NCBI GenBank assembly: GCA_004376575.1
Contig: SOJN01000022.1
Span: 1-47,855 of the forward strand
Length of the DNA stretch: 47,855 nucleotides
Origin: a candidate division TA06 bacterium
Lineage (GTDB): Bacteria > Hydrothermota > DG-26 > E44-bin18
Direction of reading: 5' to 3'
Below are positions 1-47,855 of the stretch, piece after piece. How positions within the stretch are numbered: position 1 is the stretch's first letter; each line of letters begins with the position of its first letter. Both the position numbers and the translations under genes were made by a program. The notes below the pieces were generated by a model. That model searched no databases, was not told where the DNA came from, and worked only from the letters and a program-made list of their open reading frames with translations.

Positions 1-61
1 TGCTGACTATGAACAGCGACAACACAAAAAGGGCCACAAATGAGCTTCTTCGACTGCTCAT
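1..61 (-). CDS. N-terminus of a secreted protein (partial, runs off the window)
   Basis: On the minus strand an ATG at 61-59 follows a near-perfect ribosome binding site (AAAGGAGGTGA, complement of about 62-73). The first 20 codons read MSSRRSSFVALFVLSLFIVS: a positively charged start followed by a hydrophobic stretch, as in a signal peptide. The rest lies beyond position 1, so the product cannot be named. It starts 57 bp after the stop of the FG-GAP protein on the same strand, so the two may be co-transcribed. Given that neighbour, another exported surface protein is likely, but this is inference. Confidence 0.7.
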   Translation of the reverse strand, partial: MSSRRSSFVALFVLSLFIVS

Positions 62-118
62 CTTCACCTCCTTTTCTCCATTCCTTTATTTTTTCCTCCT
101 CGCAACACTGGTATCGAC

Positions 119-2764
119 CTACCTCACCAATATCATCTTCTTTATATTCACAAAGCCTTGGGTGTCGAGTCGGTAAAAGTATATGCCGCTAGCGAGGGTT
201 TCAGGAGACCATTGCACCCCATGACTTCCGGGCTCACGATACTCATCTACGAGAGTCTCAACGAGCCTTCCACTAGTATCATACACCTTGAGAGTTACTC
301 TACCAGTCACCGCCACAGAATAACTGATCATTGTCGATTTACTAAATGGATTGGGGCTGGTCTGAAGGAGCGCGTTCCTACGTTCAGTCTTCGTCTCCCA
401 GATCATCTGGTTGTGACTGTGCTTGTGGGACTTCATTGCCTTACACGCATGCTCCCATGCCTTCTTGTAGTGGTTGATCGCCTTGTGGTACTTTCCCTTG
501 GCTTTATCCTCTTCAGCCTTGCCCATTTCCTTCTCTGCCTTCTCTATCTCTTTTTCTTTGCCACCAGCAGCAATCGCATCATCAATTGCCACCCTTGCAA
601 GGATGCTGTCTGCCTTGACCAGCATCAGGATCAGTCTCTCACACAGTTCTGAAGGGAACCCGCCTTCTCCTTCACCTATCTTGTCAACACTCTCAACCTC
701 GAAGTCCCCAAACACCATACCTTCTTCAAGAGGCTTGGAGCAGGAGGTGTGTATCTCTTCATCAAGGGAGCCATCCACCCAGATTTCTGTGTTTGCACCC
801 AGCTTCTCATCAACTGCATTGATTTCAAAAGTATCTTCTGGTGATACCATCTCAGGACCGAAGCAGGTCTTCTTCTTGCTTATGGCTTCGATCAAAGCTT
901 CCTCTGCCCCATGGTAGATGAGAAAGAGCGACGTGACCCCTTTGCATTTTTCTCCCTGGCACAGTTTCTTTAAGTCTTTTACTGCTTTCTTCTCTTCGTG
1001 GAATACCTTTTTGCCTTTTTTGCACACGAGGTGTGTCTCATCGAGCCAGTATTTGGGTTTCAGACTCTTTTCAATATGTTTCTTTGCCTTCTTTATCCCT
1101 TTTGCCACACGCTTTGACTGAGGTTCCAGTGTATCCAGTTCCGCCAGCACATTTTCTTTGAGGCCAAGTGGTGAGACCCCCTCTTCGCCTTCACATGTTA
1201 TGTCTACCTCTATCCTCTCCAGATTGGGCATCTCAGCAGCATTCTCCCACAACAAATCTGCTCTATACTGAATGTATTTGTGACCATATACCTCATCGGG
1301 CAATGAACCAGAATTGGTATCTGTCAAAACTTGATACCAATCTGTCCAGGAGGAATCAGGTATAGGAGGATTCCCTGCCCTGAAAAATATGTCTATCTTT
1401 GAGCCTCCCGGTGTATCTGCTATCCAATAAACCTCTCCACCCGAAATAAGCGAATCCATCCCCAGACTGCAGGGCCTGACAACTCTGGAATAATAAGAAG
1501 GAACTTGGCGAGGTTCCCGAAAGGCGCCATGATGGTCGTTACTTACCGGCAAACTGGTATAGGAAGTGAAAGACGGACCATAAAATACGTAAGAGTAAGA
1601 TCCCTTGTGGTTAACGAATACATCCACATGGCCGTCATAATCGAAGTCAGCAACCACACCACCCGTTGCCTTGAGAGGTATGCCTATCTCTTCTGTATCT
1701 GTATCAGAGAAGAAGGGAGGGCTTCCTGAATTGTAGTAGATTATGGGGCTCTGGCTATTACTCCTGAAGTACAAAATATCAAGCAGGCCATCCTTGTCGA
1801 AATCAGCTATGCCCGAGCCGCCATAGCAGTGGCCGGGATACAGCGTTAACTTATCTGCATCACTGTAACCCGAGCTGCTACCCCAATAAATGGATGAATG
1901 GATTGTCTCATCGTAGCTTGTGGCCACAATATCAATGTAGCCGTCATCGTTCAGGTCTCCTATTGAAAGCCCGTGTGGCGACGATTGATTCGAAAAATTG
2001 AGTGATGATGGTGTAAAGCTTCTTGTACCCGTCTGATACAGGATTAGGACGTCATAAGGCTGACCGTATTGTATAACTATCAGGTCTAAGTACCCATTCA
2101 TATCAAGGTCACTTGCCTCTATGTTGTGAGCCTTAGGACCAGTGGGTAGCGCGAATCTATCCGAAGTTGAATACCCGGACGGACTTCCCCAATAGACGTA
2201 AAGAGTATCCCAAACTCCCGCCACTGCAATGTCCAGATATGTATCCTTGTCGAGGTCAGCCACATAGACTGCCTCGCCATCATCATTTGGCAGAAGTGTA
2301 GTATCGTCAGGAGATGGTCCGGTTGCTGTGCCCCAATATATACAGGCTTCACCCATTGCGTAACCAGAATGAATTAGCTCGGGGTAACCGTCGAGGTTCA
2401 AGTCTGAAATGTCACAGTTTCCAGCCCAGGTGACTGGATAGGCCAGGTAATTCGACGGTGAATAACCACTGGATGACCCAAGCCATATCTTTACCGATGG
2501 CCCGCTCTCTTCTGAAGATATCAGGTCATACCAGCCGTCGTTGTTCACGTCGAATTTTGCATGATACTCGATGCATCCAGAATCGGTGGGGCTCGTCTCC
2601 TGCTGAAGTCTCCGTGAGACGTATATTTCGGCGTCATAAATCCCTTCCATGAAATCACTGTAGTGTGTATCGGTCCAAAGTCCTTCTGCGGATACAGCAA
2701 CCAGAAGAATGACGGCGGCCGCCACGCTGATGAGCAGGATGCCCAAAAGCTTGCCGTGTGCCAT
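119..2764 (-). CDS. Secreted FG-GAP/VCBS repeat protein with C-terminal type IX-like sorting domain
   Basis: 881-aa exported protein. Residues 1-30 form a signal peptide (MAHGKLLGILLISVAAAVIL...). Residues about 55-420 carry at least seven FG-GAP/VCBS-type calcium-loop motifs (DVNNDGWYDLI, DLNLDGYPELI, DLDKDTYLDIA, DLNDDGYIDIV, DFDKDGLLDIL, DFDYDGHVDVF), which fold as a beta-propeller. Residues about 530-790 are Lys/Glu-rich and mostly helical. They include a segment (IHTSCSKPLEEGMVFGDFEV) resembling extracellular domains seen in candidate-phylum proteins, and a FIVAR/FIMAH-like helical hairpin near residue 750. The last 80 residues are a FlgD-like sorting domain (SPNPFSKST ... GIYFYRL ... 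KKMILVR). Start: an in-frame TTG exists at 2776, but the ATG at 2764 has GGAGG five bases upstream and is preferred. The likely role is a cell-surface or secreted adhesion or binding protein; the ligand is unknown. Confidence 0.9.
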   Translation of the reverse strand: MAHGKLLGILLISVAAAVILLVAVSAEGLWTDTHYSDFMEGIYDAEIYVSRRLQQETSPTDSGCIEYHAKFDVNNDGWYDLISSEESGPSVKIWLGSSSGYSPSNYLAYPVTWAGNCDISDLNLDGYPELIHSGYAMGEACIYWGTATGPSPDDTTLLPNDDGEAVYVADLDKDTYLDIAVAGVWDTLYVYWGSPSGYSTSDRFALPTGPKAHNIEASDLDMNGYLDLIVIQYGQPYDVLILYQTGTRSFTPSSLNFSNQSSPHGLSIGDLNDDGYIDIVATSYDETIHSSIYWGSSSGYSDADKLTLYPGHCYGGSGIADFDKDGLLDILYFRSNSQSPIIYYNSGSPPFFSDTDTEEIGIPLKATGGVVADFDYDGHVDVFVNHKGSYSYVFYGPSFTSYTSLPVSNDHHGAFREPRQVPSYYSRVVRPCSLGMDSLISGGEVYWIADTPGGSKIDIFFRAGNPPIPDSSWTDWYQVLTDTNSGSLPDEVYGHKYIQYRADLLWENAAEMPNLERIEVDITCEGEEGVSPLGLKENVLAELDTLEPQSKRVAKGIKKAKKHIEKSLKPKYWLDETHLVCKKGKKVFHEEKKAVKDLKKLCQGEKCKGVTSLFLIYHGAEEALIEAISKKKTCFGPEMVSPEDTFEINAVDEKLGANTEIWVDGSLDEEIHTSCSKPLEEGMVFGDFEVESVDKIGEGEGGFPSELCERLILMLVKADSILARVAIDDAIAAGGKEKEIEKAEKEMGKAEEDKAKGKYHKAINHYKKAWEHACKAMKSHKHSHNQMIWETKTERRNALLQTSPNPFSKSTMISYSVAVTGRVTLKVYDTSGRLVETLVDEYREPGSHGVQWSPETLASGIYFYRLDTQGFVNIKKMILVR

Positions 2765-3431
2765 TTCACCCTCCAATCCATCAGATTGCTTATTCTACAG
2801 GGGTAGTTTCCCGCTGCGCCTCTCCTGTATGGTAGCAGGTTTCCTGATATTTGCAACCCATTTTGTGAAAGAATGTGCTATATTTGGTGTCGGTTCGCAT
2901 TGAGCTCAAAAACTGTCGTGGTGCGTTTCGCCTACTTTTGAAGTTAGCCCCTGAGCCTTGACAATCCTGGTCTCAGGCTATCTCACCAATATCATCTTCT
3001 TTATATTCACAAAGCCTTGGGTGTCGAGTCGGCAAAAGTATATGCCGCTAGTGAGGGTTTCAGGAGACCATTGGGATCAGTCTGTGTGTGTGTCGCCCTA
3101 TTCCGCGCGATATTGAACTTTTTGCCGCGCCGCGAAATCAGCTATGCTGAGCCGTGCCAATTACTATCAGGCCGATAGATACCACCTCACAAATTGGATA
3201 ATATGTTCTTGAGAAATAGTTGTCAAGACCTGTTCGGACAAATACGTCACTGGCGTGGATGGAGAAGACCGAAGCAGCTCAACTCTTAGGACCCCCAATG
3301 GATTGCCATGCCATGGTTCACTTTAGCCGTTGCTCCTCGCAACAGCAACCTTTTTCTTGGAGGGTGCAGCAGGAGAGTGATGTAATCAATTATCTAACGC
3401 GTCTTTAGGAGAGACCCAACTGTTAGAGGGG
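2765..3431. other. Gene-free gap of about 670 bp with remnants of the neighbouring gene
   Basis: No open reading frame here looks real. The only recognisable content is the decayed sorting-domain/FG-GAP remnant annotated separately. Nothing identifiable was seen from 3161 to 3431. The 5' region of the FG-GAP gene (2765-2960, minus strand) has no convincing -35/-10 pair. Confidence 0.5.
2978..3160 (-). pseudogene. Remnant of a paralogous FG-GAP/sorting-domain gene
   Basis: Positions 2978-3073 match 119-214 (the last 31 codons plus stop of the FG-GAP gene) at 93 of 96 bases and still encode '...SGIYFCRLDTQGFVNIKKMILVR' with its stop. Two of the three differences change an amino acid (Ala to Thr, Tyr to Cys); one is silent. 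Homology ends abruptly at 3074. A second short similarity, about 3135-3160, resembles the FG-GAP coding segment at about 1797-1824 but with a base deleted and an in-frame stop. The simplest reading is a former paralog or tandem duplicate, mostly deleted, or the scar of recombination between sorting domains. No functional product is expected. Confidence 0.7.
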
Positions 3432-4073
3432 TCACGTTTGCGGTGTGACCCCGCGAATCTTTCGATAGATAGTCCATAGTATGGGTGAGAGAAACAGCGA
3501 TGCCAGTCCTTTCCAGCCTCTTCTGAGGGGCTTGGTCTGTTTGACTCTTTTGACAAATCTTTCCATAACATCTTCCGGTAGCGGCCCCTTGAAACCTATT
3601 CCAACAACGGTATGAGGGAGGCAGGCTGCTCCACCGAAGTCAACAAATGATGAAGCAAAGGGCTTCAAGAGACTTCTGAATGCCTCTGGCGTGAAGCGCC
3701 AGTAGTCGTATGGATGGTCATGTATGGGGAAGTACATGACAGAACTGATTACAACAATTCCATCGGACTTGAGGATTCTATGAGCTTCTTCAATAGCCTT
3801 TCTCGGGGATTCGACATGCTCGAGTGTATCGAGAATGAGGGCAGTTCCAACCGACTCTGAAGGAAGATCTATATGATGGAGGTCCAGAATGACATCTACA
3901 CCTGGCCCCTCTCGCATATCGGAACCAACATATTCCTTATCCGGGAAGAGTGGCCGAAGATCTGCAAGGCCTTCCTGGCCGGGTACTTGAAGGGCGCCAA
4001 ATTCATAGATAGGTTCAGAGATAGGCAATGTTTCAGCAACGAGCTTAACAAACCGTTTGATTGATCCACGCAC
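3432..4073 (-). CDS. Class I SAM-dependent methyltransferase (Methyltransf_11 type)
   Basis: 213 aa, soluble, no signal peptide. A divergent motif I region (YEFGALQVPGQ near residues 23-33) is followed by an acidic strand end (VGSDMREGPGVDVILDLHHI) and the post-I segment ALILDTLEHVESPRKAIEEAHRILKSDG, typical of Methyltransf_11 proteins. 'HDHPYDYWRFTPEAF' (about 118-132) is the usual substrate-side loop of methyltransferases found in glycan or lipid clusters. It starts at GTG (4073-4071) with GGAGGTGA eight bases upstream. The substrate is unknown; a sugar, lipid or small quinone-like acceptor is possible. It stands alone between two remnants (the FG-GAP copy and the broken moxR). Confidence 0.85.
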   Translation of the reverse strand: MRGSIKRFVKLVAETLPISEPIYEFGALQVPGQEGLADLRPLFPDKEYVGSDMREGPGVDVILDLHHIDLPSESVGTALILDTLEHVESPRKAIEEAHRILKSDGIVVISSVMYFPIHDHPYDYWRFTPEAFRSLLKPFASSFVDFGGAACLPHTVVGIGFKGPLPEDVMERFVKRVKQTKPLRRGWKGLASLFLSPILWTIYRKIRGVTPQT

Positions 4074-4512
4074 AGCGCTTTCACCTCCTGAGTTGGATGC
4101 GACAGTATCTAGCGTTCAGGCTTCATTCTAAATCGAAAATCCTGGAAAGAGGCTGTTGGATGAGACCTTTACGCACCTACTACGGAGTTTCAATAGGATG
4201 ATTTCCTCGTACTTGAATTATATCGAGCACAAGTCTAGTTGTCCACTGCAAACAATCAGTTGACCATGTTTGAATATAAGAAGTCTCTGAGCATTCCACC
4301 TTAGTTCTTAACCTTGATGAGGTCTTTGCCGTGTAATAGAATGAACGCATACGGAAAAGAGGCAGAGAGGAAACAAAGACCGCAAAAGGCGCTGAGTGGC
4401 CGCTTTTTTTGGCTTTGCAGCTTCTGGACAAGGTCGCATTCTGAACGCGGAACATTGACGTCCTCAGCTCGTCCATAAATAGCAGGACATTTCACAGCAA
4501 GGAGGAATGAAA
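4074..4512. other. Intergenic region between divergent methyltransferase and moxR remnant
   Basis: About 440 bp with no supported gene. It should hold the promoters of both divergent neighbours. On the plus strand TTGACG at 4455-4460 is a fair -35 candidate, but the A/T-rich block after it (4474-4481) is too close for a confident -10, so no promoter is called. The moxR ribosome binding site (AAGGAGGA, about 4499-4506) is at its right edge. Confidence 0.4.
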
Positions 4513-5127
4513 GTGGACCCAGAGATAGAGAAAATTCAAGAGAGGGTTGAGAAGGAGAGTGCTTTCTGTGTGAAGCTGGTAGATGAGATGGGCAAGGTGA
4601 TCGTGGGCCAGAACTACATGATTGACAGGCTTATGGTCGGGCTTCTAGCCGATGGCCACATTCTCCTTGAGGGGGTGCCCGGTCTGGCCAAGACCATGGC
4701 GGTGCGGACACTTTCCAAGGCCATAAGGGTGGGTTTCAAGAGGATTCAGTTCACCCCTGACCTGCTACCCGCGGATCTGACAGGGACAATGGTATTTGAT
4801 CCGAAAACAGGTGAGTTTCACCCGAAGAAAGGGCCCATATTCACAAACATAATACTGGGAGATGAGATAAACAGGGCTCCTGCCGAGGTCCAGAGTGCTC
4901 TGCTCGAGGCGATGCAGGAGCGCCAGGTTACTGTGGGTGACACCACCTTTGATCTCGAATATCCTTTCATGGTTCTTGCAACTCAGAACCCGATCGAGCA
5001 GGAAGCGACTTATGCACTACCCGAAGCGCAGGTTGACAGAAATGGCCTGGGCGGGTGGATTCCACAGGAAACCCCGGAAATTGTCTGGCGAAGTACAACA
5101 TACGAGGTACGAAGGACGAGGGAGTAA
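4513..5127 (+). pseudogene. MoxR-family AAA ATPase, C-terminus lost
   Basis: The first about 177 residues are a clear MoxR ATPase core: [20 protein letters not shown], Walker A GVPGLAKT, Walker [21 protein letters not shown], the MQERQVTVG loop, sensor 1 ATQNP and the [15 protein letters not shown] box. In intact family members this box continues with 'F(M/L)F' and about 130 more residues including the sensor 2/lid domain. Here homology stops at about 5041 and the frame runs into a GTAC-rich repeat, ending at 5127 after 204 codons. MoxR proteins act as chaperone-like ATPases, usually beside DUF58 and von Willebrand (Bat) proteins, all absent here. Start: ATG at 4507 is only 1-2 bases from the GGAGG, so GTG at 4513 is more likely. 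Loss of the lid domain should abolish function. Confidence 0.75.
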
Positions 5128-5160
5128 ACTGCCAAGGACGAAGTACTAATGGATATGGCA
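5086..5160. repeat. GTAC-rich dispersed repeat, copy A
   Basis: The sequence is dominated by variants of (A/C)GAAGTAC, GAGGTACGAAGGAC and similar words. It resembles the blocks at 5402-5548 and 32199-32308. It begins inside the moxR remnant and provides that frame's stop codon. No encoded product is expected, although the repeat creates spurious open frames on the other strand. Confidence 0.6.
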
Positions 5161-5299
5161 CTCAGGGCTTAAAGGTGATATAATTCGGTGAGGCTGGAAG
5201 GGGGAGTGACACCTTTGACCTCGAACGCCTTGGACAGGGTACTGCAGCGAAGCAAACTGCGTTAGGTAGATGGCCTGAACAAGCTGGAGTTGACCGCAA

Positions 5300-5449
5300 A
5301 TGTTGTGTCCAAAATGCAAGGTTGGCATGAAAGAAATGAAACGGACGTACCACAAGAAGAGGAAGTGGGTGTGCCCGGTTTGCGGTTGCGTAAGAATGCA
5401 AGAACCAAAAACGAAGTGCAAGGTACGAAGTCCAAAGTACGAGCGATGA
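5300..5449 (+). CDS. 49-aa putative zinc-ribbon protein
   Basis: A small frame with two zinc knuckles: MLCPKCKVGMKEM ... WVCPVCGCVRM, that is CxxC-(24 residues)-CxxC with Lys/Arg-rich spacing, the usual pattern of a free-standing zinc ribbon. A GGAG at 5286-5289 lies 10 bases before the ATG. The last about 15 codons are made of the GTAC repeat (KTKCKVRSPKYER), so either the repeat invaded the 3' end of a real gene or the ribbon travels with the repeat. It sits in the gap between the broken moxR and a small lipoprotein. Function is unknown; zinc ribbons of this size often bind nucleic acid or a protein partner. Alternative: a fortuitous frame, although the paired CxxC motifs argue against chance. 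Confidence 0.45.
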   Translation: MLCPKCKVGMKEMKRTYHKKRKWVCPVCGCVRMQEPKTKCKVRSPKYER

Positions 5450-5548
5450 AGTACCAAGTACACTGTACGAGGTGCGAAGGACGAGACATGAAGTGCGAAG
5501 AGCAAAGTACAATGTGCAAGATACCAGGTACTTGGCAATTTGTACTTT
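5402..5548. repeat. GTAC-rich dispersed repeat, copy B
   Basis: About 145 bp of degenerate words such as AAGTACCAAGTAC, GTACGAGGTGCGAAGGACGAG and CAAAGTACAATGTGC. It ends in the inverse form ACTTGGCAATTTGTACTTTG, so the block can fold back on itself. It is the same family as 5086-5160 and 32199-32308. It overlaps the end of the zinc-ribbon ORF. Confidence 0.65.
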
Positions 5549-5615
5549 GAGGTGATGAAGACGCTTACAGCCTGAAGCTTGAAGCCTAGGGTTAGCGATA
5601 GAAAGGGGGTGGCAG

Positions 5616-5921
5616 ATGAGACGCACCATCATTGGGTTGTTAGTTCTGCTTCTTGTGGTTCCAGCATTAGTTGGATGCAAGGAGACGAAGAAAGACCTGG
5701 AGGAGTATGGGCATACTGTAATGAGTATGCCGGAGAAGGCAAGGGTGCTTAGCGATGTGACCAGGATAAGGCACGCTATTGAGTTCTATAAGGTAGAAAA
5801 CGAGGGAAAGTACCCTGATTCGATATCAGAGCTCAATCTGAAGGACCTCTACTATGACGATGAGTACGACTATGATTCCTCTACCGGCAAGGTGAGGAGC
5901 AAGAGCCATCCCACGCTTTGA
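5616..5921 (+). CDS. Small lipoprotein with pseudopilin-like C-terminal segment
   Basis: 101 aa. MRRTIIGLLVLLLVVPALVGC is a type II signal peptide with lipobox LVGC, so Cys21 would be lipidated. The mature part contains 'RIRHAIEFYKVENEGKYPDSISEL' (about residues 50-73), which resembles the post-helix segment of type II secretion/type IV pseudopilins (a run of 'I..AIE.Y..ENG.YP..L'). The pilin N-terminal methylation motif is missing; here the lipobox replaces it. GGGGGTGG lies about 6 bases before the ATG. It faces the GT2 gene on the other strand. An outer-membrane or periplasmic accessory role is possible, but there is no direct evidence. Confidence 0.8.
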   Translation: MRRTIIGLLVLLLVVPALVGCKETKKDLEEYGHTVMSMPEKARVLSDVTRIRHAIEFYKVENEGKYPDSISELNLKDLYYDDEYDYDSSTGKVRSKSHPTL

Positions 5922-6020
5922 AGCCTTGCTATCTGGTCGCACGCCAGGTCGAAGAGAACAGCCGAAAGACCAGACTAGTGTTCAGATCCAAAAATAGAAG
6001 AAAAGATGGGGTGAGGGGCA

Positions 6021-6950
6021 CTACTCCGGAGATTGGCGTTTTCTGTCTCCCAGTTTCTTTTCCAGTCTCTCCATCCTTGCTGCCAGCGATGCCAGTGTTT
6101 CGGCAAGGAATCCGACCGTGAAAAGAGAAAGGCCCGCCAGGATGAGCAGGGTGACCAGGTACAAAAGTGGCCTAAAGCCTATTCCCCTTATGAATCTGAG
6201 GTATAGAGCATATATGCCGATTATGGCTCCAGCAAGGAACGACATGAGTCCAACGGTGCCGAAGAGGAGCAGCGGTTTCCTTATGAGTGAAATCTGAAAC
6301 TTGACCGCAACGAGATCGAGAAGGCCAATTAGAACCCGGCCTTTACCGCCATACTTTTGAGAACCTTTTTCTCTGGGATAGAGCTGGACCTTCACCTCAG
6401 TTACTGAATAGCCCTTGTCTACAGCGAGTGCTACGATGTAACGGTGCCAGTCTTTTCTCAAATGTAGCTCCTCAAGAATCTCTCTGTTCATCACCTTCAC
6501 AGAGTTCTGGTCATGGACAGGAACCCTAAACAGGCGGCGGGAGAGCCAATTGTATATGGACGAGACAAACCGCTTCGAGTATTTTCCCACCTTCCAACCG
6601 GTGACGAGATCATACCCCTCGAGTAGTTTCTCCATAAGCTTTGGTATGTCTTCTGGTGAATATTGGAGGTCAGCGTCCAGCACGGCTACATACCGGCCAG
6701 TACTGCAAGCGAGACCCGTGAGAATAGCCTGTGTCTTTCCCATGTTTGTCCTGTTCCTGGCGACCTTGAGAAACGGATACTTGGGCATAAGGCTTCTCGC
6801 CACTTCATACGTGCCATCGGTTGAGCCGTCGTCGACAATGATCATCTCCCAGTCTTCTTCTTGCTGGGAGATGACTTCGGCCGACTTCTCTACCAGGTCC
6901 GGGATGTTCTCAACCTCATTGAATGCGGGAGTAATGATAGACAGTTTCAT
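6021..6950 (-). CDS. GT2 glycosyltransferase, polyprenyl-phosphate sugar transferase (GtrB/DPM-like) with two TM helices
   Basis: 309 aa. The N-terminal GT-A domain shows LSIITPAFNEVENIP, IIVDDGSTDGT, NMGKTQAILTG and the metal-binding DADLQ. The acceptor-side segment 'DQNSVKVMNREILEEL' follows, then 'SQKYGGKGRVLIGLLDL', a variant of the usual 'S.Y...K' motif. Two hydrophobic helices (about 225-280) anchor it to the membrane, as in GtrB/ArnC/DPMS enzymes that load a sugar from a nucleotide donor onto polyprenyl phosphate. The ATG at 6950 starts exactly at MKLSIITP; a TTG eight codons upstream is the alternative, and neither has a strong ribosome binding site. The flippase-like gene lies 128 bp upstream on the same strand, matching the common GT2 plus UPF0104 pairing. 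The sugar is unknown. Confidence 0.88.
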   Translation of the reverse strand: MKLSIITPAFNEVENIPDLVEKSAEVISQQEEDWEMIIVDDGSTDGTYEVARSLMPKYPFLKVARNRTNMGKTQAILTGLACSTGRYVAVLDADLQYSPEDIPKLMEKLLEGYDLVTGWKVGKYSKRFVSSIYNWLSRRLFRVPVHDQNSVKVMNREILEELHLRKDWHRYIVALAVDKGYSVTEVKVQLYPREKGSQKYGGKGRVLIGLLDLVAVKFQISLIRKPLLLFGTVGLMSFLAGAIIGIYALYLRFIRGIGFRPLLYLVTLLILAGLSLFTVGFLAETLASLAARMERLEKKLGDRKRQSPE

Positions 6951-7078
6951 AGTACAACAATCCAATGCCGTCAAGGGTACAAGAGACTGAGTGCCTCCAC
7001 CAAAACGGTGAGCCTATTATTTTACAGGCACAGTACTATGTCAAGCCGATTCTTCAAGTACAAGATTCAACCAACAAA

Positions 7079-8026
7079 CTACCTGTGCTTAAGAAGAAAA
7101 GCTATTCCTCCGGTCAAGCTTCCTGCTATCCCTATGGCAAAGAAGAGCAGGGACAAGGATAAGGCTTCTCCGCTTGAAAGACCCGTCAGTCCGAACAGAA
7201 AAACGTATCCCCACTCCCTCACGCCTATGCCGTTAATAGATATTGGAATCATCGCCACGATTGATATTATGGGGACATAAACTAGATGGCTGAACAGTGG
7301 AATCGAAAGACCGAGACTGGCTCCTGCGAAGTAGTTGATGATGACAAGAAAGCCCTGGACCAGAACAGACAGGGCAATTGCCCACAACACTACTGGCATT
7401 CTTTTTCTGTACAGTTGCATAGCCTGGTAGAATTGCTTTATTCTTTCCCCGAGTCCAAAGACCTTGATAGAACCAATTCTCTTTCTTAGACCGGGAAGGA
7501 GACCCCTTTTGAGGAACAGACCAATTACGGCAATCAAAATCACTGTCGCGCCCACGATCAGGAGTATGAATTTTCTGCCTTCGGGGGTGTTCATGTAGAA
7601 CATCAGGGCCACGAAAGCAAAAATGAGTAGGCCCAGCATACCGAGAACCCTTTCTGTCAGGACAGAAGCGAAGACCTCTGAGCCCTTGGCCCTTTCTTTG
7701 GTGACGTATACCGCCCTCGTTATGTCCATCCCCAGCGCTGCCGGAAGGAAGTTGTTGAAGAAGAAAGAGATCATATAGATGACCAGCAAGCGGAAGAAAG
7801 GCACTTGTATCCCCTGAGCAGAGAGGAGTCTGCGCCATCTCTCGTTCGAGAGGAGTAGAACGCCGAGCCAGGCAAGGAACCCGAGTACCAACGGAAGGGG
7901 TCTGACTGAAGCAAAGAGTGTGGCCAGGTTTGACAAATCCACCCGCCAAAGCAGGAGGCCGAGGAGGAATGCACTGGCCAGAATTCGGATCAGGAGATAG
8001 AGAAGACTCCTTGTCTTTTCTTTCAT
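7079..8026 (-). CDS. Flippase-like integral membrane protein (UPF0104/LPG synthase TM domain)
   Basis: About 315 aa with 8 or so transmembrane helices. Family marks are 'VDLSNLATLFASVRPLPLVLG' near the N-terminus, 'FFNNFLPAALGMDITRAVYV' (the conserved F.N..LP...GgD..R motif, about residues 85-105), and the late 'PISINGIGVREWGYVFLF' motif. Such proteins occur beside dolichol-phosphate-type GT2 enzymes and are proposed to move or handle lipid-linked substrates; their biochemistry is not settled. Start: ATG 8026 is chosen because the promoter at 8062-8034 would put the transcription start next to it. ATG 8035 and TTG 8062 are in-frame alternatives, but TTG 8062 is part of the -35 box. It precedes the GT2 gene in the same direction. 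Confidence 0.85.
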   Translation of the reverse strand: MKEKTRSLLYLLIRILASAFLLGLLLWRVDLSNLATLFASVRPLPLVLGFLAWLGVLLLSNERWRRLLSAQGIQVPFFRLLVIYMISFFFNNFLPAALGMDITRAVYVTKERAKGSEVFASVLTERVLGMLGLLIFAFVALMFYMNTPEGRKFILLIVGATVILIAVIGLFLKRGLLPGLRKRIGSIKVFGLGERIKQFYQAMQLYRKRMPVVLWAIALSVLVQGFLVIINYFAGASLGLSIPLFSHLVYVPIISIVAMIPISINGIGVREWGYVFLFGLTGLSSGEALSLSLLFFAIGIAGSLTGGIAFLLKHR

Positions 8027-8033
8027 TTCGGAC

Positions 8034-8062
8034 ATAGTAGATGGGTGAAATCCCACTGTCAA
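8034..8062 (-). promoter_or_regulatory. Sigma70-type promoter for the flippase-like gene
   Basis: On the minus strand TTGACA (8062-8057), a 17-bp spacer and TACTAT (8039-8034). The expected transcription start is about 8027, next to the ATG at 8026, so the mRNA may be leaderless. The -10 match is 4 of 6. Confidence 0.5.
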
Positions 8063-8203
8063 GTGTTTCCTATTTGGGTAAGTGACCCGCCAGCCTCTCT
8101 ATGGAGGGCATCGTCCTCTTTGCTCCTGTGCTCTGTGCTTCTCCTGACAGGTCTGCCCTCCACAGTCATCATCCACCACAACCGTGGGTGGGCTCAAAAG
8201 CCG

Positions 8204-8232
8204 TTGACAAGAGAAGACTCCTTTGCTATTTT
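8204..8232 (+). promoter_or_regulatory. Sigma70-type promoter for the DUF4159 gene
   Basis: TTGACA (8204-8209), a 17-bp spacer and TATTTT (8227-8232). The predicted start near 8239 gives a leader of about 85 bases before the ATG at 8326. It points away from the flippase promoter, so 8063-8203 separates two divergent units. Confidence 0.6.
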
Positions 8233-8325
8233 CAAACGCCGGGGGTCCTGGGGTATTTGAAGGTCGCCGATGCAGGTAATGCTTAGTGCATGCTCTCACG
8301 GACCCAACAGGGAGAATCAGAAAGA

Positions 8326-9054
8326 ATGAGCCGAGGAGATCTGTTCACTCCTAGAAGAAAGAGTATGCGCTGTCGAATCTTCTGGTTTGCGGTCGCCAGG
8401 TTTGGCGTGGCCTGTGTTTCAGTCTTTGTCGTTCTATGCTCTGGCGCAATTGTCTCGCCCCAGGAACTTCAGATAGCGAGGCTGAAATACTCGGGAGGAG
8501 GCGACTGGTACAACGATCCCTCTGTCATTCCCAACCTCTGTGCGGAGATCAACTCCAGAACCAGTATGAGAGCACAAAAGGAGCAGGCGGTTGTGGCGGT
8601 ATCAGACGACGAGCTTTTCAGATATCCTTTTATTTTCGTGACCGGGCATGGCAACATATCATTTGATATATCAGAAGCCGAAAGACTGAACGACTACCTG
8701 AGCAGTGGAGGATTCCTGTATGCTGATGATGACTACGGGATGGATAAGCACTTTAGAAGAGAGATTAAGAAGGTGTTTCCAGATAAGGAGCTGGTTGAGA
8801 TACCTTTTGACCATGAGATTTTCCACATCTTCTATGACTTTCCAAATGGTCTGCCAAAGATACACAAACACGACGGTAAGCCGCCAAAAGGATATGGCGT
8901 ATTCCACGAAGGCAGGATGGTCGTATTCTATACTTACGAAACAAACATCAGTGACGGGTGGGCTGATCCTGAAGTCCATAAGGATCCTCCTGAAAAGAGG
9001 GAAGCAGCCTTCCAGATGGGGATAAACATTGTCATGTATGCGGTAACACACTGA
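8326..9054 (+). CDS. DUF4159 domain protein, exported
   Basis: 242 aa. A basic N-terminus (MSRGDLFTPRRKSMRCR) leads into a hydrophobic helix (IFWFAVARFGVACVSVFVVL), then 'SPQELQIARLKYSGGGDWYN', the typical start of DUF4159. Later marks are 'FIFVTGHGNISFDISEAERLN', 'YLSSGGFLYADDDYGMDKHF', 'FDHEIFHIFYDFPNGLPKIH' and 'FQMGINIVMYAVTH' at the very end. The fold resembles a class I glutamine-amidotransferase-like (ThuA-type) domain without an obvious catalytic Cys; its function is not established. In many genomes this domain sits in MoxR-DUF58-Bat operons; here only a broken moxR remains, about 3 kb away. Start: ATG 8326 has GGGAG about 11 bases upstream; ATG 8365 would also give a signal peptide. 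Confidence 0.88.
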   Translation: MSRGDLFTPRRKSMRCRIFWFAVARFGVACVSVFVVLCSGAIVSPQELQIARLKYSGGGDWYNDPSVIPNLCAEINSRTSMRAQKEQAVVAVSDDELFRYPFIFVTGHGNISFDISEAERLNDYLSSGGFLYADDDYGMDKHFRREIKKVFPDKELVEIPFDHEIFHIFYDFPNGLPKIHKHDGKPPKGYGVFHEGRMVVFYTYETNISDGWADPEVHKDPPEKREAAFQMGINIVMYAVTH

Positions 9055-9180
9055 GAGCCGAAGATCGAAAATAGAAATCGCAAGACAGGGAAACGGAAAC
9101 AAAGATTTGGGGTGTGTGGGGGGCAATTTGATTTTTGATATTTGTCCTTCGATTGTTCTTCCTTCGACGGAGTCTATGCT

Positions 9181-9221
9181 GAGCACTTCGGTACCCTCAG
9201 TACAAGCTCCGCAAAGTGCTC
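9181..9221. repeat. Intergenic inverted repeat
   Basis: GAGCACTT (9181-9188) and AAGTGCTC (9214-9221) form an 8-bp stem, extended by CGG/CCG with a small bulge. The surrounding 9150-9260 resembles the Cys/Ala-codon-like intergenic filler at 47150-47260. There is no T-run, so a terminator is not supported. Confidence 0.4.
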
Positions 9222-9327
9222 GGGAGGCCGTGAAACGCCCCGGGCAGGCAGGATCTGCGACAATTTGAAATGTTGGATTCATCTAATCGGCGAAGACGAT
9301 TTGTGAATGCAGCCGGAGGTTTTCGTT

Positions 9328-11217
9328 ATGGAAAAAGGCAGGATGGCGGATGGTCCGATGTGTTCCTTTGATGAGGTAGCAGAGGTTCTGAAAAGGTTCA
9401 AACGCAGGATTCCAAAGGAGAGGATTCTTCAGTATGTGAATGAGTCTGGAACCTGCCAGACCATAAGTCCTTCCCTGGAGAGCGCGCTTCTGGTCTGTCT
9501 TCTGTACGAGTGGGAGAAGAGCAGAGAGAAGACTGTCGTTTGCAAGTTCGATATCGAAGAAGACACAGATTTCCCTTCTGCCCAGCTTTTCGGCATAGTC
9601 AGCATAGACTGGCCCGGCATGTCGGATAGCTGTGTAGGAGTGTTCTATGAAAAAAAGTGGAACATCTCTTTCATTAAGGGGACAGTTATCTCCCACAAAG
9701 GGGAGATGCTCGGCGTTGTTCTAGTTGGCGTCACGGTTGAATCCAGAGAGAGGCTTGCCCAACTCAAGAATGAAGGCACTGCCATAGTTCACAGTTTGAA
9801 GAGCGCGGCAGCTGGGGACAGAGCAAAAGCATGGCTTATCGCCCGGGAAGCGGAGAGGTACGAAACCTATATGTCCACAATAGCACGGATACGTGAGATC
9901 CTGGAGGGAGAAGACTTGGATGGTTTGATTGGAGAATCTGGCGAGGCAGTCAGGTTTTTCGCAAGCAGGCCAGTCGCTTATGTTCGCGAGAGAAGGTCTA
10001 CTGATCTAGCGATGCAGATAATCAACAACTACAAAGCAGTAAGAAGGGTCAGGGAATCCGGAGGTGAGGCTCAGCTGAAGATAGGAAACATAAAGACCGA
10101 GGCCGGATATCTGACTGGCATATCCATTGTTGGGTATGAGAAAGACTTCACCTTGGATGATTGTCTGAGGGCGATAAATCATGTAGCTCCAGGTTTTCAA
10201 ATAATGTTCAACAAGGAGTTCAGGACTCCTGACAGGATAATGATTTATAGAATTGAGATTGTGAGCAGGGACGGGACACCTTTTAATCTCAAGGAGATAA
10301 ACAGAATTGAAGGCGCACTGCGTGAACTGGCACAAGGGAGGCGCTTCGAAAGGATAATGTGGATAGAGAAGTTCGGTGGAGTAGAAGGCTATGCTCGAGC
10401 GCTGATTCCGTACCTTGCACGGGAACAGAAGAGTTCTGAGATCACTCAAGTATATATCACTTTCGGCCAGACTGTTGAACTGTTCGCCGAGTTCAAAATC
10501 CTGGTGGTCTCGGGTCTGACAGGGCCCAAGCTAAAGCGAATGGGCTTGAAGGTTCTGGACAAACTTGATTCCGCAAAAGGCTTATCATTGGTGTCATATA
10601 AGACTTCGAAAGGCCCGCACAATACTCTTGTGCAGATAATTGACCTGCGGGCTGACCTCGCGTATTTTGCCGGACCTGATCATGTTTATCCCCGTATCAG
10701 AGAGATCCTTGGTCAGGTTATCGGTGAGTTTCGTGATTTTGACAGAGGTGGAAGAACTGAGGAGGTTGATAAGGTAGACAAGTTGCTTCAGAGGCTGAAA
10801 GGGTTGGACTACTTGACTGTCAGGGAGATATATTTTCATCTTGACGATTTCTACAGGCTGGGGGCCGGCGTCGATGAGCTGGCGGAAAACATAGAGACAG
10901 TCATGTCCGTGCTTGAGCGGTTTAAGAAAGCTAAGACAAAGAGGCCCTATGTGTTGGGGAAGAATATCACGGCCCGCGTTTCAGAGGGGAAAGAGGTTGT
11001 ACTGGCAACAATTCTGGCAATCGTTGATAGAACTGACGGAAAGCCGATCAGGCGCTGGCTTGACCAGCTGCGCGATTTTGAAATAACAATGAGCAAACTC
11101 GAGAAGGAGAACGCGTCCATTCTGCACTTCAGAGTTTCCGAAGACGGCAAACCATTGTCTGATTCGAGGCTGAGCGAAGTACTGAAAGACCTGAAGAAAA
11201 TTGCCCGCATGGCCTGA
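9328..11217 (+). CDS. Conserved-looking cytoplasmic protein of unknown family (629 aa)
   Basis: No signal peptide and no transmembrane helix. The composition is that of a normal folded cytoplasmic protein and it uses the same codons as its neighbours. The first about 190 residues are one module, ending in an 'AREAERYETYMSTIARIREIL' helix. From about residue 210 the stretch 'ERRSTDLAMQIINNYKAVRR' is followed by 'GNIKTEAGYLTGISIVGYEK' and 'IMIYRIEIVSRDG', which look like alternating strands and helices of ACT-like or ferredoxin-like modules. Similar strand-helix patterns recur near residues 370-430 and 555-620. This is a secondary-structure impression only. I do not recognise the family and propose no function. 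Start: ATG 9328 has GGAGG nine bases upstream (9314-9318); an in-frame ATG at 9307 lacks one. It is followed by a 370-bp gap. Confidence 0.85.
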   Translation: MEKGRMADGPMCSFDEVAEVLKRFKRRIPKERILQYVNESGTCQTISPSLESALLVCLLYEWEKSREKTVVCKFDIEEDTDFPSAQLFGIVSIDWPGMSDSCVGVFYEKKWNISFIKGTVISHKGEMLGVVLVGVTVESRERLAQLKNEGTAIVHSLKSAAAGDRAKAWLIAREAERYETYMSTIARIREILEGEDLDGLIGESGEAVRFFASRPVAYVRERRSTDLAMQIINNYKAVRRVRESGGEAQLKIGNIKTEAGYLTGISIVGYEKDFTLDDCLRAINHVAPGFQIMFNKEFRTPDRIMIYRIEIVSRDGTPFNLKEINRIEGALRELAQGRRFERIMWIEKFGGVEGYARALIPYLAREQKSSEITQVYITFGQTVELFAEFKILVVSGLTGPKLKRMGLKVLDKLDSAKGLSLVSYKTSKGPHNTLVQIIDLRADLAYFAGPDHVYPRIREILGQVIGEFRDFDRGGRTEEVDKVDKLLQRLKGLDYLTVREIYFHLDDFYRLGAGVDELAENIETVMSVLERFKKAKTKRPYVLGKNITARVSEGKEVVLATILAIVDRTDGKPIRRWLDQLRDFEITMSKLEKENASILHFRVSEDGKPLSDSRLSEVLKDLKKIARMA

Positions 11218-11590
11218 TCCCCGATCTTTTAGCCACCGGTCAGAGATGTCCTCGGATTGACTCATGCGATAGGCAAGCTGGGTTTGGGGGGGGAGGGGGA
11301 TGAACCTGTCTGGGGGCAGAATCCACCCATCTTCTCCTGAAGTTCAGGTGCTCTCGGAACTGTGTGCTCCTTTTTGGGGCAAAAGACAGCAGATGGCAGG
11401 ATTCTTGCTAAACATAAATATCGCACGGAACCATGTGGGGAGAAAAGGGCCTCTTCTGACGCATAATTGTGACTGGCGAGGTCAAAAAAGGACTTGACAC
11501 GTAAGAATTTAGGGGTATAATCTTGGAAAAACGGAAAGGGACAGGTCTATTCACAACGCGTTTATAAAGAACCTGAGATGGCGTATTGTA
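11218..11590. other. Intergenic region with a G-run block
   Basis: No supported gene. Positions 11280-11299 hold four or more runs of at least three G separated by 1-3 bases (GGGTTTGGGGG...AGGGGG), a potential G-quadruplex motif. The M23 promoter occupies 11494-11521. Confidence 0.5.
11494..11521 (+). promoter_or_regulatory. Sigma70-type promoter for the M23 peptidase gene
   Basis: TTGACA (11494-11499), a 16-bp spacer and a perfect TATAAT (11516-11521). One of the strongest promoter matches in the window. The predicted start is near 11528. Confidence 0.75.
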
Positions 11591-12472
11591 TTGTTCCGGT
11601 CCGCTTCGGGCAAGACCGAGCTTAGGCTCACCCGTGGCCGGATGTTTTTTTATGCGACCTCCTCAGCTATGGGTCTTTTGGCGTGCGCTGCCTCTGTTTG
11701 TTTCTTGCCGGTAGGGGAGGGAAAAGGGGTTACATCTGAGTTAAGATCCGAGTTGGCCTTTCTGAACCGCTCACTCGACCTGACCGAACGCAAACTGGCG
11801 GACCTTGAGGAGGAGATGGAGAAAAGGATAGCGCTCGACGAAAAAGTGAGAGTTGTATCCGACTTGGAGATTATACATGAGGAGGTGAGGTCCCTGGGTG
11901 TTGGCGGGACCGGCTGGCATCTGAAGAGGCCCGACCTGGTAGGTCCCCGAATCGGTAATAGACTGGTATCGATCGGCGAGAGGATAGAGAAGCTCGAAAG
12001 GCAGGCAAGATTCGAGCAGGAGTCTTTTGAGGAGATTGTAGATGAGTTGGCGCAAAGGGAAAAGCTGCTGGCTCACACGCCCTCCATAATGCCAGGGCAG
12101 GGCTTCATCACCTCCTACTTTGGCTGGAGAATTAGCCCAATAACCAAGCGTAGGGAGTTTCATAGAGGGCTTGACATTGCCAACCTGGGTGGCACTCCAA
12201 TTGTGGCCACTGCTGATGGTAGGGTTACGTTTGCAGGTTGGAAAAAGGGGTTTGGAAGGTTTCTGACGCTTGATCATGGTTATGGCTACATTACCAGGTA
12301 CGGACACTTGAAGTCCATTTTGGTCAAGGTAGGCGATAGGGTTTTTCGCGGCCAAACAATCGGCCTGCTGGGGGCGAGCGGAAATGCTACGGGGCCTCAC
12401 GTTCACTACGAGGTTCTGGTCAATAGAAGACACGTCAATCCCAAAGGATATATCCATTCCGGGCTGTTCTAA
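11591..12472 (+). CDS. M23 (LytM) family metallopeptidase, membrane anchored
   Basis: About 293 aa. A short basic cytoplasmic start, one transmembrane helix (about residues 18-40), then a coiled-coil region (ELRSELAFLNRSLDL ... ERIEKLERQARF, about 50-155) and a C-terminal peptidase domain from 'SYFGWRISPITKRREFHRG'. Zinc ligands are His191 and Asp195 in HRGLDIA and His272 in GPHVHYEV, with His270 as the catalytic partner. The family cleaves peptide cross-bridges or activates amidases during wall remodelling. Start: TTG 11591 is provisional. The open frame continues upstream without a stop, past 'KNLRWRIV', so a near-cognate start (for example ATA 11564) is possible. The perfect-looking promoter ends at 11521, leaving a leader of about 40-60 bases. 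Confidence 0.88.
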   Translation: MFRSASGKTELRLTRGRMFFYATSSAMGLLACAASVCFLPVGEGKGVTSELRSELAFLNRSLDLTERKLADLEEEMEKRIALDEKVRVVSDLEIIHEEVRSLGVGGTGWHLKRPDLVGPRIGNRLVSIGERIEKLERQARFEQESFEEIVDELAQREKLLAHTPSIMPGQGFITSYFGWRISPITKRREFHRGLDIANLGGTPIVATADGRVTFAGWKKGFGRFLTLDHGYGYITRYGHLKSILVKVGDRVFRGQTIGLLGASGNATGPHVHYEVLVNRRHVNPKGYIHSGLF

Positions 12473-12802
12473 TCTTGCCATTCAAAGCCCGAAGGTCCCA
12501 ATATAGCCATCCATCCGATTCACTTTCAATCCATAGAGAACTTACAACACGAGCCCTTCAGGACCGGTTCTCTGCAACAGTCTGCACTCTGAAATTGTGA
12601 AGACCGTTCGGCGTTGACTTTGGCCATCTTTTCCCATATATTACGCGATTGGGTATGGTGCGCAAAAAGATGTGCAGAGTTGCCTAAATGAACAAGAAGG
12701 GATGTTCTTGTTGCCTCAGACCGGGTTGGGGATTGTGAGCACATTGAGACACCAATGGGGCTCTGGCTCTCAGAGAAGCACTAACTCTGAAGAAGGCTTG
12801 TG
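12473..12802. other. Leader and promoter region of the methyltransferase/GT4 unit
   Basis: 330 bp with no supported gene. It holds the promoter at 12614-12642. The remaining leader (about 150 bases) shows no recognised riboswitch or attenuator. Confidence 0.45.
12614..12642 (+). promoter_or_regulatory. Sigma70-type promoter for the polysaccharide-region methyltransferase
   Basis: TTGACT (12614-12619), a 17-bp spacer and TATATT (12637-12642); each box matches 5 of 6. The predicted start is near 12649, giving a long leader of about 150 bases. Confidence 0.6.
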
Positions 12803-13723
12803 ATGTTGAAGGAATGGGAATTGATTCCGTGCGATATTTGTGGATCAACGACTTTCTCCATCTTTTGGGAAAAGCGAACCTCGAAGTATGTCAAATGTTC
12901 TCAATGTGGACATGTTTTCGTTAGCCCGCAGTGGACCCCAGAGGTCATCAAAACCGAAGCTGATGAGTTGGCGAAAGGTTACCATGCCACCGATGAAAGG
13001 ATAGAATCGGATTTTTCCAGTTTTATACGCGAATATATTCACTATCCGAGGCTGAGCTCCGTTGAAAAATACAAGAAGAACGGGAGGTTGTTGGATGTGG
13101 GATGTGCCACAGGTGCATTCATGTTCTCTGCGAGAATGAGAGGATGGGAACCTTTTGGGATTGAACTTTCGCAGGTTAGCGCCCGTTACGGGAGAGAGGT
13201 GGAACATCTAGATATTCATGTAGGGACCCTGTTTGACGCGGGTTTCGCCAGCGGTTATTTCGATGTCGTTACCATGTGGGAGGTGATAGAGCACCTGCCC
13301 ACGCCAACTGGGTACTTAAGGGAGGTCAAGAGGATCCTGAGAGAAGGGGGAGCCGCTCTGCTTTCGACACCGAACGTCAATTCTTTGACCCGACTCATCA
13401 TTGGGAAGAAATGGGAAGTCATCTCACCTGAAGAGCATCTTCACCTCTTTTCTGAAAGAACAGTCAAAACCCTGTTTGAAAAGTCTGGTTTTCTGGTTTC
13501 CAGAAGTGTGACTGAGGACATTAATCCGTTACTCATCATCAGAAATCTAGTCTCTCGCAGGCGAAGCGACGACCGAGGGGAAAAGCGGAGAGAGATTGTT
13601 GCATTAAGGAATGTGATTGAGAAACACAGGATTCTCAAGTCATCGCGTCGAGCAATGAACACCATTCTTTCAAGAATCAAATTAGGTGATACCCTTGTCG
13701 TCCTAGCTGAGAAGGCCCAATGA
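12803..13723 (+). CDS. SAM-dependent methyltransferase with N-terminal zinc-binding motif
   Basis: 306 aa. The N-terminus has CDICG and, 21 residues on, CSQCGHVFVSPQW, a zinc-ribbon pair common at the start of Methyltransf_23 proteins in sugar clusters. The core follows: motif I LLDVGCATGAFMF, then GIELS, 'DVVTMWEVIEHLPTPTGYL', 'EVKRILREGGAALLSTPN' and the late 'PEEHLHLFSERTVKTLFEKSGF'. It probably methylates a sugar or lipid-linked intermediate; the substrate is unknown. ATG 12803 is preferred over the adjacent GTG 12800, with AAGG 6-7 bases upstream. Its stop overlaps the start of the GT4 gene (ATGA at 13720), indicating translational coupling. Confidence 0.88.
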   Translation: MLKEWELIPCDICGSTTFSIFWEKRTSKYVKCSQCGHVFVSPQWTPEVIKTEADELAKGYHATDERIESDFSSFIREYIHYPRLSSVEKYKKNGRLLDVGCATGAFMFSARMRGWEPFGIELSQVSARYGREVEHLDIHVGTLFDAGFASGYFDVVTMWEVIEHLPTPTGYLREVKRILREGGAALLSTPNVNSLTRLIIGKKWEVISPEEHLHLFSERTVKTLFEKSGFLVSRSVTEDINPLLIIRNLVSRRRSDDRGEKRREIVALRNVIEKHRILKSSRRAMNTILSRIKLGDTLVVLAEKAQ

Positions 13724-14850
13724 CTGTCTGCTATTTTGGAACGTATCTGAGGGACTATTCAAGGAACAGAATCATTATAAAAGGCCTGAAGAAGAATGAT
13801 GTGCAGATAAAAGAGTGCCACGCTGAGCTGTGGAGCAATACAAAAGAGAGGCTGAAAGAGTTCAGTGGATTTATCAGGAAACTGATACTTATCAAACGTA
13901 TCCTCTCTTGCTATGTTCTTCTCATCAAGCGGTATCGCCAGATCGGAAACTACGATGTCATGTTTGTGGGCTACACCGGTCATTTCGATACCTTTCTCGC
14001 AAGATTTCTCGCTGGCCTTAGACGACGGCCTCTGTTTTTTGATGCTTTCGTATCCCTGTATGATACTTTTGTTGACGACCGCCAGTTAGTTTCTTCAAGG
14101 TCCCTTCTTGGTCGTGTTCTCAGGTGGGTTGACAGAAAGTCTTGTATGTTAGCTGATAAGGTGCTCCTGGATACCAACGAACAGATTGAATACTTTCGCA
14201 AAAAGCTCGCCCTCACTGACGTGAAATTCCACCGGATCTGGGTGGGTGCCGAGGATGGCCTCTTCTATCCAGGCCCTGAAAAAGATGATGATTCTTTCGT
14301 GGTTCTTTTCTATGGTTCGTTGATTCCTTTGCAGGGGGCGGAGGTTATTCTCGAGGCTGCGAAGATATTGGAGACCCATTCAGACATACGGTTTGAAATT
14401 GTCGGTTCTGGACAGCTCAGCAAAAAGATCGCTGCTCTTGCAGAAAGCCTGAACCTAATGAATGTTTCATTCATTGAGTGGGTGGATTACGAAAAGCTTC
14501 CCGAAAAAATTGGAGAATCTGAAGTTTGTCTGGGCATCTTTGGAAACACTTCGAAGGCTCAACGGGTCATACCCAACAAGGTCTATCAGGCCCTTGCTAT
14601 GAGGAAACCGGTAATCACAGGAGACTCGCCAGCAGCAAGGGAAGCTCTGATTCACGGTGAGAACGCCGTTCTCTGCAAAATGGGAGATCCTGGACGATTG
14701 GCAGAAGCAATCCTTTCGCTCAAAAAGGATCCTCTTCTCAGAAGAAAAATCGCCGAGAACGGCCATTCTCTTTTCAAGAGCCATTTTACGACCGAAAAGA
14801 TCGGGAGGATGGTGAAGGGACTGATATCACAATCTGTCGCGTGTGAGTAG
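13720..14850 (+). CDS. GT4-family glycosyltransferase
   Basis: 376 aa, GT-B fold. The N-terminal half includes 'YDVMFVGYTGHFDTFLARFL'. The C-terminal GT4 domain begins near 'FVVLFYGSLIPLQGAEVILE', with 'IRFEIVGSGQLSKKI', 'VSFIEWVDYEKLPEKIGESE' and 'NKVYQALAMRKPVITGDSPA..E' (the E-x7-E-type donor site region). It transfers a sugar from a nucleotide donor onto a growing glycan on the cytoplasmic face. It overlaps the methyltransferase by four bases. A weak terminator follows at 14894-14915, before the promoter of the next unit. Confidence 0.88.
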   Translation: MTVCYFGTYLRDYSRNRIIIKGLKKNDVQIKECHAELWSNTKERLKEFSGFIRKLILIKRILSCYVLLIKRYRQIGNYDVMFVGYTGHFDTFLARFLAGLRRRPLFFDAFVSLYDTFVDDRQLVSSRSLLGRVLRWVDRKSCMLADKVLLDTNEQIEYFRKKLALTDVKFHRIWVGAEDGLFYPGPEKDDDSFVVLFYGSLIPLQGAEVILEAAKILETHSDIRFEIVGSGQLSKKIAALAESLNLMNVSFIEWVDYEKLPEKIGESEVCLGIFGNTSKAQRVIPNKVYQALAMRKPVITGDSPAAREALIHGENAVLCKMGDPGRLAEAILSLKKDPLLRRKIAENGHSLFKSHFTTEKIGRMVKGLISQSVACE

Positions 14851-14893
14851 TCATTCCCTCGTTGTTTGAGTTGCTGAATAGCGAATTGCAGAT

Positions 14894-14915
14894 AACCTCG
14901 GTGCGTCGGGGTTTT
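14894..14915 (+). terminator. Weak rho-independent terminator after the GT4 gene
   Basis: Stem AACCTCG (14894-14900) and CGGGGTT (14907-14913) with a six-base loop and one G-T pair, followed by TT. The short T-run makes it weak. Confidence 0.35.
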
Positions 14916-14947
14916 CATGTTTGAAATGAGTGGAGATGGGTTGTGGC

Positions 14948-14976
14948 TTGACGGCCTCTGAGGTGTTTGTTATACT
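14948..14976 (+). promoter_or_regulatory. Sigma70-type promoter for the UDP-glucose dehydrogenase operon
   Basis: TTGACG (14948-14953), a 17-bp spacer and TATACT (14971-14976). The predicted start near 14983 leaves a 39-base leader with GGAGGTGA before the ATG at 15022. Confidence 0.7.
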
Positions 14977-15021
14977 GACTTGCTTGATTCTCAAGCACTT
15001 ATTCAAGTTTCGGAGGTGAAG

Positions 15022-16311
15022 ATGAACATCGGGGTGGTTGGCTCCGGACATGTTGGCTTGGTGACTGGTGCATGTCTGGCAGAACTCGGTCACACCAGTA
15101 TTTGTGATGACGACGACGTTCGCAAGATTGAGATGCTCAAAAATGGCCAGATGCCTTTCTACGAGCCCGGTCTGAAAGAAATGGTGGATAGAAATGTGGC
15201 GGCAGGGAGACTTGAGTTCACAACTGACATAGCACACACAATAGAGAGGTCGAGGGCGCTGTTTATTGCCGTAGGCACACCCCCGAGGGAAGATGGCGAG
15301 GCGGACCTGAGTACAGTGGAGGCAGTTGCCTCCAGGATAGCGGAGACGATGAGAGAATACAAACTGGTGGTGGAAAAGAGCACTGTGCCCGTACACACCG
15401 GGATTCAGATAAAGCGCACAATGGAAATGAGAAGAAAGAACGATGTGGAGTTCGATGTGGCGTCAAATCCTGAGTTCTTGAGAGAAGGAAGTGCTGTGCA
15501 CGATTTCATGAACCCGGATAGGGTGGTAATAGGGTTTGAGACTGAAAGGGCAAGAAGGAATCTACTAGAGATCTACGGCCCGCTTAAGGCCCCAATAATA
15601 GAGACCGACATGCAGAGTGCAGAGATAATAAAGCACGCGTCAAATTCATTTCTCTCAATGAAGATTTCCTTCATTAATGCAATCTCAATCATATGCGAAA
15701 TGGCGGGCGCAGATGTACTTAAGGTTGCCGAAGGAGTCGGCATGGATAAAAGGATTGGGCGGGCGTTCCTGGACGCTGGCGTGGGCTTTGGGGGGTTCTG
15801 TTTTCCCAAGGATATCAGGGCATTTGTTAGAATTGCAGAAAAGCTGGGATATGACTTCAGACTCCTGAAAGAAGTGGAGAGAATAAACGAAGAGCAAAAG
15901 GAGAGATTCGTGGCAAAGGTCAAGGAGGTTTTGTGGAACCTTTCGGGAAAGACGATCGGAGTCCTTGGATTGGCGTTTAAACCCAATACAGATGATATGA
16001 GGTATGCGCCGTCCCTGGACATAATCAACGGCCTCTTGTCAGAGGGCGCGAAGGTGAAGGCTTATGATCCGGCCGCCATGGATGCAGCCAAAAAACTGCT
16101 TAACAACGTCGAGTTCTGCAAGGACCCATATGATACTGCAAAGGATGCTGATGCTGTTGCACTAGTAACAGAATGGGAGGAGTTCGAGAAGCTGGATCTA
16201 GAAAAATTGAAGACCGTAATGAGGAGCCCTGTTCTCATAGACGGGAGAAATGTTTTTGACCCCGAAACGATTCAGGAGCTTGGTTTCGTTTACAAAGGGA
16301 TGGGTAGATGA
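15022..16311 (+). CDS. ugd: UDP-glucose 6-dehydrogenase (UDP-Glc/GDP-Man dehydrogenase family)
   Basis: 429 aa. It oxidises UDP-glucose to UDP-glucuronate with two NAD+ in the cytoplasm. The N-terminal Rossmann motif is NIGVVGSGHVGLVTGACLAE; 'PFYEPGLKEMV', 'VGTPPREDGEADLS', 'VEKSTVPVHTG' and 'NPEFLREGSAVHDF' follow. The catalytic cysteine is Cys260 in GFGGFCFPKD. The C-terminal domain has 'LGLAFKPNTDDMRYAPSLDI'. The start at ATG 15022 has GGAGGTGA just upstream; a longer in-frame reading from 14980 overlaps the promoter and is rejected. Its last bases overlap the decarboxylase start (ATGA at 16308). GDP-mannose dehydrogenase is the main alternative, but the UXS partner favours UDP-glucose. 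Confidence 0.92.
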   Translation: MNIGVVGSGHVGLVTGACLAELGHTSICDDDDVRKIEMLKNGQMPFYEPGLKEMVDRNVAAGRLEFTTDIAHTIERSRALFIAVGTPPREDGEADLSTVEAVASRIAETMREYKLVVEKSTVPVHTGIQIKRTMEMRRKNDVEFDVASNPEFLREGSAVHDFMNPDRVVIGFETERARRNLLEIYGPLKAPIIETDMQSAEIIKHASNSFLSMKISFINAISIICEMAGADVLKVAEGVGMDKRIGRAFLDAGVGFGGFCFPKDIRAFVRIAEKLGYDFRLLKEVERINEEQKERFVAKVKEVLWNLSGKTIGVLGLAFKPNTDDMRYAPSLDIINGLLSEGAKVKAYDPAAMDAAKKLLNNVEFCKDPYDTAKDADAVALVTEWEEFEKLDLEKLKTVMRSPVLIDGRNVFDPETIQELGFVYKGMGR

Positions 16312-17246
16312 GGGCTGTGGTAACAGGTGGCGCTGGTTTCCTTGGTTCGCATCTCTGTGAGGCGCTCTTAGAAGACGGCTGCAGCGTAGTTACGATTGAC
16401 AATCTGATCACTGGTAACAAAGAGAATATGGGGGCGCTTCTTGGCTTGTCTGAGTTTGAGTTTATCGAGGGGGACATCTGTGATGGCATAGATGTAGAAG
16501 GCGACATTGATATGATCTTCCATCTGGCCTCGCCAGCGAGCCCCAACGACTATCTCAATCTTCCAATAGAAACGCTCAAAGCAGGGACTGTGGGAACTCT
16601 GAATTGCCTTGAGTTCGCCCAAGAGAAGAGCTCTCTTTTTCTTCTTGCTTCCACCTCAGAGATCTATGGCGATCCATTGGAGCATCCTCAAAGAGAGGAG
16701 TACTGGGGCAACGTCAATCCTATAGGAGTCAGGTCTGTTTATGATGAAGCAAAGAGGGTCTCTGAGTCCATGGCTATGGCCTACCACAGGGAAAGAGGGG
16801 TGACAGTCAGGATAGCAAGAATATTCAACACCTACGGACCAAGGATGAAACGCGATGATGGGAGGGTCGTCCCCAACTTCATCGATCAAGCACTCCACGG
16901 CCAGGACCTGACAGTATTCGGAGATGGTGCCCAGACCAGGAGCTTTTGTTTTGTTTCGGACCTGATAGATGGTCTGCTCAAGCTGGCAAGGAGCGGTGTG
17001 GAAGATCCTGTGAACTTGGGGAACCCCGAAGAAGTCAGGATAGTAGATCTGGCGAAATTGATTTTGAAAATGGCAGGCAGCAATAGTGGCATAAAGTTCG
17101 AAGAACTGCCCGTAGATGACCCGCGTACAAGAAGACCTGACATATCCAAAGCAGAAAAGCTGTTGGGGTGGCAGCCCAACGTTGATCTGAATGTAGGACT
17201 TGAGAAAACGCTAGCCTGGTTTAGGGGGAAATTGCACAGGTCGTAG
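16308..17246 (+). CDS. uxs: UDP-glucuronate decarboxylase (UDP-xylose synthase), SDR family
   Basis: 312 aa extended short-chain dehydrogenase. The NAD-binding motif is VTGGAGFLGSHLCEALL; the active site has 'STSEIYGDPLEHPQREEYWG' and YDEAK (Tyr/Lys pair); 'RIFNTYGPRM' and 'DDPRTRRPDISKAEKLLGW' complete the UXS signature. It decarboxylates UDP-glucuronate to UDP-xylose. It is translationally coupled to the dehydrogenase (four-base overlap), so the two genes form a complete UDP-glucose to UDP-xylose route. UDP-apiose/xylose-type or 4-epimerase activity is less likely because the 'EYWGNVNPIG.RS.YDEAKR' segment is UXS-like. Confidence 0.9.
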   Translation: MRAVVTGGAGFLGSHLCEALLEDGCSVVTIDNLITGNKENMGALLGLSEFEFIEGDICDGIDVEGDIDMIFHLASPASPNDYLNLPIETLKAGTVGTLNCLEFAQEKSSLFLLASTSEIYGDPLEHPQREEYWGNVNPIGVRSVYDEAKRVSESMAMAYHRERGVTVRIARIFNTYGPRMKRDDGRVVPNFIDQALHGQDLTVFGDGAQTRSFCFVSDLIDGLLKLARSGVEDPVNLGNPEEVRIVDLAKLILKMAGSNSGIKFEELPVDDPRTRRPDISKAEKLLGWQPNVDLNVGLEKTLAWFRGKLHRS

Positions 17247-17259
17247 GAGAGGCGAGAGC

Positions 17260-18864
17260 TTGCGAGAAAGCAGCATTCTACCCCGGACTGCTTCTGAACA
17301 GATCAAGGTTGGACGGTCTGGCAAAGACTGGTTGGTTCTCGGAATCATACTCTTTGTCTACCTCTTGGTTTCAATTCTTCTCTTTGATCCCAGGCTACAC
17401 ACCGGTGGCGACAACGCGCGCTACATTTGTTTGGCCCGGTCTGTCCTTGCAGGCAAAGGATATAGTGACATCTTTAGACCAGGGGAGCCTCCTCATGCCC
17501 AGTACCCTTTTGGATACCCTCTCCTCCTGACCGCTGTGATGGCACTTTTCAGCAACTCGGTCATCGCTCTCAAGCTACTTTCCCTTCTTCTGGGTGCGGG
17601 GTGTGTCCTGCTTCTCTTTCTTCTACTGCGAGACCTGTGTAGCAGAGTGTTGCTGTTCTCAGTAGTCTTGCTTTTTGCAGTGGCCCCTCTTCTTCTCGAA
17701 TACAGCCACTGGATACTGAGCGACGTCTCCTTCACGTTTTTCTCTCTGCTTTCCCTTTTTCTGTTCAAACAAGCTGACCTGAACAAGAAGAAGTTCCCGC
17801 CCCTCTTCTGGGCCTCTATCATATGTATGCTGTTTGCATACTACATAAGGACGGTCGGAGCAGCTCTACTACTGGGTGTTCTGTTCTATTTCGGATTCAG
17901 GAAGCGACTGAAGAGGCTGTTCGTCTCTCTGGCCATCATAGTGGTCGCGGTTCTCCCCTGGTCGATCAGGACAGCCAGGATCTCACAGGGGGGTGGTTAT
18001 CTTACCCAGCTTACACTCAGGAACCCTTATGATATAGGGAGCGGGAGAATAGGAATGAAGGATGGTTTGGTCCGGCTGAAATCAAATAGCGTGAGTTACT
18101 TCTTGGTCAACATTCCCAAGACCCTGTTCAGCGTGCACCAAAAGTTTTGGCCCGTCGCAAGGAGAGGATTGGGCATCTACGTGTTTGGCTTCTTGGTTTC
18201 AGGCGTGATGCTTCTGGGCTTTGCACGGGAACTCGGGCGGGGAAACCGGCTTTCCCATTACTACGTAACGTTCTACATGGGGACGATACTCATCTGGCCT
18301 CAGGTTTGGGCCACTGATAGGTTCTTTCTGCCTGTGGCGCCCTTTGCTCTGTTCTACTTCTTTAGTGGTCTTCTACTCTTGACGCGAAAGCTTGAACCCT
18401 TACTTAGAAAAAGGGTGAGTCTGTTTGTGGCCGGGTTGATTCTGTTGTCGAGTTTGGGCACCATAGCAGGAACTGTGCCCCACGCCATGAGAATCATGCG
18501 GGCATATGCCAGTGGTGACAGATTTGCAGGATACCCGGCTGAGTGGACCAGATACTACGAGACAGCGACATATGCCTCAAAGTTCACACCAAGGGATGGA
18601 GTGTTTATGGCCAGGAAGCCAGCCCTGTTCTATCTGTTTGCGAACAGGAAATGTCTAGTCTATCCTTTTACGTTTGATAAACAGAGGATAGTAGAAACTA
18701 TTAAAGAGAACAGGGTGTCATATGTTATTGTTGATGGTTTTACATGGACACAGACTACCAGGAGATACCTCGTCCCGGTCATAGTGGCCAATGAAAGAGA
18801 TTTCGAGATAATATATACGACCCAGCCGCCGACTACGTATATGCTGCGCTACATCGGTGGGTAG
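17260..18864 (+). CDS. GT-C membrane glycosyltransferase (GT39/PMT/ArnT-like)
   Basis: 534 aa with about 10-12 transmembrane helices. The first periplasmic loop carries 'HTGGDNARYICLARSVLAGK' with the acidic residue expected at the active site of polyprenyl-phosphate-sugar dependent GT-C enzymes. 'PFGYPLLLTAVMALFSNSVI' and 'LSDVSFTFFSLLSLFLFK' follow. A soluble C-terminal part of about 100 residues ends 'TTYMLRYIGG'. It would take a sugar from a lipid carrier on the outer face of the inner membrane, fitting the DPM-type GT2 genes around it. TTG 17260 is the start, with AGGAG nine bases upstream. It begins 13 bp after the decarboxylase stop. Confidence 0.85.
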   Translation: MRESSILPRTASEQIKVGRSGKDWLVLGIILFVYLLVSILLFDPRLHTGGDNARYICLARSVLAGKGYSDIFRPGEPPHAQYPFGYPLLLTAVMALFSNSVIALKLLSLLLGAGCVLLLFLLLRDLCSRVLLFSVVLLFAVAPLLLEYSHWILSDVSFTFFSLLSLFLFKQADLNKKKFPPLFWASIICMLFAYYIRTVGAALLLGVLFYFGFRKRLKRLFVSLAIIVVAVLPWSIRTARISQGGGYLTQLTLRNPYDIGSGRIGMKDGLVRLKSNSVSYFLVNIPKTLFSVHQKFWPVARRGLGIYVFGFLVSGVMLLGFARELGRGNRLSHYYVTFYMGTILIWPQVWATDRFFLPVAPFALFYFFSGLLLLTRKLEPLLRKRVSLFVAGLILLSSLGTIAGTVPHAMRIMRAYASGDRFAGYPAEWTRYYETATYASKFTPRDGVFMARKPALFYLFANRKCLVYPFTFDKQRIVETIKENRVSYVIVDGFTWTQTTRRYLVPVIVANERDFEIIYTTQPPTTYMLRYIGG

Positions 18865-18890
18865 TTTTTTCCTGCTGAGGAGCAGATTAG

Positions 18891-19565
18891 TTGAAGCTGT
18901 CCGTAATAATTCCTGTATACAATGAGGCTACTACCATAAAGAAAGTTTTGCAGCGGGTTTCTTCCGTGCCCCAGGAGAAGGAGATAATAGTTGTCGATGA
19001 CTGTTCTAGTGATGGGACCAGGGACATTCTGAGAAATCTTGCCATGCCAGACATGAGGCTCATTTTCCATGAAAGAAATATGGGCAAAGGAGCGGCGATC
19101 AGGACAGGTCTGAAAGAAGCCAAGGGTGATGCGGTCATAGCACAGGACGCTGACCTCGAGTATGACCCCACGGAATTTGTGGCCCTGATGAATCCCATCA
19201 AACAAGGCCGCGCTGCGGTCGTATACGGCTCAAGGTTCAAGGGTGGAGGCAAGTTTCTTCTCAAGAGTCGGTTCGCCAACAGGGTTCTGACTGCCCTGAC
19301 GAATCTTCTCTTCGGCTGCCACCTCAGTGACATGGAGACTTGTTACAAGTGTATGAGGATAGATGTAGCTAAGTCCATACAAATCAAGTCAAACGGTTTC
19401 GAAGTAGAACCGGAAATCACTGCCAAGATACTCAAGCGGGGATTCCACATCTGGGAGGTGCCAATAACGTATCGTGGCAGGAGTTCCTCTGAAGGGAAAA
19501 AGATAGGTTGGAAAGATGGCCTGAAGGCAATTGTTGCGCTCATACGTTATAGATTCAAGGAATAG
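18891..19565 (+). CDS. GT2 glycosyltransferase, DPM/polyprenyl-phosphate type, without TM anchor
   Basis: 224 aa. GT-A motifs are LSVIIPVYNEATTIKKVL, IIVVDDCSSDGTRDIL, NMGKGAAIRTGL and DADLEYDP (metal site). The C-terminal part has 'LSDMETCYKCMRIDVAKSIQ', 'GFEVEPEITAKILKRG' and 'YRGRSSSEGKKIGWKDGLKA', the set seen in dolichol-phosphate mannose synthase-like enzymes. No transmembrane helices, unlike the GT2 at 6021-6950. It probably makes a polyprenyl-phosphate sugar for the GT-C or YfhO-like enzymes. TTG start with GAGGAG nine bases upstream. The flippase-like gene follows immediately. Confidence 0.88.
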   Translation: MKLSVIIPVYNEATTIKKVLQRVSSVPQEKEIIVVDDCSSDGTRDILRNLAMPDMRLIFHERNMGKGAAIRTGLKEAKGDAVIAQDADLEYDPTEFVALMNPIKQGRAAVVYGSRFKGGGKFLLKSRFANRVLTALTNLLFGCHLSDMETCYKCMRIDVAKSIQIKSNGFEVEPEITAKILKRGFHIWEVPITYRGRSSSEGKKIGWKDGLKAIVALIRYRFKE

Positions 19566-19628
19566 CGTCACGCCAGGTTGGGTCAAGGTAGTCCGTCATC
19601 TGGGACTCTGCCGGAAGGGTTTGCAGGC

Positions 19629-20573
19629 TTGAAAGTTCAGAAGAGATGGCTCCGTGGGGCGGTTGCTCTGCTCCTCGTTCTCATAATCTTTCTTTTTCTG
19701 GGAAAAGAAATGTGGAAGAACTGGCGCCAGATCCCATTTGAACAGATTCGATTCAACTACTGGCTGGTTATTCTTTCTTATGCATGTATGTTTGCCTCTT
19801 TCTTGACCCACGCGGGTGTATGGAAGCTTATGCTTGCTGCCTATGGTGCCAAGTTGAGTTATGTTCACTCCTTTCAGATAGTCGTTACATCCCAACTGGG
19901 TAAGTACATACCAGGCAAGGTTTGGTTCGCACTGGGGAGAATGTATTTGGCCAAGGAATTTGGTGTTCCGGAAAGGGTTTCAATTGTGAGCGTTGCCTTG
20001 GAGAGTGTTCTTTTAGTCATATCAGGAGCCGTGATTGCGCTTTTGACAATTGTGGCCCCGTGGGCGCAGAACTTTCCTTTGAAATACTCCCTTTTGGCTC
20101 TGATAATCGTCGTGTGCGGTCTTGTTGTGACACATCCCAGGATTTTTGGTAGACTTGTTAATCTCACCACAAGGATGCTGAAACAAGAGAGCATACAAAT
20201 GAATCTCACGTATGCTGGAATGGTCGGCCTTCTTTTGCTATACTCGGTCTGTTGGTTCTGGCAGGGGATAGGGTTCTTTTTTCTAATAGGGTCTTTCTAT
20301 GAAATAGAAATGGCAAAATGGCCCGTCATATGGGGGATTTATGCTCTGGCGTGGATCACGGGCTTTTTGAGCTTTTTGGCGCCGGCCGGCTTGGGAGTAA
20401 GAGAGGGACTAATGACGCTCCTTCTCTCCTTCTACATGCCTCTGTCGCTTGCAGTGGTTGTTGCTCTAGTTGCTCGGATATGGAGCACAGTAGCCGAGGT
20501 GTTAGCCTTTTTCGTTTCGCTTCCTGCTATGAGAAAGTGGAGAAGTGCTGAACTGAAAAGGGAGGGGAGTTGA
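19629..20573 (+). CDS. Flippase-like integral membrane protein (UPF0104), second copy
   Basis: About 314 aa with 8 or more transmembrane helices. Family marks: 'WKLMLAAYGAKLSYVHSFQI' and 'SQLGKYIPGKVWFALGRMYL' (equivalent of the conserved P.k.G...R region, with Lys/Pro-Gly), and the late 'LAPAGLGVREGLMTLLLSFY'. It belongs to the same broad family as 7079-8026 but a different branch. Start: TTG 19629 (LKVQKRWLRG) has GGAAGGG ten bases upstream and is preferred; TTG 19578 is an in-frame alternative without one. It lies directly after a DPM-like GT2, and its stop overlaps the next start (TTGA). Confidence 0.85.
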   Translation: MKVQKRWLRGAVALLLVLIIFLFLGKEMWKNWRQIPFEQIRFNYWLVILSYACMFASFLTHAGVWKLMLAAYGAKLSYVHSFQIVVTSQLGKYIPGKVWFALGRMYLAKEFGVPERVSIVSVALESVLLVISGAVIALLTIVAPWAQNFPLKYSLLALIIVVCGLVVTHPRIFGRLVNLTTRMLKQESIQMNLTYAGMVGLLLLYSVCWFWQGIGFFFLIGSFYEIEMAKWPVIWGIYALAWITGFLSFLAPAGLGVREGLMTLLLSFYMPLSLAVVVALVARIWSTVAEVLAFFVSLPAMRKWRSAELKREGS

Positions 20574-23026
20574 GTTCAAAGACCAGCAAAAAGAAGAAGC
20601 ATACGGAAACGAGAACTAGGCCTGCTGGGATGAGTGACAAGCTTCAGGAGCGGTTAATTGTGGCGGTTCTCATCGCTCTTCCGTTCATACTCTACTACAA
20701 ATACGTCTTCGGGGGCGGAATGCTCAAAAGTTCTGACCTGATGCTGGCGGGCTACGCGGTGAGGCAGTTCATTGCCGAATATCTGGCGTCTCACGGAAGG
20801 CTTCCGTTGTGGGATCCTCATGTGTTCGGCGGGATGCCTACGGTTGCGGCTTTCTATGGGGACGTATTCTATCCTACGACGCTCTTCCGTATTTTCATTC
20901 CTGTCAGGATTGTCTGGTCCTGGACCTTTGCAGCCCACATTGCGCTGGCTGGTGTCGCAACATTCTATTTCTGCAAGGATCTGGGCATTAACAGGTATGC
21001 TTCGGCAGTGGGAGCCCTCGGCTACACGTTCTGCGGCAGTCTGGTCTCCATGACAGCCCCTGGACATGACACCAAAATGATATGCGCATCTCTCCTCCCT
21101 CTTGCTTTTCTGTTCTTAAACAGGGCGATAAACAAGGGTAAGCTCTACCAGTTTATCTTTGCCGGAGCCACAGTTGGGTTTTCTTTCCTGGCAGGACATG
21201 TCCAGGCCACGTACTACATGGTGATCTCCCTTCTCATCTTCTTTCTATTCAGGTTGTTTGGAATGTGGAGGGATGCCGACCAGAGAGGGCGCATCAGAAA
21301 AGTCATTGTATACTCTGTCCTGGCGGTTTTCTTCATGGTGTGTTTGATTTCGATACAGTATCTGCCTGTGTACAAAAATATGCCTTTTGCCGCAAGAGGT
21401 GCTGAAAAGGGATTTGCATGGTCAACCTCGTGGTCACTGCCCACCAGCGAACTCATTGACCTGGTCACACCCCACTTCTCAGGCCTCGGAGCGAGATATT
21501 GGGGTACCAACTACTTCAAGCTCGACTCACAGTATCTGGGCATACTTCCCCTTCTTCTCGCCCCTCTGGCACTTCTGGGGAAGAGGCCCAGGAATGTGAA
21601 GTTCTTTGTTGGTCTTTTGCTTCTGGGAGTGATAATGGCCCTGGGCGGACATACACCACTTTACAGACTCGCGTACTACATTATGCCTGGAGTAAGAAAA
21701 TTCAGAGGGCCTGCAACGATCTTCTATATTGCTTCTTTTTCTCTGAATATGCTGAGTGCATTCGGTGCCGCACACCTCATGCAGGATCTGAAGAACCCGC
21801 AAAAGAGGAAGATATATACTTACTTGTTGATTGCGCTTGGGGTCATTTTTCTATTCGCCATCATTTGTGCTGCGGGACGACAGTCCGTGATTCAGTTCAT
21901 TTCAAACAGAATCGGGCCATACGTACGTTCTAGCTATTCACCGGAACTTGCCGCAAATAAGATTGCAAACCTGAGGGCCAACTACCCCTATTTTCTCAAA
22001 GGTCTCTCGTGGGCACTTTGTCTTTTTGCGGCCAACGCTGGCTTAATCTATCTGCTTGCAGCAAGAAAGCTTGCCAGAGAGACGTGGACAGTTGTCGCCT
22101 GCCTTTTGCTTCTGGTCGATTTGTGGATATTTGACAACCACTTCATACGTCAGGCTCGGAGACCTTCTGATTATTTCGCTCAGGACGAGGTGGTTAGGTT
22201 CCTGAAGGCTCGAAAAGGCCTTTTTCGGGTATTCCCCTTCAGGTATGAGAATACGAACAACGACTTCCTTAAGTTTCACGACATTCAAAGCGTAGCTGGT
22301 TACCACGGAAACGCGCTTCAGTCCTATCAGGATTTCACCGGGGCCGGAAGCTCTGTAATGTTTGGCGCGAAAAACCTTCATAACAAGAACTTCCTGGCCG
22401 TCTTGAATGTTAGATTCCTGATAAGCTTCTCTCTGCCGGAAGATGTGAGTAGATTCGACGCAAGAACCAGAGAGGCGATTGAGAGCCTTAGAAAGTTCTT
22501 TCAGAAGGGACATTTCAGGGAGGTGTTTCGGGGAAGGACCTATGCAGTCTATGAAAACATTTCCGCACTCGACCGTGCTACTCTAGTTCCCGGTTATGAG
22601 GTGCTTCCCAGAGATAAGATTCTGGACAGACTTAGAGACGATTCCTTTGACCCCAGGGATGTGGTTATTCTGGAAGAGGAGATCGGCATGACCGTGCCCG
22701 GTGGAAGTGGGCCGGCAGGGGATGTAGAAATAACAGAATATGGTCCAAACAGGATAGTCATGAAGGCAGACACCCGTGACAACAGCATACTGCTGCTCAG
22801 CGAAAACTTCTACGACCAGTGGCGGGCCCAGGTGGATGGAAAGAAGGTGAAAATGTACAGGGCCAACTACACATTCAGAGGAGTACCACTGCCTGCTGGT
22901 TCACACACCGTCCAATTGGATTATGACTCGCCTGCCATGAAACTGGGCGTGCTTTTGAGCACCCTTAGTTTTGTTCTGTTGATCATTTGCATTGTTGTTT
23001 GGCGCAGAGACTGCAGGAAGCCTTGA
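20570..23026 (+). CDS. YfhO-family large membrane protein (putative glycosyltransferase)
   Basis: 818 aa with 12 or more transmembrane helices. Start of the body: 'KYVFGGGMLKSSDLMLAGYA', then 'LPLWDPHVFGGMPTVAAFYG' (a conserved YfhO sequence) and 'GTNYFKLDSQYLGILPLLLA'. A C-terminal soluble domain has 'LSENFYDQWRAQVDGKKV' and 'FRGVPLPAGSHTVQLDYDSP', another YfhO hallmark, followed by a last helix and a basic tail. Bacillus YfhO is implicated in glycosylation of lipoteichoic acid; GT-C-like activity is expected here. A Lys-rich start (SSKTSKKKKHTETRTR) sits in the cytoplasm. TTG 20570 overlaps the previous stop with GGAGGGG just upstream; ATG 20630 is the alternative. Confidence 0.88.
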   Translation: MSSKTSKKKKHTETRTRPAGMSDKLQERLIVAVLIALPFILYYKYVFGGGMLKSSDLMLAGYAVRQFIAEYLASHGRLPLWDPHVFGGMPTVAAFYGDVFYPTTLFRIFIPVRIVWSWTFAAHIALAGVATFYFCKDLGINRYASAVGALGYTFCGSLVSMTAPGHDTKMICASLLPLAFLFLNRAINKGKLYQFIFAGATVGFSFLAGHVQATYYMVISLLIFFLFRLFGMWRDADQRGRIRKVIVYSVLAVFFMVCLISIQYLPVYKNMPFAARGAEKGFAWSTSWSLPTSELIDLVTPHFSGLGARYWGTNYFKLDSQYLGILPLLLAPLALLGKRPRNVKFFVGLLLLGVIMALGGHTPLYRLAYYIMPGVRKFRGPATIFYIASFSLNMLSAFGAAHLMQDLKNPQKRKIYTYLLIALGVIFLFAIICAAGRQSVIQFISNRIGPYVRSSYSPELAANKIANLRANYPYFLKGLSWALCLFAANAGLIYLLAARKLARETWTVVACLLLLVDLWIFDNHFIRQARRPSDYFAQDEVVRFLKARKGLFRVFPFRYENTNNDFLKFHDIQSVAGYHGNALQSYQDFTGAGSSVMFGAKNLHNKNFLAVLNVRFLISFSLPEDVSRFDARTREAIESLRKFFQKGHFREVFRGRTYAVYENISALDRATLVPGYEVLPRDKILDRLRDDSFDPRDVVILEEEIGMTVPGGSGPAGDVEITEYGPNRIVMKADTRDNSILLLSENFYDQWRAQVDGKKVKMYRANYTFRGVPLPAGSHTVQLDYDSPAMKLGVLLSTLSFVLLIICIVVWRRDCRKP

Positions 23027-23050
23027 GACAGCAGGAGGTGTAAGACGGTT

Positions 23051-23764
23051 ATGAAAGCTCTGGTGGTAATGCCGACCTATAATGAGGCGGACAACATCGC
23101 TGAAATGGTGTCTCAAGTACTATCGCAAGACCCTTCAATTGAGGTGCTCATAATAGATGACAACTCGCCTGACGGCACGGGAGAGATGGCTGAGAAGCTT
23201 GCTGCTCGAGACTCGAGAGTGCATGTTTTCCACAGAAAGGAGAAGCTCGGGTTGGGCAGTGCGTACGTTGCTGGGTTTAAGTACGCGCTCAAGGAAGGAT
23301 ATGATTACATTTTTGAGATGGATTCGGACTTCTCTCATGATCCGAAGGAGATAGGTAATTTCCTGAAGAACATGGAAGAGTATGATCTTGTCATTGGTTC
23401 GAGATATGTCAGCGGGGTGAGTGTGATAAACTGGCCGATGTCAAGATTGTTGTTGAGTTATTCTGCAAACATGTATGCGAGAATCGTGGTTGGAGCTCCC
23501 ATAAGGGACCTGACCGGAGGATTCAAGTGTTTTAGGCGTAATGTGCTGGAGGCGATTGATCTTAACAAGGTACATTCCGATGGGTATGCTTTTCAGATAG
23601 AAATCAACTATAAGGCATACCGGAAGGGGTTCAGAGTAAAGGAAATCCCCATCATATTCGTGGAGCGCAGAGCGGGCGAGTCGAAAATGTCAAAGAAGAT
23701 AATAGGAGAGGCCTTCTTTCTTGTGTATAGATTGAGAATCTTGAGCCTACTCAGAAAGCTGTGA
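23051..23764 (+). CDS. GT2 polyprenol monophosphomannose synthase-like (DPM1 type)
   Basis: 237 aa. Motifs: MKALVVMPTYNEADNIAEMV, 'VLIIDDNSPDGTGEMAEKLA', 'KLGLGSAYVAGFKYAL', DSDFSHDP (metal site), 'GSRYVSGVSVINWP', 'DLTGGFKCFRRNVLEAID' and 'EIPIIFVERRAGESKMS'. This is the short, anchorless form of dolichol/polyprenol-phosphate mannose synthase. It makes polyprenyl-phosphate mannose (or a related hexose) on the cytoplasmic face, which the nearby GT-C enzymes could use. ATG with GGAGGTG about 11-12 bases upstream, 24 bp after the YfhO-like gene. Of the DPM-like genes here it is the closest to the true DPM1 pattern. Confidence 0.9.
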   Translation: MKALVVMPTYNEADNIAEMVSQVLSQDPSIEVLIIDDNSPDGTGEMAEKLAARDSRVHVFHRKEKLGLGSAYVAGFKYALKEGYDYIFEMDSDFSHDPKEIGNFLKNMEEYDLVIGSRYVSGVSVINWPMSRLLLSYSANMYARIVVGAPIRDLTGGFKCFRRNVLEAIDLNKVHSDGYAFQIEINYKAYRKGFRVKEIPIIFVERRAGESKMSKKIIGEAFFLVYRLRILSLLRKL

Positions 23765-23814
23765 TTGACACAGAAAAGACTTGGTGTTAACGTGGATTTG
23801 ATGGTCCCTACTTG

Positions 23815-24675
23815 ATGGACGTATCCATCATAATCGTCAACTACAATACGCGGGCATCCTTGAGGAGGTGTCTCCACTCTGTTACCGCTTTCCCTCCACT
23901 CTGCGAGTTCGAAACCATTGTGGTTGATAACGCATCGATTGACGGCAGTGCCGAGATGGTCAAGAAGGCGTTCCCCCAGGCTGTGCTCGTTGAAAACAGG
24001 ATAAACAAGGGGTTCGCAGGAGCACTGAATCAGGGGATAAGAAGGTCAAGGGGCAAGCTGCTGCTCTTTGTGAATCCTGATGTGATTCTGGCTCGGGGGT
24101 GCATCGAGGTCTTAGCCGAATTCATGGACAGGCATCCCGAACCTGGGATATGTGGTCCAAAGCTGCTGAACCCGGACGGTAGGATTCAACTTTCCTGTAG
24201 AGCTTTTCCCACCCTTGTTAACGTGTTCTTTGGACGGATGTCACTCTGGAACCGATTCTTTCCCCAAAACAGGATAAGCAGGTCCTTCCTTGAGGCCGAT
24301 CTCGACTATAGTGTAGTGCAGGAGGTGGACTGGATAGTGGGCGCATGTATGATGGTCAAAAGGAAAGTGGTGGATTCGATAGGCTTTTTCGATGAAGACT
24401 ATTTTCTGTTCGTGGAAGATACCGACTTCTGCTACCGGGCAAGAAAAGCGGGTTACTCAATCTATTTCGTGCCGCATGGTGTTGCGACACATGAGAGGGG
24501 CGTGTCGATGCGGAAATCGTTTGTAGTCTCAAAATACAGTCATAACATAAGTATGTATAAGTTTTTCGTCAAACATTACAAGCTGAATTCCATAATACGT
24601 GCTTGTCTGAGGATTGGACTCATCGCCAGGCTTCTGGTTGTGATCCCCGTGGAGGGGATTCAAAGGTCTCTCTGA
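23815..24675 (+). CDS. GT2 glycosyltransferase, rhamnosyltransferase (WbbL)-like
   Basis: 286 aa. Motifs: DVSIIIVNYNTRASLRRCLH, 'TIVVDNASIDGSAEMV', 'NKGFAGALNQGI', FVNPDV (metal site), 'CGPKLLNPDGRIQLSCRAFP', 'VGACMMVKRKVVDSIGFFDE' and 'FLFVEDTDFCYRARKAGYSI'. This is the WbbL branch of GT2, usually transferring rhamnose or a similar sugar during O-antigen or mycolyl-arabinogalactan-like synthesis; the donor is not certain. The start is ATG 23815 (TTG 23812 adjacent); its ribosome binding site is weak, so translation may be low. The stop overlaps the next ATG (TGATG at 24673). Confidence 0.9.
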   Translation: MDVSIIIVNYNTRASLRRCLHSVTAFPPLCEFETIVVDNASIDGSAEMVKKAFPQAVLVENRINKGFAGALNQGIRRSRGKLLLFVNPDVILARGCIEVLAEFMDRHPEPGICGPKLLNPDGRIQLSCRAFPTLVNVFFGRMSLWNRFFPQNRISRSFLEADLDYSVVQEVDWIVGACMMVKRKVVDSIGFFDEDYFLFVEDTDFCYRARKAGYSIYFVPHGVATHERGVSMRKSFVVSKYSHNISMYKFFVKHYKLNSIIRACLRIGLIARLLVVIPVEGIQRSL

Positions 24676-26096
24676 TGATTAAAGAAAAGGTTCATACTTT
24701 TGGAATTGGGCATGCGGTTGTAGACATCGCTTTGACAGTCGGGGCTTTTTATGTTGCCAGTTGGATAAGACGGGCACTTCTTCCGCCAGATTTAAAGGCT
24801 TTTCTCGATCTGAACAGAATAGGCTGGATGCTCATAGTGATAGTTCCCGTCTGGTTCATTTTGCTCAACTATGAAAAGGCCTACCCTTCTTTTGAACAGA
24901 GGTCTCTGAGAATCATTTGCTACAGGGCTGCGAAAGCTGCGCTCGAGGGGCTGGGGATACTCTTTGCCGTCATCTTTTTCAAGAGGGCCTATGTTCAAAG
25001 CCGCCTGTTCATACTCTTCTTCGGAGCCATTAATATTGGATTTCTAGTGGCGGCAAGGGTTCTCATTTTTCAGTGGAGAAAGCACTTTTATGCCAGGGGT
25101 TCACATCTTCACCAGGTACTCATTGTGGGAACGGATGATAACGCGGTCAAAGTCTCCAAACTGATAGCCGATCAATCGCAGTGGGGGTTTGACCTATCGG
25201 GGTTCTTGACGTTAAGCAGTAGCCACGAACGGAGCGCGGAGTGCACTCCAGTATTGGGCGAGCTGAAGAATTTGGGAGATATTCTTCATAATTCCCACAT
25301 CGACTGGGTGATTTTTGTGGTAGACAGCAGTGAAATAGAGCTGGTCAGATCTGGCATCAGGGAGTGCGAGGAGGTAGGAGTAGTTGCATCGTATTTGATG
25401 GGCAACATGTTTCCGTTGAAGATGGCCAGGATGCATCTTGACGCATACGACGGCACCACATTTCTCACCTTTACGACTACCACTAGCTACGGTTGGTCTC
25501 TACTATACAAGGGCATCCTTGATAGGGTGGGAGCGTCTCTGGGAATCCTGCTTTTGTCTCCTCTCATGCTTCTGGTCGCCACTCTCATAAAGCTCTCTTC
25601 GAAGGGTCCGGTCTTTTTCGACCAGGAGAGGTGTGGACTGAATGGACGGAGGTTTGTGCTTTACAAGTTCAGGACTATGAAAGAGGGCGCAGAAAAGATG
25701 CTGGATGATGTCAAGGCGACAAGCGGTAATGGGTCCCGGGTGGTGTTCAAATTAAAGGATGACCCTCGGGTGACACGTGTGGGAAGATTCTTGAGAAGGT
25801 TCAGTCTGGACGAATTGCCTCAACTCTACAATGTGCTGAAAGGCGAGATGAGTTTGGTGGGTCCAAGACCGCCAATTCCGTCTGAGGTGAAGAAGTACGA
25901 ACGGTGGCAAAGAAGAAGGTTATCCATGAAACCTGGTCTCACCTGTATTTGGCAGGTGAGTGGCCGCAATGAGGTGGATTTCGAAAAGTGGATGACCTTA
26001 GATCTTCAATACATAGATGATTGGTCGCTGACTCTGGATGCTAAGATTCTTCTGAAGACGGTACCTGCCGTACTCTCGGGGAAAGGGGCGTATTGA
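24675..26096 (+). CDS. Polyprenyl glycosylphosphotransferase (WbaP/CpsE-type priming enzyme)
   Basis: 473 aa. The N-terminus has four or five transmembrane helices, then a CoA-binding-like Rossmann region (VLIVGTDDNAVKVSKLIADQ). A further helix precedes the catalytic sugar-transferase domain: 'SSKGPVFFDQERCGLNGRRF', 'LYKFRTMKEGAEKM', 'DDPRVTRVGRFLRRFSLDEL', 'PQLYNVLKGEMSLVGPRPP' and 'PGLTCIWQVSGRNEVDFEKW'. It transfers a sugar-1-phosphate from UDP-sugar to undecaprenyl phosphate, the first committed step of repeat-unit synthesis. ATG 24675 overlaps the previous stop; a longer in-frame reading from 24603 overlaps the GT2 gene and is rejected. It is the likely entry point for the whole polysaccharide locus. 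Confidence 0.92.
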   Translation: MIKEKVHTFGIGHAVVDIALTVGAFYVASWIRRALLPPDLKAFLDLNRIGWMLIVIVPVWFILLNYEKAYPSFEQRSLRIICYRAAKAALEGLGILFAVIFFKRAYVQSRLFILFFGAINIGFLVAARVLIFQWRKHFYARGSHLHQVLIVGTDDNAVKVSKLIADQSQWGFDLSGFLTLSSSHERSAECTPVLGELKNLGDILHNSHIDWVIFVVDSSEIELVRSGIRECEEVGVVASYLMGNMFPLKMARMHLDAYDGTTFLTFTTTTSYGWSLLYKGILDRVGASLGILLLSPLMLLVATLIKLSSKGPVFFDQERCGLNGRRFVLYKFRTMKEGAEKMLDDVKATSGNGSRVVFKLKDDPRVTRVGRFLRRFSLDELPQLYNVLKGEMSLVGPRPPIPSEVKKYERWQRRRLSMKPGLTCIWQVSGRNEVDFEKWMTLDLQYIDDWSLTLDAKILLKTVPAVLSGKGAY

Positions 26097-28228
26097 TGAG
26101 GTCATTCTTCATTTTGTCAATGGTCTCTGCGTCCATCATGCTTTTCTGCATACAGTCCATGCCTGTGGAGTGGGAGAGCTACACCTATAGCAACGATGTC
26201 TATGACGTGACTGTGAGCGGGGGGAAGGTGCTGTGTGCTACCAGTGGCGGTGTGCTTGAGTTTGATAACGTAAGCAAGAGCTTTACAAAGTACACCAACG
26301 TTGATGGTCTCCTGGAGTGTCCCACAGCGGCTGTTGACGTGGACGATTCGCTGAACTGGTGGATGGCACATTCGACAAAGGGTGTGACTGTTCGTTCTCA
26401 GACTGGCCAACATAAGAGCTTCACGGAGTATGAAGGTATACCGGGGGAGAACCTTCATTGTATCAAAGCCATGGGCGACATAGTGATGGCGGGGACAGAT
26501 GATGGGGTGTGGAGTGTGGACACCAATGGGGATCCGTTTGGCGGTAGTTTGTCTTCCAGCCTGTACCTTCAGAATATGCACGTGTGGGACATCGCCGTCG
26601 GCGACACCACAGTCTGGTATGGGACGTCGGATGGGCTGCATGGTGCTCTCAAGACTTCCCATTCAGAAACCACCTACCATTACACCACCGCGGATGGCCT
26701 GCCCAGTAACAATGTGACCTGTGTGGCGGAGCAGGGAAGCCTATGGGTTGGAACGGACAGCGGTATTGGGCTGTATGATGACACAACCTGGATTGATGTA
26801 AGCTCTGGCCTTCCTTCAGATGATGTAAGAGACCTCGTATTCTACAGGGATACATTGTGGGCGGCAACTGGGTCAGGGGTGGCCTTTTTTAATGGGGTGA
26901 GCTGGTCTGCGAGGAATAGTGGACTGCCATCCACAAATGTGACCAGCCTGGCAGGAGGGCCTTCTTCTCTTTGGTGCGGAACGATTCGCGGAGGTATTGC
27001 GGAATACAGTGGGACCTGGGTAGGATACTCCTCGCCCGGGCTTCTGAACAATGATGTGGAAGGGGTTACCAGTGAAACAGATGGCTCAATGTGGGTGGTC
27101 TATGACCACTCTTGGGTTGGCGTGAGCAGGCTGAAAGAAGGAGACTGGCAGCATTTCACCAGGGATAGCTTTGAGGTCCTGCGCCATCACAGCAAAACTG
27201 TCCGTGTAGACAACGCCGGGAATGCCTGGTTTGCCACCTGGGGAGGAGGCGCTGTGGAGAGGACAGTATCTGGCGAATGGTATGTCTTTACAGACACCAA
27301 TGGATATCTGCCCACTCCTTACACAAGTGCTCTGGACATTGATCAGTATGACAACAAGTGGATAGCCTCCTACAGGGTAGGCGCGTCAGGCGGAGTTACG
27401 GTTCTTTCTCATGACAATTTGCGGAAGGAACTGTTCGATAAGGTCGAATTGCTGGTGACAACCGACATAGCCATAGACAGCTCAGGAAATAAATGGTTTG
27501 CCTCATATTCTTTTGGTCTTCAATGTCTGTCCGATGGAGGCACCCCTTTCGATCAGTCTGATGACTCCTGGCGGTTTTATCAGGAGCCTGAGCTGCCCAG
27601 TGATGAGACCCGTTCCGTGGGCGTAGACAGGGATGGGGATGTTTGGGTTGGCACCACCGGAGGTGTCGCCAGGATTAGAGATGGAAATGTAATCGAAGTC
27701 TATTATGCGAGTCCTGGTGGACTTCCCTCCAGTTTCATTTATCAAATTGTTCCGGATTGGAAAGGCGGCATGTGGTTTGAGCATGAGCATGGCATTACAA
27801 GAAGAAATCCTGATGGTACGTGGAAAAACTACACGTGGACAGACGGTCTGGTCAGTGATAAAATAAGCTATCTCCACAGTCACCTCCACTTTGATACGGA
27901 TAGAGGTGACCTCCTGATAGGCACCAGCGGTGGTCTCAGCAGACTTCATACCGGTATCATTCCGAATGCGTCATGTGATTCCATTCAGGTCTACCCAAAT
28001 CCATTCATCCCTCCCCAGGGACACAGGAGAGTTACTTTTGAGAAAGTTCCTGACGGATCCACGATCAGGATATATACGATGTCGGGAGAACTGGTCAGAG
28101 AGATTGAAGTGGTGAATACGCTTGCGCACTGGGACGGGAGGAACAACCTTGGCGAAAATGTGAGATCAGGTGTCTATATTTTCGCTATCGGAGAATGCAG
28201 GTCAGGAATAGTCGCTGTGGTTAGATAA
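26096..28228 (+). CDS. Secreted two-component-regulator-type propeller protein with sorting domain
   Basis: 710 aa. The signal peptide MRSFFILSMVSASIMLFCIQ is followed by about 12 blade-like repeats of the Reg_prop type ('LPSNNVTCVAEQGSLWVGTD', 'GLPSDDVRDLVFYRDTLWAA', 'DRDGDVWVGTTGGVARIRDG', 'DGLVSDKISYLHSH'). In two-component hybrids such blades precede a histidine kinase; none is present here. The C-terminus is a FlgD-like/type IX-like sorting domain (VYPNPFIPP, 'RIYTMSGELVREI', 'NLGENVRSGVYIFAIG'). It starts at an ATG overlapping the priming-transferase stop (TGATG) with AAAGGGG nine bases upstream, so it is translated with the polysaccharide genes. It may be a surface protein made together with, or anchored to, that polysaccharide (inference). 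Confidence 0.88.
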   Translation: MRSFFILSMVSASIMLFCIQSMPVEWESYTYSNDVYDVTVSGGKVLCATSGGVLEFDNVSKSFTKYTNVDGLLECPTAAVDVDDSLNWWMAHSTKGVTVRSQTGQHKSFTEYEGIPGENLHCIKAMGDIVMAGTDDGVWSVDTNGDPFGGSLSSSLYLQNMHVWDIAVGDTTVWYGTSDGLHGALKTSHSETTYHYTTADGLPSNNVTCVAEQGSLWVGTDSGIGLYDDTTWIDVSSGLPSDDVRDLVFYRDTLWAATGSGVAFFNGVSWSARNSGLPSTNVTSLAGGPSSLWCGTIRGGIAEYSGTWVGYSSPGLLNNDVEGVTSETDGSMWVVYDHSWVGVSRLKEGDWQHFTRDSFEVLRHHSKTVRVDNAGNAWFATWGGGAVERTVSGEWYVFTDTNGYLPTPYTSALDIDQYDNKWIASYRVGASGGVTVLSHDNLRKELFDKVELLVTTDIAIDSSGNKWFASYSFGLQCLSDGGTPFDQSDDSWRFYQEPELPSDETRSVGVDRDGDVWVGTTGGVARIRDGNVIEVYYASPGGLPSSFIYQIVPDWKGGMWFEHEHGITRRNPDGTWKNYTWTDGLVSDKISYLHSHLHFDTDRGDLLIGTSGGLSRLHTGIIPNASCDSIQVYPNPFIPPQGHRRVTFEKVPDGSTIRIYTMSGELVREIEVVNTLAHWDGRNNLGENVRSGVYIFAIGECRSGIVAVVR

Positions 28229-28234
28229 AAGGAC

Positions 28235-28262
28235 TTGACAGAAGTCGGGACGATGGTAGAAT
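28235..28262 (+). promoter_or_regulatory. Sigma70-type promoter for dacB
   Basis: TTGACA (28235-28240), a 16-bp spacer and TAGAAT (28257-28262), starting 7 bases after the previous stop. The predicted transcription start is near 28269. This is downstream of the ATG at 28253, so either transcripts from here use ATG 28289, or the longer protein is made only from read-through. Confidence 0.6.
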
Positions 28263-29758
28263 GGCGTGGCGTAAGGTTATGTATTTCAATGATTTGGGTC
28301 CCTCTTATCTTCTGCTCTTTGGTAGGATTTGCCCAATGCTCAGAGTGGCGTCTAGCGCGGAACCTGGATCGGGTGCTAAAAAGCTCTGGACTTCGTCGAG
28401 CATTTGTGGGGGTAATGGTGGAGGATCTGAAGACCGGAAGAGTTCTGTATTCCAGGAATGAGGACTTTTTGTTTATTCCTGCGTCGAATGAGAAGCTTTT
28501 GACCACAACAGCCTCGCTGCACTGGTTTGGTCCAGACTTCACGTACTGTACCCAGGTCTATGCCACTGGCACTGTGAGCACAGATTCGGCGCTTGATGGC
28601 AACCTCGTGGTAGTTGGCTCGGGGGACCCCACATTTTCTGAAACCTTCGGCATCAATCCAGATTCTGTATTCTCTTCCTGGGCAGAGTCACTGAAAATCC
28701 GGGGAGTTTACAGGATTGCAGGGTCTGTCGTGACAGACGAATCTCTGTTCGACAGGGAGAGACTCGGATACGGTTGGGATTGGCATTATCTCTCCTATTG
28801 GTATGCAGCAGAGGTTTCTGCTCTCTCTTACAATGATAACTCCGTGCAAATTGATGTGCTTCCAGGGGATTCTGTCGGAGCCACTGCGTCAGTCTTGCTC
28901 TCGCCTCGGACTTCCTATGCGAAGTTAACAGGCACTGTCCTCACCTCCAGTCCTGGCACAGGCGCCTCTGTGGACATTTGGAGAACGCCCTCGACAAACG
29001 AGATATGCATTTCAGGCAGTCTTGCCGTAGACCAAGAGATGAAGTCCTTCCGTGTTTCGGTCAGCGATCCGGCCCTTTTCTATGCGCACAGATTTACAGA
29101 AATCCTGAAGGAGAATTCAATAGAGGTTGATGGAGAGCCTTTTGTCTGCGACTCAACTCCTGTCAGTGCAACCTTGCTCTTCTCCCATTACTCTCCGGAG
29201 CTTGAAAGCACAATAGGTGTGACGAACAAAGGGAGTGAGAACCTCAGCGCAGAAATGCTTTTCAAGACTATGGGAGCACAGGCGTATGGCGAGGGGACAT
29301 TTGAAAACGGAGCCCGTGCAGTCAAATCATATCTCGCAACCATAGGCATCGATACGAGCAGGTGTATTAGTGTAGATGGATCAGGACTTTCTCGGCGCAA
29401 CCTGGTCTCCCCCAGGGCCCTGGTGAAACTGCTCCACGCGAATTTCACAGGGGGGGCACTGACCAATTCGTTGCCAGTATCTGGATCAGCCGGGACTCTC
29501 GAGAGCAGAATGGAAAGGGAGCCACTTGCTGGAAGGGTTTATGCTAAGACTGGAACCCTCGACCAGACAAGCGCGCTGTCAGGATATGTGATGGCCTTAT
29601 CAGGCAGGCCTGTTGCTTTCGCCTTGATGACCAACCACTTTGTTGAAGAAATTGGGATGATCAAGTCGTTGGAGGATGAGGTTTGTCGGGCTCTTGTTCA
29701 CTATAGTCCAAGGTCTTTTGGGCCGAAGGGAGGACGACATAGGGGTAAGGTTCGATAA
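28253..29758 (+). CDS. dacB: D-Ala-D-Ala carboxypeptidase/endopeptidase (PBP4, peptidase S13)
   Basis: 501 aa, periplasmic low-molecular-mass penicillin-binding protein that trims peptidoglycan side chains and cross-links. Active-site motifs with numbering from ATG 28253: SxxK at Ser78-Lys81 (ASNEK), SxN at Ser328 (SEN in KGSENLSAE), and KTG at Lys432 (VYAKTGTLDQTSA). 'GNLVVVGSGDPTF' and the long domain inserted between the SxxK and SxN motifs are typical of S13. The signal peptide VRLCISMIWVPLIFCSLVG ends near 'AQCSEW'. Start choice: ATG 28253 gives a good basic signal peptide but overlaps the predicted -10 box; ATG 28289 would be the first start after the promoter. It is followed by a micro-ORF and trpS. 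Confidence 0.92.
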   Translation: MVEWRGVRLCISMIWVPLIFCSLVGFAQCSEWRLARNLDRVLKSSGLRRAFVGVMVEDLKTGRVLYSRNEDFLFIPASNEKLLTTTASLHWFGPDFTYCTQVYATGTVSTDSALDGNLVVVGSGDPTFSETFGINPDSVFSSWAESLKIRGVYRIAGSVVTDESLFDRERLGYGWDWHYLSYWYAAEVSALSYNDNSVQIDVLPGDSVGATASVLLSPRTSYAKLTGTVLTSSPGTGASVDIWRTPSTNEICISGSLAVDQEMKSFRVSVSDPALFYAHRFTEILKENSIEVDGEPFVCDSTPVSATLLFSHYSPELESTIGVTNKGSENLSAEMLFKTMGAQAYGEGTFENGARAVKSYLATIGIDTSRCISVDGSGLSRRNLVSPRALVKLLHANFTGGALTNSLPVSGSAGTLESRMEREPLAGRVYAKTGTLDQTSALSGYVMALSGRPVAFALMTNHFVEEIGMIKSLEDEVCRALVHYSPRSFGPKGGRHRGKVR

Positions 29759-29792
29759 AGGCCTTTTTCCAAAAAAGGAACCCGCCCTGCCC

Positions 29793-29888
29793 ATGAGAAG
29801 GGCTTTGTGGTGGATCATACTTCTTTTGGTCTTCGTAATATCCATGATGAGGTATCTGGCTAACATCATCAGAAGGCTTGGAGGATAG
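29793..29888 (+). CDS. 31-aa single-span membrane peptide
   Basis: MRRALWWIILLLVFVISMMR begins the product: two arginines, an about 17-residue hydrophobic helix, and a basic C-terminus (LANIIRRLGG). It fits between dacB (stop 29758) and trpS (start 29891). Its last codons (CTTGGAGGATAG) contain the GGAGG ribosome binding site of trpS, so the two would be coupled. An AAGGA lies about 14 bases upstream of its ATG, in a small hairpin (CCTTTTT/AAAAAGG, 29762-29778). The frame is open further upstream, but that part overlaps dacB and lacks membrane-protein character. Function is unknown; it could be a genuine small membrane protein or a fortuitous frame. Confidence 0.45.
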   Translation: MRRALWWIILLLVFVISMMRYLANIIRRLGG

Positions 29889-29890
29889 AC

Positions 29891-30880
29891 TTGAAGGGAA
29901 GGATTTTGAGTGGCCATAGGCCGACGGGCAAGCTCCACATAGGAAACCTGAAGGGTGCTCTTGAGAACTGGGTGAGACTTCAGGAAGAGTATGAGTGCTT
30001 CTTCGAAATAGCCATATGGCATGCTTTGACTACGGAGTACGAGAACACACAAATGGTGAAGGATTCGATCCGGGAGGTTGTCACTGACTGGCTGGCAGTC
30101 GGGCTGGATCCTGCGAAATCAACGCTCTTTGTGCAGTCTGATGTGCCTGAGCATGCCGAGCTTCACCTTCTCCTCTCCATGATCGTACCCGTTTCCTGGT
30201 TGGAGAGGAACCCGACACTGAAGGAGCAGATTAGAGATCTGAATCTTGAAGGGAAGATCAATTACGGCCACCTGGGCTACCCAGTCCTGCAGGCTGCAGA
30301 TATCATCATTTACAAAGCAAATGCGGTGCCTGTCGGCGAAGACCAGTTGGCACATGTTGAGCTGACCCGAGAAATTGTGAGGAGATTCAATGGCCTGTAC
30401 GGGAACGTCTTTCCTGAGCCTAAGGCACTCGTTACGCAGTTCTCCAAGGTCCCGGGGCTTGATGGCAAGAAGATGTCGAAATCATTGGGGAATGCGATAA
30501 TGCTCTCTGATTCCCCCCAAGAGATAGAGGGTAGGGTCAAGCAGGCTTTTACCGATCCTTCGAAAATATACAGGGGTGACGCTGGCCACCCTGACAAATG
30601 TTTGGTCTTTGAATACAACAAGATTTTTGGATCGCCAGACCTCGCCGAAATAGAGAAGGACTGCAAAAGCGGTACTCTGGGATGCGTTGACTGTAAGGCT
30701 GTTGCGGCCAGGCTGATTTCTGATTACCTTGCCCCAATTAGAGAGAAAAGGCGGGAACTTGAGCAGAAGAAGGGCTATGTGGAGGAGGTTCTCAAAGAGG
30801 GTAGTGAGAAGGCCCGGAAGGTGGCCAAAGAAACAATGGCCGCTGTCCGAAAAGCAATGAAAATTTGGAATGGGGGTTGA
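29891..30880 (+). CDS. trpS: Tryptophanyl-tRNA synthetase
   Basis: 329 aa class I aminoacyl-tRNA synthetase charging tRNA-Trp. The ATP-binding signature is the HIGN variant in 'SGHRPTGKLHIGNLKGALEN', and the second signature is KMSKS in 'GLDGKKMSKSLGNAIMLSD'. 'YPVLQAADIIIYKANAVPVG' and 'VGEDQLAHVELTREIVRRFN' are typical TrpRS segments. The length is normal for bacteria. 'GTLGCVDCKAVAARLISDYL' near residue 265 carries a Cys pair in the position where some TrpRS bind a metal or have a Cys-rich turn. TTG start with GGAGG seven bases upstream inside the preceding micro-ORF. Confidence 0.95.
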   Translation: MKGRILSGHRPTGKLHIGNLKGALENWVRLQEEYECFFEIAIWHALTTEYENTQMVKDSIREVVTDWLAVGLDPAKSTLFVQSDVPEHAELHLLLSMIVPVSWLERNPTLKEQIRDLNLEGKINYGHLGYPVLQAADIIIYKANAVPVGEDQLAHVELTREIVRRFNGLYGNVFPEPKALVTQFSKVPGLDGKKMSKSLGNAIMLSDSPQEIEGRVKQAFTDPSKIYRGDAGHPDKCLVFEYNKIFGSPDLAEIEKDCKSGTLGCVDCKAVAARLISDYLAPIREKRRELEQKKGYVEEVLKEGSEKARKVAKETMAAVRKAMKIWNGG

Positions 30881-30985
30881 AAAAGTCAAGACCATCTGGT
30901 AGGATTGGAGGTGATTTTGGGGTCGGTTCTATCGCGTTTTCAATCAATAAACCGTGGCGAGGAAGTTTCAGAAAGGGGGTAGCAG

Positions 30986-32131
30986 GTGCTTCAAATGAAT
31001 TTCAACTTCAAAGATGTCTTCCGCGCTGGAAGGTTTGGGTTTAGCGCCAAGAAAATCTGGATCGGGTTTGCAGGGCTCTCGATGGGACTCATCCTATACT
31101 GTCTTTTTGCCTATGCAGCTTTTGCGGCGAGCCCGAACTGGACCGTAAAGCTGGTCTGGCAAACCTATAGGTATATACCTATTCCTTTCGGCGTGCATCT
31201 TGCCTGGTGGGGCTGGATAATATGGGGCGTAGGCACTGCCCTATTCGGTTTCATGAAGATGATCTCCCTCTGCGCCATTGCCAAGGTTACATTTGAGCAG
31301 CTCAGAGGAGATGAGTTCTATGAGGCAAAGGAAGCTTTCAAATTTGCTTTCAAGAACTGGAAGGGCGTATTTCTCTCTCCAGTGACTCTGGCTATAGTCA
31401 TCGGAGTGATACTCCTTTTCGGCTTCGCACTCGGCCTTGGGGGGAGGATTCCGTATGTCGGGCAGATTCTTGTCGGCATTTTTGCCCTCCCCATATTTGC
31501 TGCCGCCTTATTCCTCGTGTACCTTTGTGTCGTTTTCTTTGTCTCTCTCTTTCTTTCTCCCTCAGTAGTGGCAACTACAAAGAGCGACACATTCGATACG
31601 CTTTTTGAGGTGTTCAGTGTCCTGAATGATCAGCCCTGGCGTCTTTTTCTCTGGGAGGCCGTGCTCACCATACTCTCCTCCGTAGGAGCGTTCATACTCG
31701 GCTTTTTCGTGAAGAGAGCACTCCTTCTGTCCAAGTTTGCGCTTACCCTGTGGGCCGGACCGAGACCCTGGATGGACACCATCTGGATGAAGGGCCTCTG
31801 GTATCTGCCCCATACGCTGCCATTCCCTCCATTCACCTGGATCACCAACGGGTTTCTGCCGGTCATGTCTTTGTCAAGAGTAAGCTATGTGACTGGAAAT
31901 GGTGCCGAGGCATTTGCCGGATGGCTTCTCGGGCTTGCCTTCTACTCTGCCATCATCTTCGTTGCAGCATACGCAGTGGCGATAGTGGGCTCAGGAAACG
32001 CACTCATCTACACTGTTCTGGTTAAGATCAAGGACGACAAGAACTTGCTTGAGAAGCGTGAGGAAGAGGAGTTCGAGCCAGAGCCAGTGAAAGAGGAGGA
32101 GAAGAAGGAGGAGGAAAAGAAAGAAGGATAG
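30986..32131 (+). CDS. Multi-spanning membrane protein of unknown function with charged C-terminal tail
   Basis: 381 aa with about six transmembrane helices: about residues 26-48, 80-105, 133-160, 165-190, 223-245 and 320-345. A short amphipathic cytoplasmic start (NFNFKDVFRAGRFGFSAKKI) and the loop 'WAGPRPWMDTIWMKGLWYLP' stand out. The last about 25 residues are almost only Glu and Lys (EEEEFEPEPVKEEEKKEEEK). I do not recognise the family; it has some resemblance in layout to bacterial DUF-type 'membrane domain plus acidic tail' proteins. GTG 30986 is chosen because AGGGGG lies six bases upstream; ATG 30995 is too far. It stands alone between trpS and ligA, closed by a strong terminator. Confidence 0.85.
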   Translation: MLQMNFNFKDVFRAGRFGFSAKKIWIGFAGLSMGLILYCLFAYAAFAASPNWTVKLVWQTYRYIPIPFGVHLAWWGWIIWGVGTALFGFMKMISLCAIAKVTFEQLRGDEFYEAKEAFKFAFKNWKGVFLSPVTLAIVIGVILLFGFALGLGGRIPYVGQILVGIFALPIFAAALFLVYLCVVFFVSLFLSPSVVATTKSDTFDTLFEVFSVLNDQPWRLFLWEAVLTILSSVGAFILGFFVKRALLLSKFALTLWAGPRPWMDTIWMKGLWYLPHTLPFPPFTWITNGFLPVMSLSRVSYVTGNGAEAFAGWLLGLAFYSAIIFVAAYAVAIVGSGNALIYTVLVKIKDDKNLLEKREEEEFEPEPVKEEEKKEEEKKEG

Positions 32132-32163
32132 GCGCCTCACACAGTATCACAACGACATCTCAT

Positions 32164-32194
32164 AAAAGGGCGGTTCGAACGGGCCGCCCTTTTT
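32164..32194 (+). terminator. Rho-independent terminator
   Basis: Stem AAAAGGGCGG (32164-32173) and CCGCCCTTTT (32184-32193) with a ten-base loop, ending in a T-run to 32194. Strong canonical form, 33 bp after the membrane-protein stop. Confidence 0.85.
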
Positions 32195-32198
32195 ACAT

Positions 32199-35717
<3,519 letters not shown>

Positions 35718-35752
35718 GTTAGAATTCTGTCCCTGGAGCTGATTCCTTTTTG

Positions 35753-36583
35753 CTATACTGTGAGTCTGGTTAGAAGTCTGTCTATCTGCTGGTAGAGAGT
35801 GGGCAGCCTTACTATCTCGAACCCGGCCTGCCTTCCTTTCTCAATGTCTTGAGGGGAAGTCAGACCCCAGTCCGGAAGTGCTGGTATGACCTGACCCTTG
35901 ATTTCCTGCAGGTTGGTGAGCTTGTCATCGACATACACCATCCGCTCAAGGGGCACAGAGGTGAGGTCGGAAAGGTATGTGAGTTGCTCAAGCTTCGTAT
36001 CTCCGTTTTCTCTTGCTGCTATGTGTTCAAATAGGCGGCCGATCCGGTTATGAGCGAGAAGCCTGACAGTCGAACTCCGGTCTCTGCCGGTTGCCGCGGC
36101 AACAATTGTCCCGGGTCTGGAGGCGAGTCCGCTTATTGCTTCAAAAACTCCGGGGTATATGGGAATGATTTCAGCCCACCTTTCCAGTGCCTGCTCCTGG
36201 AGAAGAGACCTGGCCTTGTAGAATTCTTCTCTGAACTGGTGATGTAGTTCCTGCGCGTTCTTTCCAGCCTCCTGGAACTCCTTCTCGCCAATGGATACCC
36301 CGTTCCCATCTCGAGTCAAAGAGAGGTCAAGAACTGTATAGTATTCCTCTGCTCTAAGGCAAAACCCTGCTAGTGAACGGAACCTTGCGAAAAGCACGCT
36401 TTCATGTCTAACCTGCGCTATGTCTTCGAGGCCGAGATTTCTGGATGGAAGACCCGGAACTTTCGTCTCGGGGAAAAGGGTGAGCAAAGCGTTGTAGGCA
36501 CACAAAAAATCTTCGCCTATGTGATCGAATATCACTCCATCACAATCGAAGGCGACTAGAGTTTTCTCCACTGTCTGGCGCAT
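35753..36583 (-). CDS. HAD-superfamily hydrolase
   Basis: 276 aa. Motif I is VAFDCDGVIFD (nucleophile Asp and acid/base Asp two residues on, near residues 13-15). A helical cap domain (about 40-130) follows, then motif II as 'GTIVAAATGRDRSSTVRLLA' (Thr), motif III Lys in 'NGDTKLEQLTYL', and motif IV acid residues in 'MVYVDDKLTNLQEIK'. Phosphatase or phosphonatase-like activity on a small molecule is expected; the substrate is not predictable. The ATG has GGAAG five bases upstream. It converges with the GT-C-like gene (stops 36 bp apart) with no clear terminator between them. Confidence 0.88.
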   Translation of the reverse strand: MRQTVEKTLVAFDCDGVIFDHIGEDFLCAYNALLTLFPETKVPGLPSRNLGLEDIAQVRHESVLFARFRSLAGFCLRAEEYYTVLDLSLTRDGNGVSIGEKEFQEAGKNAQELHHQFREEFYKARSLLQEQALERWAEIIPIYPGVFEAISGLASRPGTIVAAATGRDRSSTVRLLAHNRIGRLFEHIAARENGDTKLEQLTYLSDLTSVPLERMVYVDDKLTNLQEIKGQVIPALPDWGLTSPQDIEKGRQAGFEIVRLPTLYQQIDRLLTRLTV

Positions 36584-36656
36584 GATGCTTCCGTAGCAAA
36601 AAAGACCCCATTGGTCGTTTGATGGCGGCGTCCAAACCCGGGGCTCTTTCTATTTA

Positions 36657-36685
36657 AGACTAATACACCAATCCCACATTGTCAA
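36657..36685 (-). promoter_or_regulatory. Possible promoter of the HAD hydrolase gene
   Basis: On the minus strand TTGACA (36685-36680), a 17-bp spacer and TAGTCT (36662-36657, only 3 of 6 matches). Distance to the ATG is about 74 bases. The -35 is perfect but the -10 is weak. Confidence 0.3.
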
Positions 36686-36966
36686 GTCCCAAATTCCTGA
36701 GAAATCGGGAGCGGCCTCAAAAGTCAAATTCTGGAACCGCAGATTTCACACCCTCCTTCGCTTCCTACTTCGCCATATTTGGCTATGTAGGACTGACGCT
36801 TTCGAGCTACGAAGGACAAGGATTTTCACAAGATTCTTTATTTATGGCTTTGTCATAGGATCATCGCTGCCTGCGTTAATCTTGTGCTCTGGGGACGGTG
36901 CCCTCCCAAAACCCGAAGGATCTTCGACTTGACATTTTGCCTATCCCACCATGCGAAAACTCCTGT

Positions 36967-37067
36967 AACCACAGATTACACAGATTTTCACAAGATTATT
37001 TTTCTCGTTCGGGTTCAGCCATGAGGATGTGTTTTGAATCTGTGTTAATCTCGTCTAATCTCGTGGT
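36967..37067. repeat. Imperfect inverted repeat of 'accacagattacacag' type
   Basis: The left arm, about 36967-36998 (AACCACAGATTACACAGATT...), and the right arm, about 37034-37067 (...AATCTGTGTTAATCTCG...GTGGTT), are inverse copies with several mismatches and a loop of about 35 bp. Single arms of the same family occur at about 36825-36845 and 36872-36880. Confidence 0.55.
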
Positions 37068-37370
37068 TTTGGTGGTTCCGCGTTGCGGTTACTGCAACAG
37101 ATTGCGGCACTTATTGTCGTGTTAAGCTTATTAGATTCAACTACTTATCTATGAGGTCCTAAATTGCCCCGAAACGCCACAGAAAAAGGGCCTTATTGGC
37201 CCTGGCCTGGCCTCCCGGATATCACGATAACTTATTGTCAAACATGATATTAGCCGACACTGGCCTTCGCTTGGCATGCTTCTTGTTATATACAGGAATG
37301 GCATAGAAGTCAGTCCGCGAAACTAAGCAAGAATGTGGCTCGTTATTAACCTTTGAATGGATAGGAAAGT

Positions 37371-37553
37371 ATGGGAAGAATTTTATTGTCAGATTACGAC
37401 GTTACTAAACTCTGGAGCACGGTGGTCGATCCACGCCCCCCCTGGTCGAATAAATACAGGGGACTGAGCATTTACGAAAGAGAGATCAAGACACCCGACG
37501 AACAGCACGCTGAGCTGGGCTTGCTTGTCGGGAATGGCGCAAAAAAGAATTAG
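37371..37553 (+). CDS. Weak hypothetical ORF (60 aa)
   Basis: MGRILLSDYDVTKLWSTVVD starts a 60-codon frame; it ends 'VGNGAKKN'. A GGATAGG lies 8-9 bases upstream of the ATG. Codon use is not obviously different from real genes, but there is no recognisable domain and it lies alone in a repeat-rich gap. It may be a fragment of a decayed gene or chance. Confidence 0.2.
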   Translation: MGRILLSDYDVTKLWSTVVDPRPPWSNKYRGLSIYEREIKTPDEQHAELGLLVGNGAKKN

Positions 37554-37710
37554 GAAACCAACAGGGCAGCCAGGGAAGACCACACCGTAGACCACAGCCC
37601 CGTTTGGGCCACAGGGTTTCTGTCAGAAAAGAGAGCTTATGGAAGCTGCTTTGCTCGCCGCAAGCATTGGAATGTTCACGCTCCCCGCTCAATATCGGAA
37701 CCCCAATTCT

Positions 37711-37737
37711 TTCCTCCCCTTTGACAAGGGGGAGGAA
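37711..37737. repeat. Perfect nine-bp-stem hairpin
   Basis: TTCCTCCCC (37711-37719) and GGGGAGGAA (37729-37737) with a nine-base loop. Followed by AATAAAAGG rather than a T-run, so it is a repeat of the common 'cctcccc..aaggggga' class rather than a terminator. Confidence 0.5.
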
Positions 37738-37785
37738 TAAAAGGAGAGGGATGCACAAGATTCAGGATTTGGGCGGCTGATGGGC

Positions 37786-37814
37786 TTGACACAACCACCC
37801 TTCCTTGATATAAA
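37786..37814 (+). promoter_or_regulatory. Sigma70-type promoter of the micro-ORF/lipoprotein operon
   Basis: TTGACA (37786-37791), a 17-bp spacer and TATAAA (37809-37814). The predicted start near 37822 lies about 47 bases before the first micro-ORF. A strong match. Confidence 0.7.
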
Positions 37815-37868
37815 TTACTCGGGTGTCTCTTGGGAAGCAGATTGCGGGCGGATGCAGAGCGTCGAAAG

Positions 37869-37997
37869 ATGAAACCTTTATTCCCAGCATTGAGAGAAGA
37901 ACTGACAGGTATCTGTGAGCCTGACCGCATTCCCTCGATTAGAGCAACAGTGCGCCATTTCGCAAGGGGTCTGGACACGTTCAGGCAATCATCATGA
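37869..37997 (+). CDS. 42-aa micro-ORF, first in the lipoprotein operon
   Basis: It begins MKPLFPALREELTGICEPDR and ends 'HFARGLDTFRQSS'. The composition is that of a soluble, basic helical peptide; no family recognised. Its stop (TGA 37995-37997) overlaps the ATG of the next frame (ATGA), and the promoter at 37786-37814 is well placed for it. The ribosome binding site is poor (GAAAG right before the ATG). It could be a leader peptide that couples translation to the downstream genes, a real small protein, or a fragment of a lost gene. Confidence 0.35.
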   Translation: MKPLFPALREELTGICEPDRIPSIRATVRHFARGLDTFRQSS

Positions 37998-38154
37998 AGA
38001 GACGTACTCAAGGCAGGTGCCTCTTCGGAGCGATTTTGCTCCTTGCATCCCTCGTTGCCGGCTCCTCGCTGGCTCAGGCCGGGTTTAGGAAGAGCTATGG
38101 TGGCCGTGGGTGGGACGAGTTGCTAGATGTCGCAGTCAAGGAGATAACATGGTA
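37994..38154 (+). CDS. 53-aa secreted fragment: signal peptide plus start of an SVQQT-type repeat protein
   Basis: MKRRTQGRCLFGAILLLASL begins a clear signal peptide ending near 'GSSLAQA'. The mature part 'FRKSYGGRGWDELLDVAVKE' matches the opening of the YGG...S-V-Q repeat found in the two paralogs at 40115-44232 ('FEKTYGEDIDCYFGRAVQQT'). It then stops at TAG 38152-38154. It is therefore probably the truncated 5' end of a third paralog. Its end contains AAGGAG (38138-38143), the ribosome binding site of the next gene, whose ATG (38149) overlaps the stop (ATGGTAG). It follows the 42-aa frame by a four-base overlap. It may still be translated as a coupling peptide. Confidence 0.5.
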
Positions 38155-39303
38155 GAAAGAAGGTCATTGTTGCTCCGGTCCTGCATCCTCCTCCTGTCGG
38201 CATTGGCAATTGGCTGCCACAGCAAGGGGCTTCCCGAAGGCTTTGATCTCAAGGACACGATACTTTTCACCGCATATCAGCGGCACACAGGCTGGACTAC
38301 TTCTAAGGACTACAAAGAAATATTCTTAATAACGTCCAGCGGAGATACTCCTCCGATACTGATAACAGATAACCGTCACGAAGAGGTGGCTCCCATCTGG
38401 CTTTCCGATGGGGAGAACATTGTTTTCTTGAGGCATAGAGGGAGAATTGAGGAACCGGAGAAAGACATATACTTGAAGAATCTGGCGACCGGCAGTGAGC
38501 GGCGCGTCATCAGAGCGGATCTAGAACGCAAGGATATAGGTTTCTGGAAGATCAACTTCTTTGAAAGCATTTCCTCTGGACCTAACAAGACCTTGTTTTT
38601 TCAAAGAGGCGGTTCTCTCTACCAAGCTAGCCAGACTGGACAGACGATCGAAAAGCTGTTCGACTTAAGAGATTTGGGACTCACCTATAAGTGTGGCGGA
38701 TTCATACAGCCAATATCGGACCCTTCGGCGTCTGCCGATGGACTTGCTGTCGTCTTCATTTCTCAGAATGGGAAGCGCATTGACAGTGTAATATCTTCCG
38801 CAATTCCTCAACATTTGCCTCCGGTAGTCAGAAGAGCAAAAGCTAATGATATGGCCCGGAAGATGAAAGAAGTGAGCCTCGCCAACACGGATGGGTCAGA
38901 TTTCAAAGTCCTGACGGATGACTTTTTCCCCGACTATGAGCCGGTCTTATCTCCTGATGGACGATACATCTGCTACGTGTCTGAGAGAACTCCGTATGCA
39001 GCTACGCAGAACACTGTGCCGACACCCGAGCATTTCGACGGAGCCGGGCAAGTAGTCACCCGAGAAACGGGCAATTTCGACATATACGTGATGGACATTA
39101 GTGGAGACAACGTGAGGAGGCTTACTACTGAGCGTTCTAAAGATGTACAGCCTAGCTGGTCACCCGACGGAACACAAATAGCCTTTGTGTCTGACAGAAG
39201 TGGGATAGCTCAGATCTGGGTTATGAATGCCGATGGCACCGACCAGCACCCGCTGACCCGTGGGGATCGGGTTTGTAGCAGTCCTTGTTGGTCACCAAGG
39301 TAG
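38149..39303 (+). CDS. Lipoprotein with TolB-like WD40 (PD40) propeller
   Basis: 384 aa. The type II signal peptide has lipobox LAIGC with Cys23. Repeats of the PD40/TolB type include 'HEEVAPIWLSDGENIVFLRH', 'YEPVLSPDGRYICYVSERTP', 'DVQPSWSPDGTQIAFVSDRS' and 'DQHPLTRGDRVCSSPCWSPR' at the end. Such propellers bind other proteins or peptides at the cell surface or in the periplasm. ATG 38149 has AAGGAG six bases upstream; the 13-codon in-frame extension upstream (from 38110) is rejected. The C-terminus ends just after a blade, without a sorting domain; an orphan sorting domain remnant lies immediately downstream (39304-39708), so the gene may have lost its last part. Confidence 0.85.
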   Translation: MVERRSLLLRSCILLLSALAIGCHSKGLPEGFDLKDTILFTAYQRHTGWTTSKDYKEIFLITSSGDTPPILITDNRHEEVAPIWLSDGENIVFLRHRGRIEEPEKDIYLKNLATGSERRVIRADLERKDIGFWKINFFESISSGPNKTLFFQRGGSLYQASQTGQTIEKLFDLRDLGLTYKCGGFIQPISDPSASADGLAVVFISQNGKRIDSVISSAIPQHLPPVVRRAKANDMARKMKEVSLANTDGSDFKVLTDDFFPDYEPVLSPDGRYICYVSERTPYAATQNTVPTPEHFDGAGQVVTRETGNFDIYVMDISGDNVRRLTTERSKDVQPSWSPDGTQIAFVSDRSGIAQIWVMNADGTDQHPLTRGDRVCSSPCWSPR

Positions 39304-39708
39304 GAATTGAGCGGCGCATAAGAGTCAAACCGCCCAGTCCGGGTCTGAAGAGAATGGTTGACTTCCCGACATTTACAATTGCGATGGCGGATGGGGTCTC
39401 AAAATGTGACCGCAATGCATCGCGCCGCAGGCAAACGGCCGTCAATCCGCGCTTTCCCCAGCCCATTCCGCCACTCCACAACAATTGAACTCTTGAACGT
39501 TGATCCTTTGCTCGATCATGTTGTGGGTGTGTACGATGTAGCCGGCAGACTAGTAACTAAACTCCCACTCTCAAACGGCAACACAATCTGGACCGCCAAC
39601 AACCATCCCGCCGGCATCTACTTCCTGAAACTAAAGGCCGACACCCATTCCCCTTCGACTTCGCTCAGGATCTACGACCCAACGACCAGACTCCTGAAAC
39701 TGGAATAG
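39304..39708 (+). pseudogene. Orphan C-terminal sorting-domain remnant
   Basis: One reading frame (best from about 39430) reads 'FPSPFRHSTTIELLNVD', 'VVGVYDVAGRLVTKL' and 'NHPAGIYFLKLKAD', the standard sorting-domain order (PNPF-ST-IEL, VYD..GR.V, PAGIYFLKL). The preceding sequence is in another frame ('VNPRFPQPIPPLHNN'), so a frameshift is likely. Near the end 'SPSTSLRIYDP' interrupts the usual 'KKM.L.R' ending; this is encoded by 'CTTCGACTTCGCTCAGG', a common intergenic repeat word. There is no start or signal peptide of its own. It could be the detached end of the lipoprotein upstream or the tail of the truncated paralog at 37994. Confidence 0.55.
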
Positions 39709-39743
39709 TCGCTTTTCCACCCACTGCCATAAACAGAGGTGTC

Positions 39744-39799
39744 ATAGACAGTGCTCAGCCCTAAGCACTGTCTATTTCACTTTTGCGCAAAAGTGAAAT
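39744..39799. repeat. Two abutting perfect palindromes, TTTCACTTTTGC family copy 1
   Basis: ATAGACAGTGCT (39744-39755) and AGCACTGTCTAT (39764-39775) form a perfect 12-bp stem with an eight-base loop. It overlaps by two bases a 26-nt perfect palindrome (39774-39799) with half-site ATTTCACTTTTGC. The second is the core of the repeat family also found at 39855, 44377 and 46996. This copy lacks the conserved downstream part (GCATATTCCCGGG...). Confidence 0.75.
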
Positions 39800-39854
39800 G
39801 GGAGCCTTCGCTCAAGGGGCTTGTAGGTGGCCGAAGGGCACAAGAAGCCGCATT

Positions 39855-39960
39855 GTTCTATTTCGGTTTTGCGCAAAAGTGAAATAGAACAGCATTTGCA
39901 TATTCCCGGGAATTCGAAAATGCGCAAGTGTGCAAATGCGCGAATGTGAGAATGTGGAAA
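39855..39960. repeat. TTTCACTTTTGC-family intergenic element, copy 2
   Basis: A 36-nt palindrome (39855-39890) with half-site GTTCTATTTC..TTTTGC and two mismatched pairs. It is followed by the conserved tail AGCATTTGCATATTCCCGGG (39891-39910), AATTCGAAAATGC, and an AATGYGCAARTG-like degenerate run to about 39960. Same order of parts as copies 3 and 4. Confidence 0.75.
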
Positions 39961-40114
39961 CGGTTGATGAGAACTATTCGGATCTCGTTTGGAGGGCTTG
40001 TGCAAGGCCCGGTGTCGAAAAAGGGTTGACAGAATTCCGGGAATCTGGCAGTATCTGTTTGGTTGGGGCGATAGGGTGCTGTTTCGTGGGAGAAATGGAT
40101 AACTTGGGGGAATT

Positions 40115-42106
40115 GTGAGAAGAACTTACCTTGTAGTACTTCTTCTGGCTGGGATTTTTCTGTCTGCATTTGTTCTGCCGGTTGCCTCCCCGGGTGTAAT
40201 CACATTTGAGAAGACATACGGGGAGGACATTGACTGTTACTTCGGCCGAGCTGTCCAGCAGACTTCAGACGGCGGTTACGTAGTTGCAGGATTCTGGCAG
40301 TATGGACTGTTCGGCGACATCGGCCCGCTCTTGTTCAAGACAGACTCTCTGGGGAATAGACGATGGTGGCAGGCTATCAAGCCTCTTTTTGACAATGTCG
40401 CTAACTCTGTCCAGCAGACCTTTGACGGTGGATATATCGTTGGCACCATGTTTGGTATGACAAAGACAGACGCTGTAGGCCGAGAGGTCTGGACTAGAGG
40501 ATACGGCAGTAGCGTTCGCTCTGTTCGGCAGACGTCGGGCGGCGGGTATATCGCTGCGGGGGGTTATCTTTTGATGACCGATGCGGTGGGGAACCTGCTC
40601 TGGGCAAGGGACTACGGCGATATAGGTTTTTCCGTCCTGCAGACCTGGGACGAAGGATATGTCATGGCTGGATACAAAGATGATCAAGTCTACCTGGTGA
40701 AGGCCGACCATCATGGTGACAGTCTCTGGGCAAGGACGTACGGAACTGGCACAGGTTACTCTGTCTGGGAGACCTTGGATAGCGGGTATGTAATCGGAGG
40801 GGTGACCGGCGAAGACATGTATTTGGTTAAGACAAACTCGTTGGGTGAGAGTCTGTGGACAAGAACCTACGGTGGTACCGGTCGTGATTACGCTTACTCG
40901 GTCCAGCAGACTTCGGATGGGGGGTACATCCTTGCGGGAAGGACGGATTCATTTACTCCGGGCTATCGCGCTTACCTTGTAAAGACAGACTCATTGGGTT
41001 ACATTCTATGGACAAGGCTGTATGGGGGTAGTTCATGGACCGACGGTTTCTGTGCCCAGCAAACCTCTGACGGCGGGTATGTAATTGTAGGAGACAAGGA
41101 CTGCGGTGCATATCTTATAAAGACAGATGAGGAGGGAGGACTGAGGACGGATGCGGGGGTCGTGACTCTGGATGCTCCCGGGGACACAGTGTTGTCGGAC
41201 TCAATCTGTGCTGTTGTGGCAACTGTTAGGAACTTTGGTGTTACTTCCGTAACCTTTGATGTGATTGCACGTATCGACTCGTTGTCGTCGGACGGTTACG
41301 AGGACACCGTTCAAGTGGAAGATCTTCCTCCGGATTCCTCAGTGGAGGTCGTGTTCAAGGATTGGCACGTACCTCCCACCGACTCTACGATCTATGAGAT
41401 GGTTGTGTGCACTGCGGTTCCTCAGGATTGGGACACAAGCAATGACTGTCGGTCGAAATCTATCTTTGCCTATCATGTGACATACCGGGATGCGGGAGTA
41501 GTCTCTGTTGATTCCCCAGGGGATACGGTCTTTATAGACTCACTTTACCCGGTTATTGCGACCGTACAGAACTTCGGGAACATAGCCATAGACTTCGACG
41601 TGGTCGCTTTTATCGATGGATATGACGATAGAATCAGCGTGGAAGGTCTTGCGGTAGGTTCAACAATTCAGGTGACGTTCAGGGATTGGCAGGTCCCTCT
41701 GGCCGACTCTACTACCTACAGGATGGCGATCTGCACTGTACTTCCTCATGATAGTGATACCAGTAACGACTGCAGCTACAAGTCAATCTTTGCCTACAAT
41801 CTGATTGGAATGCAAGAGGGAGTTAAGCACGGATTACAGGCTGCAGATTACAGATTGGAACAGAATGACCCGAATCCGCTTCGTGGTTCGACTGTAATGG
41901 GCTATTCCCTGCCTGCGGCTGTCCCTGTAAGTCTAAAGGTCTATGACATGGCCGGGAGACTGATTGAGATTCTTGTAGATGAAAACCAGGAGTCGGGGAC
42001 TTACCGAATAAGGTGGCAGGCAAAGGACAGGCCGGCTGGTATCTATTTCTACCGTCTTCAGGCCGGGAACTTCGTGGACATGAAGAAGATGACGGTTGTT
42101 CACTAG
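40115..42106 (+). CDS. Secreted YGG/SVQQTSDGGY-repeat protein with sorting domain, paralog 1
   Basis: 663 aa. Signal peptide MRRTYLVVLLLAGIFLSAFV. Residues about 30-345 are seven or eight propeller-like repeats, each with '(T/R)YGG', 'SVQQTSDGGYI(L/V)AG' and 'YLVKTDSLG..LWTR'. Two CARDB-like domains follow ('DAGVVSVDSPGDTVFIDSLY', 'VIATVQNFGNIAIDFDVVAF', 'TTYRMAICTVLPHDSDTSND'). The end is a sorting domain ('LEQNDPNPLRGSTVMGYSLP', 'VYDMAGRLIEILVDENQ', 'PAGIYFYRLQAGNFVDMKKM'). GTG 40115 has GGGGGA five bases upstream; a TTGACA at 40026-40031 lacks a good -10. Probably exported across both membranes and held at the surface; the ligand is unknown. The paralog 42142-44232 follows. Confidence 0.9.
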   Translation: MRRTYLVVLLLAGIFLSAFVLPVASPGVITFEKTYGEDIDCYFGRAVQQTSDGGYVVAGFWQYGLFGDIGPLLFKTDSLGNRRWWQAIKPLFDNVANSVQQTFDGGYIVGTMFGMTKTDAVGREVWTRGYGSSVRSVRQTSGGGYIAAGGYLLMTDAVGNLLWARDYGDIGFSVLQTWDEGYVMAGYKDDQVYLVKADHHGDSLWARTYGTGTGYSVWETLDSGYVIGGVTGEDMYLVKTNSLGESLWTRTYGGTGRDYAYSVQQTSDGGYILAGRTDSFTPGYRAYLVKTDSLGYILWTRLYGGSSWTDGFCAQQTSDGGYVIVGDKDCGAYLIKTDEEGGLRTDAGVVTLDAPGDTVLSDSICAVVATVRNFGVTSVTFDVIARIDSLSSDGYEDTVQVEDLPPDSSVEVVFKDWHVPPTDSTIYEMVVCTAVPQDWDTSNDCRSKSIFAYHVTYRDAGVVSVDSPGDTVFIDSLYPVIATVQNFGNIAIDFDVVAFIDGYDDRISVEGLAVGSTIQVTFRDWQVPLADSTTYRMAICTVLPHDSDTSNDCSYKSIFAYNLIGMQEGVKHGLQAADYRLEQNDPNPLRGSTVMGYSLPAAVPVSLKVYDMAGRLIEILVDENQESGTYRIRWQAKDRPAGIYFYRLQAGNFVDMKKMTVVH

Positions 42107-42141
42107 TGGCCAAGCTATGTAGTTATTTGGGACAAAGAGAA

Positions 42142-44232
42142 ATGGATAGGCATAGAGACAGTTCTTGCGCGTGGCCGTTCTTAGGGATTCTTCTCCTTGC
42201 TCTCCTCCTTCCGGTGTCATGTCTTGCTGAGATCACCTTTGAAAAGATCTTCTACGTATCCGGAGGGAGCAGAGGTTACTGTGTGCGGCAGACCGAGGAG
42301 GGCGGATATATCGTTGCAGGATATGGCGCCGGTGACGTTTACCTCATAAAGACAGACTCTCTAGGAGTCGCGATCTGGAATCGGAGATATGGCGGGGGGT
42401 CTAGTGATAGGGGCTACTGGGTCGAACAGACGCGTGATAGGGGATATATCATCACAGGAGAGACGTGGTCCTTCGGCGCGGGCGGGTCTGACGTTTACCT
42501 CATAAAGACAGACTCTTCGGGCGATACTGTCTGGACAAGGACCTACGGTGGCACATATAGCGATGAGGGACACTCCGTTAAGCAGACCTCGGACGGCGGT
42601 TACGTCATTGCCGGGATGACACTTCGCCCAGATATGCACATCTACCTCATAAAGACTGACTCGTTGGGGGATAGCGTGTGGACAAAGATCTATGGTGGCG
42701 TCTCTACGGCTGAGGCTCACTCTATTATAGAGATCGAAAACGGGGATTATGTAATCGCCGGACGCATATTCTCAACGGTGGAGCCAATCTTGGATAATGT
42801 GTATCTCATCAGGACAGACTCTGAGGGAGAAACGCTCTGGACGAGGACTTACGGCACAAATGCCTGGGATAGGGGTCGCAGTGTGGAGCAGACCGATGAC
42901 GGTGGGTACATAATTGCGGGCGAGACAGGAGACGCCAACGCGGGCTGGGGCTATCTCTATCTCATTAAGACGGATTCCTTGGGCGACACTCTCTGGACTA
43001 GAACCTTTGGCGGAACTGGACGAGACAGGGCCTACTCTGCCCAGCAAACTTCGGATGGCGGGTACATAGTCACAGGATTCATACGGTTCGGTGATGCAGC
43101 CATAGAACAGTACGTTTACCTGGTGAGAACTGACTCCTTGGGAGACACCCTGTGGACTAGAACCTACGGCCATCCTTGGTCTTGTGGCTACTCTGTTCGG
43201 CAGGTCAATGACGGTGGATACGTGATCGCAGGAGGCACTTTCGGAGATCCTTATCTTGTCAAGACAGACGGGAACGGATTCGTGGAGAGAGATGGAGGGG
43301 TGCTCAGTCTTGACTCGCCTGGAGACACAGTATTCTGCGATTCCATCTATCCGGTCATTGCGACTATCAGGAACTTTGGACCTAACCCTGTTACGACTGG
43401 GGTAGTGGCCAGGATGGGTGCTTATTTCGACACAGTTGAGGTGCAAGATCTTGGACCATATTCCTCGGTCCAGGTAACCTTCAGGGATTGGCAGGTACCT
43501 CGGAGCGATTCTACAAACAACTTTCTGCAGGTCTGTACCAGTGTCGTCTATGATCGTGACACCACAAACGACTGCAAGGACAAGGTCATCTTCAGCTACA
43601 TCCACAGATTCCATGATGCTGGATTTGTATCGATTGATTCCCCGGGGGATACAGTTTTTCCCGACTCTGTTTATTCCATCAAAGCGACTGTTCGGAACTT
43701 TGGGAATCTCATTGATACGTTGGATGTTGTCGTCTTCATTGACGGCTACCAGGATGAGGTTCGGTTAGAAGGTGTAGCCCCGAACTCCCCAGTGCAGGTC
43801 ACATTCAAGGATTGGCAGGTGCCATCAATTGATTCTATCAGCTACATGATGATCGTCTGCGCCTACGTTTCGAATGACGTAGATACCTCCAACGACTGTG
43901 GGCATAAACTCATATTCGGGGTCTCACCGGTGGGTGTCGAAGAAGAATCGAATCGCAGATTGGAAATTGTGGATTACAGATTGAGCCAGAATCAACCGAA
44001 TCCGTATAACCGATTGACATCGATAGAGTATTGTATGCCGGTTGGTTGCTCCGTCAGCCTAAGAGTCTTTGACATTACTGGACGGCCGGTGGAGACCCTT
44101 GTGGACAAGAAACAACGGGCAGGCGCCTACCGAGTCCGGTGGGACGCAAAGGATCAGTCTAGCGGTATCTACTTCTACCGCCTTCAGGCCGGAGATTTTG
44201 TGGAGACCAAGAAGATGACCCTCCTTCGCTGA
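42142..44232 (+). CDS. Secreted YGG/SVQQTSDGGY-repeat protein with sorting domain, paralog 2
   Basis: 696 aa, same architecture as the preceding gene: signal peptide (CAWPFLGILLLALLLPVSCL), about eight 'YGG...SVKQTSDGGYVIAG...YLIKTDSLGD' repeats, two CARDB-like domains ('DGGVLSLDSPGDTVFCDSIY', 'DAGFVSIDSPGDTVFPDSVY') and a sorting domain ('LSQNQPNPYNRLTSIEYCMP', 'SGIYFYRLQAGDFVETKKMT'). The start is ATG 42142 (MDRHRD); a longer in-frame reading from 42013 runs into the upstream gene and lacks a signal peptide at its front. It lies 35 bp after its paralog, so the pair arose by tandem duplication and is probably co-transcribed. A terminator follows at 44355. Confidence 0.9.
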   Translation: MDRHRDSSCAWPFLGILLLALLLPVSCLAEITFEKIFYVSGGSRGYCVRQTEEGGYIVAGYGAGDVYLIKTDSLGVAIWNRRYGGGSSDRGYWVEQTRDRGYIITGETWSFGAGGSDVYLIKTDSSGDTVWTRTYGGTYSDEGHSVKQTSDGGYVIAGMTLRPDMHIYLIKTDSLGDSVWTKIYGGVSTAEAHSIIEIENGDYVIAGRIFSTVEPILDNVYLIRTDSEGETLWTRTYGTNAWDRGRSVEQTDDGGYIIAGETGDANAGWGYLYLIKTDSLGDTLWTRTFGGTGRDRAYSAQQTSDGGYIVTGFIRFGDAAIEQYVYLVRTDSLGDTLWTRTYGHPWSCGYSVRQVNDGGYVIAGGTFGDPYLVKTDGNGFVERDGGVLSLDSPGDTVFCDSIYPVIATIRNFGPNPVTTGVVARMGAYFDTVEVQDLGPYSSVQVTFRDWQVPRSDSTNNFLQVCTSVVYDRDTTNDCKDKVIFSYIHRFHDAGFVSIDSPGDTVFPDSVYSIKATVRNFGNLIDTLDVVVFIDGYQDEVRLEGVAPNSPVQVTFKDWQVPSIDSISYMMIVCAYVSNDVDTSNDCGHKLIFGVSPVGVEEESNRRLEIVDYRLSQNQPNPYNRLTSIEYCMPVGCSVSLRVFDITGRPVETLVDKKQRAGAYRVRWDAKDQSSGIYFYRLQAGDFVETKKMTLLR

Positions 44233-44354
44233 GGTTCCGCGGTGGGGGCTTCTTGTTCACTGGAGCTTCGGAGGGCAAGCTCCTTCTTCGCTAACGCCTC
44301 GGAGGGCAGGCTCCTAATTTGCTGACGGATTGAAGCTAAAATGAAGCAAGAGAG

Positions 44355-44379
44355 AGGAGGGCCCAAGTCCTCCTTTTTT
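44355..44379 (+). terminator. Rho-independent terminator after the paralog pair
   Basis: Stem AGGAGG (44355-44360) and CCTCCT (44369-44374), an eight-base loop and a T-run (44374-44379). The T-run overlaps the start of the palindromic element, copy 3. Confidence 0.65.
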
Positions 44380-44470
44380 CACTTTTGCGAAAAAGTGAAA
44401 TGGAACAACATTTGCATATCCCGGAGAATTCGAAAATGCCCACATGTGCAGATATGGAAGTGTGGAGAGG
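44377..44470. repeat. TTTCACTTTTGC-family intergenic element, copy 3
   Basis: Stem TTTCACTTTT (44377-44386) and AAAAGTGAAA (44391-44400) around GCGA, then TGGAACAACATTTGCATATC, CCGGAGAATTCGAAAATGC and a degenerate ATGTGCAGATATGGAAGTG run. It directly follows the terminator T-run. Confidence 0.75.
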
Positions 44471-44499
44471 GGTGAGGATGGTAGTGGGATATTTAAGAC

Positions 44500-44527
44500 T
44501 TGAAATCGGATAGATTCTGGACATAAA
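44500..44527 (+). promoter_or_regulatory. Possible promoter of the S9 peptidase gene
   Basis: TTGAAA (44500-44505), a 16-bp spacer and CATAAA (44522-44527, 4 of 6 matches). The predicted start near 44534 leaves a leader of about 45 bases. Confidence 0.35.
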
Positions 44528-44578
44528 TTACCCAGGGACAAATGCAACAGAAATATTACGATCTGAGGAGATGGGATC

Positions 44579-46978
44579 ATGAAAAGAACTGTTTTTGTCT
44601 TAACACTGGTTTTCAGCTTGATCTCGGCCGTAAGAGTCTGTGCCCAAGAGCCCTACAAGCTACCTCCCAAAGAGATCATAGACATCCTTGATGTTCCTCG
44701 GCCTCCCATCGCGTCCATAAGCCCAACCTCAGAGCTGATGCTCCTTGTAGAATATGAACCGATGCCTTCCATTGCGTACCTGGCTCAACCACTTCTAAGA
44801 CTCGCAGGGATAAGAATAACACCGAAGAACAACAGCCGTCAGAAAACGATATTCTATACAGGGCTTGTGATCAAGAGATTGGAAGATGGGAAAGCCAGGC
44901 GCATTTCTCTTCCAGAAGGTGCGAAACTGGGTTTTCCTCAGTGGTCGTTTGATGGCCGCTGGGTAGCCTTCCTCCGTTACACTGACAAGGGAGTGGAATT
45001 GTGGGCAGCAGAAACAGAATCGGGAAAAGCGAAGCCTCTCACTGCTCCTAACATTAACGCGGTCCTTACTAGCGGCTTTCGGTGGATGCCCGATAATCGT
45101 CATCTGATCGTCAATGCTGTTCTGGAGGACAGGGGGCCCCCACCGGAATCTCCTTCTTCTCCTGTGGGACCTAATATACAGGAAACAGCGGGCAAGTTCT
45201 CAAAGGTGCGCACATACCAGGACCTGCTGGAGGATTCTTACGATGAAGATTTGTTTGATTACTATGCCACGTCCCAAATCGTCGTGGTGGACGTGATTTC
45301 TGGGCAGGCCCGCAAGATAGGGGCTCCTGGAATCTATATGGATGTGTCTCCTTCACCTGATGGGAACCTGCTACTTGTTGAAAAAATCAAGAAGCCATAT
45401 TCCCACAGTGTTCCTTACTACTACTTTCCCTTTTCGATTGAAATCTGGAATAATGAAGGCGAGCCTGTCCACCTTCTTGCTGATATGCCTCTGACTGATG
45501 AAGTTCCCATAAGAGGAGTTCCCACTGGCCCCAGGTCTCTCAGATGGCGGCCGCTCAGGCCTGCCACCCTTATCTGGGTTGAAGCTCTGGATGATGGTGA
45601 CCCGGAGAGAGAGGTTCCCCACAGGGATAAGCTCATGACCCTTTCTGCTCCCTTCAAGGAGAACCCAGAGGAGGTCAGAAGAATCGAGCATCGATTTTCG
45701 AGAATCTCCTGGCTGGAGGAAGAAGGGCGGGTTTTCATCGCAGAATATGACTGGAAGAAAAGATGGCGGACCACTTATCTGATCAACGTTGACAAGCCAG
45801 AAATACCTGAAAAGAAAATCTTTGACCTAAGCGTGCATGATCGCTACAACGACCCGGGCCATCCGATTGTGAAAACGACTGAGTCGGGAGAGCATATTCT
45901 ACTCCAGGATGGGGACTGGATTTATCTTTCTGGGGGCGGTGCTTCACCTGAAGGCGACAGGCCTTTTCTGGATAGGATGAACACCAAAACATTGGAGAAA
46001 GAACGGTTGTTTCAGTCAGGTGCAAAAAGCTATGAGGTCTTTTATGATTTTGTGGGGGATTCCCGCAATAAGATAGTAACGAGCCGCGAATCCAAAACTG
46101 ATCCCCCCAATTTCTACTCAGTCGACTTGGAGAGCAAAAAAAGGCAAGCTCTCACTGATTTCAAGGACCCTGCTCCCCAGCTAAAGGGTGTAAAGAAGCA
46201 ACTCATAAAACACACGAGGGAGGATGGAGTTAAGCTCTCCGGCACTCTCTATTTACCTCCTGAGTACAAAAAAGGGAGACGGCTTCCGGTGGTAATTTGG
46301 GCATACCCTCTCGAATACAGCGACCCTGACGTTGCGGGACAGGTAAGAGGTTCGCCTCATAGGTTCACCTTTCTTAGAGGGACCTCCCGCCTTTTCCTCC
46401 TCACTCAGGGGTATGCTGTCCTCGATCGTGCCCAGATGCCTATAGTCGGCGATCCAAAGACAATGAATGATACTTTTGTCGAGCAGGTTGTGGCCAGCGC
46501 AAAAGCAGCCATAGAGAAACTAGATGCCATGGGGATTGTTGACCCGAAGCGAGTCGGTGTGGGCGGACACAGTTATGGAGCCTTCATGACAGTCAACTTG
46601 CTGGCACACTCCGATCTTTTTGCCGCAGGAATCGCCAAGAGCGGAGCCTACAACAGAACCCTGACACCGTTTGGGTTCCAGAGCGAGCGGAGAACCCTCT
46701 GGGAAGCCCCGGAGGCATACTTCAAGGTTTCTCCCTTCATGCATGCCGACAAGATCAATGAACCTCTTCTTCTCATTCACGGCGAAATTGACAGCAACTC
46801 CGGTACATATCCCCTCCAGTCGCAGAGGCTCTTTCACGCCTTGAAGGGACACGGCGCCACCGCCCGCCTGGTCATGCTTCCTTATGAGGGTCATGGTTAT
46901 AGAGCCAGAGAGTCAGTCCTTCATGTGCTGGCCGAAATGATCGAATGGTTTGACAAGTATGTGAAGAATAAGAAGTGA
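44579..46978 (+). CDS. Secreted S9 family prolyl oligopeptidase (acylaminoacyl/dipeptidyl peptidase-like)
   Basis: 799 aa. The signal peptide MKRTVFVLTLVFSLISAVRV is cleaved near 'CAQEP'. Residues about 40-550 are a TolB-like seven-bladed propeller ('LGFPQWSFDGRWVAFLRYTD', 'LRWRPLRPATLIWVEALDDG'). The alpha/beta-hydrolase domain carries the nucleophile Ser in GGHSYGAFM, the Asp in 'LLIHGEIDSNSGTYPLQSQR' and the His in 'MLPYEGHGYRARESV'. 'PVVIWAYPLEYSDPDVAGQV' and 'GTSRLFLLTQGYAVLDRAQM' place it near the glutamyl-endopeptidase-like S9 branch. It probably digests exported peptides for nutrition. The ATG has GGAG eight bases upstream. It lies between copies 3 and 4 of the palindromic repeat. Confidence 0.93.
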   Translation: MKRTVFVLTLVFSLISAVRVCAQEPYKLPPKEIIDILDVPRPPIASISPTSELMLLVEYEPMPSIAYLAQPLLRLAGIRITPKNNSRQKTIFYTGLVIKRLEDGKARRISLPEGAKLGFPQWSFDGRWVAFLRYTDKGVELWAAETESGKAKPLTAPNINAVLTSGFRWMPDNRHLIVNAVLEDRGPPPESPSSPVGPNIQETAGKFSKVRTYQDLLEDSYDEDLFDYYATSQIVVVDVISGQARKIGAPGIYMDVSPSPDGNLLLVEKIKKPYSHSVPYYYFPFSIEIWNNEGEPVHLLADMPLTDEVPIRGVPTGPRSLRWRPLRPATLIWVEALDDGDPEREVPHRDKLMTLSAPFKENPEEVRRIEHRFSRISWLEEEGRVFIAEYDWKKRWRTTYLINVDKPEIPEKKIFDLSVHDRYNDPGHPIVKTTESGEHILLQDGDWIYLSGGGASPEGDRPFLDRMNTKTLEKERLFQSGAKSYEVFYDFVGDSRNKIVTSRESKTDPPNFYSVDLESKKRQALTDFKDPAPQLKGVKKQLIKHTREDGVKLSGTLYLPPEYKKGRRLPVVIWAYPLEYSDPDVAGQVRGSPHRFTFLRGTSRLFLLTQGYAVLDRAQMPIVGDPKTMNDTFVEQVVASAKAAIEKLDAMGIVDPKRVGVGGHSYGAFMTVNLLAHSDLFAAGIAKSGAYNRTLTPFGFQSERRTLWEAPEAYFKVSPFMHADKINEPLLLIHGEIDSNSGTYPLQSQRLFHALKGHGATARLVMLPYEGHGYRARESVLHVLAEMIEWFDKYVKNKK

Positions 46979-46995
46979 GCGGTGGCCCGGGCCTT

Positions 46996-47056
46996 TTTCA
47001 CTTTTGCGAAAAAGTGAAATGGAACGCTGGTTGCATATTCCTGGGATTTTGAAAAC
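46996..47056. repeat. TTTCACTTTTGC-family intergenic element, copy 4
   Basis: Stem TTTCACTTTT (46996-47005) and AAAAGTGAAA (47010-47019) around GCGA, then TGGAACGCTGGTTGCATATT, CCTGGGATTTTGAAAAC, as in copies 2 and 3 but more diverged and shorter. It follows the T-run after the S9 gene. Confidence 0.7.
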
Positions 47057-47174
47057 TTAGATCATAAATCCTCATTCTTAAATGTAGAAGGACACTGTCC
47101 CCAACGCACGAGTACATGTTCGAAGCAGACTCTTCCCGAGAGTTTATGCTGAACGAAAGTGAAGTGCTCAAAGT

Positions 47175-47252
47175 GACCCGACTACGCTTTCGCTAGCTAC
47201 GTCGGGCTGCGCCAGCCCGTCGAAGCTCAACGAAGTTGAGCGAAGACGGGTC
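47175..47252. repeat. Nested inverted repeats
   Basis: The outer arms are GACCCG (47175-47180) and CGGGTC (47247-47252). Inside are CGGGCT/AGCCCG around GCGCC, and GCTCAAC/GTTGAGC around GAA. It could form a branched hairpin. Confidence 0.5.
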
Positions 47253-47807
47253 ATTCTGGAGGAGGCCGTTAGGCCGACGAAGAATCTGCTTTTGAGTTCC
47301 TTTCACCAGTGCCATACAGTTAAACAGCAAAAGCAGATCCTTCACTATCGTTCCCCGTGTGTCTCGCTTCGCGAGAAACGGGGCAAGCAGGAGCTCGCAG
47401 AACGACCGGGGTAGGCCCTTCTGTCAAGGGAGAGAGGAGGTATTGTGGGCGCGCTGCAAGCAGCGCTACTCCAGGAAGGAAGTGAACGGCAGTGTCGTGC
47501 AGAGCGAAAGCAGGTCCTTCGACTCCGCCGCTCAACTAGCTCACGGCTCCGCTCAGGACGAAATATGCCCCGTGGAAGGCGTCCTTAGCAAGAGCTCGCA
47601 GATTGCTTTGCCACCCTGGGTGGCGAGTTTATGCCGAGAGAATCGAGGTGCAACGACATATGCTGTTTTGGGTGGGGGAGAAGCGTAGGCGGTTTCCCCA
47701 CTTCGCCCGACTTCGCTCTTTCTAGCTACGTCGGGCTCCGCTTGGGACTTCGCGTTGGGTTGCGCCCCGGGAGCTTTGTGATAAATTTCACAAATTGGGG
47801 TGTTATT

Positions 47808-47855
47808 ACTAAGTCAAGATGTTAGTTTTTTACTACGTCAAAATGATAGTTTTTA
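47808..47855. repeat. 24-bp tandem repeat cut by the window edge
   Basis: Two direct units (47808-47831 and 47832-47855), 20 of 24 bases identical, both of the form ACTA-GTCA-ATG-TAGTTTTT. The array may continue beyond the window; if the window is a contig end, the assembly probably broke here. Confidence 0.6.

Follow-up and report, generated by a model that had tools for sequence, protein, structure and literature searches.

Among the closest described systems are the orphan Rhs modules of Salmonella LT2, for which the excerpted text of one report describes core fragments, variable tails following DPxG and small partner genes, together with recombination that makes fusions (PMC3967940). As to the partners, the part of a 2012 survey available to us states that immunity proteins of the propeller type had not yet been found at that time, and it includes Imm65 as a lipobox-bearing immunity family (PMC3482391); one predicted propeller immunity protein has been reported since then, PefE, again as given in an excerpt (PMC5714391). 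In the literature searched, we found no description of a pair consisting of an Rhs gene and a PD40 lipoprotein, and nothing relevant on Rhs toxins of WOR-3 or on translational coupling with Rhs immunity. We describe here a locus at which such a pair appears to have left a trace.

Promoter-like site, overlapping frames and lipoprotein

The window, namely the whole stretch of 47,855 nucleotides that was analyzed, is contig C22 of a draft genome of 3.0 Mb in 150 contigs. The features of the locus are as follows.

37717-37791, + strand: dispersed intergenic repeat, one copy, with a TTGACA hexamer at its end (own-genome DNA match)
37786-37814, + strand: promoter-like site, TTGACA-N17-TATAAA (sequence match)
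37872-37997, + strand: ORF1, 41 aa and stop (open reading frame; probably no working gene)
37994-38155, + strand: ORF2, 53 aa and stop, chimeric leader frame as judged from sequence comparisons
38030-38131, + strand: front of ORF2, a signal-peptide-like stretch and FRKSYGGRGWDE...V, assigned to the start of a YGG-repeat protein (paralog alignment, tblastn)
38108-38155, + strand: rear of ORF2, GWDELLDVAVKEITW and stop, assigned to the 3' end of an Rhs C-terminal tail gene (match to G024)
38138-38143, + strand: AAGGAG inside ORF2, likely ribosome-binding site of the lipoprotein gene (sequence)
38149-39303, + strand: intact PD40 (TolB-like propeller) lipoprotein, 384 aa (PD40, G024 homolog, structure model)
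39439-39708, + strand: relic of a C-terminal sorting domain from a secreted protein of the YGG/CARDB type (PF18962, 29.1 bits with a cut-off of 27; tblastn E 2e-9)

The sequence-only reading had pointed out a promoter, two micro-ORFs overlapping in a cascade and a TolB-like lipoprotein as the third member, and these elements were all confirmed at the positions listed. The promoter-like site is the sole match to TTGACA-17-TATAAA with zero mismatches in the window, far above chance expectation, since shuffled sequences are expected to give 0.24 matches with one mismatch or fewer. A standard promoter scan of the window called no promoter at 37786-37814 because the scan requires the -10 hexamer to end in T. 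The repeat carrying the TTGACA hexamer has an 88% identical copy in the same genome (G000:C26:3600-3673), which likewise terminates in TTGACA, and weaker copies at C26:1965-2023 and C51:164-201. An inverted repeat at 37711-37737 overlaps this dispersed repeat. When the region 37700-38300 was searched against the DNA of its own genome, the dispersed repeat was the sole match, and therefore neither parent of ORF2, explained below, is recognizable at the DNA level. Farther upstream, within a gene-poor stretch of 1.2 kb, the motif ACA(A/C)(G/A)GATTTTCACAAGATT is repeated at 36816-37001.

The two overlaps are exact: ATGA at 37994-37997 between ORF1 and ORF2, and ATGGTAG at 38149-38155 between ORF2 and the lipoprotein gene, whose likely ribosome-binding site lies inside ORF2. 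This layout is compatible with the translational coupling that had been suggested. Of the 485 ATGA sites in the window, 21 close a frame that opens with ATG and has at least 41 codons, and the ORF1/ORF2 overlap by itself is thus roughly a 4% event; the ATGGTAG overlap is not a chance occurrence, because it is common to the relative G024.

The codon usage of ORF1 is that of a spurious frame (5% of 294 gene windows have a score this low, and 41% of 380 spurious frames one this high), and the frame has no Pfam match. Its positions 37920-37979 resemble a CARDB segment of the YGG/CARDB gene in the window at 11 of 20 residues, which none of 2000 shuffles reached; among 449 natural frames two reach the score, one being ORF1 itself by construction, and the match was found post hoc, with E 0.003 among 67 tblastn queries. 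We give this CARDB-like stretch of 20 residues moderate weight, and ORF1 may be a relic of a CARDB domain. As an independent small gene ORF1 was rejected, on the basis that the weak match in the YGG/CARDB gene is its only own-genome relative and that Pfam gives none; ORF1 is probably not a working gene.

The lipoprotein contains three PD40 stretches, and its signal, read by eye, has a lipobox cysteine (...LSALAIGC23) that is invariant in all four homologs. It is predicted to fold as a TolB-like propeller: the structure model has a pLDDT of 76.5, and its top PDB match is TolB (TM about 0.59) at 15-17% identity. The score against the TolB equivalog is 123 bits, with a cut-off of 343, and therefore the protein is not TolB by score. 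Among 60 genomes one full-length relative was found, in G024, with 51% identity. A GTG start at 38110, giving 397 aa, was rejected because the start used in the relative is the ATG preceded by a ribosome-binding site and the extension scores -0.28 over 13 codons, a non-coding score.

The lipoprotein is surrounded by decay, with ORF1 on one side and the sorting-domain relic on the other; this relic stands free, without a gene, in the interval that separates the lipoprotein from the next YGG gene. Intact YGG/CARDB genes follow 3' of it at 40115 and 42013. Two near-identical copies of 29 nt (39771-39799 and 39857-39888), nearly palindromic with the core TTTTGCGCAAAA, precede the YGG gene at 40115.

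Two parents of the second frame

In contrast to ORF1, the codon usage of ORF2 is gene-like (47% of the 294 gene windows score as low, and 5.8% of the 380 spurious frames as high). Its front segment FRKSYGGRGWDELLDV, compared with FEKTYGGADWDEGHSV of a paralog on contig C62 of the same genome, is identical at 9 of 16 residues, a score equalled by 0 of 20,000 shuffles and by just one other of 56,077 peptides of the window, itself a YGG repeat. In tblastn comparisons of the front with YGG frames, E values were 7e-5 to 1e-4, and the similarity spans about the first 42 residues. Many YGG repeats and a C-terminal sorting domain characterize the secreted proteins of this type, and ORF2 has the start only; its C-terminal half matches most YGG paralogs poorly.

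The rear of ORF2 points to another origin. Aligned without gaps from the stop, GWDELLDVAVKEITW is identical at 7 of 15 residues to GWDKLVGEAKEDIKW, the end of an Rhs tail gene in G024, and this match ranks first of the 1293 stop-ended frames of the window under all eight settings, including those that leave off 2 or 5 residues at the end and that with residues 43-51 alone. Part of the match (AAGGAG, TGGTAG and the MV start of the lipoprotein) is imposed by the start signals of the lipoprotein gene, and upstream of this part the DNA agrees modestly (21 of 45 bases, a level that 224 of 95,620 positions reach). The match being short and partly constrained, the assignment of the rear therefore rests on the protein similarity and the neighbourhood in relatives rather than on a long alignment, and the rear has diverged from every relative found. 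Residues W-D-E are compatible with both the YGG and the Rhs parents, and likely mark the junction.

On these comparisons, ORF2 is a chimera of the start of a YGG-repeat protein and the end of an Rhs tail; the sequence relations themselves are seen directly. The view that ORF2 is the 5' stump of a YGG paralog thus holds for its front and not for its last 15 residues or so, which match the C-terminus of an Rhs tail. The window contains no Rhs core, and about 15 codons match the tail end. A tblastn search for Rhs remnants 5' of ORF2 with 67 Rhs/YGG frames, some of which are duplicates from overlapping loci, gave scattered weak Rhs matches, the best with E 0.004 at 37471-37584.

Rhs tails beside the lipoprotein in related genomes

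We examined the locus in relatives, i.e., genomes of a phylum taken to be WOR-3, 147 of which form the phylum set. In G024 (record JAGMEZ010000397.1), a frame with an Rhs core (TIGR03696, 77.3 bits) lies immediately 5' of the lipoprotein gene on the same strand; it terminates in KYKEKGWDKLVGEAKEDIKW and stop, overlapping the lipoprotein gene by the identical ATGGTAG. An N-terminal profile of the lipoprotein found 5 of the 147 genomes at E 1e-10, and a wider profile found the same five among 390 relatives: the genome of the window, G099, G024, G114 and G122. In all three relatives with upstream DNA (G024, G114 and G122), a homologous Rhs tail abuts the lipoprotein gene on the same strand; the contig of G099 begins too late to include it, and the fifth is the window with its remnant. 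In G122 the tail ends an Rhs protein of 1438 aa, so that an Rhs core followed by a variable tail is present in this genome and in G024; the contig of G114 begins within the tail gene, and a core would lie beyond the end of this contig. Conversely, a profile of the tail found 3 of the 147 genomes, each time adjoining the lipoprotein, which is a strict co-occurrence of the lipoprotein with one tail family. The partner thus comes directly after the tail, and in the window it follows the tail remnant with the overlap of G024.

The linkage and the overlap are direct observations. The abutting gene is an Rhs C-terminal tail in all three cases; the ATGGTAG overlap is kept in G024, and the junctions in the other relatives abut or overlap differently. 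This tail is absent from the genome of the window, in which we found one short unrelated Rhs core, and no close relative shows an intermediate state of Rhs loss. The tail family has no Pfam match, its sequence matches in PDB are unconvincing (best E 0.24), and its structure model, with a pLDDT of 48.6, is unusable.

Rhs cores occur at 55 places in 24 of the 147 genomes. When two running off a contig and five without a frame of at least 80 aa starting between -120 and +400 nt were excluded, the gene after the Rhs stop has a possible start between -45 and +50 nt at 39 of the remaining 48 places, and 41 of the 48 partners have a hydrophobic segment (19 of 29 window genes serve as a weak control), counts resting on mechanical frames, not on a gene finder. 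Rhs genes of this phylum are as a rule tightly coupled to the gene that follows, and after other Rhs genes the slot is taken by different partners.

PD40 lipoproteins are not confined to a single kind of tail: on contig C214 of G114, the tail at 3375-4217 is followed by a different PD40 protein. This second kind of tail (L069:3375-5375 with its lipoprotein) has a metallopeptidase-like motif, HELVHATE, noticed by eye, and contig C227 of the same genome looks like a second copy of the pair. The C214 locus as a whole (L069:1-5538) strings together Rhs-core fragments, tails and lipoproteins, and its tails gave no Pfam domain match. At 2281-2868 a second copy of a tail, named amidase-like by eye, carries a fused lipoprotein-type signal; this is a precedent for signal-to-tail fusions. 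A small contig of G024 (C331, L030) has two Rhs-core fragments that differ in their tails, and genes for membrane proteins or lipoproteins come after each.

Reading of the locus and likeness to known systems

We regard it as probable that an Rhs-tail/partner module lost its Rhs part inside a YGG array and left an orphan partner, probably an immunity lipoprotein. In an alternative reading, ORF2 is nothing but the 5' stump of a YGG paralog running by chance into the lipoprotein start, with no Rhs history in this genome; the match of residues of about 10-46 to YGG starts agrees with this, and W-D-E and V46 fit as well. We judge this improbable, because Rhs tails precede the lipoprotein in every informative relative (3 of 3), residues 43-51 alone still come at the top of the 1293 frames, and the C-terminal half fits most YGG paralogs poorly. 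An assembly error of the metagenome bin, conceivable in a draft of 150 contigs where a chimera unites two gene families, is very improbable indeed, as frame, overlap and gene-like codon usage are all kept at the junction and the rear has diverged from all relatives found.

Exact overlaps, a good promoter and the gene-like codon usage of ORF2 would also be expected if the micro-ORFs were selected coupled leaders, or functional small peptides, setting the output of the lipoprotein. The spurious-like codon usage of ORF1 speaks against this, as does the finding that the front of ORF2 has its matches in the phylum mainly at the beginnings of long frames of the YGG type, with no conserved small gene among the 40 of 147 genomes having a match to ORF2 at E 1; moreover, the spacing of Rhs genes and partners in relatives accounts for the tight overlap, and we hold such leaders to be quite improbable. 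The analysis gave no evidence of a function for small peptides from these frames, and none against their being made. A different question is what the lipoprotein does. It might be an accessory or surface-binding factor exported together with the Rhs protein and not an immunity protein, considering that TolB-like propellers bind proteins and peptides (the PDB matches include TolB with colicin peptides) and that the tail family lacks a recognized toxin domain. This is rather unlikely in our view, because the lipoprotein sits in the partner position behind the tail and is linked to a single tail family, and the same slot holds other partners after other Rhs genes of the phylum.

Returning to the loss of an Rhs part from a tail/partner module, we infer the following order of events. 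In the ancestor, an Rhs-core gene with its tail would have stood directly 5' of the lipoprotein gene, with the ribosome-binding site and the ATGGTAG start of the latter contained in its final codons. The Rhs gene would then have been lost, except for about 15 codons, within an array of genes for YGG-repeat secreted proteins; the CARDB-like stretch of ORF1, the sorting-domain relic and the YGG genes place the Rhs-derived module within or beside pieces of YGG-type genes. An in-frame fusion of the stump with the first part of a YGG gene would have given ORF2, and the promoter-like site at the end of the dispersed repeat now lies upstream of it. Ribosomes finishing ORF2 at TGGTAG might re-initiate on the lipoprotein start or help to open it, and this start has what seems a good ribosome-binding site of its own. 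Because the Rhs tails of relatives abut the lipoprotein gene and the Rhs spacing is tight, the ORF2/lipoprotein overlap appears inherited and not a newly built leader; the Rhs-like last 15 or so residues carry both the ribosome-binding site and the overlap, and the coupling therefore most likely derives from the Rhs/partner pair. The proposal of a decayed paralog reused as a coupled leader is retained as far as decay is concerned, and not for the source of the coupling.

On the basis of its partner slot, its exclusive linkage to one tail and its envelope location, we propose that the lipoprotein is an orphan immunity protein; the exported TolB-like propeller would most likely act against an Rhs tail delivered by neighbours. 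We put forward only tentatively the wider suggestion that PD40 propeller lipoproteins constitute an envelope-side family of immunity proteins against Rhs tails in WOR-3, represented here by an orphan with a promoter at a repeat end and a hybrid leader from two families. The cascade of micro-ORFs is most plausibly a fossil, ordinary as regulation and of some interest as a trace of an Rhs/PD40-lipoprotein pair. A cascade of overlapping micro-ORFs can thus be the fossil of a lost Rhs/partner pair and not a regulatory invention, and a candidate family of propeller immunity proteins is indicated in an uncultured phylum.

Compared with known systems, the lipoprotein resembles TolB (PDB 1c5k and others) in predicted fold and PD40 blades, and differs from it in the identity and equivalog score given above and in the Rhs neighbourhood of its relatives. 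PefE of Proteus mirabilis, in the excerpt at hand, is likewise an immunity protein predicted as a bladed beta-propeller (PMC5714391); PefE belongs to the T6SS pef operon, and its likeness to the lipoprotein of the window is one of predicted fold. With the orphan immunity genes of the Serratia Rhs NADase, as far as the excerpted report describes them, the locus shares a partner kept without its effector (PMC10539506), the immunity function being putative in the window. The likeness to the orphan Rhs modules of Salmonella LT2, within the excerpts of that report, lies in the Rhs-core fragments, the variable tails and one partner gene for each (PMC3967940), and the chain on contig C214 of G114 resembles the orphan Rhs arrays described there (PMC3967940). 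In the WOR-3 loci described here, by contrast, the partners are propeller lipoproteins and the toxicity of the tails is putative, and in the window only about 15 codons of the tail are kept.
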